From Gammaproteobacteria bacterium (GTDB taxonomy: Bacteria; Pseudomonadota; Gammaproteobacteria; Ga0077536): 64,000 bases of DNA. The stretch covers positions 62,001-126,000 of the forward strand of contig JACPPA010000019.1 of assembly GCA_016191285.1 (NCBI GenBank), in the 5' to 3' direction. The number at the start of each line of letters is the position of its first letter. The stretch's first letter is position 1. The position numbers were made by a program, and so were the translations under genes. Positions 1 to 64,000 of this stretch are shown in pieces. Under the pieces are notes generated by a model. It was not told the origin of the DNA. It worked only from the letters and a program-made list of their open reading frames with translations, and ran no database searches.

Positions 1-48
1 GGCGGGACTTGCCTAGCCCACCGAGTCGCAACTCGGCAGGCGGTGCAC

Positions 49-726
49 TTACCAGTTCGCGAAATCGTTGACCTTGGTGGTGAACGTCGGCTCGGCAAAA
101 ATAACGCGACCGGAATAGCGGAGCTTACGGATCGCCTCCACGATTGCGGTCGGGCTGGCACTGTGCGCAAATGCCAAGGTGTAAACACCCTGCGGGGTGG
201 GGCCTTCAACAACATCGGCGCCGACCGCGAGCAATAACGCGCGCAATTGGCGTTCTGTAATATCGTCATAAAATACTAGACGTACTTGCGGCCCATGCGC
301 AGCGGCCACCGCTTCGCGCGGCTGGTTCAGCATGCTGTAGCCAGCGTTTCGCAACCACGCAGTGCTGGTATCGGTGTTATCGGAGACCCAACCGAGTAAT
401 CCGGTTACGACCATTAAGATGGCCGCCGCCGCCCATGGCATTTGTCGTGCGTGGCGTTTTTGTTCGATGCGTAAGGTCAAACGCCGCAGCGCGTCTTCAC
501 ACTCGACGTTGAGTCTCGGCGCCGCCGTATATTGTGCAAGTCGTCCCAGCAGTTCGACTTCGCGCCGGCACACCAGGCAGTGCTTTAAATGCGTGTCAAC
601 ACGCGCCGCCTCCGCACCGCGTAACGTGCCATTCACATGCCACGGCAAAACGGCCCACACCGCCCGATGTTCAGCATCAAACGGGAGCACTGAGGGGATC
701 TCTTGCTGCTCGTGCGCTTCGTACAT
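49..726 (-). CDS. Anti-sigma factor with zinc-finger and one membrane segment
   Basis: A 225-residue protein encoded just downstream of an ECF sigma factor, with 15 bases between them. Residues 46-53 carry H-x3-C-x2-C, the zinc-binding core of zf-HC2 anti-sigma domains, with a further His at residue 30. A hydrophobic segment at about residues 96-114 is a single membrane span, so the N-terminal sigma-binding domain would be cytoplasmic and the C-terminal 110 residues periplasmic. The C-terminal part has no motif I recognise. Inference: it holds the neighbouring sigma factor inactive until an envelope signal releases it. Role as anti-sigma is well supported by motif plus context; the signal sensed is unknown. 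Confidence 0.85.
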   Translation of the reverse strand: MYEAHEQQEIPSVLPFDAEHRAVWAVLPWHVNGTLRGAEAARVDTHLKHCLVCRREVELLGRLAQYTAAPRLNVECEDALRRLTLRIEQKRHARQMPWAAAAILMVVTGLLGWVSDNTDTSTAWLRNAGYSMLNQPREAVAAAHGPQVRLVFYDDITERQLRALLLAVGADVVEGPTPQGVYTLAFAHSASPTAIVEAIRKLRYSGRVIFAEPTFTTKVNDFANW

Positions 727-741
727 GATTTCAATCGCTCT

Positions 742-1344
742 TCATTTTCCGACTATCGCGCCCAGTAGACGGCGCAAGTGGGTTCGGGCATGGAACATCC
801 GGGTTTTTACGGTGTTCACTGGGCAACCCACGATATCGGCAATTTCTTCGTAGGAATAATCCATTAAATACGTTAATTCGACGACGCTACGATGCGCCGG
901 CGACAAGCGAGTCAGCGCGTGATTGAGATGGCGATTAAGCTCGGCCTCATTCACCTCGGCGGCGAGATCGACATCCGCCGCGAGTTCGTTGATAAGGTCT
1001 AGCGTCTCGGTGGGAAAGCGGCGGTCGCGTTCTAGCCGCTTCAACGCCTTTTTATAGGCGATTCCGAAGATCCACGTTGACACTTTCGAACGTCCCGCGA
1101 AGGTCGAACCCGCCGACCACACCGTGTACATCGTGTCGTTGACGACTTCTTCAGCCAGTTCGCGGTGGTTCACCATCCGCCCGAGGAAATCCATCAGACG
1201 GGGATAATAGCGACGGTAAAGCGCGGCAAATGCCTCGCGGTCACCGCCAATTACCGCCACTAGCGCCGCGCTATCAAGCACCTCGCCGCTGATGTTTTCG
1301 GCCTTCGACGCCGGCTGTTTTAGCCCTACGCCATGCTTATCCAT
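742..1344 (-). CDS. ECF-family RNA polymerase sigma factor
   Basis: A 200-residue sigma-70 family protein of ECF size. Region 2 lies at about residues 40-105 (FAALYRRYYPRLMDFLGRMV, then ELAEEVVNDTMYTVW), and region 4 at about 145-195 with LSPAHRSVVELTYLMDYSYE followed by a helix-turn-helix (VNTVKTRMFHARTHLRRLL). The acidic linker between regions 2 and 4 is typical of RpoE-like ECF factors. The anti-sigma gene directly follows, so the two form one transcription unit. ECF factors usually direct their own promoter; I could not assign a specific one in the upstream 190 bases. Confidence 0.92.
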   Translation of the reverse strand: MDKHGVGLKQPASKAENISGEVLDSAALVAVIGGDREAFAALYRRYYPRLMDFLGRMVNHRELAEEVVNDTMYTVWSAGSTFAGRSKVSTWIFGIAYKKALKRLERDRRFPTETLDLINELAADVDLAAEVNEAELNRHLNHALTRLSPAHRSVVELTYLMDYSYEEIADIVGCPVNTVKTRMFHARTHLRRLLGAIVGK

Positions 1345-1535
1345 TAACTGACTACTCCACAGTCCAGACTGGTATTCGCATCGCTCACGCCCAAACCCAA
1401 TTAACTCTCTCGTGCTGGTTTAGTGCCGCAAGCGCAGCATTCGGTTCATTTGACAGTCTGACCGTAACGCGCTCCGGTTAGAAACCGATAAGTTGCAATA
1501 ATTGATTAAGACGGGGGTTGGATAAGGCCCGCTTT

Positions 1536-3484
<1,949 letters not shown>

Positions 3485-3515
3485 GGCAATTTTTAATAAA
3501 CCCTCAATACAAGTC

Positions 3516-3548
3516 GGCCCAGATCGAGCGTGGTGCTCGATCTGGGCC
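3516..3548 (-). terminator. Perfect hairpin between dnaK and dnaJ
   Basis: A perfect 14-bp inverted repeat (GGCCCAGATCGAGC with its complement, 5-base loop) sits in the 88-base gap between the dnaK stop and the dnaJ start. No run of T follows it in the direction of transcription. It therefore looks more like an mRNA-stabilising or attenuating hairpin that would let dnaK be expressed above dnaJ than a full terminator. That function is inference; the stem itself is seen directly. Confidence 0.6.
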
Positions 3549-3572
3549 GCTCGCGCGTGCAAAGCGCCGCGC

Positions 3573-5483
3573 TTATTTGTCTTTTACTTCCTCAAAATCC
3601 GCATCGACCACATTACCCTCATCGGCCCCGTCGGCTGGCTTACCGGCACCGCCGGCCGCCGCTTGCTCGGCTTGGTGAGCCGTTTGCGCAATCTTACCGG
3701 ACAGTTCGGCCAGTTTGCGGCTCTTGGCCTCGATCTCCGCCGCATTATCCGATTTTAACGTGGTCTTCAGATCTTCCAGCGCCGCCTCGATTTCGGTCCG
3801 CTCCGTGGCGCCAACCTTGTCGCCCAATTCATCCAGCGATTTTTTGGTGGCGTGCACCAGACCATCCGCCTGATTGCGGGCATTGACCAACTCATGGAAT
3901 TTTCGGTCTTCCTCGGCATGCACCTCGGCATCCTTTACCATGCGCCGGATTTCATCGTCCGATAAGCCGCTCGACGCTTTAATCACGATCGATTGCTGCT
4001 TACCCGTGGCCTTGTCCTTGGCCGACACGTTCAAGATCCCGTCCGCGTTGATGTCGAAGGTCACTTCAACCTGCGGCACCCCACGCGGCGCCGGCGGGAT
4101 TTCCGCCAAGTCGAAACGGCCCAGCGATTTATTGGCGACCGCCTGCTCGCGTTCGCCCTGCAACACATGCACGGTCACCGCGGTTTGATTATCGTCCGCG
4201 GTCGAAAACACCTGATTCGCCTTGGTCGGTATGGTGGTGTTCTTTTCGATTAACTTGGTCATGACGCCACCGAGGGTTTCAATCCCCAACGACAACGGCG
4301 TGACGTCGAGCAACAGCACATCTTTGACATCACCACCCAGGACGCCAGCTTGAATGGCCGCGCCAACCGCCACGGCCTCATCCGGATTGACGTCTTTACG
4401 CGGTTCGCGGCCAAAGAATTCCTTGACCACTTCTTGTACTTTCGGCATCCGCGTTTGCCCGCCGACTAAAATCACATCGTCGATTTCGGAGATTTTCAGG
4501 CCCGCATCCTTCATCGCAATCCGGCAGGGTTCGATCGTGCGCTGAACCAGGTCTTCGACCAGCGCTTCGAGTTTCGCGCGGGTGATCTTGATGTTCATAT
4601 GCTTCGGACCGGTCGCGTCGGCCGTGATATAGGGCAAATTCACGTCGGTTTGCTGACTTGATGACAGCTCAATCTTGGCCTTTTCAGCGGCCTCCTTTAG
4701 ACGTTGCAACGCCAACGGATCGCTATGCAGATCGATTCCCTGGTCCTTTTTGAATTCGCCAGCCAAGAATTCGATCAAACGCAAGTCGAAGTCTTCGCCA
4801 CCCAAGAACGTATCGCCGTTGGTCGACAACACCTCGAACTGATGTTCGCCGTCGACCACTGCAATCTCAATGATGGAGACATCGAAAGTACCGCCACCAA
4901 GATCATAGACCGCAATCTTGGCGTCACCTTCGCGTTTATCCATGCCAAAGGCCAACGCGGCAGCGGTGGGTTCGTTGATGATCCGTTTAACGTCGAGACC
5001 CGCGATGCGGCCGGCGTCCTTGGTCGCTTGGCGCTGCGAATCGTTGAAGTACGCGGGCACGGTGATGACCGCTTCTTTGACTTCCTCGCCGAGGTAGTCT
5101 TCGGCGGTCTTCTTCATTTTCATCAACACGCGCGCCGAAATTTCGGGCGGCGCCAATTTTTTACCGTTGGCTTCCACCCAGGCGTCGCCATTTTCGGCGC
5201 TGAGGATCTTGTACGGAACCATGCCCTTGTCGCGCTGGACCACTTCGTCCTTGAATTTACGTCCGATCAAGCGCTTTACCGCGAAGAGGGTATTGTGCGG
5301 ATTGGTCACCGCCTGACGCTTCGCGGCCTGCCCGACCAGCACTTCATCGTCACTACTGAACGCGACGATCGACGGCGTCGTCCGCGCGCCTTCGCTGTTT
5401 TCGATGACCTTGGGCTTACCGCCTTCCAGCACCGCGACGCAGGAATTGGTGGTTCCTAAGTCGATACCAATAATTTTTGCCAT
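3573..5483 (-). CDS. dnaK: Chaperone DnaK (Hsp70)
   Basis: A 636-residue Hsp70. The N-terminal ATPase domain opens with [13 protein letters not shown] and contains the phosphate-2 motif [13 protein letters not shown]. The substrate-binding domain begins after the conserved linker [19 protein letters not shown], and the tail ends in the acidic EEVKDK motif that recruits partners. Length is the family norm. It is preceded by a well-formed sigma-32 promoter that overlaps the 3' end of grpE, so dnaK can be heat-induced independently of grpE. Downstream are dnaJ and dapB. Confidence 0.98.
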
Positions 5484-5543
5484 AGTCAGCCTCTTTTCGC
5501 CTGAGATTTATTAAGGGCGGCAAGCGCGCCGCGAGTGTCTCGG

Positions 5544-5572
5544 ATATGGGGTGTCAAACAACATTTCTCAAG
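5544..5572 (-). promoter_or_regulatory. Sigma-32 (heat-shock) promoter of dnaK
   Basis: Read on the minus strand: CTTGAGA, 14 bases, CCCCATAT. This matches the RpoH consensus (CTTGAAA, 13-14 bases, CCCCATNT) at all but one -35 position. It lies 61-89 bases upstream of the dnaK ATG and partly overlaps the end of grpE. Confidence 0.75.
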
Positions 5573-6125
5573 CCCCATCCGGCGCTTTCGCGACGATGAC
5601 CATCGCTGGCCGCAACAAACGTTCGTGTAATAGATAGCCTTTTTGGAGCACCCGCAGAACGGTCCCCGGTTCAGCGCTCACGCTCACCTCCATCATCACG
5701 GCTTGATGGTGCTCGGGGTTGAACCGCGTGCCTGTGGGATTGACGACTTGTACGCCGAGCTTATCGAAGGCGCTCGCGAACATGCGCTGCGTGAGTTCCA
5801 TGCCTTCTTGGAGACTTTTTACGTCGGCGGTGGCGGCCGCGGCTTCAAACCCTAAATCCAGACTGTCTTTAACCGGGACAAAGGCTTCGGCCAGGCGTTC
5901 GATACCGTACTTGTGCGCGGCTTCGACATCACGTTGCGCACGCTTGCGGACATTGTCGAGCTCGGCACGGGCCCGCAACGCTTCGTCACGATAGCGGTCG
6001 GCTTCCAGACGTAACTCATCGTACGCCGCGCGTAGACGATTGACTTCTTGGTCCGGGTCGGCGCCGGCCGCGTCGAGCAGCGCCTCGCTACCGATCTCGG
6101 GTGCAGTCGTTTCTGATTCGTTCAC
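5568..6125 (-). CDS. grpE: Nucleotide exchange factor GrpE
   Basis: A 185-residue protein that releases ADP from DnaK. After a variable acidic N-terminus there is a long coiled-coil region (about residues 25-90), followed by the conserved beta domain with FDKLGVQVVNPTGTRFNPEH and a C-terminal motif VLQKGYLLHERLLRPAMVIV. Size and layout match the family. It lies between hrcA and dnaK on the same strand and has its own sigma-32 promoter upstream. Confidence 0.95.
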   Translation of the reverse strand: MNESETTAPEIGSEALLDAAGADPDQEVNRLRAAYDELRLEADRYRDEALRARAELDNVRKRAQRDVEAAHKYGIERLAEAFVPVKDSLDLGFEAAAATADVKSLQEGMELTQRMFASAFDKLGVQVVNPTGTRFNPEHHQAVMMEVSVSAEPGTVLRVLQKGYLLHERLLRPAMVIVAKAPDGA

Positions 6126-6215
6126 GACGATCCTCTAAATTCTGAGTCAAAATTGCCGGGTCTAAGCTTTACGCGAAACAAGCGGACGCGCACCGCCATG
6201 ACACGCGGCAGTGGT

Positions 6216-6244
6216 ACATGGGGCTCAAACTTTAAGAATTCAAG
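6216..6244 (-). promoter_or_regulatory. Sigma-32 (heat-shock) promoter of grpE
   Basis: On the minus strand CTTGAAT, 14 bases, CCCCATGT: one mismatch to the RpoH -35 consensus and a full -10 match. It begins 3 bases after the hrcA stop codon, about 90-120 bases upstream of the grpE ATG. Spacing is identical to that of the dnaK promoter. Confidence 0.75.
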
Positions 6245-6246
6245 GG

Positions 6247-7296
6247 CTATGAATTCAACGCGCTGGTTAGCAGCTTAGCGGTCAAATCGACGATCGGGAT
6301 CACACGCTCATAAGGCATTCGCGTTGGCCCTATGACGCCCAATACGCCCAGAATCTCGCCTTCATCACCGTAGGTCGAAGTCACGATGCTACAGTTATCA
6401 AAGGCTTCGTAACCCGCCTCCTCGCCGATAAAAATCTGGACTCCCGCAGCGCTAAGCGCTTGATCCAACAAATGCAGGATGTCCCGCTTGCGGCTGAATG
6501 CGTCAAATAGGTTGCGCAACTTGTCGAGATCAGAAAGGTCATTGATCTCCATCAAATTGGCCTGTCCGGCGAGCACATAGTCCGTGGCGGTTTCTTCCTC
6601 GACAAACACTTGCTGCGCCATGTCGATAACCGTGGCCATTAGGCGGTTCATTTCATCGCGAGTCGCGTTCATGTCGGACAGCAAGTCACGTTTGACCTGT
6701 CGAATGTCGCGGCCCGCGAATACCGAATTCAGGTAATTCGCCGCTTCGGTCAGTTCGCTGGCGGAATATCGACGCGCCGTCTTAATGATCCGGTTTTGCA
6801 CTTCACGTTCGTTGATGACGAGGATGACGAGTACCCGATTCTCATTGAGCGCCAGAAACTCGACCTGGCGAAGGGCCTTGTGTTCGGCCTTCGGAATCAT
6901 CACCAGGCCGGCAAATTTGGTGACTTCCGAAAGCATGCTCGAGGTTTTTTCGAGCAGGCGTCGCACATCGGCGTCATGCCGGACCCCATCGGTCATGATT
7001 CGGAGTTCCGCCGTGGGCGGGGATTTGTAGGTCAACATGCAATCGACAAACAAACGATAGCCGCGGACCGTTGGCACGCGCCCGGCGGACGTATGGGGCG
7101 CGCGGATTAACCCTAAATCTTCCAGATCCGCCATGACGTTTCGAATGGTGGCGGGGCTGAGCTCGAAGCGCGTATCGCGCGCGAGCGTGCGTGAACCAAC
7201 CGGCTGTCCATCGCCGATATAGCGCTCCACCAATGTCCGGAAGAGGTATTGCGCCCGTTCGTTGAGTTCAATACCGTGAATGGGCTGTTCGGCCAT
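6247..7296 (-). CDS. hrcA: Heat-inducible transcription repressor HrcA
   Basis: A 349-residue regulator with an N-terminal winged helix (YLFRTLVERYIGDGQPVGSR and LSPATIRNVMADLEDLGLI) and a GAF-like inducer domain. HrcA normally binds CIRCE inverted repeats, whose half-site is TTAGCACTC. I found no CIRCE near hrcA, grpE or dnaK, whereas sigma-32 promoters are clear. Start chosen at the ATG of MAEQPIHG; a GTG 15 bases upstream is possible. Its operators in this genome, if any, lie outside what I could see. Confidence 0.93.
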   Translation of the reverse strand: MAEQPIHGIELNERAQYLFRTLVERYIGDGQPVGSRTLARDTRFELSPATIRNVMADLEDLGLIRAPHTSAGRVPTVRGYRLFVDCMLTYKSPPTAELRIMTDGVRHDADVRRLLEKTSSMLSEVTKFAGLVMIPKAEHKALRQVEFLALNENRVLVILVINEREVQNRIIKTARRYSASELTEAANYLNSVFAGRDIRQVKRDLLSDMNATRDEMNRLMATVIDMAQQVFVEEETATDYVLAGQANLMEINDLSDLDKLRNLFDAFSRKRDILHLLDQALSAAGVQIFIGEEAGYEAFDNCSIVTSTYGDEGEILGVLGVIGPTRMPYERVIPIVDLTAKLLTSALNS

Positions 7297-7329
7297 GCAT
7301 GTCGCCCGCACAAGTTGGTACTGGGTTGG

Positions 7330-7358
7330 AATCTAGCATCGCGCCTTTATTGTTGCAA
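7330..7358 (-). promoter_or_regulatory. Possible sigma-70 promoter of hrcA
   Basis: On the minus strand TTGCAA, 17 bases, TAGATT, ending about 35 bases before the hrcA start. Box quality is moderate and spacing ideal. Assigned by position only. Confidence 0.35.
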
Positions 7359-7444
7359 AACTGTTAGCGCCGAACCGGCGTCGGGTGACGCGAACCGCAA
7401 CCGCGATAAGTGTGGTAAACCGAGTCCCAACAACCGAGCATCAA

Positions 7445-8317
7445 ATGTTCAAACGAATCGGAATAGTCGCCAAAGGTTCGGACGAATCGGTGCTAAACGC
7501 CGTCACCGAGGTCAGTCTCGTCCTCGCTCGACATGGCGCGGATTACGTCGTTGAAGGGGTGCCGGCCGATTATTGTCGGGAGCGTGGAATACACCGAGTC
7601 GAAGGCGCGGCGGTGGTTAACGATCGGGATTTGGTCATCGCGGTCGGCGGCGACGGTACTTTGCTCCGCGCCGCGCAACTTGCCTTTCCGCGCAATGTAC
7701 CGTTGCTCGGCGTCAATCTTGGTCGCCTGGGGTTTTTGGCCGATTTGTCCTTGCACGAGGTCGCGACCGGCCTTGCGCGAATTCTCGACGGCGCTTATGC
7801 GACTGAAGAGCGCTTTGTCTTGCGCTGCGAAATTTGGCGGGGCGCAACGCGAGTCGCGATGGGCCATGCGCTGAACGATGTCGTGATTCAACGCTGGAAC
7901 ACCACGCGCTTGATCACGCTCCATACTCACGTCGACGGCCGCTTTGTTCACACCCAGCGCTCCGACGGCATGATCATCTCCACGCCGACCGGCTCGACCG
8001 CTTACTCGTTATCCGGCGGTGGCCCCATTTTGTACCCCGCGCTCGCCGCGGTGGTGTTAGTGCCAATTTGTCCCCACACGCTCACCAATCGACCGATCGT
8101 CCTCGCCAACACCGCGCACGTCGAAATCGAAGTCGCAACCGATCATACCGATGAATCGCGCGTGACCTGCGATGGCAACGCGTTGCCCAGCATTCAGTCT
8201 GGCGACCGTATCCGGATTACCAAACACGACCAAGGCGTGCGTTTGATCCACCCGGCGGACCACGATCACTTTGCGATATTGCGTGCCAAGTTGCAGTGGG
8301 GCCAAGGGCCGTGCTGA
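7445..8317 (+). CDS. nadK: NAD kinase
   Basis: A 290-residue enzyme that phosphorylates NAD to NADP. The diagnostic GGDGTLLRAA motif (about residues 63-72) and the following NLGRLGFLAD are intact, as is the GDGMIISTPTGSTAYSLSGG-type block in the second domain (here SDGMIISTPTGSTAYSLSGG). Start chosen at the ATG of MFKRIGIVAKG, since the 20 residues upstream are not conserved. It diverges from hrcA and overlaps the start of recN, a common gammaproteobacterial order. Confidence 0.96.
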   Translation: MFKRIGIVAKGSDESVLNAVTEVSLVLARHGADYVVEGVPADYCRERGIHRVEGAAVVNDRDLVIAVGGDGTLLRAAQLAFPRNVPLLGVNLGRLGFLADLSLHEVATGLARILDGAYATEERFVLRCEIWRGATRVAMGHALNDVVIQRWNTTRLITLHTHVDGRFVHTQRSDGMIISTPTGSTAYSLSGGGPILYPALAAVVLVPICPHTLTNRPIVLANTAHVEIEVATDHTDESRVTCDGNALPSIQSGDRIRITKHDQGVRLIHPADHDHFAILRAKLQWGQGPC

Positions 8318-9969
8318 AGGCGCTCACGATTCAAGATCTGGCCATCGTTCGCCATGTCGATCTGGAATTTCATGCTGGCCTGACCGTCATCACCGGCGAG
8401 ACCGGCGCCGGTAAATCGATCGTAATCGAGGCTCTCGGACTCGTGTTAGGCGATCGCGCGGATTCGATGCTCGTACGATCGGGCGCCCCGAAAGCAACGG
8501 TTAGCGCGACCTTTGAGATCTCGGCGCGGCCGGCCTTGCTCGAATTCTTGACCGATAACGGACTCGACAGCGAGACCGATTGCATTCTACGCCGTGTGAT
8601 CGGAAGCGACGGTCGCTCGCGGGCGTTTTGCAACGGCGCGCCGGTCACCGTCCAGGTGTTAAGGGATATCGGCGCCCTGCTAGTCGATATACATGGGCAA
8701 CACGAACACCATTCGTTACTGCAACGTGCCGAGCAACGGCGCTTGCTGGACCACTACGGCGAACTTGGCCCGCAAGTCGCGACCGTCCGTGCGGCCTTTA
8801 GCGAATGGCGCACACATCTCACTGAACTTACCGCCTTAACCGGCGGCGAGACCGACGCCGCGGCGCGCGCCGATTATCTGCGTTTTCAAATGGAAGAACT
8901 CAACGCCGTTGGCGTCAGCGGCGACGCGCTCGCCAGCCTCGACGCCGAGCACCGGCGCTTGGCGCATGGCCAGCGCCTGCGCGAGGGTTGTGACGAAATC
9001 GCGAGCCGCGTTTTTGATCATGAACGGGCCGCGTATCGCGTCCTCAATCAGGCGCATAACACGTTGCGCGAGTTGAGTGCAGTCGATGGAAATCTATGCG
9101 CGCTAGCGGATAATTTTGATCAGATCCTCATCGGTTTGAGCGAAGCCGAACGCGATCTCGCTCACTATCAGCAGCAGCTCGGCGCGGACGATCCGGTGGC
9201 GCTTCTGCGCTTGGAACAACGCCTCCAGCAGGTGCATGACCTGTGTCGCAAGCATCGCTGTGACACCAACACGTTGCCCGTCCTGTTCATTCGTCTCAAC
9301 GAAGAATTGGCGAACTTGGAATCGCGCGGGTCGCGAATCACCGAACTGACTCGCGCGCTGGATTCGGCACGCGGCGCGTTCGACATCGCGGCAACTGCGC
9401 TTAGTGCGGGGCGTCAGCGGGCAGCGCGTGCGATGGCGGACGTCATTACCGCCAATCTGCATCAGCTGGGAATGCCGCAAGCGCGCTTTGAAGTGGCGAT
9501 CACGGCAAGTACCGAACCAGCGCAGCACGGCCGCGACGAGATCGATCTACTGGTCACCACGAATCCCGATCAAGGCGTGCAACCGCTGCGGCGCGTCGCT
9601 TCGGGTGGCGAATTATCTCGAATCAGTCTTGCGATTCAAGTCGCGACTGCCGCGATCTCAAGTGTATCGACCCTGGTCTATGATGAGATCGACACCGGTA
9701 TCGGCGGGCGGGTAGCGAGCACCGTGGCCAAACATTTGCAAGCCGTCGCCCGCACTCGACAAGTGCTGTGCATTACGCATCTGGCGCAAGTCGCGTCAGC
9801 GGGTGAACAGCACCTGTTTATAACAAAGGCGGTCACGGAGGGAACAACGAATACCCAAGCGACCTATTTAAGCGCGGCGGATCGAGTCGAGGAAATTGCG
9901 CGGATGTTGGGCGGCGAGCAACCCACGGCGCGCTCACGTGCGCACGCCACGGAGCTATTAGCCGGTTAG
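8311..9969 (+). CDS. recN: DNA repair ATPase RecN
   Basis: A 552-residue SMC-like ATPase for double-strand break repair. The Walker A motif GETGAGKS is near residue 30, the ABC signature SGGELSRISLA near residue 430 and Walker B VYDEIDTGIGG near 460, with long coiled coils between. The preferred start is GTG at 8311 (reading VLKALTIQDLAIV, matching the usual MLTQLTI beginning), which overlaps the nadK stop by 7 bases; another GTG lies 15 bases upstream. The 3' end is 4 bases from the convergent fur stop. Confidence 0.95.
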   Translation: MLKALTIQDLAIVRHVDLEFHAGLTVITGETGAGKSIVIEALGLVLGDRADSMLVRSGAPKATVSATFEISARPALLEFLTDNGLDSETDCILRRVIGSDGRSRAFCNGAPVTVQVLRDIGALLVDIHGQHEHHSLLQRAEQRRLLDHYGELGPQVATVRAAFSEWRTHLTELTALTGGETDAAARADYLRFQMEELNAVGVSGDALASLDAEHRRLAHGQRLREGCDEIASRVFDHERAAYRVLNQAHNTLRELSAVDGNLCALADNFDQILIGLSEAERDLAHYQQQLGADDPVALLRLEQRLQQVHDLCRKHRCDTNTLPVLFIRLNEELANLESRGSRITELTRALDSARGAFDIAATALSAGRQRAARAMADVITANLHQLGMPQARFEVAITASTEPAQHGRDEIDLLVTTNPDQGVQPLRRVASGGELSRISLAIQVATAAISSVSTLVYDEIDTGIGGRVASTVAKHLQAVARTRQVLCITHLAQVASAGEQHLFITKAVTEGTTNTQATYLSAADRVEEIARMLGGEQPTARSRAHATELLAG

Positions 9970-9973
9970 TGCC

Positions 9974-10387
9974 TCAGTCGGGTGGCGTCGGCTTACGCTT
10001 TACGTACAACACGAGACTGTGATCCTGAAGCTCGAAGCCGTGGATCGCGACCACCGCGCGCTGGCGGCGCTCGATCTCTTCATCGAAGAACTCAATGACC
10101 TGCCCTGTGTCCAAACACACCATATGATCATGATGTGGCCCCCTCGCCATCTCGAAAACCGCGTGCGTTCCATCAAAATTGTGTCGCTCGACGATCCCGG
10201 CCGTTTCAAATTGAGTAAGGACGCGATAGACAGTTGCAAGGCCGACGTCTTCACCCGACTCCAGCAACGCACGGTAGACATCTTCGGCGCTCAAATGACG
10301 ATCGCCACGACGTTCCAACATCTCGAGGATGCGGAGGCGGGGCAACGTGGCTTTAAGGCCGGCTTTTTTTAGTGCGTAAGTATCCAC
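9974..10387 (-). CDS. fur: Ferric uptake regulator Fur
   Basis: A 137-residue iron-responsive repressor. It has the winged-helix DNA-binding domain (LKATLPRLRILEMLERRGDR, then VGLATVYRVLTQFETAGIV) and the metal-binding block PHHDHMVCLDTGQVIEFFDE. The second Cys of the structural C-x2-C found in E. coli Fur is Thr here, and the C-terminal cysteine pair is absent. From family knowledge this resembles the Pseudomonas type, which does not need the Cys-bound structural zinc. It diverges from bamE, as in many gammaproteobacteria. Confidence 0.95.
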   Translation of the reverse strand: MDTYALKKAGLKATLPRLRILEMLERRGDRHLSAEDVYRALLESGEDVGLATVYRVLTQFETAGIVERHNFDGTHAVFEMARGPHHDHMVCLDTGQVIEFFDEEIERRQRAVVAIHGFELQDHSLVLYVKRKPTPPD

Positions 10388-10557
10388 GCATGTGCCTCAC
10401 AGTGAGCGCTGGTCGCGCAAGTCGTGGTCGCCCGGATCGCCGGTGCGTTATACTGTCGGGCCCCGCGCCCGGAGGCGGCGAGGAGCCGAGCGCATCTTAA
10501 CACCATCGCACGCGATTGAAGCGCGCTTTTCCACCCCGCGACACGAGATCCAAGCCG

Positions 10558-11823
10558 ATGAAGCCAGCCGCTCTCTCCACCCTCGTGATTTGCGTCGGCA
10601 CCCTAGCTGGCTGCGCACGACACGAACTACCGCGCCCTGCCGATCTGCCAAGTTTTGGCGATCTGCCGTTCGTGCATCGTATCGATGTGCAGCAGGGTAA
10701 TGTCGTCACGCAAGAAATGATTGCGCAGCTCGCCGTTGGCATGGATAAGAAAAAGGTTAATTTCGTGATGGGCTCCCCAATTATCTTGGACACCTTTCAT
10801 TCGGGTCGGTGGGATTACTTGTATAACTTTCAGCCGGGGCATGGGCACGCGGAACGGCGCCGGATAACGTTGTATTTCGCGGACGAAAAGCTCGCGCGCA
10901 TTGAAGGCGACGTGAAACCGGCGGCCGGCAAACTGATTGTCGATACCCGCCAAGATATGACGGTCGAAGTGCCAGGTGATTTCAAGCCTGGAATCGTGAC
11001 TCGCATTAAGAACACACTTCCGTTCGTCGGCGAGAAGCGATTGGCGCCCGAGGCCGGCAAAACCGCAACAAAGGTCGCCACGGCGAAGGATAGTTTGGAT
11101 GACGCACCGGAAACGACGGTGGCGCATCCCAAACCAACGCTCACGCCGATCGAGCGCGCTGCAAAAGAAGACGCGCCAGGACCTGGCGTACTCGCCAAAC
11201 TGAAAGAAGCGATACCGTTTACCGGCGACAAGGCGCCGACGGACGAACCGTCTGAGGTAAGTATTAGCAAAGAATCCTCCACCGCAGCGAGCGCGGCTGA
11301 CGATCAAGCTCGCGCAGAAAAGGTTAAGAAGGCCGAGGTCGCCGCCGAGCCCGCGAAGCCGAGCATGTTAGCCAAACTAAAACAGGCGCTGCCGTTCTCC
11401 GACCAACCACCCGCGGCCACCGAGGGCATTGCGCCAAAGACCGTGCCAGCGGACGCGGAGCACGAACACGCGCCGACACCGGCCGACACGACCACACACG
11501 ACGACAGTAATGACGATGGCAGCAACGACGCGTCGACCGTGGTGGTCGCGCCGCCGCAAACTCCGGCGCGTGGACCGTTAATAAACGAACTCGAAACTCC
11601 CGAACCGGATCTGTATCCGAGCACGGGCGAGGCCAAGGCGGCACTCGCCAAGGAACCGCCAGAAACCGGAAACGAAGTCGTCGTGCCGGAAAAGCCGACG
11701 AAGAAAAAGCCGGGATTTTTCTCGCGCTTGCTCGGTAAAGGTGAAAGCAAGGATGATCGCGTGGAACCCGATAACCGCGAGCGACGACGGTTAAAAGACG
11801 TAACGGATCCCGACGCGAACTAA
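10558..11823 (+). CDS. bamE: Outer-membrane assembly lipoprotein BamE with long C-terminal extension
   Basis: The start at ATG 10558 gives a lipoprotein signal ending LAGC, with the lipidated Cys at residue 19. Residues about 40-120 are the SmpA/OmlA (BamE) domain, including VGMDKKKVNFVMGSPII and the WDYLYNFQPG motif. BamE proteins are usually 110-170 residues, but this one is 421. The extra 280 residues are charged, Ala/Pro/Lys/Glu-rich and low in complexity, with three spaced copies of a short amphipathic motif (IKNTLPF, LAKLKEAIPF, LAKLKQALPF) and a final FFSRLLGKGE. The extension would lie in the periplasm. BamE identity is secure; the role of the extension is unknown. Confidence 0.9.
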   Translation: MKPAALSTLVICVGTLAGCARHELPRPADLPSFGDLPFVHRIDVQQGNVVTQEMIAQLAVGMDKKKVNFVMGSPIILDTFHSGRWDYLYNFQPGHGHAERRRITLYFADEKLARIEGDVKPAAGKLIVDTRQDMTVEVPGDFKPGIVTRIKNTLPFVGEKRLAPEAGKTATKVATAKDSLDDAPETTVAHPKPTLTPIERAAKEDAPGPGVLAKLKEAIPFTGDKAPTDEPSEVSISKESSTAASAADDQARAEKVKKAEVAAEPAKPSMLAKLKQALPFSDQPPAATEGIAPKTVPADAEHEHAPTPADTTTHDDSNDDGSNDASTVVVAPPQTPARGPLINELETPEPDLYPSTGEAKAALAKEPPETGNEVVVPEKPTKKKPGFFSRLLGKGESKDDRVEPDNRERRRLKDVTDPDAN

Positions 11824-11824
11824 T

Positions 11825-11861
11825 TGCTATCTCGCCCTGAATGATCCGCCGCGAGATAGCA
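11825..11861. terminator. Hairpin between convergent bamE and rnfH
   Basis: A 10-bp inverted repeat (TGCTATCTCG and its complement) with a 17-base loop begins just after the bamE stop codon. It is placed to end transcription from both sides, although no strong T-run adjoins it. Confidence 0.45.
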
Positions 11862-11875
11862 CACTAGACCCGGCC

Positions 11876-12175
11876 TCAGGTTTTTTTTGATTGACGCTGG
11901 CTGCCGCGCCGGCGCCGCGCTTCCTTGGGATCAACGCTGAGTGGACGATAAACCTCGACCCGATCGCCGGCCGCGACCGGCGCGTCGAGCGCGCGAATCA
12001 CGCCGAACACGCCAACCCGATTGCATGCGAAATCGACTTCTGGAAAGCGTTCGGCCAATCGGGCGCGCTCGAGCACATGGCGTACGGTCGCGCCAAGCGG
12101 CACCATAATCTTCGCTTCGAATTGTCCCTCCGGTCGCGCGTAGACGAGAACAACTTCGAAGGTTTCAACTGCCAT
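11876..12175 (-). CDS. rnfH: RnfH/RatB family ubiquitin-like protein
   Basis: A 99-residue small protein of the RnfH (UPF0125) family with a beta-grasp fold, recognised by VETFEVVLVYARPEGQF near the start and GDRVEVYRPLSVDPKEARRR near the end. Start at the second in-frame ATG (MAVETFEV), which overlaps the ratA 3' end by 11 bases. Adjacency to ratA and smpB is conserved across proteobacteria. A toxin-antitoxin role has been suggested for the RatAB pair in E. coli; the biochemical function of RnfH itself is not settled. Confidence 0.88.
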   Translation of the reverse strand: MAVETFEVVLVYARPEGQFEAKIMVPLGATVRHVLERARLAERFPEVDFACNRVGVFGVIRALDAPVAAGDRVEVYRPLSVDPKEARRRRGSQRQSKKT

Positions 12176-12596
12176 GCAACGCCACTGCACGCTGTTTAAA
12201 ACAATTTACCAACGAACCGGTCATGACCTTAAATAAAGGACCGATGGCCGCGCCGACGATGCGATTAGCGAACTCAAAATCGAGTGTCAGCGTGACGCGG
12301 CAACCGAGCGCGTTTTCGGCGAAGTGCCAGGTGCCATGCAAGCGCTTGAACGGGCCATCGACCAAACGCATCTCGATCTCGTGCGGCGCGCGAAGATGAT
12401 TATCGGTGGTAAAGCTGTAGTGCAGCCGGCCTTTGCGCACGTCTAGCCGCGCGCGCGCCAGGCTCGGGGTTCTAATCGTGATCAGGACGCGCTCGCACCA
12501 CGGCAGAAATTCCGGGTAACGCTCGACGGCATCGACTAGCGCGAACATTTGCGCCGCTGAAAACGGCACGACTTCGGTTTGCGTGATGGTTGGCAT
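12165..12596 (-). CDS. ratA: RatA / COQ10-like START-domain protein
   Basis: A 143-residue protein of the polyketide cyclase/START superfamily. It matches the RatA pattern: VPFSAAQMFALVDAVERYPE at the N-terminus, FLPWCERVLI next, and LTLDFEFANRIVGAAIGPLF near the C-terminus. In eukaryotes the relative Coq10 binds ubiquinone; in E. coli RatA was described as inhibiting ribosome subunit association. It is divergent from smpB and coupled by overlap to rnfH. Confidence 0.9.
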   Translation of the reverse strand: MPTITQTEVVPFSAAQMFALVDAVERYPEFLPWCERVLITIRTPSLARARLDVRKGRLHYSFTTDNHLRAPHEIEMRLVDGPFKRLHGTWHFAENALGCRVTLTLDFEFANRIVGAAIGPLFKVMTGSLVNCFKQRAVALHGS

Positions 12597-12940
12597 GGCT
12601 TGGTGGTGGATTTAAGCGCGATCAAAGCGTCGCCTTGACCACCAAGTCAAGCCGGCCGTTTCAAGGATTCAAAACCATTGTCACTAGAAGAGTCACCGGA
12701 CGATCGAAAAATGGTGCTCATTAACGTAGTCACCGAGATCAGGGAGACGTTGCTCGAACAGACGCCGATTAACCAAATCTTCGATTGGTGATCGAGGCGT
12801 TTATCGCATCATCGAGTTCCGTCATGGAACAAGGATCGCTCGCCTTCGGCCAGCACCGTTGAGCGCCGACGTAAACCCCGATTTAGTGCGCCGCTGCTAT
12901 ACTGCCGGGACTTTCCGTGCGGTATGCGGTCTTCTCGCTC
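12597..12940. other. Intergenic region between ratA and smpB
   Basis: No gene I can firmly support. A TATACT box at 12898-12903 lies 38 bases before the smpB ATG and is a candidate -10, but the -35 position is poor. A short open frame runs from 12639 to a stop at about 12788 and could encode a 26-37 residue peptide from an internal ATG (12711) or TTG (12678). It has no recognisable similarity or ribosome site. Confidence 0.3.
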
Positions 12941-13420
12941 ATGAACAGCGCCAACAAAAAATCGTCCGTCTCGGACAGCTCGATTGCACAAAATAAGAAG
13001 GCATATCACGATTATTTTATTGAGCAGCGTTTTGAAGCGGGCTTAGTCCTTGAAGGCTGGGAAGTTAAGAGTCTGCGTGCGGGGAAAGTACAAATTCGCG
13101 ACTCTTATGTTTTATTAAAAAATGGCGAGGCGTTCTTATTCGGTTCGTTAATCAACCCGCTGCCCTCGGCTTCAACTCACATCACCACGGACGCCCAACG
13201 CACCCGCAAGCTACTGCTCCACAGTATCGAAATCGACCGTCTCATTGGGGCGATTGAGCGTAAAGGATATACCGCCGTCGCGCTTGCGCTGTATTGGAAA
13301 AAGGGCCGCGCCAAGTGCGAAATTGGACTCGCCAAAGGCAAGAAACAACACGACAAACGCGAGACTGAAAAAGAGCGCGACTGGCAACGCGATAAGTTAC
13401 GAATTCTTAAAAATCGCTAG
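12941..13420 (+). CDS. smpB: SsrA-binding protein SmpB
   Basis: A 159-residue tmRNA-binding protein that carries tmRNA to stalled ribosomes. Conserved elements are [39 protein letters not shown] and the basic C-terminal tail rich in Lys/Arg ([19 protein letters not shown]). Start chosen at ATG 12941 (MNSANKKSS); eight further codons upstream are open but not conserved. It ends 84 bases before ssrA, its functional partner, with a terminator between them. Confidence 0.96.
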
Positions 13421-13430
13421 CGAGCACTTG

Positions 13431-13458
13431 AAATGCGGCCTCGGCGGCCGCATTTTCA
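13431..13458 (+). terminator. Rho-independent terminator after smpB
   Basis: A 10-bp stem (AAATGCGGCC and its complement) with a 5-base loop, running into TTTTC. It separates smpB from ssrA, implying that ssrA has its own promoter. Confidence 0.7.
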
Positions 13459-13459
13459 T

Positions 13460-13491
13460 TTGTGTCAAAGCAGCATCGCGGCGTATGCTGC
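13460..13491 (+). promoter_or_regulatory. Candidate ssrA promoter with palindromic overlap
   Basis: TTGTGT at 13460, 18 bases, then TATGCT at 13484, about 16 bases before the tmRNA 5' end. The palindrome GCAGCAT-N8-ATGCTGC (13470-13491) lies across the spacer and the -10. The same half-sites with N7 spacing overlap the phasin promoter at 31786. The promoter is weak by sequence; it is placed mainly by position. Confidence 0.4.
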
Positions 13492-13504
13492 GCGCTGAAC
13501 CTTG

Positions 13505-14139
13505 GGGGGCGACTTGGTTTCGACGTGGGTCGCGAAACCGAAGGGGCATGTCGAGGAGCAGTGACCTCGTAAATCCATCTGCAATCTATTAGTTGCCAAC
13601 GACGACAACTACGCACTCGCTGCTTAAAACCCAGTAGGGTGCCGTCCGACTGAAGCCGTGCTGGTGCGTTCAGATTTCGGGCGTCATATCTCACCGGATC
13701 GCGTAGCGGCTCGCCCGGGGCCAAAGCGCTAAATCCATACGGGCTCGCTGTGCGTCTTCCCTGCCTGTCGGGTAGCGTATGGTTAAAACAGTAGACAGGA
13801 TACACATGTAGAACCGACGGCGGAGGACTTGCGGACGCGGGTTCGATCATAGGGTCGCACCGATCTGTAAAGATCGGGAGCAAACGGAGCTCACATCGGT
13901 GAAACCTAACCCGTTGGATTGGAACGGTAAGGCAACGTCGAGGGGTAAGTAGAAGGCTAACTTCAGGCTTGCCCTGTAGAGACTCATAGCGCCGCTGATG
14001 CCCGGAATGGCACGAGCGGTAACTAGGATTCGCTTGGATACTACGAGCGGATAATACGCTCCGCATCCCAACGCCGGGATGAAGGCATAGTCCAGCCCAA
14101 ACCGAAAGGTTTGGAGAAGCTGTCCCGCCGCCTCCACCA
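13505..14139 (+). ncRNA. ssrA: tmRNA (ssrA), split by a group I intron in the T-loop
   Basis: tmRNA rescues stalled ribosomes. The 5' end GGGGGCG (13505-13511) pairs with CGCCTCC (14129-14135), followed by ACCA at 14136-14139. The resume codon GCC at 13595 opens the tag ANDDNYALAA, ending at TAA 13625-13627. The T stem GCGGG (13837-13841) and the first six loop bases TTCGAT end at 13847, where homology breaks; it resumes at 14123 with T plus CCCGC and the acceptor strand. Joining 13505-13847 to 14123-14139 gives a 360-nt RNA with a perfect seven-base T-loop (TTCGATT) and T stem, close to the 363 nt of E. coli tmRNA. smpB is immediately upstream. Confidence 0.95.
13848..14122 (+). ncRNA. Group I self-splicing intron (275 nt, no ORF) inside tmRNA
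   Basis: Intron boundaries follow group I rules: the 5' exon ends in U (13847) and the intron ends in G (14122). P1 forms between exon GGTTCGAT (13840-13847) and intron GTCGCACC (13854-13861), with one mismatch and U-G at the splice site. Other helices seen in canonical order are P2 (13861-13876, GTAA loop), P3 (CATCGG 13894-13899 with CTGATG 13995-14000), P5 (CCGTT 13911 with AACGG 13923), P7 (GACT 13981-13984 with AGTC 14089-14092), P8 (CATCCC 14064 with GGGATG 14076) and P9 (CCAAACC-GAAA-GGTTTGG, 14097-14114). No reading frame for a homing endonuclease lies inside. Subgroup was not assigned. Confidence 0.9.
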
Positions 14140-14145
14140 ATCATG

Positions 14146-14175
14146 ATCCACCCCGCCCAACGCGGCGGGGTGGAT
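14146..14175 (+). terminator. Strong hairpin after ssrA
   Basis: A perfect 12-bp stem (ATCCACCCCGCC and its complement) with a 6-base loop begins 6 bases after the tmRNA CCA end. No T-run follows. It is likely a terminator or a 3' processing stop for the tmRNA precursor. Confidence 0.6.
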
Positions 14176-14428
14176 GGCCTTCGGCGTCACAGTATTAAAC
14201 GCTCCAAGATGAAAACGCTAGTAAGTTGGCGGAACACGTGTATGCAAACCGTGATTCTCAACGAATCCTGGATCATGGAAACGCTCGCCTAGCGCGATGA
14301 AGGCGGCCTAACTTCCATGCTCAATCTCCTGAGATACCCCAAACTCGCGGAGTATGTTGAACACAAATGAGCGACGCTGGTCCCGAAACCTATGTGCACT
14401 ACGCGGAGTTAGCGTTTCCCATTAGTAA
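14176..14428. other. Intergenic stretch between ssrA and the hsp20 genes
   Basis: I see no supported gene, RNA or repeat here. Short open frames have no coding character and no ribosome site. Confidence 0.4.
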
Positions 14429-14456
14429 GCGGCGGCCGCAGATCCCCGGCCGCCGC
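14429..14456 (-). terminator. Hairpin downstream of the hsp20 pair
   Basis: A 9-bp GC stem (GCGGCGGCC and its complement) with a 10-base loop just beyond the second hsp20 stop codon. The position fits the end of the transcript; a T-tract is lacking. Confidence 0.45.
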
Positions 14457-14465
14457 ATGAGGGCA

Positions 14466-14843
14466 TCAACCCACATTGATCTCGATCTTGCGCGCCTTGG
14501 CATGCTCGGCCTTCGGAACATGTAACTTGAGAACGCCGTTCTTGAATTCGGCGCTCACCTTTTCGCGATCCAGTTCTTGACCGAGCGTGAAAGCCCTATG
14601 GTAACGGGGCAGATAAACCTCGGCATGACTCGCTTCAATATGCGTCGCGAACGGCAAGGTAACCTCGCCTTCGATATTGAGTACGTCGGCCTCGACGCGC
14701 ACGCTAAGCTTATCCTTTGATACCCCAGGGAGATCGGCATAGAGGGTAATCCCTGAATCGTCCTCGACCACGTCGACCGGGGGAAGCATCGTACTGTCTT
14801 CATAGCGCGGTGGTTCATTCTTGGCGATGTTGGCGTTGGTCAT
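14466..14843 (-). CDS. Small heat-shock protein, Hsp20/alpha-crystallin family (second of pair)
   Basis: A 125-residue ATP-independent holdase chaperone. The alpha-crystallin domain spans about residues 24-120 (DDSGITLYADLPGVSKDKLS, YHRAFTLG and the consensus tail FKNGVLKLHVPK). The C-terminal I-x-I motif, used for oligomer assembly, is present as KIEINVG. It starts 19 bases after the first hsp20 gene ends, so both belong to one heat-shock transcript. Confidence 0.92.
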   Translation of the reverse strand: MTNANIAKNEPPRYEDSTMLPPVDVVEDDSGITLYADLPGVSKDKLSVRVEADVLNIEGEVTLPFATHIEASHAEVYLPRYHRAFTLGQELDREKVSAEFKNGVLKLHVPKAEHAKARKIEINVG

Positions 14844-14862
14844 GGCTGTCTCTCCTCACGTC

Positions 14863-15300
14863 TCAATGGATTTCAATGCGGCAGGGCTGCGCCGACGCGC
14901 GACGCTTGATACTAATGTGCAGCACGCCATCGCTGTATTTCGCCGTCACGCGGTCGGGGTCGACATCGTCGGACAAACTCACCGCGCGGCTGAAACGGCC
15001 GGCAAAACGCTCGTTAATGTGCACGGCCACCTTCTTATCATCCGCCGGCAAGTCGCTGGATCGAGCGCCAGATAACGTCAGCACGCCGCGCTCGATCGTA
15101 ACGTTGAGCGTCGTCGGATCTAGGCCCGGCGCGAATACATAAATCTCAACAGAATCGGGCGTACCGCCGACGTTTACCGCAGGAAAGCTGTTGCGGCCGA
15201 ATCCGCGAATGCCGGTTGAGGGGCCCGCGAACCGCTGGACCTTGCGCTGTAAGCGATCCAGTTCGGCGACCAGGTCGCTGGGAAACAAGGTTCGATACAT
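14863..15300 (-). CDS. Small heat-shock protein, Hsp20/alpha-crystallin family (first of pair)
   Basis: A 145-residue Hsp20. Start chosen at ATG 15300 (MYRTLFPSDL), which has a GAAAGGAGAG ribosome site just upstream; the frame is open 23 codons further but that part is not conserved. The alpha-crystallin domain covers about residues 37-140 (SVEIYVFAPGLDPTTLNVTI, FSRAVSLSDDVDPDRVTAKY, DGVLHISIKRR) and the tail RIEIH supplies the I-x-I motif. It has a distinct N-terminal arm from its neighbour, suggesting the two co-assemble or serve different clients. Confidence 0.92.
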   Translation of the reverse strand: MYRTLFPSDLVAELDRLQRKVQRFAGPSTGIRGFGRNSFPAVNVGGTPDSVEIYVFAPGLDPTTLNVTIERGVLTLSGARSSDLPADDKKVAVHINERFAGRFSRAVSLSDDVDPDRVTAKYSDGVLHISIKRRASAQPCRIEIH

Positions 15301-15356
15301 CGTTTCTCTCCTTTCGCATGAACGCCGCCAGCCATTCCGGCGGCTTCGGTGGACAG

Positions 15357-15383
15357 CTATGGGCTTCAATTTGGGTTTTCAAG
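15357..15383 (-). promoter_or_regulatory. Sigma-32 promoter of the hsp20 pair
   Basis: Minus strand CTTGAAA (a perfect -35), 12 bases, GCCCATAG (two mismatches to the -10). It ends about 56 bases before the first hsp20 start. With the dnaK and grpE promoters it makes three RpoH-type promoters in the window. Confidence 0.6.
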
Positions 15384-15490
15384 GTCTGATTGAAGACTAT
15401 CGTCCGAAAAAGGAATAAACGGAGCTACCGCGCTGGCGTGCGAGTTTCATCGGGATATCTCTACAGAGCCCGCCGCCGGCGGGCACCTGA

Positions 15491-15661
15491 AAGGAGTTTA
15501 ACGAGACGGCGGTAAACCTCGCTTGCTTGTGGCAAGATCGAGGCAAGAATGCTGGAGTTCACGCTATGTTGTCTGCGATCCATAGTGGGTTTACCGAGGG
15601 ATTTGAAGCGCGAGATTTACAAAAAGCAAACGCGCTTATTGAAGGAAAAGAAAGTCTTTAG
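15491..15661 (+). pseudogene. C-terminal remnant of a TPR/ATPase signalling protein
   Basis: A 56-codon open frame ending at TAG 15661. Its translation, with LACLWQDRGKNA followed by SGFTEGFEARDLQKANALIE, matches the C-terminal end of large AAA-ATPase/adenylate-cyclase-type regulators, which usually finish LARLWRDQGKR..., WFTEGFDTADLKEAKALLDE. A stop codon lies directly upstream at 15488 and nothing of the remaining domains is present. It is therefore a leftover of a deleted gene rather than a working one. Identification rests on remembered family pattern. Confidence 0.55.
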
Positions 15662-15878
15662 ACCGCGCCGACAAAGCTTGCTTTCAGGGCTCCGCGAGCC
15701 ACACGATCGGATCGAAGTCGCGCTACCGACGACCGTAAATGAGCGCTTCCGAAGGGAGGGCGAGTGCGGCGCTTCGGGAGATGATTCACTTTGCCGTTGG
15801 ATTCGGATCGGTGGCGTCGTACGACGCCGAAGTTAATCCGCGCCGACGAGCGGATAGCGCAAGAGGCGCTCGCATTAG
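15662..15878. other. Intergenic stretch before dbpA
   Basis: Nothing supportable seen. It may contain more decayed sequence from the gene whose tail is at 15491-15661, and the dbpA promoter. Confidence 0.3.
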
Positions 15879-17255
15879 ATGATTGATTTCTCCCAACTGA
15901 ACGTGATCGAGTCACTTAAACAGGGCTTGAGGGAAGTCGGTTACACCGACATGACGCCGGTGCAGGCGGCAACCTTACCGGCCATCCTCGCCGCGCGCGA
16001 TGTGGTAGCGCAGGCGCAGACCGGGAGCGGTAAAACGGCGGCGTTCGCGTTGGGCTTATTGTCGGCGCTCGATGCAACCGTTGTGAAACTGCAGGGCATG
16101 GTGTTGTGCCCCACGCGCGAATTGGCTGACCAGGTCAGCCGCGAGATCCGGCGCCTTGCGCGCTTTATTCCCAACGTAAAAGTGCTCACGCTCTGTGGCG
16201 GAGTGCCGTTGCGTCCGCATTTGGCGTCGCTGGCGCATGAACCGCATATCGTTGTTGGCACACCCGGTCGTCTTCTGGAGTTGATCGAGAAGCACGCACT
16301 ACCGCTCAGGTCAGTGAAGGTGTTGGTACTCGACGAGGCCGATCGCATGCTCGATATGGGCTTTGCGGAAGCCATCGGCGACATCATCAAAGCGCTGCCA
16401 TCGCAGCGCCAGACGCTATTGTTTTCGGCAACGATTCCGCACGCTGTGCGCGAGATCAGCTGTGATTTGCAGCGCGAGCCGTTCGATGTCACGGTTGAGC
16501 TCGAACCTGCGGAAGCACTTATCGAACAGACCTTCTTCGAAGTCCGCGCGGAGCACAAACTTACCGCGCTCCAATCGCTGCTGTTGCAGCATCGTCCAGA
16601 ATCCGTGGTGGTGTTCTGCAATACACGGCAGGCGGTGCGCACGGTGGCCGGCGAACTCGCCGCGCGAAATTTCTCGGTATTGGCGTTACATGGCGAACTC
16701 GATCAACGCGAGCGTGAAGAGATGTTGGTGCGCTTCGCTAACCGGAGCTGCACGGTGCTGGTCGCCTCCGATGTCGCGGCCCGAGGCCTCGATATCGCGG
16801 AATTGCCGATGGTGATCAATTTTGACGTGGCGACCGATCCGGACACGCACTTGCATCGTATCGGTCGCACCGGTCGCGCCGGACTTAGTGGACTCGCGCT
16901 CAGTCTGTGCGCACCGCACGAGTTGGCACGCGTCAAAATTATCCAAGGGCGACTCGGCACGCCAGTGCACTGGGGAACGCTGACCTCGTCGTCCGCCGCG
17001 CTGGCGCCATTGCTCGCGCCTTTTGTGACGCTTGCAATCGATGCTGGTCGCCAAGACAAACTGCGTCCCGGCGATTTGCTCGGCGCGCTGACGGGAGAAG
17101 CTGGACTACCAGCCGCGGCGGTCGGCAAGATCGCTGTGTTCGCAACCCGCACTTACGTCGCCATCGCACGCGAATGGCATGCCAAGGCGACGCAGCGGCT
17201 GCGCGCGGGGAAAATCAAGGGCCGGACTTTTCGGATCCGTGAGATGGACGCTTAA
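15879..17255 (+). CDS. dbpA: ATP-dependent RNA helicase DbpA
   Basis: A 458-residue DEAD-box helicase. Helicase motifs in order are Q motif (GYTDMTPVQ), motif I AQTGSGKT, Ia PTRELADQV, Ib TPGRL, II DEAD, III SAT, V ASDVAARGLDI and VI HRIGRTGRAG. The C-terminal 75 residues form the DbpA RNA-binding domain (DKLRPGDLLGALTGEAGLPA and AVGKIAVF), which in E. coli targets helix 92 of 23S rRNA during 50S assembly. Start ATG follows the upstream gap directly. Only 2 bases separate its stop from the start of the next helicase gene. Confidence 0.93.
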   Translation: MIDFSQLNVIESLKQGLREVGYTDMTPVQAATLPAILAARDVVAQAQTGSGKTAAFALGLLSALDATVVKLQGMVLCPTRELADQVSREIRRLARFIPNVKVLTLCGGVPLRPHLASLAHEPHIVVGTPGRLLELIEKHALPLRSVKVLVLDEADRMLDMGFAEAIGDIIKALPSQRQTLLFSATIPHAVREISCDLQREPFDVTVELEPAEALIEQTFFEVRAEHKLTALQSLLLQHRPESVVVFCNTRQAVRTVAGELAARNFSVLALHGELDQREREEMLVRFANRSCTVLVASDVAARGLDIAELPMVINFDVATDPDTHLHRIGRTGRAGLSGLALSLCAPHELARVKIIQGRLGTPVHWGTLTSSSAALAPLLAPFVTLAIDAGRQDKLRPGDLLGALTGEAGLPAAAVGKIAVFATRTYVAIAREWHAKATQRLRAGKIKGRTFRIREMDA

Positions 17256-17257
17256 GC

Positions 17258-18538
<1,281 letters not shown>

Positions 18539-18676
18539 AAGCCGTCTCAAATTTGCTTGCGGCGCGCCCATACGTTGTTGCGCGACCTTTTCCGGTGCTC
18601 AATTACTACGGATAAACTGCGCTCCTCAACGGCCGCGCTTAGTCTGAACACCCCGCAAGCATTTTTAAGATAGTTT

Positions 18677-19138
18677 CTAGTTGGCGCACGCCGCACACAC
18701 GCCATGCAGCATGATCTCGCTGCGCTCAACTTTATAGCCCGCCGGGGTGCGGATCGGGAGTCGCGTTTCGGTGTGATCTAGACACTCGACAGCCCCGCAC
18801 CGCGTGCAATGAAAATGGGCCTGCTCGGCGTTGGAAGATCGTATGGCATTAAAACGCCAGACGCGATCTTCGGCGGCGACTTTATGCACGATTCCCTGCA
18901 CCACTAACCAATCGAGGGCACGATAGAGCGTGACACGATCAAAGCGGACGCCGTTCGCACGCGCCTGACTCTCTATTTCATGGTGGGTCAGCGCTTGGCG
19001 CGTCGCGTTCAGAATATCGATAACCGTTTGGCGCGCTGGCGTTAAGCGACCGGTGGAAGTCGCGAGTAGTGTCGGTGCGGCAGGCTGCTCGCTATACGCG
19101 TCGGAAGTGACTTGATGGTGATCCATGGTAGTCCTCAT
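18677..19138 (-). CDS. Fur-family metal regulator, Zur-like
   Basis: Start at ATG 19138 (MRTTMDHHQ) gives 153 residues, a normal Fur-family length; the frame is open much further upstream without conserved content. The DNA-binding domain reads LTPARQTVIDILNATRQALT then FDRVTLYRALDWLVVQGIVH. The C-terminal domain has a CTRCGAVECL Cys pair and a terminal CAAC pair, giving a structural Cys4 zinc site as in Zur and PerR. Unlike the Fur at 9974 it has the full Cys set. Zur is the best guess; Mur/PerR-type specificity cannot be excluded. Confidence 0.85.
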   Translation of the reverse strand: MRTTMDHHQVTSDAYSEQPAAPTLLATSTGRLTPARQTVIDILNATRQALTHHEIESQARANGVRFDRVTLYRALDWLVVQGIVHKVAAEDRVWRFNAIRSSNAEQAHFHCTRCGAVECLDHTETRLPIRTPAGYKVERSEIMLHGVCAACAN

Positions 19139-19337
19139 GCAATATCCAAATTGGGTCGTAGGCAGCGATACTTGCGGAATTTCGAAGCCCATTAAACTCG
19201 TTACCGGGAGCAAGGGCCGGCGATTTTTCACCAGTTCCGAGCAACCGTTGATCAGCGCGGCTGAATAGATAGGATTCGAACAAATAAAACTTAACGCAGA
19301 CTTAAGCCAACGAAATCCTTTTCGATTTAGTGTTGGA

Positions 19338-19892
19338 TTAGTGTACGGTGGCAAGCGGTAAGGCGATGGGTCGTCTCGCGCCGCTCAATCGCTTATGCCA
19401 GTATTCGTTATTGATGTCAGAAATGATCACTCGTCCGGTGCGGGGACTCGGGGCATGGACAAAACGCCCATCCCCGAGATAAATACCAACGTGCGAGAAT
19501 GGCGGGCCCTCGGTATCGAAAAACAAAAGATCGGCCGCTTCAATCGCCCTTAGGGATACCTCGGGCAGGGTGTGGGCCATTACCCTTGCGTTGCGCGGTA
19601 GCGGGATCTGGAATTGTGCGAACACGTGATAGACCAAGCCGCTGCAATCGAATCCGTAGCTTGGCGAGTCGCCACCCGAGCGATACGGTTTGCCCTGCAT
19701 GCTAGTGGCATAGGCGACGAGTCCTAGGACGTCGAACGATGAAGCTGGGACTGACTCGACCGGTTTCGAGGTCAATTCAGCGGAGGGAATAATGGCGCTC
19801 GGTGCGGTCGAAAATATTGAACAACCGGTCTGCAAAGTCGCTGTCAGCACGATAATCAATGCTTTCCAATAATTAGCGCCGACAATGTTGGA
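19338..19892 (-). CDS. NlpC/P60-family cell-wall peptidase lipoprotein
   Basis: An exported cysteine peptidase expected to cut peptidoglycan stem peptides. Catalytic Cys is in DCSGLVYHVF and catalytic His in HVGIYLGDGRFVHAPSPRTG. A lipoprotein signal (KALIIVLTATLQTGC) is clear. I favour TTG 19892, which starts the signal peptide cleanly (about 184 residues); an upstream ATG at 20087 gives 249 residues with a non-conserved, implausible N-terminus. No clear ribosome site decides it. Relatives include Spr/MepS and NlpC. Confidence 0.85.
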   Translation of the reverse strand, partial: SNIVGANYWKALIIVLTATLQTGCSIFSTAPSAIIPSAELTSKPVESVPASSFDVLGLVAYATSMQGKPYRSGGDSPSYGFDCSGLVYHVFAQFQIPLPRNARVMAHTLPEVSLRAIEAADLLFFDTEGPPFSHVGIYLGDGRFVHAPSPRTGRVIISDINNEYWHKRLSGARRPIALPLATVH

Positions 19893-20134
19893 CAATCGAC
19901 GAGCGGGTTCGGTAGGACAGGACTGGCAACTGATGGTCGCCAGCGCAGGCATTAACGAATGTCGGACCGAGGGCTTATTCAAGCGAAATTTCCGTAGGTT
20001 TTGCACAGCGCGTTGACGAAATGTCGTGTAATTAGGCCGAGTTGCTACCTGTTTCCTTCCAATGCGCGAACTATACCGTCTAACCATATGATTATTAATA
20101 TTTTAGATAATTTGATTAAAAAGTATGCATTTCA

Positions 20135-20581
20135 ATGTCCAGCCGCCTGATGGAGGCTAACCGACCATATACAGGCACTAAGTCCACAGACTTATCCCCA
20201 GATCCTGTGAGTAACTTTTCGAATCGCCGTTGCCACCTGCGGGTGCTCGGCATAACCGGTTGGATGTGCGCCTTTGCACCCGCGACTCTGGCCGACGGCC
20301 ACGCTGCAATCCAAGAGCCACGGAATTTCCTCCGCTTCGAGACGGTACCGGACGGCAAATGCCAAATCCTGAGTGAAGGCGGCCAATTAGTGGTTCTGCG
20401 GAACACCCATGGTTCAAAAAAAATTCGCTACCGACTGACGCGCTACTTCGCCGATAAACAGCAGGGGTTAAGCACCGGGACAGTCGCGTCCGGCGGCGAA
20501 GGCCAAAAGCTTGGTTGCAACAAGGTCGACGGCCGCCAGCAACGATGGCAGATCGAAACTGCCCAATTTTCCAAGGAGTGA
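20135..20581 (+). CDS. Hypothetical exported protein
   Basis: Up to 148 residues. A hydrophobic stretch (VLGITGWMCAFAPATLA) looks like a signal peptide, so the true start is probably inside, perhaps GTG 20243. The mature part (FETVPDGKCQILSEGGQLVV, IRYRLTRYFADKQQG, LGCNKVDGRQQRWQI) is compact and beta-rich with two cysteines. I do not recognise a named family. Its stop codon is 8 bases before the next gene, which is also exported, suggesting an operon. Confidence 0.55.
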   Translation: MSSRLMEANRPYTGTKSTDLSPDPVSNFSNRRCHLRVLGITGWMCAFAPATLADGHAAIQEPRNFLRFETVPDGKCQILSEGGQLVVLRNTHGSKKIRYRLTRYFADKQQGLSTGTVASGGEGQKLGCNKVDGRQQRWQIETAQFSKE

Positions 20582-20589
20582 ATTCCAGA

Positions 20590-20973
20590 ATGAAGCTATT
20601 GCTTAGAGTCGGTACCGCCGCCGTGCTGCTTGGCGTCGCGTTGACGGTTAATGCCGAGGAATCCGCGACCCCTACCTACCGCTCGCCCGCCGACATGACG
20701 GTCGAAGAGCGGACCGCCATCATGGGGCTAGTCGGAGAGTACAACAGCTGTGTCTACAAAGAAGGCATGGCGCGCGTTAAAGACTTCCACGACATCCGGC
20801 AAGCCGCGGATGCCGCGATGGGAGCTTGCGATAAAGCCATCAACGCTTTGCACGAAAAAATAGAATCATTCCACTTCGAACCGGCGTTCGGCGACCATTT
20901 CACGCATCACGCGCAGGCGCGTGCGGCGCGCACCCTGTTGCCCGAGCTTGCGATTAAGAAAAGCGAAAACTAG
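20590..20973 (+). CDS. Hypothetical small periplasmic protein
   Basis: A 127-residue protein with a good Sec signal peptide ([21 protein letters not shown], cleavage near residue 22) and an AAGGAG ribosome site about 10 bases before the ATG. The mature part is helical and has two cysteines ([16 protein letters not shown]) that could form a disulfide. No family recognised. It follows another exported protein closely and overlaps the end of convergent rppH by 4 bases. Confidence 0.7.
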
Positions 20974-21491
20974 TCCTCCGACAAGGGTTGAGGACGCGGG
21001 CCGAGACTGATGAGCCCATAGCGATCGATAAGCGGCGCTAGTTCGCCAAGCGCTTGCTGATAGACCCCACGCTTAAAGGCCACGACCGAACTCAACGAGT
21101 CCCAATAGTCGATCCACCGCCACTGATCAAATTCAGGCTCTGGATTGGATTTCAAATCAACCATTGTCTCATCGGTCATCAAGCGCAATACGTACCACCG
21201 CTGCTTTTGACCGATGCACAGGGGCTTCTGGTCATAACGAATGAAGCGTCGCGGCAGACGGTAACGCAGCCAATGTCGTGTACATCCAATAATTTCGACG
21301 TGGTGCGGCTCAAGGCCGACCTCTTCACGCAATTCGCGGAACATGGCGGCTTCCACGCTTTCTTCAGGATTGACGCCGCCTTGCGGAAACTGCCAAGCAG
21401 ACATGCCGATGCGCCGGCCCCAAAACGCCTGACCCCGGTCATTAAGGATAATGATCCCAACGTTGGCTCGAAAGCCCTGTGTATCAATCAT
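20970..21491 (-). CDS. rppH: RNA pyrophosphohydrolase RppH (NudH)
   Basis: A 173-residue Nudix hydrolase that removes pyrophosphate from mRNA 5' ends and so starts mRNA decay. The Nudix box runs [20 protein letters not shown] with VGL following, and the flanking [20 protein letters not shown] and SAWQFPQGG are typical of RppH. Length matches E. coli RppH (176). Confidence 0.95.
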
Positions 21492-21637
21492 CGCGTTGCG
21501 GATTTACTCGCGGATTCGTTCACCCTGCCGGTCAATCGGCACAGATTTGCAGTCGGGTCGCGGGACGCTTGGTGACCCCGCGGGCGTTTGAATTGTCGCG
21601 TAAGCGTGTCCCGCATGGCAACGCGCGCGTAGCGTTG

Positions 21638-22618
21638 TTAGCCGACCAACTTTTGAATTGCCGCACGCTCTTCTTTTAGTTCGTTCTCGGTCGCCGTCAT
21701 GCGTTTACGGCTAAATTCGTCCACCGGTAATCCTTGAACGATTTCGTATTTACCGCCCTTACACCGGACCGGAAAGGAATACATCAGGCCCTTTTCGATG
21801 TCATAGCTACCGTCGCTCGGAATGCCCATGCTCGTCCAGTCATCGGCTGGCGTCCCGAGCACCCAATCGCGCATGTGTTCGAGTGCGGCATTGGCGGCTG
21901 ACGCAGCACTGGACGCCCCACGCGCTTCGATGATTTCCGCGCCGCGCTTTGCAACGCGCGAGATGTAGTCGTTCTCGTACCAGGCACGATCGACGGTTTG
22001 CAACGCTGCCTTGCCATTAACAACAGCCTGGCTAAGGTCCGGATATTGCGTTGTCGAGTGATTGCCCCATATGGTCACTTTCTTAATCGCCGCCACCGCG
22101 CTGCCGGTTTTGGCCGCGAGTTGTGCCACGGCGCGGTTGTGATCGAGCCGGGTCATCGCCGTGAATTGGTGTGGATTGATATCGGGGGCGGAAACCATGC
22201 AAGTCCACGCGTTGGTGTTGGCGGGATTACCCACGACTAAAACTTTAATATCACGACTGGCGTGCGCATTGATGGCTTTGCCTTGGATTTTGAAAATTCC
22301 ACCATTCGCGGCAAGCAGATCGCTCCGCTCCATCCCGGGACCACGCGGCTTCGCGCCCACCAACAAGGCGTAGTTGGCGCCCTTAAACGCGACAATCGGG
22401 TCATCTGTAATTTCAATTTTATTCACTAAAGAAAACGCGCAATCATCGAGCTCCATGACCACACCCTGCAATGCCTTCAATGCCGGCGTTACTTCGAGCA
22501 ATTGCAGAATCACCGGCTGATCGGGACCTAACATCTGGCCTGACGCTATGCGAAACAATAGCGAATAGGAGATCTGGCCGGCGGCGCCGGTGACAGTGAC
22601 ACGGACTGGCGTTTTCAT
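21638..22618 (-). CDS. mdh: Malate dehydrogenase
   Basis: A 326-residue NAD-dependent enzyme that interconverts malate and oxaloacetate in the TCA cycle. It starts at [20 protein letters not shown] with the GAAGQI nucleotide motif; the 59 codons open upstream are in the gltA overlap and not conserved. VGNPANTN and the catalytic block [13 protein letters not shown] with its His are intact. It is the two-domain cytosolic-type MDH found in many beta- and gammaproteobacteria rather than the E. coli 312-residue type. It is 41 bases downstream of gltA, probably co-transcribed. Confidence 0.94.
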
Positions 22619-22658
22619 TGGTTTCTCTTCTCTCTGACGTAAGGCAATTAAGAATTTA

Positions 22659-23951
22659 TTAACGTGAGTTGATGGCGACGTAATCGCGCTGTTTGGCGCC
22701 GATATACAGCTGGCGTGGGCGGCCGATTCTAAAATCGTCGTCCGACAGCATTTCCATCCATTGTGCAATCCAACCGGCGGAACGCGCCAGCGCAAACATT
22801 GGCGTGAACATATTAGTCGGAATATTCAGCGCCTGATAAATCAATCCCGAATAGAAATCGACATTGGGGTAGAGTTTGCGTGAAATAAAATAATCATCTT
22901 CAAGCGCGATCCGCTCCAGCTCCATCGCGATTTCGAACATGGGCTGATTCAGGTGCATTTCGTCCAGCAAATCGTGGCACGCCTTGCGAATTATCTTGGC
23001 GCGCGGGTCATAATTCTTGTACACCCGATGGCCAAAACCCATCAGCCGCACGTTGTCATTCTTGTCTTTTGCGCGGTCGACGAATTTCCGGATGTTTCGC
23101 GGCTTTTCAATTTCCTGCAGCATCTGAATTACTGCTTCGTTCGCGCCACCGTGGGCTTTACCCCATAGCGTGGCAACGCCAGCGGAGATGCACGCATACG
23201 GGTTTGATTCGGCGCTACCCGCCAGGCGCACGGTCGATGTACTGGCGTTTTGTTCGTGATCGGCGTGGAGAATAAATAACAATTCGAGCGCACGCACCGC
23301 CACTGGATTCGCGACAAACGGCTCGGTGGGCCACGAGAACATCATGTACATGAAATTCTCGACAAAGCCGCGAGAATTATCCGGATACACAAATGGCAAC
23401 CCGCTGCCATAGCGATAGATCTTGGACACCAGATTGGGCATCTTCGCGATCACGCGCTGCGCGGTCAGACGGCGGTCGTTCGGGTTATAAATATCGGTGG
23501 TGTCGTGGTAGTAGGACGCCACGGCGGCGACCACCCCGGCGAGCACCGACATCGGGTGCGCATCATAGCGATAACCTTGATAGAACCGCGACAGATGCTC
23601 GTGAGTCATGCCGTGCATCTTGATTACATGCACCCAATCGTCAAATTGTTTTTGATTGGGGAGATCACCATTAATCAACAGATAAGCAACTTCCAGAAAG
23701 GTCGACTTTTCGGCGAGTTGTTCGATGGGATATCCGCGATGCATCAGTACCCCTTCTTCGCCGTCCAGATACGTGATGGCACTACGACAGGCCGCCGTCG
23801 AGGCGTAGCCAATGTCGAGGGTGAACATCCCGAGTTCTTTGTATACATTCTTCAGATCAATGACTGGTGCGCCGTAGTTACCCTCGTGAACTGGGCATTC
23901 CACGGATTTGCCCGTGGCATTATCGGTAATGGTGACACTGCGCGTCGTCAT
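22659..23951 (-). CDS. gltA: Citrate synthase
   Basis: A 430-residue type II (hexameric) citrate synthase that condenses acetyl-CoA and oxaloacetate. The catalytic His and Asp regions are visible in [36 protein letters not shown] and [17 protein letters not shown], and the C-terminal block ends with [19 protein letters not shown]. Divergent from sucA across a 347-base gap; mdh follows. Confidence 0.96.
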
Positions 23952-24298
23952 AATGAGCTATTCCCCCTACTCTCGAATATTAAAATCGGACCTGGCCGGT
24001 CACAGCAGGCTTCTGCATCACACAAGCGAGACAGGATAACGTCGAGTCTCCACCGTCATCAAGCGATTGCCCGGCTCCGCGCATCGTGCCGTTTCGGTGC
24101 ATACGGTCAATGACGCGAAGCGCGGTCACGCCGATTAAGTGATGCGTCTGCAAGCTAACCCGGATACTCTTCGGCTACGTAATGACATTGCGGCCTTGTT
24201 GATCAAAGATCCCCGGCCGTCTGCCGAAATAGCTTCGACCCCTATAGCGGCCCTTAGAATTCCTTCTGTAAATCGCGGACCCGATTGTGAGGACCACA
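23952..24298. other. Divergent gltA-sucA intergenic region
   Basis: About 350 bases that must hold the promoters for gltA (minus) and sucA (plus). I could not pick a convincing -35/-10 pair. The only clear element is the GAGG at 24289-24292, which serves as the sucA ribosome site and favours the ATG at 24299. Confidence 0.4.
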
Positions 24299-27127
24299 AT
24301 GCAGCCCCCTTCTTGTCTATCTGGCGGTAACGCCGCTTACCTCGATTCCTTGTACGAAGCGTACCTCGCCGACCCAACAACCGTGACCGAGGATTGGCGG
24401 CGCTACTTCGATACGTTCAAGGTGGACGGTGGATCAAATCGCGAGGTTCCGCATAGCCCCGTCCGCACCCGTATGCTCGCTTACGCGCAACATGCCTCGA
24501 GCGCTGCGACATCGGCTCCGGACGACGGGAAACAAGTCGCGGTCTTGCAGTTGATAAATAGTTATCGCTTCATGGGGCATCGCCAGGCACGACTCGATCC
24601 GCTCAATCCGGTCGAACGCCCACAGGTGCCCGAGCTCAATCCAGGCTTTCACGGACTTACGCCCCAAGACCTCGACCGCACTTTTAATATGGGGTCGTTA
24701 CAAGGAACGGAGTCGCAACACGCGACGCTAAAACAGATCCTCGATATCATTTCGACTACGTACTGCGGCACCATTGGCGCCGAGTACATGCATATCGTTG
24801 AGACCGTTCAAAAGCGTTGGATTCAACACCGATTGGAACCCCATCTCGGGCGCCCCAATTTTGGACCCGAGAAAAAGCGCTGGTTACTCGATCGCTTAGT
24901 AGCGGCCGGCGCGCTCGAAGAATATCTCCACACCAAGTACGTCGGGCAAAAGCGATTTTCGCTGGAAGGTGGCGAGAGCACCATTCCGCTTCTCGACCAG
25001 GTGCTTGAGGATGCTGGGCGCCACGGCGTAAAAGAAGTCGTGGTTGGCATGGCGCATCGCGGCCGTCTGAACGTGTTGGTGAATATTGTCGGTAAACATC
25101 CGACCAAATTGTTTGACGAATTTGAAGGTCGTAATCGCGATGCACGGTTGGGCGATGTCAAATACCACCTTGGCTATTCTTCCGACATCGAAACCTCGCA
25201 TGGTCCGGTACACGTGACTCTGTCGTTCAATCCATCGCATCTGGAAATTATCGATCCCGTCGTCGAAGGATCGGTGCGGGCGCGCCAGGATCGGCGCGGC
25301 GATGTACTGCGCAACCAAGTGCTTCCGATTTTAATCCACGGTGATGCGGCATTTGCCGGTCAAGGCGTGGTCATGGAGACTTTCAATCTGTCGCAGACTC
25401 GCGGTTACACCACGGGCGGCACCGTGCATCTGATCATCAACAATCAAATTGGCTTTACGACCAGCGATCCGCTTGACTCGCGTTCGACGCTCTACTGCAC
25501 TGATGTGGCGAAAATGGTGCAAGCACCTATCTTCCATGTGAATGCGGACGATCCCGAAGCCGTTGCCCTGATCGCCCAACTCGCCCTCGATTTCCGCATG
25601 GAATTCGCCAAAGACGTGGTGATCGATCTCGTGTGCTATCGCAAGCACGGGCACAGCGAAGCAGATGAACCGGCCGCTACTCAACCCATCATGTACCAGC
25701 AAGTACGGCAACATCCGGGCGTACGTAAATCGTACGCCGAGAAATTGGTGGCGGAAGGCGTGCTCACGACCGGTGAGCTCGAGCGCATGACCGCCGACTA
25801 CATCGCGGCGCTGGAAAATAACGTCGTGGTGTCGCGACCCTACGCGAATGTACACGACACGCGCTTCCTAATTAACTATGAACCGTATCGCAATACGCAT
25901 TGGCGGGATGCGGTGACAACCAGCTTGCCCCATGCAAAGGTTGAAGAACTATCCACTCGGCTCACCTCATTCCCCGCGCATTTCGATTTACATCGCGCGG
26001 TTAAAAAAGTCGTTCAAGACCGGCAAAAGATGGCGCGTGGCGAACATCCGCTCGATTGGGGTTATGCCGAATCATTAGCCTACGCCGCACTGGTGGCCGA
26101 GGGCCATGCCGTGCGAATTTCCGGTCAGGACAGCGGCCGCGGCACTTTTTTCCATCGCCACGCAGTCCTGCACGACCAAAAGACCGGCGACACCTTCCTG
26201 CCCTTGCAGAACATCACGCCTGACCAAGCCAGTTTTCTGGTCGTCAATTCAACGTTGTCTGAAGAAGCCGTGCTTGGTTTTGAATACGGCTATGCCAGCG
26301 CCGAACCGCGATCGTTAGTGATTTGGGAAGCGCAATTCGGAGATTTCGCGAACGGTGCGCAAGTCGTCATCGATCAATTCATCGCGAGCTGCGAAGAAAA
26401 GTGGGGGCGCTACTGCGGTCTTACCATGTTGCTTCCTCATGGCTATGACGGCCAGGGTCCGGAACACTCCTCGGCGCGCCTCGAACGCTATCTCCAATTG
26501 TGCGCTGAGGACAACATGCAAGTGGTCTACCCAACTACGCCTGCGCAGATGTTTCATCTAATTCGGCGTCAAATGCTGCGCCTTTATCGCAAGCCGCTAA
26601 TCGTCATGAGCCCAAAAGCATTGCTTCGTCATAAGCTTTCGGTCTCGACGCTCGACGAGATCGAGCACGGCGCTTTCCAACCGGTCATCGATGAAATCGA
26701 TCCATTAAACCGCAAACAGGTCCAACGCTTGTTGATCTGTAGCGGGAAAGTCTACTTCGATCTGCTCGAGGCGCGGCGACAAAACGGGATTACAGACGTC
26801 GCAATCCTGCGACTCGAACAGCTCTACCCGTTTCCGCGCGACGAAATCATGCAGATCGCGAAAACCTTTCCCAACGCCCAAGAATTTGTGTGGGTCCAGG
26901 AAGAACCCCGCAACCAGGGCGCGTGGTCGGTCATGCTGTCGAAGCGGCATCTCGGCGGATGTTTCCCCGCCAGTTTGCCGCTACGCTGCGTCGCGCGCCC
27001 TTATTCGGCGTCTCCGGCAGTGGGTTATTACGCAGTGCATGTCAAACAACAGCAGGAACTCATCGACGAGGCTTTGCGCCGGTTGCAAGTCGTTTCCAAA
27101 CAAGATCCCCAAAAGAAATCAGCGTAA
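24299..27127 (+). CDS. sucA: 2-oxoglutarate dehydrogenase E1 component
   Basis: A 942-residue thiamine diphosphate enzyme that decarboxylates 2-oxoglutarate and passes the succinyl group to SucB. The N-terminus has the usual LSGGNAAYLDSLYEAYL. The core has VVGMAHRGRLNVLVNI, GDAAFAGQGVVMETFNLSQ, NNQIGFTTSDP and RKHGHSEADEPAATQP, all typical of OGDH E1. The ATG at 24299 is favoured over GTG 24287 because a GAGG lies just before it. It is intact in full length, and sucB follows 34 bases later. Confidence 0.96.
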   Translation: MQPPSCLSGGNAAYLDSLYEAYLADPTTVTEDWRRYFDTFKVDGGSNREVPHSPVRTRMLAYAQHASSAATSAPDDGKQVAVLQLINSYRFMGHRQARLDPLNPVERPQVPELNPGFHGLTPQDLDRTFNMGSLQGTESQHATLKQILDIISTTYCGTIGAEYMHIVETVQKRWIQHRLEPHLGRPNFGPEKKRWLLDRLVAAGALEEYLHTKYVGQKRFSLEGGESTIPLLDQVLEDAGRHGVKEVVVGMAHRGRLNVLVNIVGKHPTKLFDEFEGRNRDARLGDVKYHLGYSSDIETSHGPVHVTLSFNPSHLEIIDPVVEGSVRARQDRRGDVLRNQVLPILIHGDAAFAGQGVVMETFNLSQTRGYTTGGTVHLIINNQIGFTTSDPLDSRSTLYCTDVAKMVQAPIFHVNADDPEAVALIAQLALDFRMEFAKDVVIDLVCYRKHGHSEADEPAATQPIMYQQVRQHPGVRKSYAEKLVAEGVLTTGELERMTADYIAALENNVVVSRPYANVHDTRFLINYEPYRNTHWRDAVTTSLPHAKVEELSTRLTSFPAHFDLHRAVKKVVQDRQKMARGEHPLDWGYAESLAYAALVAEGHAVRISGQDSGRGTFFHRHAVLHDQKTGDTFLPLQNITPDQASFLVVNSTLSEEAVLGFEYGYASAEPRSLVIWEAQFGDFANGAQVVIDQFIASCEEKWGRYCGLTMLLPHGYDGQGPEHSSARLERYLQLCAEDNMQVVYPTTPAQMFHLIRRQMLRLYRKPLIVMSPKALLRHKLSVSTLDEIEHGAFQPVIDEIDPLNRKQVQRLLICSGKVYFDLLEARRQNGITDVAILRLEQLYPFPRDEIMQIAKTFPNAQEFVWVQEEPRNQGAWSVMLSKRHLGGCFPASLPLRCVARPYSASPAVGYYAVHVKQQQELIDEALRRLQVVSKQDPQKKSA

Positions 27128-27161
27128 ACGTGGCGCTTAAGCGCGCGAGAGAGGTTCGCCA

Positions 27162-28337
27162 GTGTTAGTTGAAGTAAGAGTTCCCGCGCTCGCCGAATCG
27201 GTTCCGGATGCCACGTTACTCACGTGGCGTAAACAAGCGGGGGAGCGTGTGGAGCGCGGCGAGAATTTAATCGATTTAGAAACCGACAAAGTCACCTTGG
27301 AAATTGCCGCGCCCGATTCTTGGGTGCTCGTCGAGATCAAAAAGCAAACTGGCGACGTGGCTTTGAGCCAGGATGTGCTCGCGGTGATCGACACCAGCGC
27401 TACCGCGACCACAACTAGTTCAAGTGCGCCAACGGCAGCCATGACCGAAACCGTTAGCAAGCTCGGCCCAGCGGTGCGCAAGCTAGTCGAAGAACACAGC
27501 CTCGATGCGGCAAAAATCCCGACCACGGGCCGCGATGGCCGAGTGACCAAAGGCGATGTCCTCGCTTACATCGAGCAGGGCGCCGCGGCGCCAAAATCCG
27601 CCGCGGCGGCGGCGGCGAAAGCGAGCGCAAGCGGGCCACGCGCCGAGGAGCGCGTGCCGATGACGCGGCTGCGTAAACGGACCGCGGAGCGACTTCTGCA
27701 AGCCCAACAGCAATGCGCCATCTTGACCACGTTTAACGAGGTCAATATGCAACCGGTGATGGATTTACGCACGCGCTGTAAGGATGACTTCGAAAAACGC
27801 CACGGCGTGAAGCTCGGCTTCATGTCGTTTTTCGTGAAAGCGGCGGTCGAAGCCTTGAAAAAATTCCCGGTCGTCAACGCCTCGGTCGATGGCGATGATG
27901 TGATCTACCACGGCTTCTTCGACATTGGCGTCGCGGTTAGTTCCGAGCGCGGGTTGGTGGTGCCGGTTTTGCGCAACGCCGAACAGCTTTCGTTTGCGGA
28001 TATCGAGCGGCAGATCCGCGAGTTCGGCGAGCGCGCCCGCGATGGGAAATTAACCATCGAGGAACTCACCGGCGGGACGTTTACCATAAGCAACGGTGGA
28101 ATTTTCGGTTCGCTCGTTTCCACGCCAATCATAAATCCGCCGCAAAGCGCGATTCTTGGGATGCATAAGATTCAGGAACGCCCAGTCGCCGAGAAAGGCC
28201 AGATCGCGATCCGTCCGATGATGTACTTGGCCATGTCCTACGATCATCGCATTATCGACGGCCGCGAAGCCGTGCAGTGTTTGGATACGCTGCGCCAGGG
28301 CCTCGAGGATCCGAGTCGCTTGCTGCTTCAGCTCTGA
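27162..28337 (+). CDS. sucB: Dihydrolipoyl succinyltransferase (2-oxoglutarate dehydrogenase E2)
   Basis: A 391-residue E2 core with GTG start. Domains in order: one lipoyl domain (residues 1-75, lipoylated Lys in LETDKVTLE), peripheral subunit-binding domain ([20 protein letters not shown]), an Ala-rich linker, and the CoA acyltransferase domain ending in [16 protein letters not shown] with the catalytic H-x3-D. Intact. The next gene should be lpd, the E3 of the complex, but that copy is broken, so E3 must come from elsewhere in the genome. Confidence 0.96.
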
Positions 28338-28345
28338 GATCCGAC

Positions 28346-29100
<755 letters not shown>

Positions 29101-29106
29101 CCATGG

Positions 29107-29138
29107 TAACTGCTACACAGTTGTAACTGCTACACAGT
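29107..29138 (+). repeat. Short tandem repeat at the end of the lpd remnant
   Basis: TAACTGCTACACAGT occurs at 29107-29121 and again at 29124-29138 (17-base period). It sits exactly where lpd homology ends, so it may mark a slippage or deletion junction. Confidence 0.8.
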
Positions 29139-29250
29139 CACTGCGCCAATTGTTGACGCGAAGATATAAGGTCGCGACTACTAAGGTGAGCTTGCATTTT
29201 TGTGCGGCGCAACGTTAGATTATCCGGACATCCCAATAAAGCCCAGACGC

Positions 29251-29736
29251 ATGACCGAGCAAGCCAAGCGAGTAATCAAGAAATATCCGAACCGCCGCCT
29301 GTACGACACTAGCGAAAGCAAATACGTCACCTTGCACGACGTCCGTAAGTTAGTGTTAGATGACGTCCGATTCTGTGTGATCGACAAAAAGTCCGGCGAA
29401 GACATCACGCGCAATATCTTGCTGCAAATCATCGTGGAACAAGAAGAAGTTAGCGAGCCGATTTTGTCGACCGACGTGTTGCAGCAGATGATCGGGTTCT
29501 ACGGCAACTCGGTCAACGCGCTAGCCGGTGATTTCCTACGGAACAGTGTCAATCTGTTTTATCAACAGCAAAAACGTCTGCAATCGCAGGTCACCAGTGC
29601 GCTCAGCCTAGCGCCTTTGCCGAGCGCCTTCACCGAGGCCGCTAAACGGAATCTGGAGTTATGGCAGCGCATGCAGGAAAGTTTCTTTCGCACCGGCGGG
29701 TTATTGAATCCGGACACCGACAAGACCGAGAAGTAA
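29251..29736 (+). CDS. phaR: Polyhydroxyalkanoate synthesis repressor PhaR
   Basis: A 161-residue DNA-binding regulator that senses PHA polymer. The PHB_acc_N domain begins RVIKKYPNRRLYDTSESKYV and continues DVRKLVLDDVRFCVIDKKSG; the second domain carries TDVLQQMIGFYGN. Start at ATG 29251 fits the family; an upstream start is not conserved. In other bacteria PhaR represses phasin and its own gene until polymer titrates it. A TGC-rich palindrome overlaps the phasin promoter 2.5 kb downstream, a plausible target. Confidence 0.93.
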   Translation: MTEQAKRVIKKYPNRRLYDTSESKYVTLHDVRKLVLDDVRFCVIDKKSGEDITRNILLQIIVEQEEVSEPILSTDVLQQMIGFYGNSVNALAGDFLRNSVNLFYQQQKRLQSQVTSALSLAPLPSAFTEAAKRNLELWQRMQESFFRTGGLLNPDTDKTEK

Positions 29737-29742
29737 TCCACA

Positions 29743-29771
29743 TCGGAACGCCGCGCGCGGCAGCGTTCCGA
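29743..29771. terminator. Hairpin between convergent phaR and pckG
   Basis: A 9-bp stem (TCGGAACGC and its complement) with an 11-base loop lies between two converging stop codons. Likely a two-way terminator; no T-run. Confidence 0.45.
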
Positions 29772-29792
29772 CGCGAATGTTTCCGGCGCTCC

Positions 29793-31553
29793 TTAGGCGG
29801 CAAGCTGCCGCGCTAATTCGCCCTTGATGCGTGCGACCTGCGCTGCCAACGCCGAGGGCAAGCGCGCGTCAAAGCTCGCGAAGTACGCACCAATATCTGC
29901 GACTTCCCGGACCCATATCGTGGGATCGATAGCGAGCAGAGCTTCCAAGGACACTCGCGAGATGTCTAAGCCCGCGACATCAAGATCCTCGGTGCGTGGC
30001 ACGTAACCAATAGGCGTGCGCACGGCGCCTATCCGACCTTGGCAGCGTTCAACCAACCACTTTAGGACCCGCATGTTGTCGCCGTATCCGGGCCACAGGA
30101 AGCGGCCATCGTGGTCCTTACGAAACCAATTTACGTGGAATATTTTTGGGAGCCTACTGGATCTCTGGCCAAAGCTCAGCCAATGACTCCAGTAATCGGC
30201 AAAGTTGTAGCCGCAAAACGGCTTCATCGCCATCGGATCACGACGCACTAGACCGACTTGCCCGACCGCTGCGGCGGTAGTTTCGGACGCCATCGCGGCG
30301 CCCGCGAATACGCCATGTTCCCAATCAAGCGCTTGATAAATCAGCGGCGCGACGGTCGACCGTCGGCCTCCGAAAATAATGGCCGAAATCGGTACGCCTT
30401 CTGGTGCATTGGCTTGTATCGAATAACTGGGGCACTGGTTAGCGGCGACCGTGAAGCGCGAATTCGGGTGGGCGGCGGGTCCAAGTTTCGGATCGTACGT
30501 GCGACCCTGCCAGTCAATTAGCCCAGCCGGTTGCGGACCATCGATACCTTCCCACCACGGTTGTTGATCGGGCGACAGCGCGACATTGGTATAAATCGCG
30601 TTGCGGCCCAGCATTCCCATGCAATTCGGATTCGTTTTCGAACTCGTTCCGGGAGCGACGCCGAAAAAACCAGCTTCCGGATTGATCGCCCACAACTGAC
30701 CGTCGTCGCCGAGATGTAACCATGCGATGTCGTCGCCCACCGTCCAAACCTTCCACCCCGGAAGGGCTGCCGGTGGAACAAGCATGGCGAGGTTGGTTTT
30801 ACCGCACGCCGATGGAAATGCGGCCGCCACATACGTGATGTTTCCGCTCGGATCTTCAAGACCCAGAATCAACATGTGTTCAGCCAACCACCCTTCGGTA
30901 CGTGCTTGCCAGCTCGCGATTCGCAAGGCATGGCATTTTTTACCGAGCAGCGCATTGCCGCCGTAGCCCGAGCCGATGCTCTTTATCAGGAGCTCTTCGG
31001 GGAAATGCATGATGTAGCGACGATTAGGATTTAAATCACCAACTGAATGCAGCCCACGAACAAATGAGTTACCCGCTTCGATATGCGCCAAGGCGCGGGC
31101 GCCGATACGCGCCATAATTCGCATATTCGCGACCACATAGGCGCTATCCGTGATTTCGACACCGGCGCGCGAATAGGGTGAACCATAGGGCCCCATCAAA
31201 TAGGGAATCACATACAGAATGCGTCCACGCATGCACCCAGCGTACAGATCGTCGACCACGCGATGCGCCTCGGCGGGGGCCATCCAATTATTGTTTTGTC
31301 CCGCATCTTCTTGAATAGCGGTGCACACGAACGTCAGATGTTCGACGCGCGCCACGTCGTTGGGCGCAGAGCGGTGTAGAAAGCAATTGGGATGGGTCTG
31401 TGGATTGAGACGGAGCAGTGAACCGTCCTCTAACATGCGCGCCACTAGGGTCTCATTTTCGGCGTCAGAGCCGTCACACCAATGGATTCGAGCGGCCTGG
31501 GTGTGCTCAGCAACACTTTTCACCCATGCCGCTAAGTCCGCGTTCGTCGTCAT
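29793..31553 (-). CDS. pckG: Phosphoenolpyruvate carboxykinase (GTP)
   Basis: A 586-residue GTP-dependent PEPCK that converts oxaloacetate to PEP, the entry to gluconeogenesis. The start ATG 31553 has AAGGAG 9 bases upstream; an ATG 21 bases earlier is less likely. The active-site P-loop with its reactive Cys reads AFPSACGKTNLAML, the kinase-2-like block is VGDDIAWL and the guanine-site region contains FCGYNFADYW. It stands between phaR and the phasin, linking storage-carbon use to gluconeogenesis by context only. Confidence 0.95.
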   Translation of the reverse strand: MTTNADLAAWVKSVAEHTQAARIHWCDGSDAENETLVARMLEDGSLLRLNPQTHPNCFLHRSAPNDVARVEHLTFVCTAIQEDAGQNNNWMAPAEAHRVVDDLYAGCMRGRILYVIPYLMGPYGSPYSRAGVEITDSAYVVANMRIMARIGARALAHIEAGNSFVRGLHSVGDLNPNRRYIMHFPEELLIKSIGSGYGGNALLGKKCHALRIASWQARTEGWLAEHMLILGLEDPSGNITYVAAAFPSACGKTNLAMLVPPAALPGWKVWTVGDDIAWLHLGDDGQLWAINPEAGFFGVAPGTSSKTNPNCMGMLGRNAIYTNVALSPDQQPWWEGIDGPQPAGLIDWQGRTYDPKLGPAAHPNSRFTVAANQCPSYSIQANAPEGVPISAIIFGGRRSTVAPLIYQALDWEHGVFAGAAMASETTAAAVGQVGLVRRDPMAMKPFCGYNFADYWSHWLSFGQRSSRLPKIFHVNWFRKDHDGRFLWPGYGDNMRVLKWLVERCQGRIGAVRTPIGYVPRTEDLDVAGLDISRVSLEALLAIDPTIWVREVADIGAYFASFDARLPSALAAQVARIKGELARQLAA

Positions 31554-31684
31554 CAAATTATTCTCCTTGTTCACTTGACCGCTGGGGCCTTCCGCAACCG
31601 GCCAAGCCGCACCAGAAGGCGCTTCCTCACTTGAAAGAGCGTAATGCTAGCTAACCCCACTCCGCTTTAGAAGAAACGGCCAAC

Positions 31685-31697
31685 GCAGCATGACAAT
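31685..31697 (+). promoter_or_regulatory. Upstream half-site related to the phasin operator
   Basis: GCAGCATGACAAT here is identical to the first 13 bases of the phasin operator at 31786-31798, placed 101 bases upstream. It could be an auxiliary binding site. Confidence 0.35.
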
Positions 31698-31775
31698 CCG
31701 CGACATTTAGCGGCCGAAATCGTGGTCGATTTACCGGTGCTGCTGGAGCGCCCGAAATCTCCTCGAACAAATCGA

Positions 31776-31804
31776 TTGACACACTGCAGCATGACAATTA
31801 TGCT
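31776..31804 (+). promoter_or_regulatory. Strong sigma-70 promoter of the phasin gene
   Basis: TTGACA (31776-31781), exactly 17 bases, TATGCT (31799-31804), followed by an 81-base leader to the phasin ATG. A consensus -35 with ideal spacing indicates a strong promoter, fitting an abundant granule protein. Confidence 0.7.
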
Positions 31805-31806
31805 GC
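31786..31806 (+). promoter_or_regulatory. Palindromic operator over the phasin promoter (candidate PhaR site)
   Basis: GCAGCAT, 7 bases, ATGCTGC: a perfect 7-bp inverted repeat that fills the spacer and covers the -10 box. PhaR proteins are known to bind TGC-rich DNA before phasin genes, and a phaR gene is in this window. Binding is inference. Confidence 0.55.
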
Positions 31807-31885
31807 GTCGCACCAATGCTGCTAAGCGGCATGTCGGGCGAATCCCCCCGTCGGCCCGAGCGGGACTATCGGTAGGAGAGTTCGG

Positions 31886-32299
31886 ATGGAAAACAACCTG
31901 ATCGCCCAGTGGGAATCACTTGCTAAATCCACTGTGGAATCGAGTAAGCGGCTTGAAGCGCTGAATCTTAAACTAGCTGAGAGGCTTTTGAAAAAGCAGC
32001 TTGAACTGGCCAGTTATGCGGTCGACGCCACCAATCACGTCGTCGCGTTACTCGGCGAAGGCAAAGCGCTTCCCGAAATCCTTGCCGAGCAAGCCAAGCT
32101 GGCGAGCGACTACGGCAAGCGAGTAGTCGCCACCACGAAAGAAGCGACCGATATCCTTACATCTTCGCGCACCGAATACCGCGCGTGGTTCGAGCACGGC
32201 GTGAAGGCCTTTGGTGAACAAGCCAGCAACTCGTTTGAGCAAGTTCGTAGCTCGTTAGTCGCGATCGTGCCGAGCATACAGGTGCGTAAAGCGGCCTAA
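31886..32299 (+). CDS. Phasin-family granule-associated protein
   Basis: A 137-residue, wholly helical, amphipathic protein with the phasin pattern (LIAQWESLAKSTVESSKRLE, LAERLLKKQLELASYAVDAT). Phasins coat PHA granules and set their size and number. The GGAGAG ribosome site (31876-31881) lies just upstream of the ATG. It has a strong promoter with a palindromic operator and its own terminator, so it is a single-gene unit. It is read toward the convergent phaC/phaE genes. Confidence 0.88.
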   Translation: MENNLIAQWESLAKSTVESSKRLEALNLKLAERLLKKQLELASYAVDATNHVVALLGEGKALPEILAEQAKLASDYGKRVVATTKEATDILTSSRTEYRAWFEHGVKAFGEQASNSFEQVRSSLVAIVPSIQVRKAA

Positions 32300-32346
32300 T
32301 TGTTTACCAGCTGCTCGTTAGATTTTATCGATTGACCTCCCCTCAT

Positions 32347-32390
32347 CCCTTGGGGTTTCGCGGTACGCACGAAACCCCAAGGGGACTTTT
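32347..32390 (+). terminator. Strong terminator between phasin and phaC
   Basis: A perfect 14-bp stem (CCCTTGGGGTTTCG and its complement) with a 9-base loop, then GACTTTT. It separates convergent genes and could act in both directions. Confidence 0.75.
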
Positions 32391-32428
32391 CGTGCATTCA
32401 GGCTTCTCTACATCCTCTGCATTGGCGT

Positions 32429-33541
32429 TCAGAGTTTCGCCCGCGGCGCCTTGCGAGCGCGCGAACGCTTAAGCACCTCCCGCGCCGCCAGCCACTCGGC
32501 GATGACGTCCGCCAGCAGATTTCGCGCTTTGCCGCCGACGTAAATTCCGATGTGCCCACTCGGTAGTTCGATCTCCGTATAGTCCGTGGAACCCACACAA
32601 TGACGAAGCGCACGGGACGCCGCTGGCGGCACGATATGGTCATCGCGCGCGAAAATATTCAGTATTGGGATCGGTAGCGATGCAAGTACGATCCGTTGCC
32701 CGCTAATTTGTAACGTGCCGTGCACTAGCGCATTGTCGCGATAGAAGGCGCGCGCAAACTCTTTAAGCGCCACGCCGGCGAGCGCCGGACTATCGAAGAT
32801 CCAGCGTTCCATCGCAAAAAAAATCGCGGTTGCAGCGTCATCATCCGCCATGGCGATCCAATCAAGATATTTCTTGTGCGTGACGTGCAGCGGCTTTAAT
32901 GCAAAAAATGCCGCATTCAACCATTCGCCAGGAACGTTGCCACAGGTCTCGACTAAAGCACTAATGTCGACATGCCGTAATAGATTGCCCAACCTGTCTT
33001 CCGAGGTATGAAAATCAACTGGGGTAACGGTGGTGATAAGGCCCGCGATCTTGTCTGGATGCAAGGCGCTGTAGCACAAACTGAAGGTGCCGCCCTGACA
33101 AATGCCCAGTAAATTGATCTTGTCCACTGCCCGACTCGAGCGAATAAATTGGACGCAACTGTCCAACTCGTCTGCGATATACGTGGCGAGACCGCGCGTC
33201 CGCTCAAACCGAGTAGGTGCTTCCCAATCGATGAGATAAACATCAATACCGCGGGTTAACAATGCACGAATCACCGAGCGCTCGGGATCAATATCCGCCA
33301 TAGTCGGACGATTAACGAGCGAATAAACCATCAACACTGGTGGTGATTTCACCTGGTTCGCTAGTGCATGGAAATGCCAAAGCGTGGCCTTGCCATGCGT
33401 AAACACCACCTCGTGTGGCGTCGCGACCGCCGGGGGGGTGTCCTGCCAGCGCGAGAGTTGCGAAGCTGCGACCAATAATTTTTTTTCGAATGCGTCGAGC
33501 TCGGCCGTAAGGTCCTCAAAGCTAAAGCTAATACGTGGCAC
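32429..33541 (-). CDS. phaC: Class III PHA synthase, catalytic subunit PhaC
   Basis: A 370-residue alpha/beta-hydrolase that polymerises 3-hydroxyacyl-CoA. The lipase-like box GICQGG gives the catalytic Cys at residue 148, and the C-terminal part has the Asp (FARDDHIVPP) and His (LPSGHIGIYVGG) of the triad. The 40 kDa size and the partner phaE mark it as class III, the type known from purple sulfur and related gammaproteobacteria. It is 6 bases downstream of phaE. Confidence 0.94.
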   Translation of the reverse strand: MPRISFSFEDLTAELDAFEKKLLVAASQLSRWQDTPPAVATPHEVVFTHGKATLWHFHALANQVKSPPVLMVYSLVNRPTMADIDPERSVIRALLTRGIDVYLIDWEAPTRFERTRGLATYIADELDSCVQFIRSSRAVDKINLLGICQGGTFSLCYSALHPDKIAGLITTVTPVDFHTSEDRLGNLLRHVDISALVETCGNVPGEWLNAAFFALKPLHVTHKKYLDWIAMADDDAATAIFFAMERWIFDSPALAGVALKEFARAFYRDNALVHGTLQISGQRIVLASLPIPILNIFARDDHIVPPAASRALRHCVGSTDYTEIELPSGHIGIYVGGKARNLLADVIAEWLAAREVLKRSRARKAPRAKL

Positions 33542-33547
33542 GCAAAC

Positions 33548-34546
33548 CTACGACTTGCGACCGGGCGACGGGAAATTTCCAATATCGAACTCGTTGCCTA
33601 ACTGCCGCGCGGCCTTAAACCGTGACGCGCGTGGCGTCGCTCGCTTATTCGGCGCCGGCGTAAGACGCGTGGGTGGCGGCCGCCGCGTCTTCGGTGCGCT
33701 ATTTTTTTTCCGGCGTATCTTAGGTCCTGCTGTAACCGTCGAAGATGCGACCGGCACCTCGGCCACAGGTGGCGCGGTTGACTGCGGCGGAGCCGGTGGC
33801 GCGGCGTCGGTCGCGCTATCCTTCGCACCTACGTCGAAGACGCCAAACTGATTCAGCGTGGTGGTCAGCCAAGCGGTCCAGGCAAGTCGAAGCGCGATCG
33901 CGGAATTGACAACATCACCGAATCGCACGGCGAAGCGTGAGGTTCGTGTTTCATCGAGATAGGCGGCATCCGCACAATTAACCCATTCGTCAAAGAGTCC
34001 CCGCAGACTCGTAATCGGTTCACCAGTGGAGTCTTCGACGCGCGTCGCGAAACGGCAAAGCGCCGCGTCCAAGATCGCGGCGTGCGTCGCGCGCAGTATT
34101 TGAGTGGCGGACCAATGCGCCTGCCAGGCGCCAGTGACGACGCTCCAACGCTGGTGCGTCGGACGACCCGGGCCAAGTATCGGCTGGACAAAAATATCCA
34201 TCCAACGCGTTAGCTGCGCGCTTTGTTCCGTATCTACTAACTGGTTACGCGCGGCCTGCAGCCTAAGCTCGCGCACCATACGACCAACAAGCGGCCCTAG
34301 TTCCACCGGACTTTCAGAAGTCCCACCGTGCAGCGCCGAATAATCTCGTAAAAGGTTCCCAAAGCCTTTGAACGTGGCCGCCGCATCGAGGTGTGGCGAC
34401 CTGAATAGACCGGTGTCGGGATCTAGTTTGAACAGTTTCCCGAAGGTCTCGACAGGGTTCAACCCTGGGACAAACGACTGACCACTGCAGGCGCCGAGGC
34501 AGGCGTCGACCCAAGCTTTGGCCGCCGCTTCCCACGTTGCGCTCAT
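33548..34546 (-). CDS. phaE: Class III PHA synthase subunit PhaE
   Basis: A 332-residue helical partner required for PhaC activity. Recognised by position before phaC and by its N-terminal half (WEAAAKAWVDACLG and the central FGKLFKLDPDTG block). The last 90 residues are Pro/Ala-rich, then strongly basic (KIRRKKNSAPKTRRPPPTR), a low-complexity tail longer than I expect for PhaE. It might bind DNA or granule surface; that is speculation. Confidence 0.85.
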   Translation of the reverse strand: MSATWEAAAKAWVDACLGACSGQSFVPGLNPVETFGKLFKLDPDTGLFRSPHLDAAATFKGFGNLLRDYSALHGGTSESPVELGPLVGRMVRELRLQAARNQLVDTEQSAQLTRWMDIFVQPILGPGRPTHQRWSVVTGAWQAHWSATQILRATHAAILDAALCRFATRVEDSTGEPITSLRGLFDEWVNCADAAYLDETRTSRFAVRFGDVVNSAIALRLAWTAWLTTTLNQFGVFDVGAKDSATDAAPPAPPQSTAPPVAEVPVASSTVTAGPKIRRKKNSAPKTRRPPPTRLTPAPNKRATPRASRFKAARQLGNEFDIGNFPSPGRKS

Positions 34547-34576
34547 AGGTCTAGCCGAAATGTGCGTCGCGTGCGG

Positions 34577-36514
34577 CTACTTTGTCGCACGATGCAAGAC
34601 CAAATCGTCAACCACCGCTGGCTCGGCCAGCGTGCTAGTGTCGCCCAAGGTATCGAGTTCGTTTGCCGCGATTTTGCGCAGGATGCGGCGCATGATTTTA
34701 CCCGAGCGCGTCTTAGGTAGTCCCGGCGCCCATTGGATTACATCCGGAGTCGCGATGGCGCCAATTTCGCGTCGCACGTGTTCGGCCAATTCCTTACGCA
34801 ACGCTTCGGAAGGATCGATCCCGCGCATCAACGTGACGTAGGCATAAATACCTTGACCTTTGATGTCGTGCGGATAACCGACGACCGCCGCCTCCGACAC
34901 TGCGGTGTGTAGAACCAACGCGCTTTCGACTTCCGCCGTACCAAGCCGATGTCCGGAGACATTGATGACGTCATCAATGCGGCCCGTAATCCAGTAATAC
35001 CCATCGGCGTCACGCCGCGCGCCGTCGCCTGTGAAATACGCGCCTGGGAACATTTTGAAATATGTTTCCTTGAAGCGCTCGTGATCCCCATAAACGGTAC
35101 GCATTTGTCCCGGCCACGAACGTTTTAGCACCAGCGCGCCGGCCGTCGCGCCGTGGAGTTCATTACCCTTCTCATCCAGCAGAGCCGGTTCGATACCGAA
35201 CAGTGGCAAGGTTGCTGAGCCCGGCTTTAGCGGTCGCGCGCCGGGCAGCGGGGAAATTAAGATGCCTCCGGTTTCAGTCTGCCACCAGGTATCGACCACG
35301 GGACAGCGTGCGTCGCCGACTACGTTGTAATACCACTCCCACGCTTCCGGATTAATCGGCTCGCCAACCGAGCCGAGCAGGCGCAACGATTGTCGCGACG
35401 TGCGTTTTACCGGTTCATCACCCTGGCCCATCAACGCGCGGATCGCGGTCGGTGCCGTATAAAAAATATTCACCTGATGTTTGTCGATCACTTGCCAAAA
35501 CCGCCCGGCGTTGGGATACGTTGGTACGCCTTCAAACATCAACGTCGTCGCCCCGTTCGCGAGCGGACCATACAAAATATACGAGTGCCCCGTTACCCAA
35601 CCGACGTCGGCCGTGCACCAGTAAATATCGCCCTCGTGATAATCAAAAACATATTTGTGCGTCATCGCGGTGTACATCAAGTAACCACCGCTGGTATGCA
35701 ATACGCCTTTGGGTTTACCGGTCGATCCGGAGGTGTAGAGGATGAACAGTGGCGCCTCGGCATCCATGGTCTCGGGCTCGGAGACAAGACTCGCCGCCGC
35801 GATAGCCTCGTGATACCACACGTCGCGCCCAGCGTGCCACGCGATCGATCCTCCCGTGCGTTGTACGACAAACACGGTGTGTACATTCGGACAATGTTCG
35901 AGCGCTTGGTCGGTATTCGCCTTGAGCGGAATTGGACGACCGCCACGTAGACCTTCGTCCGCGGTAATTACCACTTGGCAATCGGAATCGAGGATTCGAT
36001 CTTTTAACGCTTCGGGCGAAAAGCCACCGAACACCACGGAATGAACGGCGCCGATGCGCGCGCAGGCCAGCATCGCGTACGCGGCTTCTGGAATCATCGG
36101 CAAATAGATAGACACGCGATCACCGGGATTAACGCCCTTGGCTTTGAGCGCGTTCGCGAGTCGACACACCGCAGCATGCAATTCACGATAGGTTATGCGC
36201 TTCGAGTCCTTTGGATCGTCCCCTTCCCACAAAATCGCAACCTGCTCCCCGCGTGTCGCGAGATGACGATCGACGCAGTTGTAACAAACGTTGAGTTTTG
36301 CGCCTTCAAACCAGCGAATATTTGCACTGTTGAAATTCCAATTGGAAACGCGGTCCCAGCGTCTCGTCCACGTGACGAATTCCGCCGCCTGACGCGCCCA
36401 GAACGCGTCCGGATCGGCGAGCGATTCGGCGTACCAGGCGCGATAACGCGCATCGGTCAGATGGGTGCGCGCTGAGGCAGCTGGTGTAACCGGATAAATC
36501 TTTTCGCTCGCCAT
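34577..36514 (-). CDS. acs: Acetyl-CoA synthetase
   Basis: A 645-residue AMP-forming ligase that activates acetate. The adenylation motif [20 protein letters not shown], the [14 protein letters not shown] block and the [18 protein letters not shown] hinge are intact. The C-terminal [14 protein letters not shown] contains the Lys that is acetylated in known Acs proteins to switch off activity. It lies directly upstream of phaE on the same strand (30-base gap), so acetate activation may be co-expressed with PHA synthesis. Confidence 0.96.
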
Positions 36515-36736
36515 AGGTTCCTCCGCTCGTTGACTAAGGATTATGCAAACTCCCGTCTATTTTGACCATCGCGATATCTAAATGGGCGCTCAACCGCCTC
36601 ATTTGCTTGGTTGCGAGGAGCGCTTAATTTAGGAGGCCTTTTCGGTTTAATGCTGCATGACTGCAGGCATTGCGTGTCAAAGCTACTCGCTTTAAGGTGC
36701 AACGCCCCAGTCAGCAACCAAGAAGCCATCCACATC

Positions 36737-37738
36737 ATGCCGCTCGCCGCCTCTCGTCTGCGGATCGCGCTTCGCGCGATTGCCGAAGCTTCGGCAATCG
36801 CGCGTCACGTACAAGCCAGCACTCACCAAATTCGGCGCATGACCAAGGACGATTACAGTCCAGTCACCGTCGCTGATTATGCGGTACAGGCGCATATCGC
36901 GCTCCGGTTGCAAGAGGAATTTGGCACCGTACCGTTGGTTGGCGAAGAATCCGCGAAAGATCTGTTGGCCAATAACTCGGGCGTGTTGCGCGATGCGGTG
37001 GTCGAAGCCGTGCAACGCGCATGGCCAGGGCTCAATTCCAATGATGCGCTACGCGCGATCGATCTTGGCGAGCATGATGCTAGCGGAGATGCTTATTGGA
37101 CACTGGATCCAATCGACGGCACCAAGGGTTTTCTGCGTGGCGGCCAATACGCCATTTCGCTGGCTTACATCGAACGCGGGACGGTGCTGCTCGGTGTTCT
37201 AGGTTGTCCTAATTTAGGTCGCGATTTCAGCCGCGCCTTCGATCAACCCGATCCAACCGGAACGCTGTTTTACGCCGCGCGGGGCGCCGGAGCGTACGCC
37301 CTGCCAGCGTCGCAGCCAGAGGCGAACCCAGAACCGATTAGAATCGCCGATGGGCGTAGCGTCAGTGAGATGCGGATCTGCGAGTCAGTCGAAGCCGCCC
37401 ACTCCCGACAGGACGCAACGCGCGAGATCGCCGATTACCTCAAGACTCGCGGCGCACCCGCGCGGCTCGACAGTCAATGTAAATATGCCGTGGTCGCGCG
37501 CGGGCAGGCGGATGCCTATTTGCGGTTCCCGACTAGCGCTGATTATGTCGAAAAAATCTGGGATCACGCGGCAGGGAGCATTGTGGCCGAAGAAGCGGGA
37601 GCCAAAGTCACTGATATCGATGGCCTCCCACTCGACTTCGGGCGGGGTAGCACGCTGCAAGCGAATCGGGGTATTGCCTGTGCGGCACCACACCTCCACG
37701 CGCTTCTGCTCGCAGCCAAGGCGACGCTTTTTGGCTAA
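36737..37738 (+). CDS. cysQ: 3'(2'),5'-bisphosphate nucleotidase, CysQ/HAL2-like
   Basis: A 333-residue member of the inositol monophosphatase superfamily. Metal-binding motifs are VGEESAKDLL, DPIDGTKGFL and IWDHAAGSIVAEEAGAKVTD. Length and the DPIDGTKGFLRGGQYAISLA block fit the eukaryotic HAL2-type enzyme more than the shorter E. coli CysQ (246 residues). It would dephosphorylate PAP from sulfate assimilation. Start ATG 36737 (MPLAASRLRIA) is favoured; the 42 open codons before it are not conserved. Divergent from acs. Confidence 0.85.
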   Translation: MPLAASRLRIALRAIAEASAIARHVQASTHQIRRMTKDDYSPVTVADYAVQAHIALRLQEEFGTVPLVGEESAKDLLANNSGVLRDAVVEAVQRAWPGLNSNDALRAIDLGEHDASGDAYWTLDPIDGTKGFLRGGQYAISLAYIERGTVLLGVLGCPNLGRDFSRAFDQPDPTGTLFYAARGAGAYALPASQPEANPEPIRIADGRSVSEMRICESVEAAHSRQDATREIADYLKTRGAPARLDSQCKYAVVARGQADAYLRFPTSADYVEKIWDHAAGSIVAEEAGAKVTDIDGLPLDFGRGSTLQANRGIACAAPHLHALLLAAKATLFG

Positions 37739-38025
37739 CTCTCAGCCAGTCCTAACGCGACGCCCCGAATTTCAGTAAGGGCCAATTGCGGGCTTAGGCC
37801 TGCGACGGGACGAATTCACTTCGTCGGCATCGATTATTCCCATCTTTGTGATCCTCGTCCTACTGAACTGCGCGATTTCCGGAAATAGTTCACACCTCGC
37901 CTTTTCAAATCTGCATTTCAGTTGCTACATTTTTAGCCAAAGACTAAGGCGAAATTGGGATTTATTCCTAAAACATTCGCCGTTTGAACTAGACCTATTA
38001 CAAAATTAGCCCAAGGAGTCTCGGC

Positions 38026-38700
38026 ATGTACGCCCGACCATTGCCATCGCCCTACCGTATCATGATCGTTGACGACCACAAATTTGTGGCCGAAATGCTC
38101 GCGCAACGCTTAAGCCAGGACAGCAGTTTAAAGCTCGTCGGGATCGCCAATGTCGGTTCGAGCGCCTTACACATAGTTGAGCAGCAGGCAGTTGATATCG
38201 CCCTGCTCGACATGGAACTCGAACACGAAGACGGGATCGGCGTCGCCAAACAATTGTTGGAACGCAATCCGCAGCTCCGGATTATTGGGCTGTCGATGCA
38301 CGACGCGGACTATCATCCGGTGGCATTGCTCGAAATCGGTGGCATGGGCTACATCTCGAAGCGCGCCAATACCAAGGAAATCTGTGATGCAGTGCGGCGC
38401 GTGGCAACGGGCGATATGGCGATCAGCCCACAGGTCGCCGTGCACCTGGCGGTATCGACCCAGGGTGCTGGACCACTCGATCAAGTCAAGGTGCTTACCG
38501 CCAAAGAGGTCGAAGTGCTAAGTGAAATCGCGCACGGCTTTTCGGTGAAGCAGATCGCGGCTCGCGCTGGACTCACCGAAAAGACCATTCAGACCCATCG
38601 CAACAACATGCGCAAAAAATTACATGCCACGACCGATGTCCAACTGTGCCTGATAGCGATAAAGGCGGGATTAGTGGATATCCATCAACCCACCGTCTAA
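38026..38700 (+). CDS. NarL/LuxR-family response regulator
   Basis: A 224-residue two-component regulator. The receiver domain has the acidic pair DD at residues 16-17, phospho-acceptor Asp 62 (ALLDMELEHEDG) and Lys in YISKRAN. The DNA-binding domain (about 150-210) reads LTAKEVEVLSEIAHGFSVKQ then LTEKTIQTHRNNMRKKL. AAGGAG precedes the ATG by 10 bases. No histidine kinase gene is adjacent, so it is an orphan here. The 287 bases upstream hold nothing I can name apart from AT-rich sequence near 37900-38000. Confidence 0.9.
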   Translation: MYARPLPSPYRIMIVDDHKFVAEMLAQRLSQDSSLKLVGIANVGSSALHIVEQQAVDIALLDMELEHEDGIGVAKQLLERNPQLRIIGLSMHDADYHPVALLEIGGMGYISKRANTKEICDAVRRVATGDMAISPQVAVHLAVSTQGAGPLDQVKVLTAKEVEVLSEIAHGFSVKQIAARAGLTEKTIQTHRNNMRKKLHATTDVQLCLIAIKAGLVDIHQPTV

Positions 38701-38707
38701 AAGCGCT

Positions 38708-38905
38708 CTACGCGACGTACCAAAAATACCAGCCGCAGGCCAATAAGGTGAGTGCCCCCCAAAAGGCTAACCAACGCTGCCCCGCGTACAATCCGGTGGC
38801 AAGAAACAACACGCCGATAACCAAAGTCATCCACACTGTGACCGTGACGAAGTCTTGCGTCGGCGCTGCGTTCACTAGCGCCGTGGTGGCGTCGCGATAT
38901 CTCAC
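38708..38905 (-). CDS. Small two-span membrane protein
   Basis: A 65-residue protein with two hydrophobic segments (VTVWMTLVIGVLFLATGLYA and LAFWGALTLLACGWYFWYV). Its ATG overlaps the stop of the upstream RidA gene as ATGA (38902-38905), so it is likely translated by coupling. No family recognised. Confidence 0.55.
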   Translation of the reverse strand: MRYRDATTALVNAAPTQDFVTVTVWMTLVIGVLFLATGLYAGQRWLAFWGALTLLACGWYFWYVA

Positions 38906-39288
38906 GGGGCGTACGCCGCAACTTCAATTTCGACCCGTGCTCCGGCGAGCACTAACTCCGAGATTACCGTGGAACGCACCGGCGGTCGCTCTAAAAAATA
39001 CGTCGCGTATACGCGGTTAAACGCGCCAAAATCGGCACGCTCAACCAACCACACCGTGGCTTTGATGACGTCCGACATGCCACATCCAGCTTGCGTCAGC
39101 AAGGCGCGGATGTTCTCCATACATTGGTGGGTTTGCTGGACGATATCGTCACCCGCTAATTGACCCGTCGCCGTGAGGCCCAATTGCCCCGAAAGAAACA
39201 CGAAATCGCCGGCACGAACCGCTTTGGAAAGCGGCAAAACAGTGCCGTCGGCGAGCGTAATTCCGCCACCAATAATTTGCTGTTTCAC
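38902..39288 (-). CDS. RidA-family (YjgF/YER057c) protein
   Basis: A 128-residue trimeric-type protein. Family marks are FVFLSGQLGL, MENIRALLTQAGCGMSDVIK, the catalytic Arg in RPPVRSTV and VEIEVAAYAP. RidA hydrolyses reactive enamine/imine intermediates; divergent members take part in specific catabolic pathways. It is followed by a coupled small membrane protein and preceded by an enoyl-CoA hydratase on the same strand, which hints at a catabolic role here. Confidence 0.92.
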   Translation of the reverse strand: MKQQIIGGGITLADGTVLPLSKAVRAGDFVFLSGQLGLTATGQLAGDDIVQQTHQCMENIRALLTQAGCGMSDVIKATVWLVERADFGAFNRVYATYFLERPPVRSTVISELVLAGARVEIEVAAYAP

Positions 39289-39357
39289 GACTAAAATCCT
39301 CTGTGTTTGATACCGAAGCGAGGCGCCTCTTATGTTGTCCCACCATAAACGGAACGC

Positions 39358-40125
39358 TCACGCGCCATCCTTGACGAGAAAACGCGCCATTTGCGCTTGT
39401 GGATCGCCGGTCGCGTACGCCGCCTCCATGCCCGCGATCGCGGCGGCGCACGCGTCCTCAAAACCACTCAACGCAAACTCACGAAAGCGCGCTTTGGTGG
39501 CGCGAAACGCGACCGTGGATTTACCAGCCAGCGCGCGGGCGCGCACCACCGCGGCGTCGAGCAACTGCGGCGCCTCGACCATTTCATTTAGCAGCCCAAG
39601 TCGCCGGCATTCGTCGCTGTACATCATCCGCCCGGTATACGAGAGTTCCTGGTTCACACTCCACGGCAGATGAAAGCGCATCAGATAAGCGCCCATGATG
39701 CTCGGTAAGCCAGCGTTGATTTCAGGTTGCGTCATGCGTGAACGGCTGTGACCTATTCGCCAATCGGAAACGAGCGCGATTTGATAGCCACCGCCGGCGG
39801 CCACACCATTCAACGCGCTGACGACGGGCTTATCGACCAGCAAGATCTGCCGGTAACAACCGCTGATGAGCGCAAACCACGGCGCCACGTCGTCGACGCT
39901 CAGCGCCTGCGCTTCTTTAAGATCGACGCCGGCGCAAAAAGCACGCTCGCCGCTGCCGATCATGACCACCGCCTGGACGGTGGGATCCGCATTCGCGGCC
40001 TCCAACTCGCGCACCAGCGCTTTCGCTAATTCGCGACTTATGGCGTTCAACGCCGCCGCGCGATTCAGTGTCAGGATAAGCACGCCTTCGCGCTGCTGCG
40101 TGATTACGGCGGGTTGCGTGCTCAT
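39358..40125 (-). CDS. Enoyl-CoA hydratase/isomerase family protein
   Basis: A 255-residue crotonase-fold protein. Oxyanion-hole regions are RAFCAGVDLKEAQAL and NGVAAGGGYQIALVSDWRIG. In the region of the second catalytic residue it has PEINAGLPSIMGAYLM in place of the usual GIIPGAGGTQ. It may therefore catalyse a reaction other than standard hydration (isomerase, lyase or thioesterase types exist). About 70 bases upstream of ridA on the same strand. Confidence 0.88.
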   Translation of the reverse strand: MSTQPAVITQQREGVLILTLNRAAALNAISRELAKALVRELEAANADPTVQAVVMIGSGERAFCAGVDLKEAQALSVDDVAPWFALISGCYRQILLVDKPVVSALNGVAAGGGYQIALVSDWRIGHSRSRMTQPEINAGLPSIMGAYLMRFHLPWSVNQELSYTGRMMYSDECRRLGLLNEMVEAPQLLDAAVVRARALAGKSTVAFRATKARFREFALSGFEDACAAAIAGMEAAYATGDPQAQMARFLVKDGA

Positions 40126-40303
40126 GCTGGGAGTGTCCTCGGAATTTCGGCTTCGTGCGCGGGCGGCCGACTACGATTGCGATAGTAGCGCAACGCCGCC
40201 GGCTTGACTTCGACTCGGGGTTTGGTAAGGCTCCGACCTCCTCCTTACGCGGTGATGAACAACAGTCATCCGAGCCGAGGGACACCCCCAACTGAGGTAC
40301 TGC

Positions 40304-41992
40304 ATGGCCCATCTACTGTCCAAGGAGCGCATCGTCGCCAAGCCCGATTTCAATCGATGGCTAATTGCGCCGGCGGCACTCGGCATCCATCTGTGCATCG
40401 GTTCGGTCTATGCGTGGAGTCTGTTTAATCCCGCGTTGATTAAGCGAATCGGCGTGGTCACCAGCGCGGCCGACGATTGGACGCTAAAAAGCGTCGTGTG
40501 GATTTTCACCGTCGCGATAGTCTTTCTCGGACTGTCGGCGGCGCTCGCCGGCAAATGGCTGGAGCAGGTCGGTCCGCGTATGGTCGGCGTGGTATCGGCG
40601 GCTTGCTGGTCCGGTGGTTTTATTCTAGGCGGGATCGGCATTCTCACCGGTCAACTCTGGTTGCTGTACGGGGGCTACGGCGTCATCGGCGGCACTGGGC
40701 TTGGGCTTGGCTATGTATCTCCGGTCAGCACCCTGATCCGTTGGTTTCCGGATCGTCGTGGCATGGCGACGGGGATCGCGATCATGGGCTTTGGCGGCGG
40801 GGCGATGCTCGCCAAACCGCTGATCGGCGGGCTGCTCGAACATTACTACCGGGCCGCGGATTATCTGGGCACGACGGAGAGTGTGGCGTTGGTGACCGAG
40901 CATGGGAGACGCTTTGCCCACGTTGGGGGCCAATTACGAGAAGTCGTCATCGTCGGTGCGAATGAAGTGTCGGCAATGGTTAAACCCGGCTTACAAGGCG
41001 TATATGCAGCAGGCACCGGTACGGTTGGCGTGGCGGAGACCTTCTTCACGCTCGCCGTCATTTATTTCGTGGTCATGCTGGGCGCCGCGTTTGCGTATCG
41101 CGTACCCGCCGCCGGTTGGCGTCCCACTGGCTGGGAACCACCACCGGAAAATGCCGCGGACGGCAAAATGATTACGCAACACGACGTTGACATCGACGAA
41201 GCATTGAAGACGCCGCAGTTTTATCGCTTATGGGTGATGCTATGTTTTAACGTCACGGCGGGGATCGGCGTGCTCGCCGTCGCGCAAACAATGATCACGG
41301 AAATCTTCGGCACGACATTGCCTAAGATCGTCAATGCGGAATTTGCCGCGACGTATGTATTGATGGTCAGTCTGTTCAACATGCTCGGTCGTTTTCTGTG
41401 GGCGAGTGCTTCGGATTATCTTGGACGACGCACCACCTATTGGATTTTCTTCGGTCTCGGGATCCTGCTCTATTGCTCGATTCCCTTCGTTGCCGCGCAA
41501 GTCAGCGCACGCCCGAGTGTGCTGTGGCTGGTACTGTTCTACGTCGCGACCCTGACGATCTTCACGATGTACGGCGGCGGCTTCGCGACGATTCCAGCCT
41601 ATCTCGCCGACATGTTCGGCACCCGCTTCGTCGGGGGTATTCATGGTCGGCTGCTCACCGCGTGGAGCACTGCCGGTGTACTCGGGCCATTGGCGATTAC
41701 TTCGCTGCGCGAAAATGCGGTGACGCGCGCGATTAACGAACTGGTTTCGAAAATCGATCCCAATCAATTCCAAACTAAATTTGGCGCCGGCCTCGAGCAA
41801 CTCGATATACTGGTAAAAGCCAAGACTGTCACGATCGCGAAGCTGATGGAGATTGCGCCAAGCGGTACGCTCGATCCCACGCCGAGCCTGTATAACCAAA
41901 CTATGATTTTGATGGCGGCATTGCTGTTTATTGCGTTGCTCGCCAATGCGGGCATGCGGCCGGTTGATCCTAAACATCACTTAAAAGACTAG
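40304..41992 (+). CDS. Major facilitator transporter, OFA (oxalate/formate antiporter) type
   Basis: A 562-residue 12-span transporter. The N-terminal half has LGIHLCIGSVYAWSLFNPAL and a GYVSPVSTLIRWFPDRRGMA motif typical of the OFA family. Two long hydrophilic insertions (about residues 190-230 and 490-540) make it longer than usual OFA carriers (about 430). Substrate cannot be told. The next gene begins 18 bases later, so transporter and HpaB-like enzyme are probably co-expressed and the carrier may take up that enzyme's carboxylate precursor. Confidence 0.85.
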   Translation: MAHLLSKERIVAKPDFNRWLIAPAALGIHLCIGSVYAWSLFNPALIKRIGVVTSAADDWTLKSVVWIFTVAIVFLGLSAALAGKWLEQVGPRMVGVVSAACWSGGFILGGIGILTGQLWLLYGGYGVIGGTGLGLGYVSPVSTLIRWFPDRRGMATGIAIMGFGGGAMLAKPLIGGLLEHYYRAADYLGTTESVALVTEHGRRFAHVGGQLREVVIVGANEVSAMVKPGLQGVYAAGTGTVGVAETFFTLAVIYFVVMLGAAFAYRVPAAGWRPTGWEPPPENAADGKMITQHDVDIDEALKTPQFYRLWVMLCFNVTAGIGVLAVAQTMITEIFGTTLPKIVNAEFAATYVLMVSLFNMLGRFLWASASDYLGRRTTYWIFFGLGILLYCSIPFVAAQVSARPSVLWLVLFYVATLTIFTMYGGGFATIPAYLADMFGTRFVGGIHGRLLTAWSTAGVLGPLAITSLRENAVTRAINELVSKIDPNQFQTKFGAGLEQLDILVKAKTVTIAKLMEIAPSGTLDPTPSLYNQTMILMAALLFIALLANAGMRPVDPKHHLKD

Positions 41993-42010
41993 CTTGATAA
42001 GGAATACACC

Positions 42011-43564
42011 ATGTTGATGACCGCCGCAGACTATCGTGAATCGCTGCGGCGCTACCGGCCACGGGTGTTCGTTGACGGCGACGCCATCGCCGTTGTCGCC
42101 GACGAACCCCGTCTGCGGCCCGGCATCAATGCTCTCGGCGTGACCTACGACTACGCGCTTAATCCACGCTATGCGCCGCTGGCGCTCGCGCAGGACCCGT
42201 TGACTGGTCGCGCCGTCAACCGCTTTCTGCATATCAACGCAACCACGAGTGATCTACTCGCCAAGCTCGAATACGTGCGCCTGGTGTGCCAGGAAACCGG
42301 CTGTGCGATGCGTTATCTATCGATGGATGGCTTAAACGCCCTGCATCAATTGACCTATCGTCTCGACGCCGATCACGCGACCGATTATCAAGTGCGCTTC
42401 CGCGCCTATCTCGATCATGTGCAAGCGGAAGATCTCACGGTAGGGATCGCGATGACCGATGCCAAGGGCGATCGCAGCCTGCGTCCCCATCAACAGCCGA
42501 ATCCCGATACCTATCTGCACGTGGTCGAACGCCGCGCAGATGGAATCGTGGTCTCGGGCACCAAAGCGATTGTGACGTCCGCGCCCTACGTGCACGAATT
42601 GTTAGTGCTCCCCGGCCGCGCGATGACCGCGGACGACGCGCCGTTCGCGGTCGCCTGCGCGGTGCCGATCGATGCGCCCGGTCTCACGATTGTGGCGCGG
42701 CCTGCGGGGCGTCCTGGCGAAGCCAAAGCGCTGTTCAGCGGCCACTACGGGCAGACCACCGGCGTGTGCTTGTTCGAACAGGTGTTTGTGCCGTGGGAAC
42801 GCGTGTTTCTATGCGGCGAATGGGCGCACTCCGAATTCCTGACCAAATCCTATGCCACCCATCATCGTCACACCTGTATCGGTGCGCGCGCCGGCTTTGG
42901 CGATTTACTGATCGGCGCTGGCGCCCTGATGTTGGAAGCGAACGGCCTGAATGGCGAGCATCACGGACATCTGCGCGACACGATGGTGGAATTAATTAAA
43001 TTGGTCGAGGGCATTTACGCCTGCGGCGTCGCATCCTCGGTTTACGGCGTGAAGGATCCGGCCGGCAATGTCGAGCCCGAGGCGGTGTTCGCCAATATTG
43101 GAAAGCTGTTGCTCGCCACGCAGATCTACGACATGCATCGCTTGGCCCATCAAGTTTCAGGCGGTCTGATAGTCGCGCTGCCTAATCCTGAAGAAGATCA
43201 TAATCCGGAAACGCGCGCCGATTTGGCCGCCGTGTTAATGGGGCGCCCGGACATTCCGTATGCAGCGCGCGCCGCGGTCGCGCGCTTCATCGAGGACCTC
43301 ACCGCTTCCGATGCCGGCGGCTGGATGTCAGTCATCAGTCTGCATGGCGGCGGCTCGCCGGAAGCGATGAAGCGCGAGATCTATCGTCGTTATCCGATCC
43401 CGGCGCGCCAAGGCTTGGTGCGGCGATTAATCGATCGCGGCGTACTCGCCAACGGTCAACTGCCACGCCTGATGGCGGCCGCACAACCCGGACAATGTTG
43501 CGACACCGGGTGCACGGCGCCAGCGCTGCCCGAACCTGTCGCAGTACCTGGCAATGGACCCTGA
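42011..43564 (+). CDS. HpaB / 4-hydroxybutyryl-CoA dehydratase family flavoprotein
   Basis: A 517-residue protein of the 4-hydroxyphenylacetate 3-hydroxylase fold, which includes FAD monooxygenases and 4-hydroxybutyryl-CoA dehydratase/vinylacetyl-CoA isomerase. Visible are VCQETGCAMRYLSMDGLNAL, VGIAMTDAKGDRSLRP, FVPWERVFLCGEW and a C-terminal CCDTGC. If aligned on the conserved HR (residues 285-286), the clostridial [4Fe-4S] ligands Cys103 and Cys299 correspond to Tyr102 and Ala292 here. That argues against the dehydratase iron-sulfur site. Family is secure; substrate and reaction are not. Confidence 0.82.
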   Translation: MLMTAADYRESLRRYRPRVFVDGDAIAVVADEPRLRPGINALGVTYDYALNPRYAPLALAQDPLTGRAVNRFLHINATTSDLLAKLEYVRLVCQETGCAMRYLSMDGLNALHQLTYRLDADHATDYQVRFRAYLDHVQAEDLTVGIAMTDAKGDRSLRPHQQPNPDTYLHVVERRADGIVVSGTKAIVTSAPYVHELLVLPGRAMTADDAPFAVACAVPIDAPGLTIVARPAGRPGEAKALFSGHYGQTTGVCLFEQVFVPWERVFLCGEWAHSEFLTKSYATHHRHTCIGARAGFGDLLIGAGALMLEANGLNGEHHGHLRDTMVELIKLVEGIYACGVASSVYGVKDPAGNVEPEAVFANIGKLLLATQIYDMHRLAHQVSGGLIVALPNPEEDHNPETRADLAAVLMGRPDIPYAARAAVARFIEDLTASDAGGWMSVISLHGGGSPEAMKREIYRRYPIPARQGLVRRLIDRGVLANGQLPRLMAAAQPGQCCDTGCTAPALPEPVAVPGNGP

Positions 43565-43571
43565 ATCGGAC

Positions 43572-44447
43572 TTAGCGCTCGTACCGATCTATCAATACCA
43601 AGCCCGCGATCACCAGTACGCTGCCGCTTAGGAGCGCGCTGCTCGGTGATTCACCCAGGATCACCGCCGCGAGCAGAATGCCGAAGATCGGCACCAGGTT
43701 GATGTAGGCCGAGGTCGTCACGGCGCCGAGACGTTGAATCGCCTCGTAGTACCACAGAAAACCAATCGCCGAATTAAAGAAACCGAGAAACGCGATCATC
43801 GAGAGCGCGTGCGGATCGCTGAGCATGCGTGGCACCGTGGCGCTATCGATCAACACAAAGGGCGCAAGCATCGCGGTGCCAAACAGCGCCGCATAAAACG
43901 TCACTGTCAACGGCGAGTACCGCTGCAGCAACGGTCGCCCGCACACCGAATACACCGCCCAACTCGCGGCGCTCGCCAGGATCAGCCATTCGCCGCGGCC
44001 CACCGCGCCATGGAACAAATTCGTCACCTCACCATCGGTCACCACCACCGCGGTGCCGAGAATGCCGAGCGCGATACCGAGCAGCGCGCCGGGCCGGTAA
44101 CGACGGCCGAGGAATATCGCATCCAGCATCGCGATCATGAGTGTGATCGTCGCGAAAATAACATTGGTCCGATTGGCGGCGATAGTTTCGACGCCCATGA
44201 AGACCAGCACGTTATGCAAGCACACGCCGCTCAAACCCAACGCAATGAAGCGTGGCGCATCACGTGCGTGGATGCGCATGGATGAGTGGCTCCACCACAG
44301 AAACATCCACAGCGCGGCAGTGGCCACCACGAAGCGGCCGAACGCCAACGCATAAGGTGCCGAGTAGCCCGCCAACAAACGCCCGAAGATGGGCGTCAAC
44401 GCCCAGAACACCGTCGCGAAAATGAGTTTGAGATGGATTGATTTCAC
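43572..44447 (-). CDS. EamA/DMT-family transporter
   Basis: A 291-residue membrane protein with ten hydrophobic segments in two EamA repeats (FATVFWALTPIFGRLLAGYS and ASAASWAVYSVCGRPLL start the halves). Start chosen at GTG 44447 (VKSIHLKLIFATVFW); the frame is open 30 codons further, but that part is translated from the intergenic inverted repeat and is not protein-like. Family members export metabolites or amino acids. Convergent with the HpaB-like gene. Confidence 0.85.
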   Translation of the reverse strand: MKSIHLKLIFATVFWALTPIFGRLLAGYSAPYALAFGRFVVATAALWMFLWWSHSSMRIHARDAPRFIALGLSGVCLHNVLVFMGVETIAANRTNVIFATITLMIAMLDAIFLGRRYRPGALLGIALGILGTAVVVTDGEVTNLFHGAVGRGEWLILASAASWAVYSVCGRPLLQRYSPLTVTFYAALFGTAMLAPFVLIDSATVPRMLSDPHALSMIAFLGFFNSAIGFLWYYEAIQRLGAVTTSAYINLVPIFGILLAAVILGESPSSALLSGSVLVIAGLVLIDRYER

Positions 44448-44475
44448 GGGCGTATCGTCTTGCGCTGATCTTGGG

Positions 44476-44538
44476 TGTGGGAGCCGCTCTAGCGGCGAAT
44501 CTTCACTGAAGCCATTCTTGGCTGAAGCCGCTCCCACA
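44476..44538. repeat. Intergenic inverted repeat, copy 1 (GTGGGAGCGGCTTTAGC type)
   Basis: Ends TGTGGGAGC and GCTCCCACA face each other, with inner GCTCTAGCGGCGAAT and GCTGAAGC. It shares its consensus with copies at 47288 and 49146, forming a REP-like family. Confidence 0.8.
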
Positions 44539-44593
44539 ATAACGCATGCGTTGTAATATCGCCCATCCTTGCTGGCAGCGAAGCAATCTTTCC

Positions 44594-44757
44594 TTCTCTC
44601 CCCTCGTGAAAGAGGGTTGGGGTGAAGGGGAAAATACTGTGCAAACTTTTCTAACTATGCCGCCTACATTGATAAAGACTGCGTAATTCAAAAATTTCTT
44701 GAAGCGGCCCGCGCGTCGCTCCTCCTCACCTTAGCCCTCTCCCACGAGGGGACAGGG
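44594..44757. repeat. Pair of inverted GC-rich repeats flanking 80 bases
   Basis: Left arm about 44594-44633 (CCCCTCGTGAAAGAGGGTTG, then GGGTGAAGGGG) and right arm about 44717-44757 (CTCACCTTAGCCCTCTCCCA, then CGAGGGGACAGGG) are imperfect inverted copies. They belong to the widespread CCTCGTGGGAGAGGG intergenic repeat type. The sequence between is AT-richer with no ORF. Confidence 0.65.
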
Positions 44758-44854
44758 AATGCAGACGGCGGCTTTGTTGCAGTGACCAACCCTCAGTTTG
44801 CCCGCGCCCTACTCCCCCGCTACATTACGGCGACGATTATCAAGGAGTGCGACC

Positions 44855-45700
44855 ATGGCGAGCTACGGCGTCAGCATGTTTCCAACCGACTACTCGATGC
44901 CACCGGCGGCCTTCGCCCAAGCGGTAGAGGCACGCGGGTTGGATTCGATTTTCTTCCCGGAACATACGCACATCCCGACTAGCCGCAAATCGCCCTGGCC
45001 AGGTGGCCCCGAATTGCCGAAACATTATTCGCACACGCACGATCCCTTCGTGGCCCTCGCTGTCGCGGCGGCGGTGACCACGCGCATTAAACTCGGCTTC
45101 GGCGTATGCCTGATCAGCGAGCGTGATCCCATCATCACCGCCAAACAAGTTGCGTCGCTCGATCTGATCTCCAACGGGCGCGTGATCTTCGGCGCCGGCG
45201 CGGGTTGGAATCGTGAAGAAATGGAAAATCATGGCGCTGAGTTCAAAACGCGCTGGCGGCTGCTGCGCGAACGTCTGTTGGCGATGAAAACGATTTGGCG
45301 CGAAGAGGAACCGAGTTTTCACGGCGAGTTCGTTAATTTCGATCCTATCTGGTCGTATCCGAAGCCGACCCAACCGGGCGGACCGCCGGTGTGGCTGGGC
45401 TCCAATTCGAAATGGGTGGCGGCGCGGATCGCCGAATATGGCGACGGCTATATGCCCATCTACGGCCGTACCGGCGAGGCGAGCATGAACCAATTACGCG
45501 ACGAGTGCGCCAAGCGTGGCCGGAATTTCAGCGACATCACGCTCGCTTTGTTTGGTCCGCCGGCGAAAGAGGCGGTCGTTCACCAAAGTCTTACCGAAGG
45601 CTTTACGCATCTGGTCTTTTTGGTACCCCCGGCCGCGGCGGATACGGTGCTACGCAAACTCGACGAGCTGGCGGCGGTGGTGGCACGCGTTAAGAGGTGA
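44855..45700 (+). CDS. LLM-class F420-dependent oxidoreductase, TIGR03619-like
   Basis: A 281-residue luciferase-like TIM-barrel protein. AAGGAG at 44842 supports the start ATG 44855 (MASYGVSMFPTDYSM). Family marks are LDSIFFPEHTHIPTSRKSPW, LGFGVCLISERDPIITAKQV, GRVIFGAGAGWNREEMENHG and GGPPVWLGSNS. Members use F420 or FMN; F420 dependence is named from the family and not proven here. A second, unrelated-subfamily LLM gene follows after an IS remnant. Confidence 0.87.
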   Translation: MASYGVSMFPTDYSMPPAAFAQAVEARGLDSIFFPEHTHIPTSRKSPWPGGPELPKHYSHTHDPFVALAVAAAVTTRIKLGFGVCLISERDPIITAKQVASLDLISNGRVIFGAGAGWNREEMENHGAEFKTRWRLLRERLLAMKTIWREEEPSFHGEFVNFDPIWSYPKPTQPGGPPVWLGSNSKWVAARIAEYGDGYMPIYGRTGEASMNQLRDECAKRGRNFSDITLALFGPPAKEAVVHQSLTEGFTHLVFLVPPAAADTVLRKLDELAAVVARVKR

Positions 45701-45702
45701 GC

Positions 45703-45993
45703 TCACTGTACCTGAGACAACTTCATGCGGCGATACGTAAAGTCGATAGCGCCAGGACGCATGGAAACGGTTGCACGAACTGTAGTAAGACTTCGACATC
45801 CTCGAACAACGAGTCGACGATTGCGCATAACGTGGTCTTGCATTTGCTCCCATAGCCGCTCGATGGGATTGTCATTGAGCGAGTGCGGTGGTAGAAAATG
45901 CAGCACGACCCGGTATAGCAATCCATATTGCTGCCATCTGGAAAAGCTTCGTCGTTGTAATCGTGTGGACGCATTCTTCGCTATCATCCGCAA
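45703..45993 (-). pseudogene. IS630-family transposase remnant
   Basis: A 97-codon stretch with LHFLPPHSLNDNPIERLWEQ followed by MQDHVMRNR, the C-terminal catalytic block of IS630/Tc1 transposases (usual form LPAYSPDLNPIERFW; the final Glu is the third acidic residue). The rest of the C-terminus continues in another frame. Only the last third is present; no inverted repeats were found. A dead fragment between two LLM genes. Confidence 0.75.
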
Positions 45994-46034
45994 CTAGATT
46001 CGCTCAATTCTGATCTCACTCGAGGAGCTGCACG

Positions 46035-47237
46035 ATGGAAATCGGGGTGTTCTATTTGCCGGTGATCGGCAACCGCGCGGAACTAAGCCTTGGCATGGCC
46101 GGTCGACGGACCGACCTCTATCAAAAAATGCTGACCAACCTGACCGAACAGGCCCAATACCTTGATGTGCACGGTTATTACGGCGTCGGTTTCACTGAAC
46201 ATCATTTCCACATCGAAGGCGAGGAAGTTTCGACCAACCCGATCATGCTCGACATGTATCTCGGCATGCAGACCAAGCATCTGCGGGTCGGACAGCTCGG
46301 GCTGGTGCTGCCGTCGCACAATCCACTGCGCATCGCCGAGGATATTGCCATTCTCGATCAAGTGACCAAGGGTCGCGCCTTCGCGGGCTTTGCGCGTGGT
46401 TATCAACCTCGTTGGGTTAATGTCCTCGGCCAGCACTATGCCGGACTCGCGGACAGTGACACGGACCCCGAGGCTTACGAAAAGCTCAAGAAGGAGCTCT
46501 ACGAAGAGCATTGGGACATCATCGTCAAGGCCTGGACTAATCCGACCTTCAGCCATCACGGCAAACACTGGCAGATCCCCACCAAGAATACTTACTGGAG
46601 GGCGCACGAAGTGACGCGCGCCTACGGCCAGGGAGTCGACGACAAGGGCAACGTCACCGCCATCGGCACGGTGCCCGAGACTTATCAAAAGCCACACCCA
46701 CCAATCTTTCAACCCTTCAGCTTTTCGGAGAGTTCGGTTCACTGGGGTGTGGCGCATGGCGCGGTTCCGATCTCGGTGGTGACCAACATCGAACTCGCGA
46801 CCGCGCATTTTCGCGCGGCGCAAGCGGGCGCCGCCACGGTTGGCAAGAATTACAAATTCGGCCAAGGCCTCGGCATCATTCGCGAGGTAGTGGTAGCTGA
46901 CACCGACGAAGAAGCAATCCGCCTCGCGCGCAATGCGGGTGCGTTCATTTGGACCACGTTTTTTGAACCGTTTGGCTTTAACGCCGCATTGATGCGCCCG
47001 GGCGAAGACCCGGCGACGATTCCGAATACCTTCGAATCGATGCTCGACCGCGGATTGACCATCGCCGGCAGTCCGGACACGGTATGTCGGAAATTCGAAA
47101 AACTGTTTAAGGAATTACCGGCGGATTTCTTCTGGAACTACATCTACAACGAAATGCTGCCGCAGAAAGCAGCGATGCGTAGCCACGAACTTTTGACCGA
47201 AAAAGTGTATCCGCACTTCACGCGCACGATTAAATAA
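46035..47237 (+). CDS. LLM-class flavin-dependent oxidoreductase (luciferase-like monooxygenase)
   Basis: A 400-residue protein of the bacterial luciferase superfamily, longer than the first LLM gene and only distantly similar. Marks are MEIGVFYLPVIGNRAE, VGFTEHHFHIEGEEVSTNPI, LRVGQLGLVLPSHNPLRIAE and GRAFAGFARGYQPRWVN. The GAGGAG ribosome site is 8 bases before the ATG. Function within the presumed catabolic cluster is unknown. Confidence 0.87.
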   Translation: MEIGVFYLPVIGNRAELSLGMAGRRTDLYQKMLTNLTEQAQYLDVHGYYGVGFTEHHFHIEGEEVSTNPIMLDMYLGMQTKHLRVGQLGLVLPSHNPLRIAEDIAILDQVTKGRAFAGFARGYQPRWVNVLGQHYAGLADSDTDPEAYEKLKKELYEEHWDIIVKAWTNPTFSHHGKHWQIPTKNTYWRAHEVTRAYGQGVDDKGNVTAIGTVPETYQKPHPPIFQPFSFSESSVHWGVAHGAVPISVVTNIELATAHFRAAQAGAATVGKNYKFGQGLGIIREVVVADTDEEAIRLARNAGAFIWTTFFEPFGFNAALMRPGEDPATIPNTFESMLDRGLTIAGSPDTVCRKFEKLFKELPADFFWNYIYNEMLPQKAAMRSHELLTEKVYPHFTRTIK

Positions 47238-47287
47238 TGTGGTGTCCCGCAATAAACTTTATTCGACGCGTTGCTATTGTGAGGCCA

Positions 47288-47356
47288 TGGTGGGAGCGGC
47301 TTTAGCCGCGCAATTTTTGAGATTTAAAAAATTCGCCGTTAAAGCGGCTCCCACCA
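47288..47356. repeat. Intergenic inverted repeat, copy 2
   Basis: TGGTGGGAGCGGCTTTAGCC faces AACGGCG-side GGCTAAAGC-like sequence, ending GCGGCTCCCACCA. Best preserved of the three copies, with arms of about 25 bases around an AT-rich centre. Confidence 0.85.
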
Positions 47357-47445
47357 AGCGCCGCCACCAGCATGCGAATGATGCAGATTAGGCGTGGGAC
47401 AACTCACTAGGCGCTATCTCAAAAATGCTTGTGGGCTGTTCAGGC

Positions 47446-48210
47446 TTATGTTCGATTGATTGAAACACCCCCATCTACAAGAAGCGCGGTACCGGTGGTA
47501 AAGCTCGAAGCGTCAGACGCCAGATAGAGGACCGACTTCGCCATTTCTTCGGGGGTGGCGAGCCGGCGCATCGGATACAGACCGGTGATGAAATCGCGCG
47601 CTTCCTGGTTGTTATTCATCTCGCGATACATCGCCGTGTCGGTGCCTCCGGGCAGCAGCGCATTCACGCGCACCTTTTGCTGCGCAAATTCAACTGCCAG
47701 AGACTGCGTAAGGCCAATGAGTCCTGACTTGCTCGCTGCGTAAGTGGCGATGCCCGGGAAGGCCACCGTGTAACCGACGAAGGTCGAGGTAAAGATCAAC
47801 GAGCCACCGCCACGCGCGATCATCGCGGGAATTTGGTATTTCGCGGCGAGAAAGGCGCTGGTCAGATTGACATCGAGCGTGCGCTGCCAGTCAGCGAGCG
47901 CAATCTCGGTGGTGTTGCCCATGGGCGCGATGACGCCGGCATTGTTGAAGCCCACATCCAAGCCGCCGAAATTCGTCACCGCGGTACGCACTAGCGCCGA
48001 AGCGTACGCTTCATCGGCGACGTCGCCAGCCAGCGCCACCGCGGCTCCGCCCGCGGCGACGATTTCCGATACTAGTTTGTCGAGTTCCGCTTTGCGCCGC
48101 GCGCCTACTACAACTTTGGCGCCTTCGTTGGCAAATAGCTTGGCGGTCACGTAACCAATTCCCGAACTTGCGCCAGCAATGATGCAGACTTTATCTTTGA
48201 GTGCGTTCAC
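47446..48210 (-). CDS. Short-chain dehydrogenase/reductase (SDR)
   Basis: A 254-residue classical SDR. Start chosen at GTG 48210 (VNALKDKVCIIAGASSGIGY) because AAGGAG lies 7-12 bases upstream; the frame is open over 100 codons further but is not conserved. The cofactor motif is AGASSGIG, with NNAG and catalytic Ser (FTSTFVGY) and Y-x3-K (YAASKSGL). The C-terminus ends LLVDGGVSINRT. Divergent from a second SDR. Confidence 0.9.
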   Translation of the reverse strand: MNALKDKVCIIAGASSGIGYVTAKLFANEGAKVVVGARRKAELDKLVSEIVAAGGAAVALAGDVADEAYASALVRTAVTNFGGLDVGFNNAGVIAPMGNTTEIALADWQRTLDVNLTSAFLAAKYQIPAMIARGGGSLIFTSTFVGYTVAFPGIATYAASKSGLIGLTQSLAVEFAQQKVRVNALLPGGTDTAMYREMNNNQEARDFITGLYPMRRLATPEEMAKSVLYLASDASSFTTGTALLVDGGVSINRT

Positions 48211-48357
48211 ATCCCTTCTCCTTACATTGGGTAGCAGCGCAGTCTGGTGGCCTCGTTCGTCACAATCAACTCGGTTCTTGCGGTTTAATTTCGACGTGTG
48301 GGCCCGCTCTGCGGCGCGTAGACTCCAGTGATGCCCATTGCTATCGAGGAGATCGTC

Positions 48358-49107
48358 TTGAACCAGAAACTCACTGGCAAAGTTGCATTGGTGACTGGCG
48401 CCTCCCGCGGCATTGGCCGCGCGACGGCCGAACGGCTGGCCCGTGACGGGGCGATGGTGGTGGTTAACTATGCGACGAGCGCCGACGAAGCCGCCGCGGT
48501 CGTGCACGAGATTAATCATCACGGCGGCAAGGCATTGGCGATTCAAGCCGATATCGCCAAGCTAGCGGACATTAAACGCTTGTTTCGCGAGAGCATCGAA
48601 CGCTGTGGTCAGCTCGATATTTTCGTCGCGAACGCCGGCTATTCGTGCTTCAAGCCACTGGCCGAGATCACTGAAGAAGATTTCGATTCGACTTTTGCCG
48701 TCAACGCCAAAGGCACGTTCTTCTGTTTGCAGGAAGTCCTACATCACCTTAGCGATGGCGGCCGAATTATTTGTCTTTCGACTATCGGCACGGTGTTGAA
48801 TGTGCCGGGTGGCACTTGCTATTTCGGCAGCAAGGCGGCGGTCGAACAGTTTTGCCGGACACTCGCCAAGGAAGTCGCACCGCGCGGGATCACGGTCAAC
48901 TTGGTTTCTCCGGGGTTTACCGAAACTCGGATGTTGATGGCGACGATGGACGCCGAGGCGCATCAACAATTAATTGGGATGACACCACTACAGCGCTTCG
49001 GACAACCGGCGGATATTGCCGACGTTATACGCTTCCTCGCGAGCGATGAGGCGCGCTGGGTAACGCGACAGAACCTCGCAGTAGATGGCGGCATCATCAG
49101 TCGCTAA
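48358..49107 (+). CDS. Short-chain dehydrogenase/reductase (SDR), FabG-like
   Basis: A 249-residue SDR from TTG 48358 (LNQKLTGKVALVTGASRGIG), which has GAGGAG 8 bases upstream; an ATG at 48331 in the same frame is the alternative. It has TGASRGIG, VANAGYS in place of NNAG, catalytic Ser (CLSTIGTV) and Y-x3-K (YFGSKAAV), and ends RQNLAVDGGIISR. NADP preference is suggested by the Arg in the glycine motif. Two divergent SDRs, an enoyl-CoA hydratase and LLM enzymes together suggest degradation of an alicyclic or branched acid. Confidence 0.88.
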   Translation: MNQKLTGKVALVTGASRGIGRATAERLARDGAMVVVNYATSADEAAAVVHEINHHGGKALAIQADIAKLADIKRLFRESIERCGQLDIFVANAGYSCFKPLAEITEEDFDSTFAVNAKGTFFCLQEVLHHLSDGGRIICLSTIGTVLNVPGGTCYFGSKAAVEQFCRTLAKEVAPRGITVNLVSPGFTETRMLMATMDAEAHQQLIGMTPLQRFGQPADIADVIRFLASDEARWVTRQNLAVDGGIISR

Positions 49108-49145
49108 TGTGCGGCAATGAACTTCCCTAGGTCGACGCGCTGCCA

Positions 49146-49211
49146 TGGTGGGAGTAGCTTTAGCGGCGAATTGACCTCGGAAAATATTCGGAGCTCAAAG
49201 CGGCTCCCACA
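49146..49211. repeat. Intergenic inverted repeat, copy 3
   Basis: TGGTGGGAGTAGCTTTAGCG at the left and CAAAGCGGCTCCCAC at the right; same family as copies at 44476 and 47288, more diverged. Lies between the SDR stop and the next enoyl-CoA hydratase. Confidence 0.8.
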
Positions 49212-49270
49212 AATTGGTAATGCAGCGCAACGCAACACACTAGGCATATCCAGTAAACAACGGGGGCATC

Positions 49271-50074
49271 ATGGGTAAAACTGAATGCAAAATCGACAAC
49301 GGCATCGCCACCATCACCTTCACCAACCCGCCACTGGGTTTCTTCACATCCGACATGGTGGCGCAGCTCGGCGTCATCATGAACGAGATCGAAGATGATC
49401 CTAAGATCCGCGCGATCATTTTCACCGGCGGTCTGCCCGAGGTTTTTATTCGGCACTTCTCGGTCGAAGAAATCATCGGCATGGCTGATGCGCTGAAAAA
49501 GCGCCGCGCGGCCGGCCAACCGGATCCGCGATTTGCGCGGACGGCGTTGCGCCGCGTATGGGAACAAATCGACAACTGTCGCAAACCCACGATCGCTGCG
49601 ATCAACGGCTTCTGCGGCGGTGGCGGCTGCGAACTAACTTTGTGTTGTGATATCCGCCTCGCGGGTCCGGGCAAGTACACCATTGGGCAAATGGAAATCT
49701 TAGTCGGCCTGCTACCAGGCGCGGGCGGCACCACACGCCTGGCGCGAGCGGTTGGCACCGGCAAGGCGCTTGAATGGGTACTACGCGGTCGAACGTTTTA
49801 TCCTGAAGAAGCCGCGGCCGAAGGCTTGGTGCATCACTATGTGGCGGGCGACGTTCTCGCCGAGGCGCGCAAGATCGCGGGCGAGTTCCTCGACAAGCCG
49901 CCCGCCGCGCTGGCCTTTATCAAACAAGTCATGCGTTCGAGTTACGGCAAATCGATCGCAGATGGCGTCGACGAAGAAGGTGACTTGTTCGCGAACTTGA
50001 TCGCCCAAGATGAGCGCACCTTGCAAATGATGCGCGACTATGTAGCCGGCGGGCATAAGCTAACCAAGATTTAA
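49271..50074 (+). CDS. Enoyl-CoA hydratase/isomerase
   Basis: A 267-residue crotonase-family enzyme. Unlike the homologue at 39358 it has the full second catalytic region, GQMEILVGLLPGAGGTTRLA, preceded by the oxyanion-hole block NGFCGGGGCELTLCCDIRLA. The first oxyanion region is unusual (TGGLPEVFIRHFSVEEI, where G-x-D/A is expected). Likely beta-oxidation-type hydration. The ATG has GGGGGC close by and no strong Shine-Dalgarno. Confidence 0.88.
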   Translation: MGKTECKIDNGIATITFTNPPLGFFTSDMVAQLGVIMNEIEDDPKIRAIIFTGGLPEVFIRHFSVEEIIGMADALKKRRAAGQPDPRFARTALRRVWEQIDNCRKPTIAAINGFCGGGGCELTLCCDIRLAGPGKYTIGQMEILVGLLPGAGGTTRLARAVGTGKALEWVLRGRTFYPEEAAAEGLVHHYVAGDVLAEARKIAGEFLDKPPAALAFIKQVMRSSYGKSIADGVDEEGDLFANLIAQDERTLQMMRDYVAGGHKLTKI

Positions 50075-50100
50075 CGGCGCGGTTAAGGACTAGCGGTGCA

Positions 50101-50603
50101 ACATCCTTACGTAACATTGGCGGGCAGGCGATCGTATTACTGCCCGCACCTTATGTGGGCTGCGGCGTGTGTTGCACATGTTTAAACGGCTTGGATCACC
50201 ACTGCGCGCAGGTGCGTTACTGCGGACTCGGCAATCTCCCCGGCGCGTACGCTGAATATGTCCGGGTCAGCGGCGCTGAAGCATTGCGGTTGCCGGCCGG
50301 CGTTGACTAGCAACGCGGGGCACTGGTTGAGCCGCTCGCGATGGGCTTGCATGCCGCACGACTCGCACCAGGCGAAACGGTGCTGGTACTCAGCGCCGGT
50401 CCCATTGGTCTCACCGTTGCGTTGTGGTGCCGCTATTTCGGTGCGTACCAAGTAACTGTCTGCGACAAAGTTCCAGCTCGTGTCGCGCTCGCCGAGCGCA
50501 TGGGATGGCGCCGGATACCGTGTTGCAGGTTAAAGCGAACAGCAAAGAGCTGCAGATCAACTACGTCTTTATGTATCGCAAACGCGATTTCGAACGCCGC
50601 GCT
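50101..50603 (+). pseudogene. Zinc-dependent alcohol dehydrogenase, degraded
   Basis: Fragments in two frames match MDR-type zinc dehydrogenases: YVGCGVCCTCLNGLDHHCAQ (structural-zinc Cys cluster), LPGAYAEYVRV, an in-frame TAG at 50308-50310, then LVEPLAMGLHAARLAPGETV and VLVLSAGPIGLTVAL. After AERMG the frame changes and sequence skips to KELQINYVFMYRKRDFE near the usual C-terminus. The N-terminal 70 residues and the tail are missing. It ends at the edge of the 141-bp repeat. Not functional. Confidence 0.8.
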
Positions 50604-50744
50604 CAGCACGCCTCGAATAAGCCTGCCGCGCCCATGCCCTTGCCGATGCACATCGACACGATTCCGAGCTTTTTGCGTCGACGACCAAGTTCGCGGATTA
50701 GCAACCCGGTCATCCGTGAGCCGGTCATGCCGAAGGGATGACCA
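50604..50744. repeat. 141-bp perfect direct repeat, left copy (thiolase 3' end)
   Basis: Identical over 141 bases to 54644-54784. On the minus strand it encodes the last 47 codons of a thiolase, including [15 protein letters not shown] and [17 protein letters not shown]. Here it is isolated: no thiolase body is attached. Its left edge cuts the alcohol dehydrogenase remnant and its right edge cuts the signal peptide of the cupredoxin gene. Confidence 0.95.
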
Positions 50745-51050
50745 GCACTGCTTGGACTTTTTGTATGCCCCAACCTCTTCGCCGGCGAGCCGGTGCTCAC
50801 GTTGTCAATTCACGAACACCGTTTTGAACCGGCCGAAGTGCGCGTGCCGGCTAACACTAAGGTCAAATTGATAGTCCGTAATCTCGATGCGTCGCCGGAG
50901 GAGTTCGAAAGTTACGAGCTGAAGCGGGAGAAGGTGATCCCCGGTAACTCCGAAGCCGCTGTGTTCGTCGGCCCGCTCGCACCCGGCTCCTATCCATTCT
51001 TTGGCGACTTCAATCAAGCCACGGCCCAAGGACGGATTATCGTCGAATAG
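50742..51050 (+). CDS. Cupredoxin-like periplasmic protein, 5'-truncated
   Basis: The conserved domain ([57 protein letters not shown]) matches the cupredoxin domain of EfeO/P19-type iron-uptake partners and lacks classical copper ligands. In frame upstream is [16 protein letters not shown], the tail of a signal peptide, but the frame meets the 141-bp repeat at 50744 and no start codon remains for a whole signal. The only available start is GTG 50793, which gives 85 residues and no export signal. FTR1 follows 62 bases later, as expected for an iron-uptake pair. Confidence 0.6.
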
Positions 51051-51112
51051 ATAAACGGAAGCCCACCGCAGGTGGCCTTCGAAGCTCATTCACGCAAATT
51101 GAGGGATTCTGA

Positions 51113-52684
51113 ATGTTAGGGGTAGCACTGCTCGTGTTTAGAGAAGTACTGGAAGCCGCGCTCGTGATCGGCATCGTATTCGCCGCCACGCAGGGCGTGG
51201 CAAGTCGCAAACGCTGGATCGGTGTCGGCTTAAGCGCCGGCATCGTGGGCGCGATAATTCTCGCGCTGTTCGCGGAACGCCTGGCGGCGATGGCGGCCGG
51301 CATGGGTCAGGAGTTGTTCAATGCGACGGTGTTATTCGCCGCGGTGGCCATGTTGGGCTGGCATACTCTCTGGATGGCTCGCCATGGACAGGAGATAGTG
51401 CAACTTTCGCGCGCAGTCGGCGCGAACGTCACCGCCGGCCACCAACCGCTTTATGCACTCGCGATCGTCGTCGGACTGGCGGTTCTACGTGAAGGTTCTG
51501 AAGTCGTGCTCTTTCTCTATGGTTTGGTAGCCGCCGGTAATGCCGATGCAGCTGGCCTCCTGTTTGGCGGAGCGGCTGGCCTGGCGGCGGGGATCGGTGC
51601 AGGCATAGCGATCGCACGCGGTCTCCGCATTATTCCGTCGCGTTATCTCTTCACGGTCACCGGCTGGTTGATCGCGCTGCTCGCGGCCGGTATGGCGGCC
51701 CAGGGCATGGCCTTCTTAAGTCAGGCGGGCTACATCTCGCGCTTCACTGAGACCGCCTGGGACACGTCCGCATTCGCCACCGACCGCAGCTTACTCGGAC
51801 AGGCCCTACATGCGTTTGTCGGTTACACCGCCGCGCCAATGGTGATCCAAGTCATGGCTTACCTCGCCACGCTGTTAGCGTTAAGCATCGCCATACTCCG
51901 CAATCGAGCGCCAAGCTCGGGCACCCGTACCGCCAACACCGGGCTCGCGATAGCCCTCGCAGCTATCGCACTGAGTGCGATGGGAATGCGCGAGGCCAAA
52001 GCCGGTTTCAAAGTTTATTCGCCCTATGTGGAGTACCGCGAATGGGAATTCGAGTTTCGCGGTAATACTTCGTTCGACGACGTTGACGCTAAAGACGGCG
52101 CACAAGGCTACCTATACGAACTCGGCTACAGCCCAACCACCTACTGGCATACGGCACTGTTCCTCAAGCAGGAACATGCACCGGGCGACTTTCTACGCAG
52201 TACCGAATTCACCTGGGAAAATGTCTTTCAGCTAACCGAACCGGGTCAGTACTGGCTCGATGTCGGCGCCTATATCGAATATGCGAAGGGCCTTCGCCAT
52301 GGCGGTGATCACGCTTTTGAGTGGAAGGTTTTGCTCGAAAAAAGCATTGGTAAGTGGACTTTCACCACGAATCCAATCTTCGTGCAGAAATTTCCGGAGG
52401 CTGGAGAAAACCCGGGGGTCGATTTTGAATATGCCTGGGGTACACACTACCGCCTGAGGCCGGAATTCGAGCCGGGTTTCGAAGCCTTCGGCGGTGTTGG
52501 CGAACTCACGCATGCCAGCGCACTTGAGGAACAAGAACACCTCATTGGGCCGGATGTTCGCGGGCGCTTAGTCCTCGGGAGTAGAAGCAAACTACGCTAC
52601 AACCTAGGCTACCTATTTGGGCTCACCGACGCCGTCCCCGATGGCGTCTTCAAGTTCGAACTCGAATACGAATTTCGCTTCTGA
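51113..52684 (+). CDS. FTR1-family iron permease fused to a beta-rich exported-type domain
   Basis: A 523-residue protein. Residues 1-265 are an FTR1/EfeU permease with two R-E-x2-E iron-binding motifs, REVLE (10-14) and REGSE (126-130), and about six membrane spans. At residues 270-297 comes a signal-peptide-like segment (NTGLAIALAAIALSAMGM, then REAKA before GF). Residues 298-523 alternate aromatic/charged strands (KVYSPYVEYREWEFEFRGN) and end in FELEYEFRF, as outer-membrane beta-barrels do. FTR1 proteins normally end near 280, so this is an unusual fusion. No start codon with a ribosome site is seen at the junction. Confidence 0.85.
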   Translation: MLGVALLVFREVLEAALVIGIVFAATQGVASRKRWIGVGLSAGIVGAIILALFAERLAAMAAGMGQELFNATVLFAAVAMLGWHTLWMARHGQEIVQLSRAVGANVTAGHQPLYALAIVVGLAVLREGSEVVLFLYGLVAAGNADAAGLLFGGAAGLAAGIGAGIAIARGLRIIPSRYLFTVTGWLIALLAAGMAAQGMAFLSQAGYISRFTETAWDTSAFATDRSLLGQALHAFVGYTAAPMVIQVMAYLATLLALSIAILRNRAPSSGTRTANTGLAIALAAIALSAMGMREAKAGFKVYSPYVEYREWEFEFRGNTSFDDVDAKDGAQGYLYELGYSPTTYWHTALFLKQEHAPGDFLRSTEFTWENVFQLTEPGQYWLDVGAYIEYAKGLRHGGDHAFEWKVLLEKSIGKWTFTTNPIFVQKFPEAGENPGVDFEYAWGTHYRLRPEFEPGFEAFGGVGELTHASALEEQEHLIGPDVRGRLVLGSRSKLRYNLGYLFGLTDAVPDGVFKFELEYEFRF

Positions 52685-52763
52685 ACCCACCCACACACGA
52701 ACTCACTATCGCTGACTCCTGGCAGGCTGCTCCTGCCTCCAGCAGCTATCGGGGAGAGTACTC

Positions 52764-53969
52764 ATGATGTTATCTCGCGCATCTACTGCGGCGATCTTGG
52801 CTGCCGCGGGTGCAGTCACCGCGCCAGTAATCCAGGCTGCCGGTTATAACCAAATTAACTTGATCGCCAACAGGGCGACCTATCAACCGCAGACAGTCGA
52901 TCCGACCTTGCTCAACGCCTGGGGTATCGCGATCCGGCCCGCAGGTCTCGGCGGTCATTTTTGGTTGACCTCGAACGGTGACGGGACATCCAAGGAGTAC
53001 GTCGGTGACGTCGGCGGCACACCGTTGTCTCAGGATGAGTTGAAAATTGTCGAGGTGCCGGGGCCAAGCGGTACTGCGGGCACGCCGACTGGCGTTGTGT
53101 TCAACGGTGGTACGCAGTTCGTCGTCTCGCAGAACCATGCGAATGGAGCGATCACGGCGGCCGCGAAGTTTCTATTCGCGACTGATAACGGGGTGATCTC
53201 GGCGTGGACCGAGCGCAAGAATTCCGACGGATCGTTCGATCGACCGCTAGCAGCGAAGGCGGTCATCAACAATTCCACAGCCGGTAGCCAGTACTTTGGA
53301 CTGACGATCGACGACAGGACCAATCGTCTTTATGCAGCCGATTTCGGCAGCCACCCGAACGTGCAGATCTTCGACGGAACTTTCGCCCTGTTGAGCGACG
53401 GGCGTCCAATCTTGAATCCTTTTGCCGGCTTTGCGGGATTGCAGCCCGGCGACTATACGCCGTTCAATGTGCAGTCACTTCAACTCGGTGGTACCAGTTC
53501 GCTGTTCGTGACCTACGCAAAAACCCTGGACGACCCGGGTAATCCTGGCCATGTATTGCCCGGTGAGGAAGACTCCGGCCCAGGTCACGGCAAGCTCGCA
53601 CAGTTCGACGCCGACGGGCGCCTGATTGCATTGTGGGACGATAAGGGCTTATTGAACTCGCCGTGGGGCGTCGCGGTCGCGCCCGCCGATTTCGGCGCCT
53701 ACAGCAATGATTTGCTGGTTGGCAATTTCGGCGACGGCACCATCGTCGCCTTTAACCCAATAACCCGCACCGCCATTGATTATCTGCGCGATCCCAGCGG
53801 CAAGGTCATTGCAATCGAGGGCCTGTGGGAGCTGCTGTTCGGCAACGGCGCCAGTCTCGGTGAAGCGAATCATCTCTATTTCGCCGCAGGTCCGCGTAAC
53901 GAGCAGGACGGGCTGTTCGGTAAACTGGTGGTGGCGCCTGCGCCAGTACCGTTGCCGGCCACGTTGTGA
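52764..53969 (+). CDS. TIGR03118-like exported protein with truncated PEP-CTERM tail
   Basis: A 401-residue protein with a Sec signal (AAILAAAGAVTAPVIQA). The mature part resembles the TIGR03118 family, a beta-propeller-like group (LLNAWGIAIRPAGLGGHFW, LNSPWGVAVAPADFG, LLVGNFGDGTIVAFNP). It ends VPLPATL, then TGA at 53967. Reading on in the same frame gives LFGTAAAGLRPLRRARQK before TAA at 54024. VPLPATLWLFG followed by a hydrophobic stretch and Arg cluster is the exosortase sorting signal, so TGA stands where Trp (TGG) belongs. As written, the product lacks its anchor. Confidence 0.82.
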   Translation: MMLSRASTAAILAAAGAVTAPVIQAAGYNQINLIANRATYQPQTVDPTLLNAWGIAIRPAGLGGHFWLTSNGDGTSKEYVGDVGGTPLSQDELKIVEVPGPSGTAGTPTGVVFNGGTQFVVSQNHANGAITAAAKFLFATDNGVISAWTERKNSDGSFDRPLAAKAVINNSTAGSQYFGLTIDDRTNRLYAADFGSHPNVQIFDGTFALLSDGRPILNPFAGFAGLQPGDYTPFNVQSLQLGGTSSLFVTYAKTLDDPGNPGHVLPGEEDSGPGHGKLAQFDADGRLIALWDDKGLLNSPWGVAVAPADFGAYSNDLLVGNFGDGTIVAFNPITRTAIDYLRDPSGKVIAIEGLWELLFGNGASLGEANHLYFAAGPRNEQDGLFGKLVVAPAPVPLPATL

Positions 53970-54083
53970 TTGTTCGGAACCGCTGCAGCCGGGCTCCGCC
54001 CGTTGCGGCGAGCGCGACAAAAGTAACCTCGCGCCGACGCTTACGCGCTTGCTTCTTTGCCCCCTAAAAACTTGGAGACCCAC

Positions 54084-54392
54084 ATGAAAGGAGCAAAACA
54101 CGATGCTGATGATCCGAATCTACTGTTGACCGCGCTGATGTTTCTGCAGGTGCAATTTGTACAACAACAGCGGCTACCTATCGCGTTCGCGATCGAGGAC
54201 CATTTGCGCCGTTTGGATCGCATCGGTCAGCAGCTTCCACCGCTTCTTGCCCACGCTCTACCGCGCTTACGCGAGCAGTGGCGGAAACATGTGCTGGAGC
54301 GCTCCATCCGCGCCACCGCCGAAGCCGTCGCCCACGCGTGCCCAACCTCGGCAGTGGTAATCCCTTTTCCACTAACCAGGCTACGCTCGTGA
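54084..54392 (+). CDS. Hypothetical helical protein
   Basis: A 102-residue protein from ATG 54084 with AAACTTGGAGACC as ribosome region. Helical, charged: MFLQVQFVQQQRLPIAFAIE, then DHLRRLDRIGQQLPPLLAHA. Its stop overlaps the next gene's GTG by three bases (GTGA), implying coupling. No family recognised. It sits just after the TIGR03118-like gene. Confidence 0.5.
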   Translation: MKGAKHDADDPNLLLTALMFLQVQFVQQQRLPIAFAIEDHLRRLDRIGQQLPPLLAHALPRLREQWRKHVLERSIRATAEAVAHACPTSAVVIPFPLTRLRS

Positions 54393-54622
54393 ACCGCGAA
54401 GGATGTGTACCGACGGTGCTTGCCTCGTCTGACGGCTGTCACATTATGTGCTGTAGCGATTGCGGGCAGATTCAAATCAGTCTGCCACATTTGACCATCA
54501 GGATCCCGGTGCCTCTCTTTTTGGAGGCCGCCGCATGCATGGCGACCGCCGCGGAAAATTTGCCCGCAGTAATAGAAGTCGACGATAACGCTGTCCTACC
54601 GAGCAGTGGGCAATGTCATTGA
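54389..54622 (+). CDS. Hypothetical small Cys-rich protein
   Basis: A 77-residue protein with GTG start overlapping the preceding stop codon. It has a Cys cluster (GCHIMCCSDCGQIQISLPHL) that resembles a small zinc site, and otherwise no known motif. It ends 21 bases before the right copy of the 141-bp repeat. Confidence 0.5.
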   Translation: MNREGCVPTVLASSDGCHIMCCSDCGQIQISLPHLTIRIPVPLFLEAAACMATAAENLPAVIEVDDNAVLPSSGQCH

Positions 54623-54639
54623 CAAATTCGCGGCACAAC

Positions 54640-55793
54640 TCACCAGCACGCCTCGAATAAGCCTGCCGCGCCCATGCCCTTGCCGATGCACATCGACACG
54701 ATTCCGAGCTTTTTGCGTCGACGACCAAGTTCGCGGATTAGCAACCCGGTCATCCGTGAGCCGGTCATGCCGAAGGGATGACCATGTCGATGCCGAGCGC
54801 ATCGCGACTATACAAACACTGCGAGGCAAAAGCTTCGTTGAGTTCGACCAGATCAATATCGGCGAGCCTGAGCCCCTTGTACTTCAACAGTTTCGGAATG
54901 GCGAACACCGGGCCGATGCCCATTTCGTCCGGCTCGCAGCCGGCGACGGCGAAGCCACGAAAATACGCCAGCGGCTTCAGGCCCAGCTGTTGTGCGCGCT
55001 TCTCTGACATTAGCAGCGTCATCGAAGCGCCGTCGGATAATTGCGACGCATTGCCGGCGGTCACCGAACCACCCGGTTCAAATGCGCCCGGCAGCGACGA
55101 CAACGCCTGGACAGTGGTGTCGGCGCGATTACATTCGTCTTTGTCGACGGTACCTTCGACGATCACGGTTTCCTGAGTGTCCTTGCTCAAGACCTTTCGC
55201 CACTTAACTGTCATCGGCGCGATTTCTTCACGCACATAACCGGCGTTGACCGCCGCCGCGTAGCGGTGCTGGCTTTGCACGGCGTATTGATCTTGCGCTT
55301 CGCGACTCACCTTGTAGCGCCGTGCGACGACTTCGGCGGTGTTGCCCATGGCCATGTAAATGGCGGGTTTCTCGGCCTGAAGGCGCGGGTTGTCTTCGAA
55401 CTTCGCGGGGGTCCCGCGCTCGAGCCCGGTGATCGATTCAACGCCACCGGCCAACGCCACGTCCGCGCAGCCACTCGCGATCTGCGTGGCGGCGATGGCA
55501 ATCGCATTGAGACCAGACGAACAAGCACGGCTGATTGTCGCCGCCGACACGGTGATCGGCAAGCGCGATAAGGCCACCGCGTGGCGCGCCATGTTGCCCG
55601 ATTGCTCGCCGATTTGGCGCGCGGCGCCGACTACCACGTCATCCACTTCCGCTGGATCAAGCGCGGGACTGCGCGCGAGCAAAGCATCGATGCAATGCGC
55701 GACCAGTTCATCCGCGCGGGTCAAATTGAAGGTGCCGCGATGGGCCTTGGCGAGACCTGTGCGCAGATTATCGACGATGACGACTTGGTTCAT
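54640..55793 (-). pseudogene. Acetyl-CoA acetyltransferase (thiolase), frameshifted
   Basis: The main frame (342 codons, 54765-55793) has the thiolase N-terminus and the nucleophile Cys in RACSSGLNAI, and reads through [19 protein letters not shown]. There about 13 conserved codons (the NVNGGAI block) are missing and the frame shifts, so it ends MVIPSA. The remaining C-terminus, with the catalytic His of GHPFG and Cys of CIGKGMG, continues in another frame to a TGA at 54640. The break is exactly at the 141-bp repeat edge. Without the His and second Cys the protein would be inactive. Confidence 0.85.
54644..54784. repeat. 141-bp perfect direct repeat, right copy (in thiolase)
   Basis: Same 141 bases as 50604-50744, offset 4,040. 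This copy is attached to the thiolase body, but the join at 54784/54785 lacks about 13 codons and breaks the frame. Confidence 0.95.
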
Positions 55794-55864
55794 GACAGAT
55801 CCTCATGGGCAGCTAGCGTTCGAAATTACGTTGTTCATCGTGCGCGGCGTTCGGAATAGTGCGT

Positions 55865-56740
55865 TCAACTCGCCCGGCGGTTACGCGACTCCATCCACCG
55901 CCGAATTCGATTAGCGTCGCCGAGCGGGGAAAATCGTCCCCACGAATCGAGCAGTACGATGATGATGGGGTGCGTGCCGATTTTCGCTTGCATCACCAAG
56001 CAACGTCCAGCCTCCGCCGTATAGCCGGTCTTCGATAGGACAATGTTCCAATCCTTGGACTGGCCGCGTATCAACCCATTGGTATTGCGAAAATCGAGGG
56101 GCGCGCGCTGGCCTTGAACGCCAACGCTATGGTTGACAGTGGTCGTAAATTCTCGGATCAAACGGTACTCACCGGCCGCCGTCACCATTTTGACCAAATC
56201 GTTCGCGGTCGACACATTGTCCTTGCTTAAGCCGGCTGAATCGACAAACCGAGTGTGACTCATGGCGAGCGCCTTGGCCTTGTCGTTCATCGCGGTAATG
56301 AATGCCGACCGCCCCCCTGGATAGGTTCTAACCAAAGCCGCTGCCGCGCGATTTTCCGACGACATGAGGGCCAAGCGCAGCAGTTCATTTCGTGTCAGTC
56401 GACTGCCCATCGGTAAGCGTGAATGCGTGCCCTTCAGGCGATCTATATCGGCGTTTTCAATGGTGACCGACTGGTCGAGCGGTAGCTGTGCGTCGAGCAC
56501 CACCATGGCGGTCATCAGTTTGGTGATCGACGCAATTGGCGTCACCGCATTCGAATTCCGCTCCACCAGAATGTTGCCACTCGGTTGATCAAGAACCAAG
56601 ATCGACGAGGAACGGAGCTTTAGCGTTGCGGCATCGGCCGTCGCGGTGCGTGGTGTGGACGCAGCCGCCATGACATTGGAATAAATCCCGGTCAGGGCGA
56701 GTGCTAGCAGCAAAATTATCGAACGAAGCACGGTTTTCAA
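55865..56740 (-). CDS. pbpG: D-alanyl-D-alanine endopeptidase (penicillin-binding protein 7 type)
   Basis: A 291-residue exported serine peptidase. A signal peptide covers residues 1-26. Active-site motifs are S-x2-K at 71-74 (IASITKLMTAM), S-x-N in LMSSENRAAAAL and KTG in LSKTGYTAEAGRCLVM. Length is that of PBP7/PbpG-type endopeptidases (about 300) rather than DacA-type carboxypeptidases (about 400). Acts on peptidoglycan cross-links. Confidence 0.9.
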   Translation of the reverse strand: MKTVLRSIILLLALALTGIYSNVMAAASTPRTATADAATLKLRSSSILVLDQPSGNILVERNSNAVTPIASITKLMTAMVVLDAQLPLDQSVTIENADIDRLKGTHSRLPMGSRLTRNELLRLALMSSENRAAAALVRTYPGGRSAFITAMNDKAKALAMSHTRFVDSAGLSKDNVSTANDLVKMVTAAGEYRLIREFTTTVNHSVGVQGQRAPLDFRNTNGLIRGQSKDWNIVLSKTGYTAEAGRCLVMQAKIGTHPIIIVLLDSWGRFSPLGDANRIRRWMESRNRRAS

Positions 56741-56795
56741 TTTCCTCGGCGTAAGGAATGATGAGGCGGATTTTAGGAATTATACTGTCCCCGCG

Positions 56796-56809
56796 GCAGC
56801 ATGTGCTGC
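56796..56809 (+). promoter_or_regulatory. TGC-type palindrome near a TATACT box
   Basis: GCAGCA-TG-TGCTGC, a perfect palindrome, 10 bases after a TATACT (56781-56786) in the divergent region between pbpG and the transporter gene. Half-sites are those of the palindromes at 13470 and 31786, with different spacing. Possible operator. Confidence 0.35.
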
Positions 56810-56927
56810 AGAACGCGTGATTAAAGCGGCCGATGGACAGCGATTGCGTGACTCGGCCCCGATCTTTATGCTCCGAGCGGCCCTGGCCTCTATTTCATAC
56901 CTAACCTAAGCGTCCAATTTAGCGAAC

Positions 56928-58631
56928 GTGAACCCTAAGCGCATCGCCTGGCGACCCTGGGTTCAGCATATTCGCGCCTTCGCCGCCGCGCCGCGCGCCG
57001 GATTTGAAGCGAAGGCTCTGCTCGCGCTGCTAATCTTGTTTCTGCTCGTGATGAGCCTGTTGAATGTGGTCAATAGCTATGTCGGGCGAAATTTTTTTAC
57101 CGCGATTGAACAACGCCAGAACGGCGATTTCCTGCGCTATGCGGCGCTGTGGATGGGCGTGTTCGCGGCGTCGACGTTCTTCGCGGTCATGCATAAGTTC
57201 TTTGAAGATCGCCTGGCGCTGTTGTGGCGAAAATGGACGACCAGTGAGGCGCTCGGGCGTTATCTACGCGGGCGGAGTTATTTGAATTTGGTGACCAGGG
57301 GCGAGATTGAAAATCCGGATCAGCGCATCGCGGAAGATATTCGTTCATTCACCACCGGCACCTTGTCGTTCGCCTTGATGTTGTTTAACGGCACGATCAC
57401 CATCATCGCCTTCTCCGCGGTGTTGTGGTCGATAAGTCCACTGTTGTTTTGTGTCGGCGTCGTGTATGCCGCGACCGGTACGTATATCACCGTGCGTCTT
57501 GGATTGCCGTTGGTGGGGCTTAATTTCAGGCAACTGGATAAAGAAGCGAATTTCCGCGCGGTGTTGGTCCATGTGCGAGAAAACGCCGCACCTTTGGCGC
57601 TTGCGCAACGCGAAGATTATCTCGCCTCGCGCTTAAGGTCTCGACTAAGCGAACTAACCGACAATTATCGCCAAATCGTCAGCGTGCAGCGGACCGTCGG
57701 GTTCTTCACCACCGGCTATAACTGGATGATTCAAATTATTCCGGCGCTGATGGTGGCGCCGCTGTTTATTAATGGCGAGGTGCGATTTGGCGTAATCACC
57801 CAGGCCGCCGTCGCGTTCGGTCATTTGCTGGGCGCGTTCTCGCTGATCGTGACGCAATTCCAGAGCCTTTCATCCTTCGCCGCCGTGGTCACTCGTCTTG
57901 ATTCACTGTTTAACGCGCTTGATGAAAACCCGGCCGTGACGCCAACCACGACCCTTAGCACGGTAGTGATGGACGACCGCGTGAGTTATCAGAAGGTGAG
58001 CCTACGCTCGGTCCGTCGCCAACGGATTCTGACGGAAAATCTGAATTTAACGATTGTCCGCGGTCAGCACACCTTGGTGCGCGGACCGGATAACGCGGCG
58101 CGCTTCGCCCTGCTGCGCGCAACGGCCGGCGTGTGGAACTCGGGAACCGGCCGCATTGGTCGACCCGTGCTCGATCAGATTATGTTTTTGGCCGAACGTC
58201 CTTATCTTCCGCCCAGCACGTTGCACGACATCATGCTGCCGGGTGCGAGTGTTGGGCCCGCCGTCACCGAGCGCGAAATCAGCGACACGCTGCAGGCCCT
58301 GGGCGCGGATAATTTGATCATCCGGGCCGGCGGCTTCGAGCATGAGCAACAATGGGAAAGTCTATTTACGCTCAATGATCAGCAACTGCTGGTCTGCGCG
58401 CGGTTGGTATTACTGGCGCCGCGTTTCGCATTCCTGGAACATCCAGCCGCGACGTTGGAGCCACCACAGATTGCGCGTCTGTTACCGCTGTTAAAGGTGC
58501 GTGACATCACTTATGTAGTCTTCGATAAAGAAGTCGCCGACCTGCACGCGTACGAGCAGGTGCTTGATCTGGAGCCGGACGGCGGCTGGTCTTCCTTCAC
58601 CGTGACCCCTGCGTGCGGCGCGACCGAATGA
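56928..58631 (+). CDS. SbmA/YddA-like ABC transporter with degenerate ATPase domain
   Basis: A 567-residue fused permease-ATPase. The membrane domain (residues 1-330) matches the SbmA/BacA/YddA family: LLNVVNSYVGRNFFTAIEQR, ENPDQRIAEDIRSF, LDKEANFRAVLVHVRENAA. The C-terminal half is positioned as the ABC ATPase domain, but its motifs are lost. The Walker A site (386-397) reads GPDNAARFALLR without G-K-S/T, the signature (480-487) reads FTLNDQQLL in place of LSxGEQQ, and Walker B (501-506) has FLEHPA in place of FLDEAT. The domain should not hydrolyse ATP; SbmA itself has no ATPase and uses the proton gradient. Next gene overlaps by four bases. Confidence 0.88.
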   Translation: MNPKRIAWRPWVQHIRAFAAAPRAGFEAKALLALLILFLLVMSLLNVVNSYVGRNFFTAIEQRQNGDFLRYAALWMGVFAASTFFAVMHKFFEDRLALLWRKWTTSEALGRYLRGRSYLNLVTRGEIENPDQRIAEDIRSFTTGTLSFALMLFNGTITIIAFSAVLWSISPLLFCVGVVYAATGTYITVRLGLPLVGLNFRQLDKEANFRAVLVHVRENAAPLALAQREDYLASRLRSRLSELTDNYRQIVSVQRTVGFFTTGYNWMIQIIPALMVAPLFINGEVRFGVITQAAVAFGHLLGAFSLIVTQFQSLSSFAAVVTRLDSLFNALDENPAVTPTTTLSTVVMDDRVSYQKVSLRSVRRQRILTENLNLTIVRGQHTLVRGPDNAARFALLRATAGVWNSGTGRIGRPVLDQIMFLAERPYLPPSTLHDIMLPGASVGPAVTEREISDTLQALGADNLIIRAGGFEHEQQWESLFTLNDQQLLVCARLVLLAPRFAFLEHPAATLEPPQIARLLPLLKVRDITYVVFDKEVADLHAYEQVLDLEPDGGWSSFTVTPACGATE

Positions 58632-61600
58632 AGGAGCTCGCCCTGACGCTCGGTAACGACAGCCGGTCGTGGCAAGCGATTGCGCCGGGTAGTAATCAAC
58701 TTTCGATCACGCAGGTAACAAACGCCGATGGCGCTGCGCTGTGCTTAAGCTTCGAATTTCCGGAAGGACTAGGGTTTGTCGTCGCGCGCCGTGAAGGCGT
58801 GCTCGAAATGCCGGAGACCTACTCGCTCCGGTGTCGAGTGCGTGGCGATGCACCAAACATCGGTCTTGAATTTAAGTTAGTCGATCGCTCAGGGTTCAAT
58901 GTTTGGCGATGGCGGACGTCGGCCTTCGAAGCATCCAGCGCGTGGCGCGAGGTGGTCGTTCATGGGCGCGATATCGAATTCGCGTGGGGCGCTCAACGTA
59001 GGGCTCACCCGCGCGGCATCGCGGCGCTCGAAATTGCCCTGGTGGCCGAATCAGCCGGCGCCGGAACACTCTATTTGCAAGACCTCGCCTTGTGCGATGA
59101 CACGTATCGACGAACCCCCGTGGTGACTGCGTCGAGTTCCGCGCGCGATGCGCCGCCTACCGGTTTGCTGAGCAAGGTACACGGCGCGACTTGGCTCTGC
59201 ACCGGGGCTTGCGATCAGTTCATCACCGTCGATTTTCAAATCCCGCGCGAACTAAGCGCGCTCGAAATCGTCTGGGTCGCTGCACATCGTCCGGCGGCAT
59301 TCGTCGTGCAACTCTCCGACGACGGGACCACCTGGCGAAACGCCTACGCCGTTACCGAGCCGCCCGGGTCGCGGAGTTATTGTTTTTTACCCGCAACCGT
59401 CACGCGCTATCTGCGGCTCGAACTTAAGGTCGCGGCCAACACAATCGTCGGCATCGAATCGATCGACGTGAAGCCGTGGGCGTTTGCGCGCTCGCTCGAC
59501 AGCTTCTTTGGCTCGATCGCCCAGGCCGCGCCGCGCGGCGCCTTTCCAAAATACCTGCTTGGTCAACAAAGTTACTGGACCGTCGCCGGTAGTAGCACGA
59601 GTGGGCCGCGGGCGCTTATCAACACCGAAGGCATGGTTGAGATTGGCCCCGGCGCGTGTTCGATCGAACCGATGGTCCATACCGACGGCCGGCTCGTGAC
59701 CTGGGCCGCGGTACGTCTTGAACAGCGCCTGCAGGACGGATATTTGCCGATCCCGTCCGTCCTATGGCGTGCGCCGAACTTTACGTTGACCACTACAGTC
59801 ACGGTGGTTTCGAATGGCGCCACTGGACCGACGCTTTTTTTGCAGTATCGAGTGCAAAATCTCGCCACCACGGTGCAAGACTTCACATTGTTTGCAGCGC
59901 TGCGGCCGTTTCAAGTAACGCCGCCGTGGCAGCGGTTTGAATCCTATGGCGGACTCGCGCGGATCGAATCGCTGACGTGGGACGGTAGCTCGGTTCACAT
60001 CAATAGATTGAAGCGGGTCATTCCCCTCACCGCTCCGACGGCGTTCGGCGCCTGCGCATTCGATCACGGCGCACTGCTAGATCATTTGACTGCGCGCACG
60101 GTGCCATCACCCATCGCCGTTGACGATCGCTTGGGCTATGCCTCGGGCGCTCTGCAGTTTGATTTCTCGCTCGCGCCCGGGGTCACGCACAGCGTCGTGC
60201 TAGCCATCCCGCTTGAATCCTGCGGTGACGTGCCGGCGCTCATCAGCACACTCACGCCCTCCGCTCCAATCCAAATCGCCAACGCAAGGAAGGCATGGGG
60301 CGCGCTCCTCAATCGGTGCAAGTTCGAATTGCCGATGTCGGCGCAGGCGCTGAACACCACGCTTAAGACCGCAGCGGCGCATATTTTGATCAATCGTGAA
60401 GGACCACGACTGCATCCCGGACCGCGCCGTTATGCCCGCGCCTATCTTCGCGACGGCGTGATAATGGGCGCGGCGCTGGCGCGAATTGGCGTGGTCGAAC
60501 CGTTGCGCGATTTTCTGCGCTGGTATGCGTCGTATCAAGCCGCGGATGGCAAATTGCCGGATTGCGTCGATGCCCAGGGCGCCGAATGGTTACCGGAGTT
60601 CGATGCGTATGGGGAGTTTGTTTTCGGCGTCATGGAGACTTTTCGCCTGAGCGGCGACCAGGCGTTTCTTGCCGAATGCGCAGCCGCCGTGACCGCCGCG
60701 ATTAACACTCTCGAGCGCTTGCGCGCCGCGCGGCTGACACCGGCGTATACCAACTCTGCGCAGCGCATGTTCTACGGCCTGCTGCCCGAATCGATGAGTC
60801 ACGAAGGTTACATGGCGCATCCGGTACACGCCTATTGGGATGATTTTTGGGCCTTGCGTGGCTTCACCGATGCGGCGGACATGGCGACCGCGCTCGGCCA
60901 ACACGCGGAAGCGCGGCGGCGCACGGCATTACGCGATACCTTCGCGCGCGACTTACAACAGTCAATCATTGCCTGCCTTGAACATCATCGACTCGACACC
61001 TTGCCGGGCGCCGCCGAATTGGGAGATTTCGATCCCGCCGCGTCCGCGGTGGCGCTGACCATTGCCGATGCCTTGCCGTATCTGCCAACGACTGTCGTTA
61101 ACGCGACTTTTGATCGCTACCTCGCGGGATTGCGCGAGCGCGCGGCGGGCACCATCGCCTGGGGAAACTATAGTGCGTACGAAGTGCGGGTGGTCGGCGC
61201 CTTGGTGCGACTCGGCCGGCGGCGAGACGCGCACGAAGTATTGAATTTCATGCTGGCCGATCGTCGGCCGCTGGCCTGGAATCAATGGCCGGAGCAATCG
61301 TGGCGCGACATCGATGCCGCAGGATTTCTGGGCGATCTGCCGCACACGTGGATTAGCGCTGAATTCATACTCGCCACCCTAAGCCTGTTCGCCTATGAAC
61401 GCGAGATGGATGATTCTCTGGTGATCGCCGCTGGTATTCCCGGCGAGTGGCTCAGTGACGGTTTCGAAATCATCGCGGAGGGCTTACGCACGCGCTACGG
61501 CATGCTGACTTACCGGGTGCGGCAACCTAGCGCCGAGTGCGTGATGCTTGTCCTCGAGGGCACGCTCACCCTGCCGCGCGGCGGTCTGGTGTTGCAGCCG

Positions 61601-61714
61601 CCGCTGCCACGTCCCTTACTCGCGGTCGAAGTAAACGGCGAGCGATTGGATCACTTCGACGCGGATTCCTGCGTCGTCCATCAGCATCCGGCCTGCATTA
61701 CCTTGCGATTTTAA
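58628..61714 (+). CDS. Large discoidin-domain protein with six-hairpin glycosidase-like module
   Basis: A 1,028-residue protein from ATG 58628 (MKELALTLGND), overlapping the transporter stop codon as ATGA. Residues about 1-160 look like a jelly-roll carbohydrate-binding fold (LGLEFKLVDRS-type strands). About 180-285 is a coagulation factor 5/8 C (discoidin) domain (HGATWLCTGACDQFITVDFQ, FVVQLSDDGTTWRNAY). A second beta-rich region follows, and about 590-950 is an (alpha/alpha)6 module (HPGPRRYARAYLRDGVIMGA, VHAYWDDFWALRGF, WGNYSAYEVRVVGALVRLGR). No signal peptide. Catalytic activity not identified; it precedes a GH94-like phosphorylase by 31 bases, so a shared glycan substrate is likely. Confidence 0.75.
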   Translation: MKELALTLGNDSRSWQAIAPGSNQLSITQVTNADGAALCLSFEFPEGLGFVVARREGVLEMPETYSLRCRVRGDAPNIGLEFKLVDRSGFNVWRWRTSAFEASSAWREVVVHGRDIEFAWGAQRRAHPRGIAALEIALVAESAGAGTLYLQDLALCDDTYRRTPVVTASSSARDAPPTGLLSKVHGATWLCTGACDQFITVDFQIPRELSALEIVWVAAHRPAAFVVQLSDDGTTWRNAYAVTEPPGSRSYCFLPATVTRYLRLELKVAANTIVGIESIDVKPWAFARSLDSFFGSIAQAAPRGAFPKYLLGQQSYWTVAGSSTSGPRALINTEGMVEIGPGACSIEPMVHTDGRLVTWAAVRLEQRLQDGYLPIPSVLWRAPNFTLTTTVTVVSNGATGPTLFLQYRVQNLATTVQDFTLFAALRPFQVTPPWQRFESYGGLARIESLTWDGSSVHINRLKRVIPLTAPTAFGACAFDHGALLDHLTARTVPSPIAVDDRLGYASGALQFDFSLAPGVTHSVVLAIPLESCGDVPALISTLTPSAPIQIANARKAWGALLNRCKFELPMSAQALNTTLKTAAAHILINREGPRLHPGPRRYARAYLRDGVIMGAALARIGVVEPLRDFLRWYASYQAADGKLPDCVDAQGAEWLPEFDAYGEFVFGVMETFRLSGDQAFLAECAAAVTAAINTLERLRAARLTPAYTNSAQRMFYGLLPESMSHEGYMAHPVHAYWDDFWALRGFTDAADMATALGQHAEARRRTALRDTFARDLQQSIIACLEHHRLDTLPGAAELGDFDPAASAVALTIADALPYLPTTVVNATFDRYLAGLRERAAGTIAWGNYSAYEVRVVGALVRLGRRRDAHEVLNFMLADRRPLAWNQWPEQSWRDIDAAGFLGDLPHTWISAEFILATLSLFAYEREMDDSLVIAAGIPGEWLSDGFEIIAEGLRTRYGMLTYRVRQPSAECVMLVLEGTLTLPRGGLVLQPPLPRPLLAVEVNGERLDHFDADSCVVHQHPACITLRF

Positions 61715-61745
61715 TTCTCGGTCACTTTTTTAAAAGTCCACACCC

Positions 61746-64000
61746 ATGACTCAACACCCGCACGTTTATCCTCGGCGCATCAAAAATTCCTGCGGTCTGT
61801 CCGTCGCGGTCAATCGCAATGGGAGCCTGCACCGCATGGATTGCGGTGACATCATGCTCAATCTCTTTCTCGGTAACGAGATCGAGGGCGGGACCGCCAA
61901 TCTTTATCTGCGCCGACTGGGGCCGAATTTCGATGTCGTGCCGCTGCTTGGTCCTCGTAGTCCCGCCCAGTTCGAGGTGCGCGAGAATGAACTTCTCGCA
62001 AGCGGCACACGGCAAGAGTTTAGATTCACCGTACGCCTAAGCTTAGCCGCCTCGATGCCGGTCTGGTTCTGGCATATCGAACTCGAGAATTGCAGCGACC
62101 ACCCCATTCAATGTGATCTCATCTATGCGCAAGATCTCGGCCTTGCGCACTACGACTTTATTCGCACCAATGAATTCTTCTGTAGTCATTACCTCGATCA
62201 CACCGCGTTAACGCATGCAACACGGGGTCACGTGCTCGCCACGCGCCAGAATCTGAGCGTGGACGGAAACAATCCATGGACGGTGTTGGGTTCGCTCGGA
62301 TGTGCGACGAGTTACGCGACCGATGCACTGCAAGTACACGGCCTTGAGACTCGTGCCGGTCTGCTCGCACGTGGTCTCAAGGTGGGATTACCTGGACAAC
62401 GGCATCAGCACGAGCACGCGCTGATTGCCGTGCAAGACGCCGTGTTAACTCTTGCGCCAGGGGCGACGACGAGGCGCGGTTTCTTCGGACGCTTTGTGCC
62501 GGATCACCCGCGCGCGACCTGCGTCGATGATTTGCGGCTGGTCGATGACCTGCTCGACTTACCCGAGGTCGAGAACCATTCAAAGTTCGCACTAGCCGCA
62601 GCCGTTACGTCGAACACGACTTTGTTCAGCCACGCACCATTGTTCGCGGCGACAGCGTTGAGCAACGCCGAGATCGAGCGCTATTTCGGTACGCGGCACG
62701 AAGAAGAATACGAATACGGTCAGCTGCTGGCATTTTTCACCACTGATAACGCCCATGTCGTACTTAAAGCTAAGGAGCTCAAAGTACTCCGCCCTCATGC
62801 GCAGATCCTGCGCTCCGGACACTCGCTCGTGCCTGATGAAGCGTCACTGACGACGACGATCTGGATGGCGGGCGGTTTTAATTCGCTGCTAACCCAAGGG
62901 CATGTGGCGATTAATCGTCTGCTGTCGTCGGCGCGCAGTTACTTGAGCTTGTTTCGCGCCCACGGCCAACGCATCTTCGTGGAGAGCGCCAACGGTTGGG
63001 AGCTACTTGATGTGCCATCGGCATTCGTCATGACGCACGATGCTGGCCGTTGGATTTATCAGCAAGGCGAGACCGCGATTTCGATCACGACGACCGCGCT
63101 TACGACTGCACATCGGATTGAACTCAGGATCGATTTTCTAAACGGGGCGCCACGGCGATTATTGCTGTCTCATCAGGTGGCGCTGAACGATGACGATGGC
63201 GCCGCCGCGCAACCGATGCACACCAGTCGCGTTGACGATGAGATTCAGGTGTGCGCCGCGCCCGATTCCGAGGTCGGACGTCGATTCCCCACCGGCTACT
63301 TCAGCTTAACTCGCGTGGCGGGCGCGGCGCTCGAGTGCGTGGGCGGCGATGAATTGCTGTTCACGGACGGCCACTCGCGCGCACAACCGTACCTGTGTTT
63401 GGTGACCGCGCCGGCGCGGGAATTCACCTTGGCGATCGAAAGTCATCTAATCGCGTCGACCGCCGCCGACACCGGCGCGGCGCGATTACAAACCGCGCTG
63501 CGACTCGCCCTGCCGGCGGCCGGCGCGCCGCCGGCCGCCGAGATCGCGCGCTGGTCCACCGTGTTGCCGTGGTTCGTCGATAACGCACTCGTTCATTACC
63601 TCGCCCCGCGCGGCCTCGAACAATTCACGGGCGGCGGTTGGGGTTCGCGCGATATCTGCCAAGGACCGCTCGAGATGCTGTTGGCGCTGGGACAATGGAC
63701 GGCGGCGCGCGATCTTTTAACGCGGGTATTCGAGGCGCAGAATTCGCACGGCGACTGGCCGCAATGGTTCACGTTCTTTGCGCGCGAGCGCCACCTGCGG
63801 GCGGGGGACTCGCATGGCGACATCGTCTTCTGGCCACTGCTCGGCTTGGCGCGCTATCTTGAGAGCGCGGAAGATGCGCAATTCCTGGACGAAGTGCTGC
63901 CATTTTTCCATGCCGAGGAGGAAGCGGAGCACGCCACGGTATGGGCCCACGTCGAACGCGCCCTGCACGCGATCGCTACCCAAATGATCGCCGGCACCGC
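61746..64000 (+). CDS. GH94-like glycoside phosphorylase, partial (runs off the window)
   Basis: Open from ATG 61746 to the window end, 751 codons without a stop. The N-terminal beta-domain begins KNSCGLSVAVNRNGSLHRMD, and the catalytic (alpha/alpha)6 barrel carries HYLAPRGLEQFTGGGWGSRD, followed by ICQGPLEMLLALGQW. This matches the G-x-R-D-x2-Q-G-P active-site block of GH94 cellobiose and related phosphorylases, where the Asp is the general acid. GH94 enzymes cleave beta-glucosides with phosphate to give a sugar 1-phosphate. The C-terminus lies beyond 64000. Substrate unknown; context links it to the transporter and discoidin protein. Confidence 0.8.
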   Translation, partial: MTQHPHVYPRRIKNSCGLSVAVNRNGSLHRMDCGDIMLNLFLGNEIEGGTANLYLRRLGPNFDVVPLLGPRSPAQFEVRENELLASGTRQEFRFTVRLSLAASMPVWFWHIELENCSDHPIQCDLIYAQDLGLAHYDFIRTNEFFCSHYLDHTALTHATRGHVLATRQNLSVDGNNPWTVLGSLGCATSYATDALQVHGLETRAGLLARGLKVGLPGQRHQHEHALIAVQDAVLTLAPGATTRRGFFGRFVPDHPRATCVDDLRLVDDLLDLPEVENHSKFALAAAVTSNTTLFSHAPLFAATALSNAEIERYFGTRHEEEYEYGQLLAFFTTDNAHVVLKAKELKVLRPHAQILRSGHSLVPDEASLTTTIWMAGGFNSLLTQGHVAINRLLSSARSYLSLFRAHGQRIFVESANGWELLDVPSAFVMTHDAGRWIYQQGETAISITTTALTTAHRIELRIDFLNGAPRRLLLSHQVALNDDDGAAAQPMHTSRVDDEIQVCAAPDSEVGRRFPTGYFSLTRVAGAALECVGGDELLFTDGHSRAQPYLCLVTAPAREFTLAIESHLIASTAADTGAARLQTALRLALPAAGAPPAAEIARWSTVLPWFVDNALVHYLAPRGLEQFTGGGWGSRDICQGPLEMLLALGQWTAARDLLTRVFEAQNSHGDWPQWFTFFARERHLRAGDSHGDIVFWPLLGLARYLESAEDAQFLDEVLPFFHAEEEAEHATVWAHVERALHAIATQMIAGT

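Follow-up and report, generated by a model that had tools for sequence, protein, structure and literature searches.

The window is the whole 64,000-nucleotide stretch of gammaproteobacterial DNA that was analyzed. On its forward strand, which carries all the window features described here, smpB (12917 to 13420) encodes the tmRNA partner SmpB (NCBIfam NF003843, 216.4 bits against a cut-off of 130) and lies directly upstream of the tmRNA gene ssrA (13505 to 14139). We found that ssrA is interrupted by 275 nt between bases 6 and 7 of the T-loop, the insertion site that defines a position-7 tmRNA intron (PMC11915505). The 343-nt 5′ exon (13505 to 13847), delimited with Rfam RF00023 and by alignment to the ssrA of intronless congeners, contains the tRNA-like 5′ part, the tag reading frame, the pseudoknots, the 5′ half of the T stem, and the T-loop bases TTCGAT. 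The 3′ exon (14123 to 14139) supplies the last T-loop base, the 3′ halves of the T and acceptor stems, and ACCA. Its length of 17 nt, already given in an earlier note on this DNA, is borne out by intronless relatives, where the same 17 nt come immediately after the 5′ exon.

To place the boundaries, we relied on empty sites. When the window ssrA was aligned by blastn to the genes of three intronless congeners (G001, G002, and G005; loci L121, L122, and L123), gene positions 1 to 343 and 619 to 635 were contiguous in the target, with 88.7 to 93.3% identity across the 343 nt and 100% identity in the last 17. Thus, the insert is exactly 13848 to 14122, and the earlier note had placed both gene and insert correctly to the base. 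The Rfam tmRNA model RF00023 matched from 13513 (162 bits, E 2e-65); in the unspliced window the match lacked the 3′ half of the T arm and the acceptor. ARAGORN found no tmRNA in the window or in the unspliced gene. Joining 13847 to 14123 gave a 360-nt sequence that ARAGORN recognized as a complete tmRNA with the tag ANDDNYALAA, whose frame with its stop occupies gene positions 91 to 123 of the spliced sequence (13595 to 13627). Read from the sequence, the acceptor stem is 7 bp (GGGGGCG/CGCCTCC) with a G3-U70 pair, the T stem is 5 bp, and the end is ACCA. A tmRNA that alanyl-tRNA synthetase charges is expected to have a G3-U70 pair. The gene has the features of the tmRNA class: a tRNA-like T arm and acceptor with G3-U70, a tag frame, and a pseudoknot domain. 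ARAGORN and the empty sites also uphold the claim that the gene is split after T-loop base 6 and that removal of the insert restores the T-loop, both stems, ACCA, and a 360-nt tmRNA.

A promoter scan found no consensus promoter for ssrA. A GC-rich hairpin (CCACCCCGCC...GGCGGGGTGG, 14146 to 14172) lies directly 3′ of the gene and is common to the window and its congener G003. Beyond it the two diverge, at about the place where the endonuclease genes of relatives, described below, begin.

The insert has a conserved group I structure

We proposed 66 base pairs from the sequence, in P1, P2, P3, P4, P5, P6, P6a, P7, P7.1, P7.2, P8, and P9, and evaluated them in alignments of 12 homologues of the same subfamily and of 22 homologues from two subfamilies. 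Among the 12, 94.9% of cells were paired and 27 of the 66 pairs had changed on both sides; the shuffled expectation was 13.4, and none of 500 shuffles reached 27. When the partners were offset by one to three columns, pairing in this alignment fell to 34 to 45%. Among the 22, 91.9% of cells were paired, and 35/66 pairs (29.9 in shuffles) and 280 cells (108.6 in shuffles) were doubly changed.

The individual helices follow group I order. In P1, exon bases CGAU (13844 to 13847) pair with GUCG (13854 to 13857), which includes a splice-site U-G pair that is invariant in 22/22 homologues. All six pairs of P2 (13860 to 13865 with 13872 to 13877) had changed on both sides while remaining 100% paired, and in P3 (13885 to 13890 with 14058 to 14063) four of six had done so at 97.7% pairing (22 homologues for each). 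P4 (13896 to 13901 with 13936 to 13941) was 99.2% paired in the same 22. P5 lies within it (13905 to 13915 with 13923 to 13932) and has conserved outer pairs and a variable, poorly aligned inner part (62%). P6 (13942 to 13949 with 13968 to 13975) and P6a (13952 to 13955 with 13961 to 13964) were placed with both alignments. P7, the guanosine-site helix (13981 to 13986 with 14088 to 14092), had five of five pairs invariant in 22 homologues. P7.1 (13992 to 13995 with 14016 to 14019) and P7.2 (14029 to 14033 with 14047 to 14051), which together span 13992 to 14051, were both 100% paired in the 12 homologues, with 3/4 and 4/5 pairs changed on both sides. P8 (14064 to 14069 with 14076 to 14081) was 91.7% paired in the 12, and P9 (14097 to 14103 with 14108 to 14114), capped by a GAAA loop, was 98.7% paired in the 22 with 5/7 pairs changed on both sides. 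Only the inner P5 and part of P8 were weak. P10 appears short by eye, about 2 bp.

The Rfam group I model RF00028 matched 13838 to 14114 with E 0.002. The group I match expected in the earlier note was found, but at 24.3 bits it fell under the curated cut-off of 50; the intron of one relative reached 36.2 bits. The Rfam gathering score is a detection threshold and not a biological feature, and structure and covariation decide the group I class instead. The insert has a conserved P3-P9 core with P7, a splice-site U-G pair, and a terminal G (U13847 at position −1, G14122 at the end). Empty sites, RF00028, and covariation agree on a 275-nt group I intron (13848 to 14122). We found no LAGLIDADG match inside it, and 275 nt is too short for an internal endonuclease frame; the other introns of the family, at 250 to 348 nt, are likewise too short. 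These results sustain what had been read from the letters alone: an ORF-less group I intron with U at the 5′ splice site, a terminal G, a P1 formed with the exon, and P3, P7, P8, and P9 in place. P7.1 and P7.2 had gone unmentioned. As a separate observation, the introns of L150 (G337) and L154 (G117), which belong to different families, carry a REP-like palindrome (CCCTCTCCCGCTTGCGGGAGAGGG) in the P7.2 loop.

Splicing and ribosome rescue in the host

We conclude that the ssrA insert is very probably a self-splicing group I intron, because of its structure, the exact empty sites, and the self-splicing published for a Clostridium tmRNA intron (cited in PMC2729099). In the primary transcript, P1 would form between exon CGAU and the intron guide GUCG, and a guanosine bound in P7 would attack after U13847. 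The freed 5′ exon would then attack after the terminal G at 14122, giving the joined 360-nt pre-tmRNA. Once joined, the T arm and acceptor stem could fold and alanine charging would become possible.

The insert might instead remain unspliced: its removal as an intervening segment would leave a tmRNA in two pieces, much like a permuted one. Otherwise, the gene might be dead. A match of the Rfam model tmRNA_permuted at the locus would fit the former; however, it is weak (32.5 bits, cut-off 47), lies on the wrong region, and has similar counterparts in intronless relatives. The pieces stand in the standard order, not a permuted one; the group I architecture of the insert is conserved; and the exons, tag, and smpB are intact. 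We dropped the two-piece or permuted tmRNA because the match was weak and off target, and we regard the unspliced readings as a whole as highly improbable.

We also considered a regulatory role, with the intron acting as a switch that makes ribosome rescue respond to GTP or magnesium. Guanosine is used in group I splicing, and tmRNA charging requires the restored T arm; both are established points in favor of such a switch. However, intronless sister species get by without the intron, its presence is patchy, and the intron alignments showed no additional conserved domain for ligand binding. A regulatory role is thus very unlikely, and the dependence of rescue on RNA folding or GTP level that the earlier note raised is speculative.

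The earlier description of tmRNA as the only essential rescue RNA is overstated: the host genome has a single ssrA, but it also encodes an ArfB homologue of 137 aa (NF006718, 170.4 bits, cut-off 100), which offers another rescue route; no ArfA match was found in the genome. Therefore, tmRNA is not the host's sole ribosome-rescue route, and, judging from its gene content, ribosome rescue need not rest entirely on splicing.

The intron is patchily distributed at one site

We searched 369 evenly drawn Gammaproteobacteria with a model of the 3′ part of the intron including the ssrA 3′ exon. The intron was present in 21 of them, patchily, always at the identical site and accompanied by the 3′ exon of ssrA. 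A tree of 68 ssrA exons required at least 14 changes of intron state (gains or losses), 5 of which were forced by starred branches. Within the genus of the window, two species have the intron (the window and G003, with introns 88% identical) and three lack it, and the exon of G003 is nearest to that of an intronless species (96.1%). No second group I intron was found in the host genome, and no intron copies were found on plasmids or phages.

Two genomes of one genus, G080 and G220, bear on how the intron is acquired. Their exons are 92.5% identical, whereas their introns are 65% identical and belong to two different subfamilies, each being 82 to 83% identical to introns from other families. 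This comparison points to independent acquisition of the two introns. Loss also occurs. In G035, of the same family as the window (L145, minus strand, about 1850 to 1150), a decayed intron, together with a 3′ exon of its own, lies about 77 nt beyond an intact ssrA that has no intron; it is the fossil of a gene replacement that took the intron out. Among the family's intronless ssrA genes, some (L133 to L136; G011, G019, G018, and G010) have C in place of U at T-loop base 6; this would abolish the U-G splice-site pair and could confer intron resistance.

A LAGLIDADG endonuclease gene adjoins ssrA in relatives

Scanning the flanks of ssrA revealed same-strand LAGLIDADG frames on its 3′ side, nearly confined to intron-bearing loci. 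In a genome-wide search of the 369 Gammaproteobacteria, a LAGLIDADG protein was found in 17 genomes, in all 17 adjoining ssrA (in G070 the contig ends within the gene). Fifteen of these 17 have the intron; the two without it, G049 and G115, have decayed genes. Conversely, 15 of the 21 intron genomes in the census carry the endonuclease gene beside ssrA. The association gave a Fisher p of 4e-20 when shared descent is ignored; a phylogeny-aware pair test had just 4 independent pairs on starred branches, which is too few, and none of them was opposite in direction. A further family of 20 genomes, three of them also in the census, contained five intron carriers, four with an endonuclease or its remnant, and one decayed endonuclease without an intron. 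A phylum-wide search found the endonuclease in 0/398 genomes, a draw that had no positive control and shows little. No endonuclease relatives were confirmed in viral contigs.

The gene starts 49 to 166 nt past the CCA end of ssrA (one incomplete contig could not be placed), outside the intron, usually behind a terminator-like hairpin and with an ATG of its own. Its product, of about 145 aa, has one LAGLIDADG motif, reaches the Pfam cut-offs for LAGLIDADG_1 and LAGLIDADG_3, and gives weak but significant PDB matches to I-MsoI and I-CreI. Truncations or frameshifts affect several copies. The endonuclease tree compared with the intron subfamilies gave a signal too weak to discriminate (AU p 0.06), and a palindromic target in the T arm, modest at 6/11 positions, was set aside.

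In the window, the corresponding region (14140 to 14465) has no recognizable endonuclease or remnant: the endonucleases of four relatives gave a best tblastn E of 0.09 downstream of ssrA, which is chance. The entire host genome was likewise without a match.

Some loci show further rearrangement. In L146 (G220) and L168 (G080), the T-loop and 3′ end occur again, uninterrupted (GGGTTCGATTCCCGCCGCCTCCACCA), beyond the endonuclease gene, about 490 to 545 nt past the 3′ end of ssrA; this second copy is like the attachment-site scar of an integrated island. In G049 (L192 and L193), an 8.4-kb stretch lies between direct repeats composed of the ssrA 3′ end and a decayed endonuclease gene. This arrangement suggests an island that integrated at ssrA and duplicated both.

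Collaborative homing as a proposed explanation for the intron and endonuclease

Because an ORF-less intron is linked to a free-standing endonuclease gene beside ssrA, we propose collaborative homing on bacterial chromosomes. We lean toward a reading in which the ssrA intron and the separate LAGLIDADG gene form a two-part mobile element whose parts are gained and lost separately, with the window at an orphan-intron stage. The intron family would move among Gammaproteobacteria at one site, the ssrA T-loop. The endonuclease would most likely cut intronless ssrA near the T-loop, the intron would protect the donor, and repair would copy intron and endonuclease gene together. The linked gene is present in relatives and absent from the window, which would represent a late stage that kept the intron and lost an endonuclease whose former presence is suggested by those relatives. 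The endonuclease activity, the cut site in ssrA, and the past endonuclease in the window are all predictions.

The same data could reflect vertical inheritance without homing. Scattered presence would then result from repeated loss, and the neighboring endonuclease genes would be unrelated selfish genes sharing a hotspot. Intron identity to the window does track exon identity (88 versus 92.5% for G003, 79 versus 84.6% for G020), plain descent followed by losses accounts equally well for G003, a congener that lacks the endonuclease, and the decayed intron of G035 shows that loss happens. The 3′ ends of ssrA are integration hotspots, and we found scars in G008, G035, and G049. However, vertical inheritance leaves unexplained why G080 and G220 carry introns of different subfamilies within one genus, and why 17/17 endonuclease genes lie beside ssrA, 15 of them beside an intron. 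The same linkage recurred in the further family sample, in 4/5 intron genomes. We consider descent without homing unlikely.

If collaborative homing is correct, an endonuclease encoded just after ssrA would explain how the ORF-less introns of the window's family reach new hosts. To our knowledge, collaborative homing has so far been known from phages; it would gain a bacterial chromosomal example that is directly testable with short DNA substrates. This wider picture of intron and endonuclease could matter more than the window's intron alone. According to a 2025 survey (PMC11915505), only about 4% of tmRNA introns have an internal endonuclease gene, which leaves their spread across many phyla unexplained.

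Comparison with known systems

The window intron is one more case of a known class. The earlier note held that a few tmRNA introns had been reported and that this one is unusual. The first statement is outdated, and as a kind the intron is not unusual: in the survey, intron-form tmRNAs number 883 unique sequences across 21 phyla, most of them interrupted at T-loop position 7 (PMC11915505). Those genes resemble the window's in T-loop position 7, the −1 U, the terminal G, and the P7.1 region (Williams 2002; PMC11915505), and the window intron, at 275 nt, is similar in length to the survey mean of 293 bp. Its host differs from the survey systems in being an uncultured gammaproteobacterium. In the survey, 847 introns lack an internal endonuclease gene and 36/883 have one, most in the P7.1/P7.2 region; in the founding set, these lie in P7.1 or after P9 (PMC11915505). 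The main text places endonuclease genes inside introns only, whereas in the window's family they are located beyond the gene and not in the intron; the window itself has none. Within the literature searched, LAGLIDADG and ssrA were paired only in that main text and in one chloroplast genome paper. Given the internal genes of the survey main text and the scarcity of this pairing, an endonuclease gene outside the intron, after ssrA, seems to be undescribed.

The Clostridium tmRNA intron, reported in PMC2729099 as earlier shown to self-splice, has the same gene layout, with a 5′ exon of 338 nt, an intron of 287 nt, and a 3′ exon of 24 nt in the construct. It comes from a different phylum, and the likeness drawn here is one of layout.

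The relatives' endonucleases are like the homodimeric I-CreI and I-MsoI in their single LAGLIDADG motif, their length of about 145 aa, and their weak but significant match. I-CreI and I-MsoI are encoded within rRNA introns of algal chloroplasts, and differ in this from the relatives' genes, which lie outside the intron. In collaborative homing as described in phages, the endonuclease cleaves the allele that lacks the intron, the donor is shielded by its intron, and repair copies both intron and endonuclease gene (PMC6083498, PMC3984707). The psbA intron of cyanophage S-PM2 with F-CphI is similar in arrangement, pairing an ORF-less group I intron of a conserved gene with a linked free-standing endonuclease gene (PMC6083498, PMC3984707). 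That system is biochemically shown, belongs to a phage, and uses another endonuclease family, whereas the ssrA case is inferred, lies on bacterial chromosomes, and would use a single-motif LAGLIDADG enzyme.
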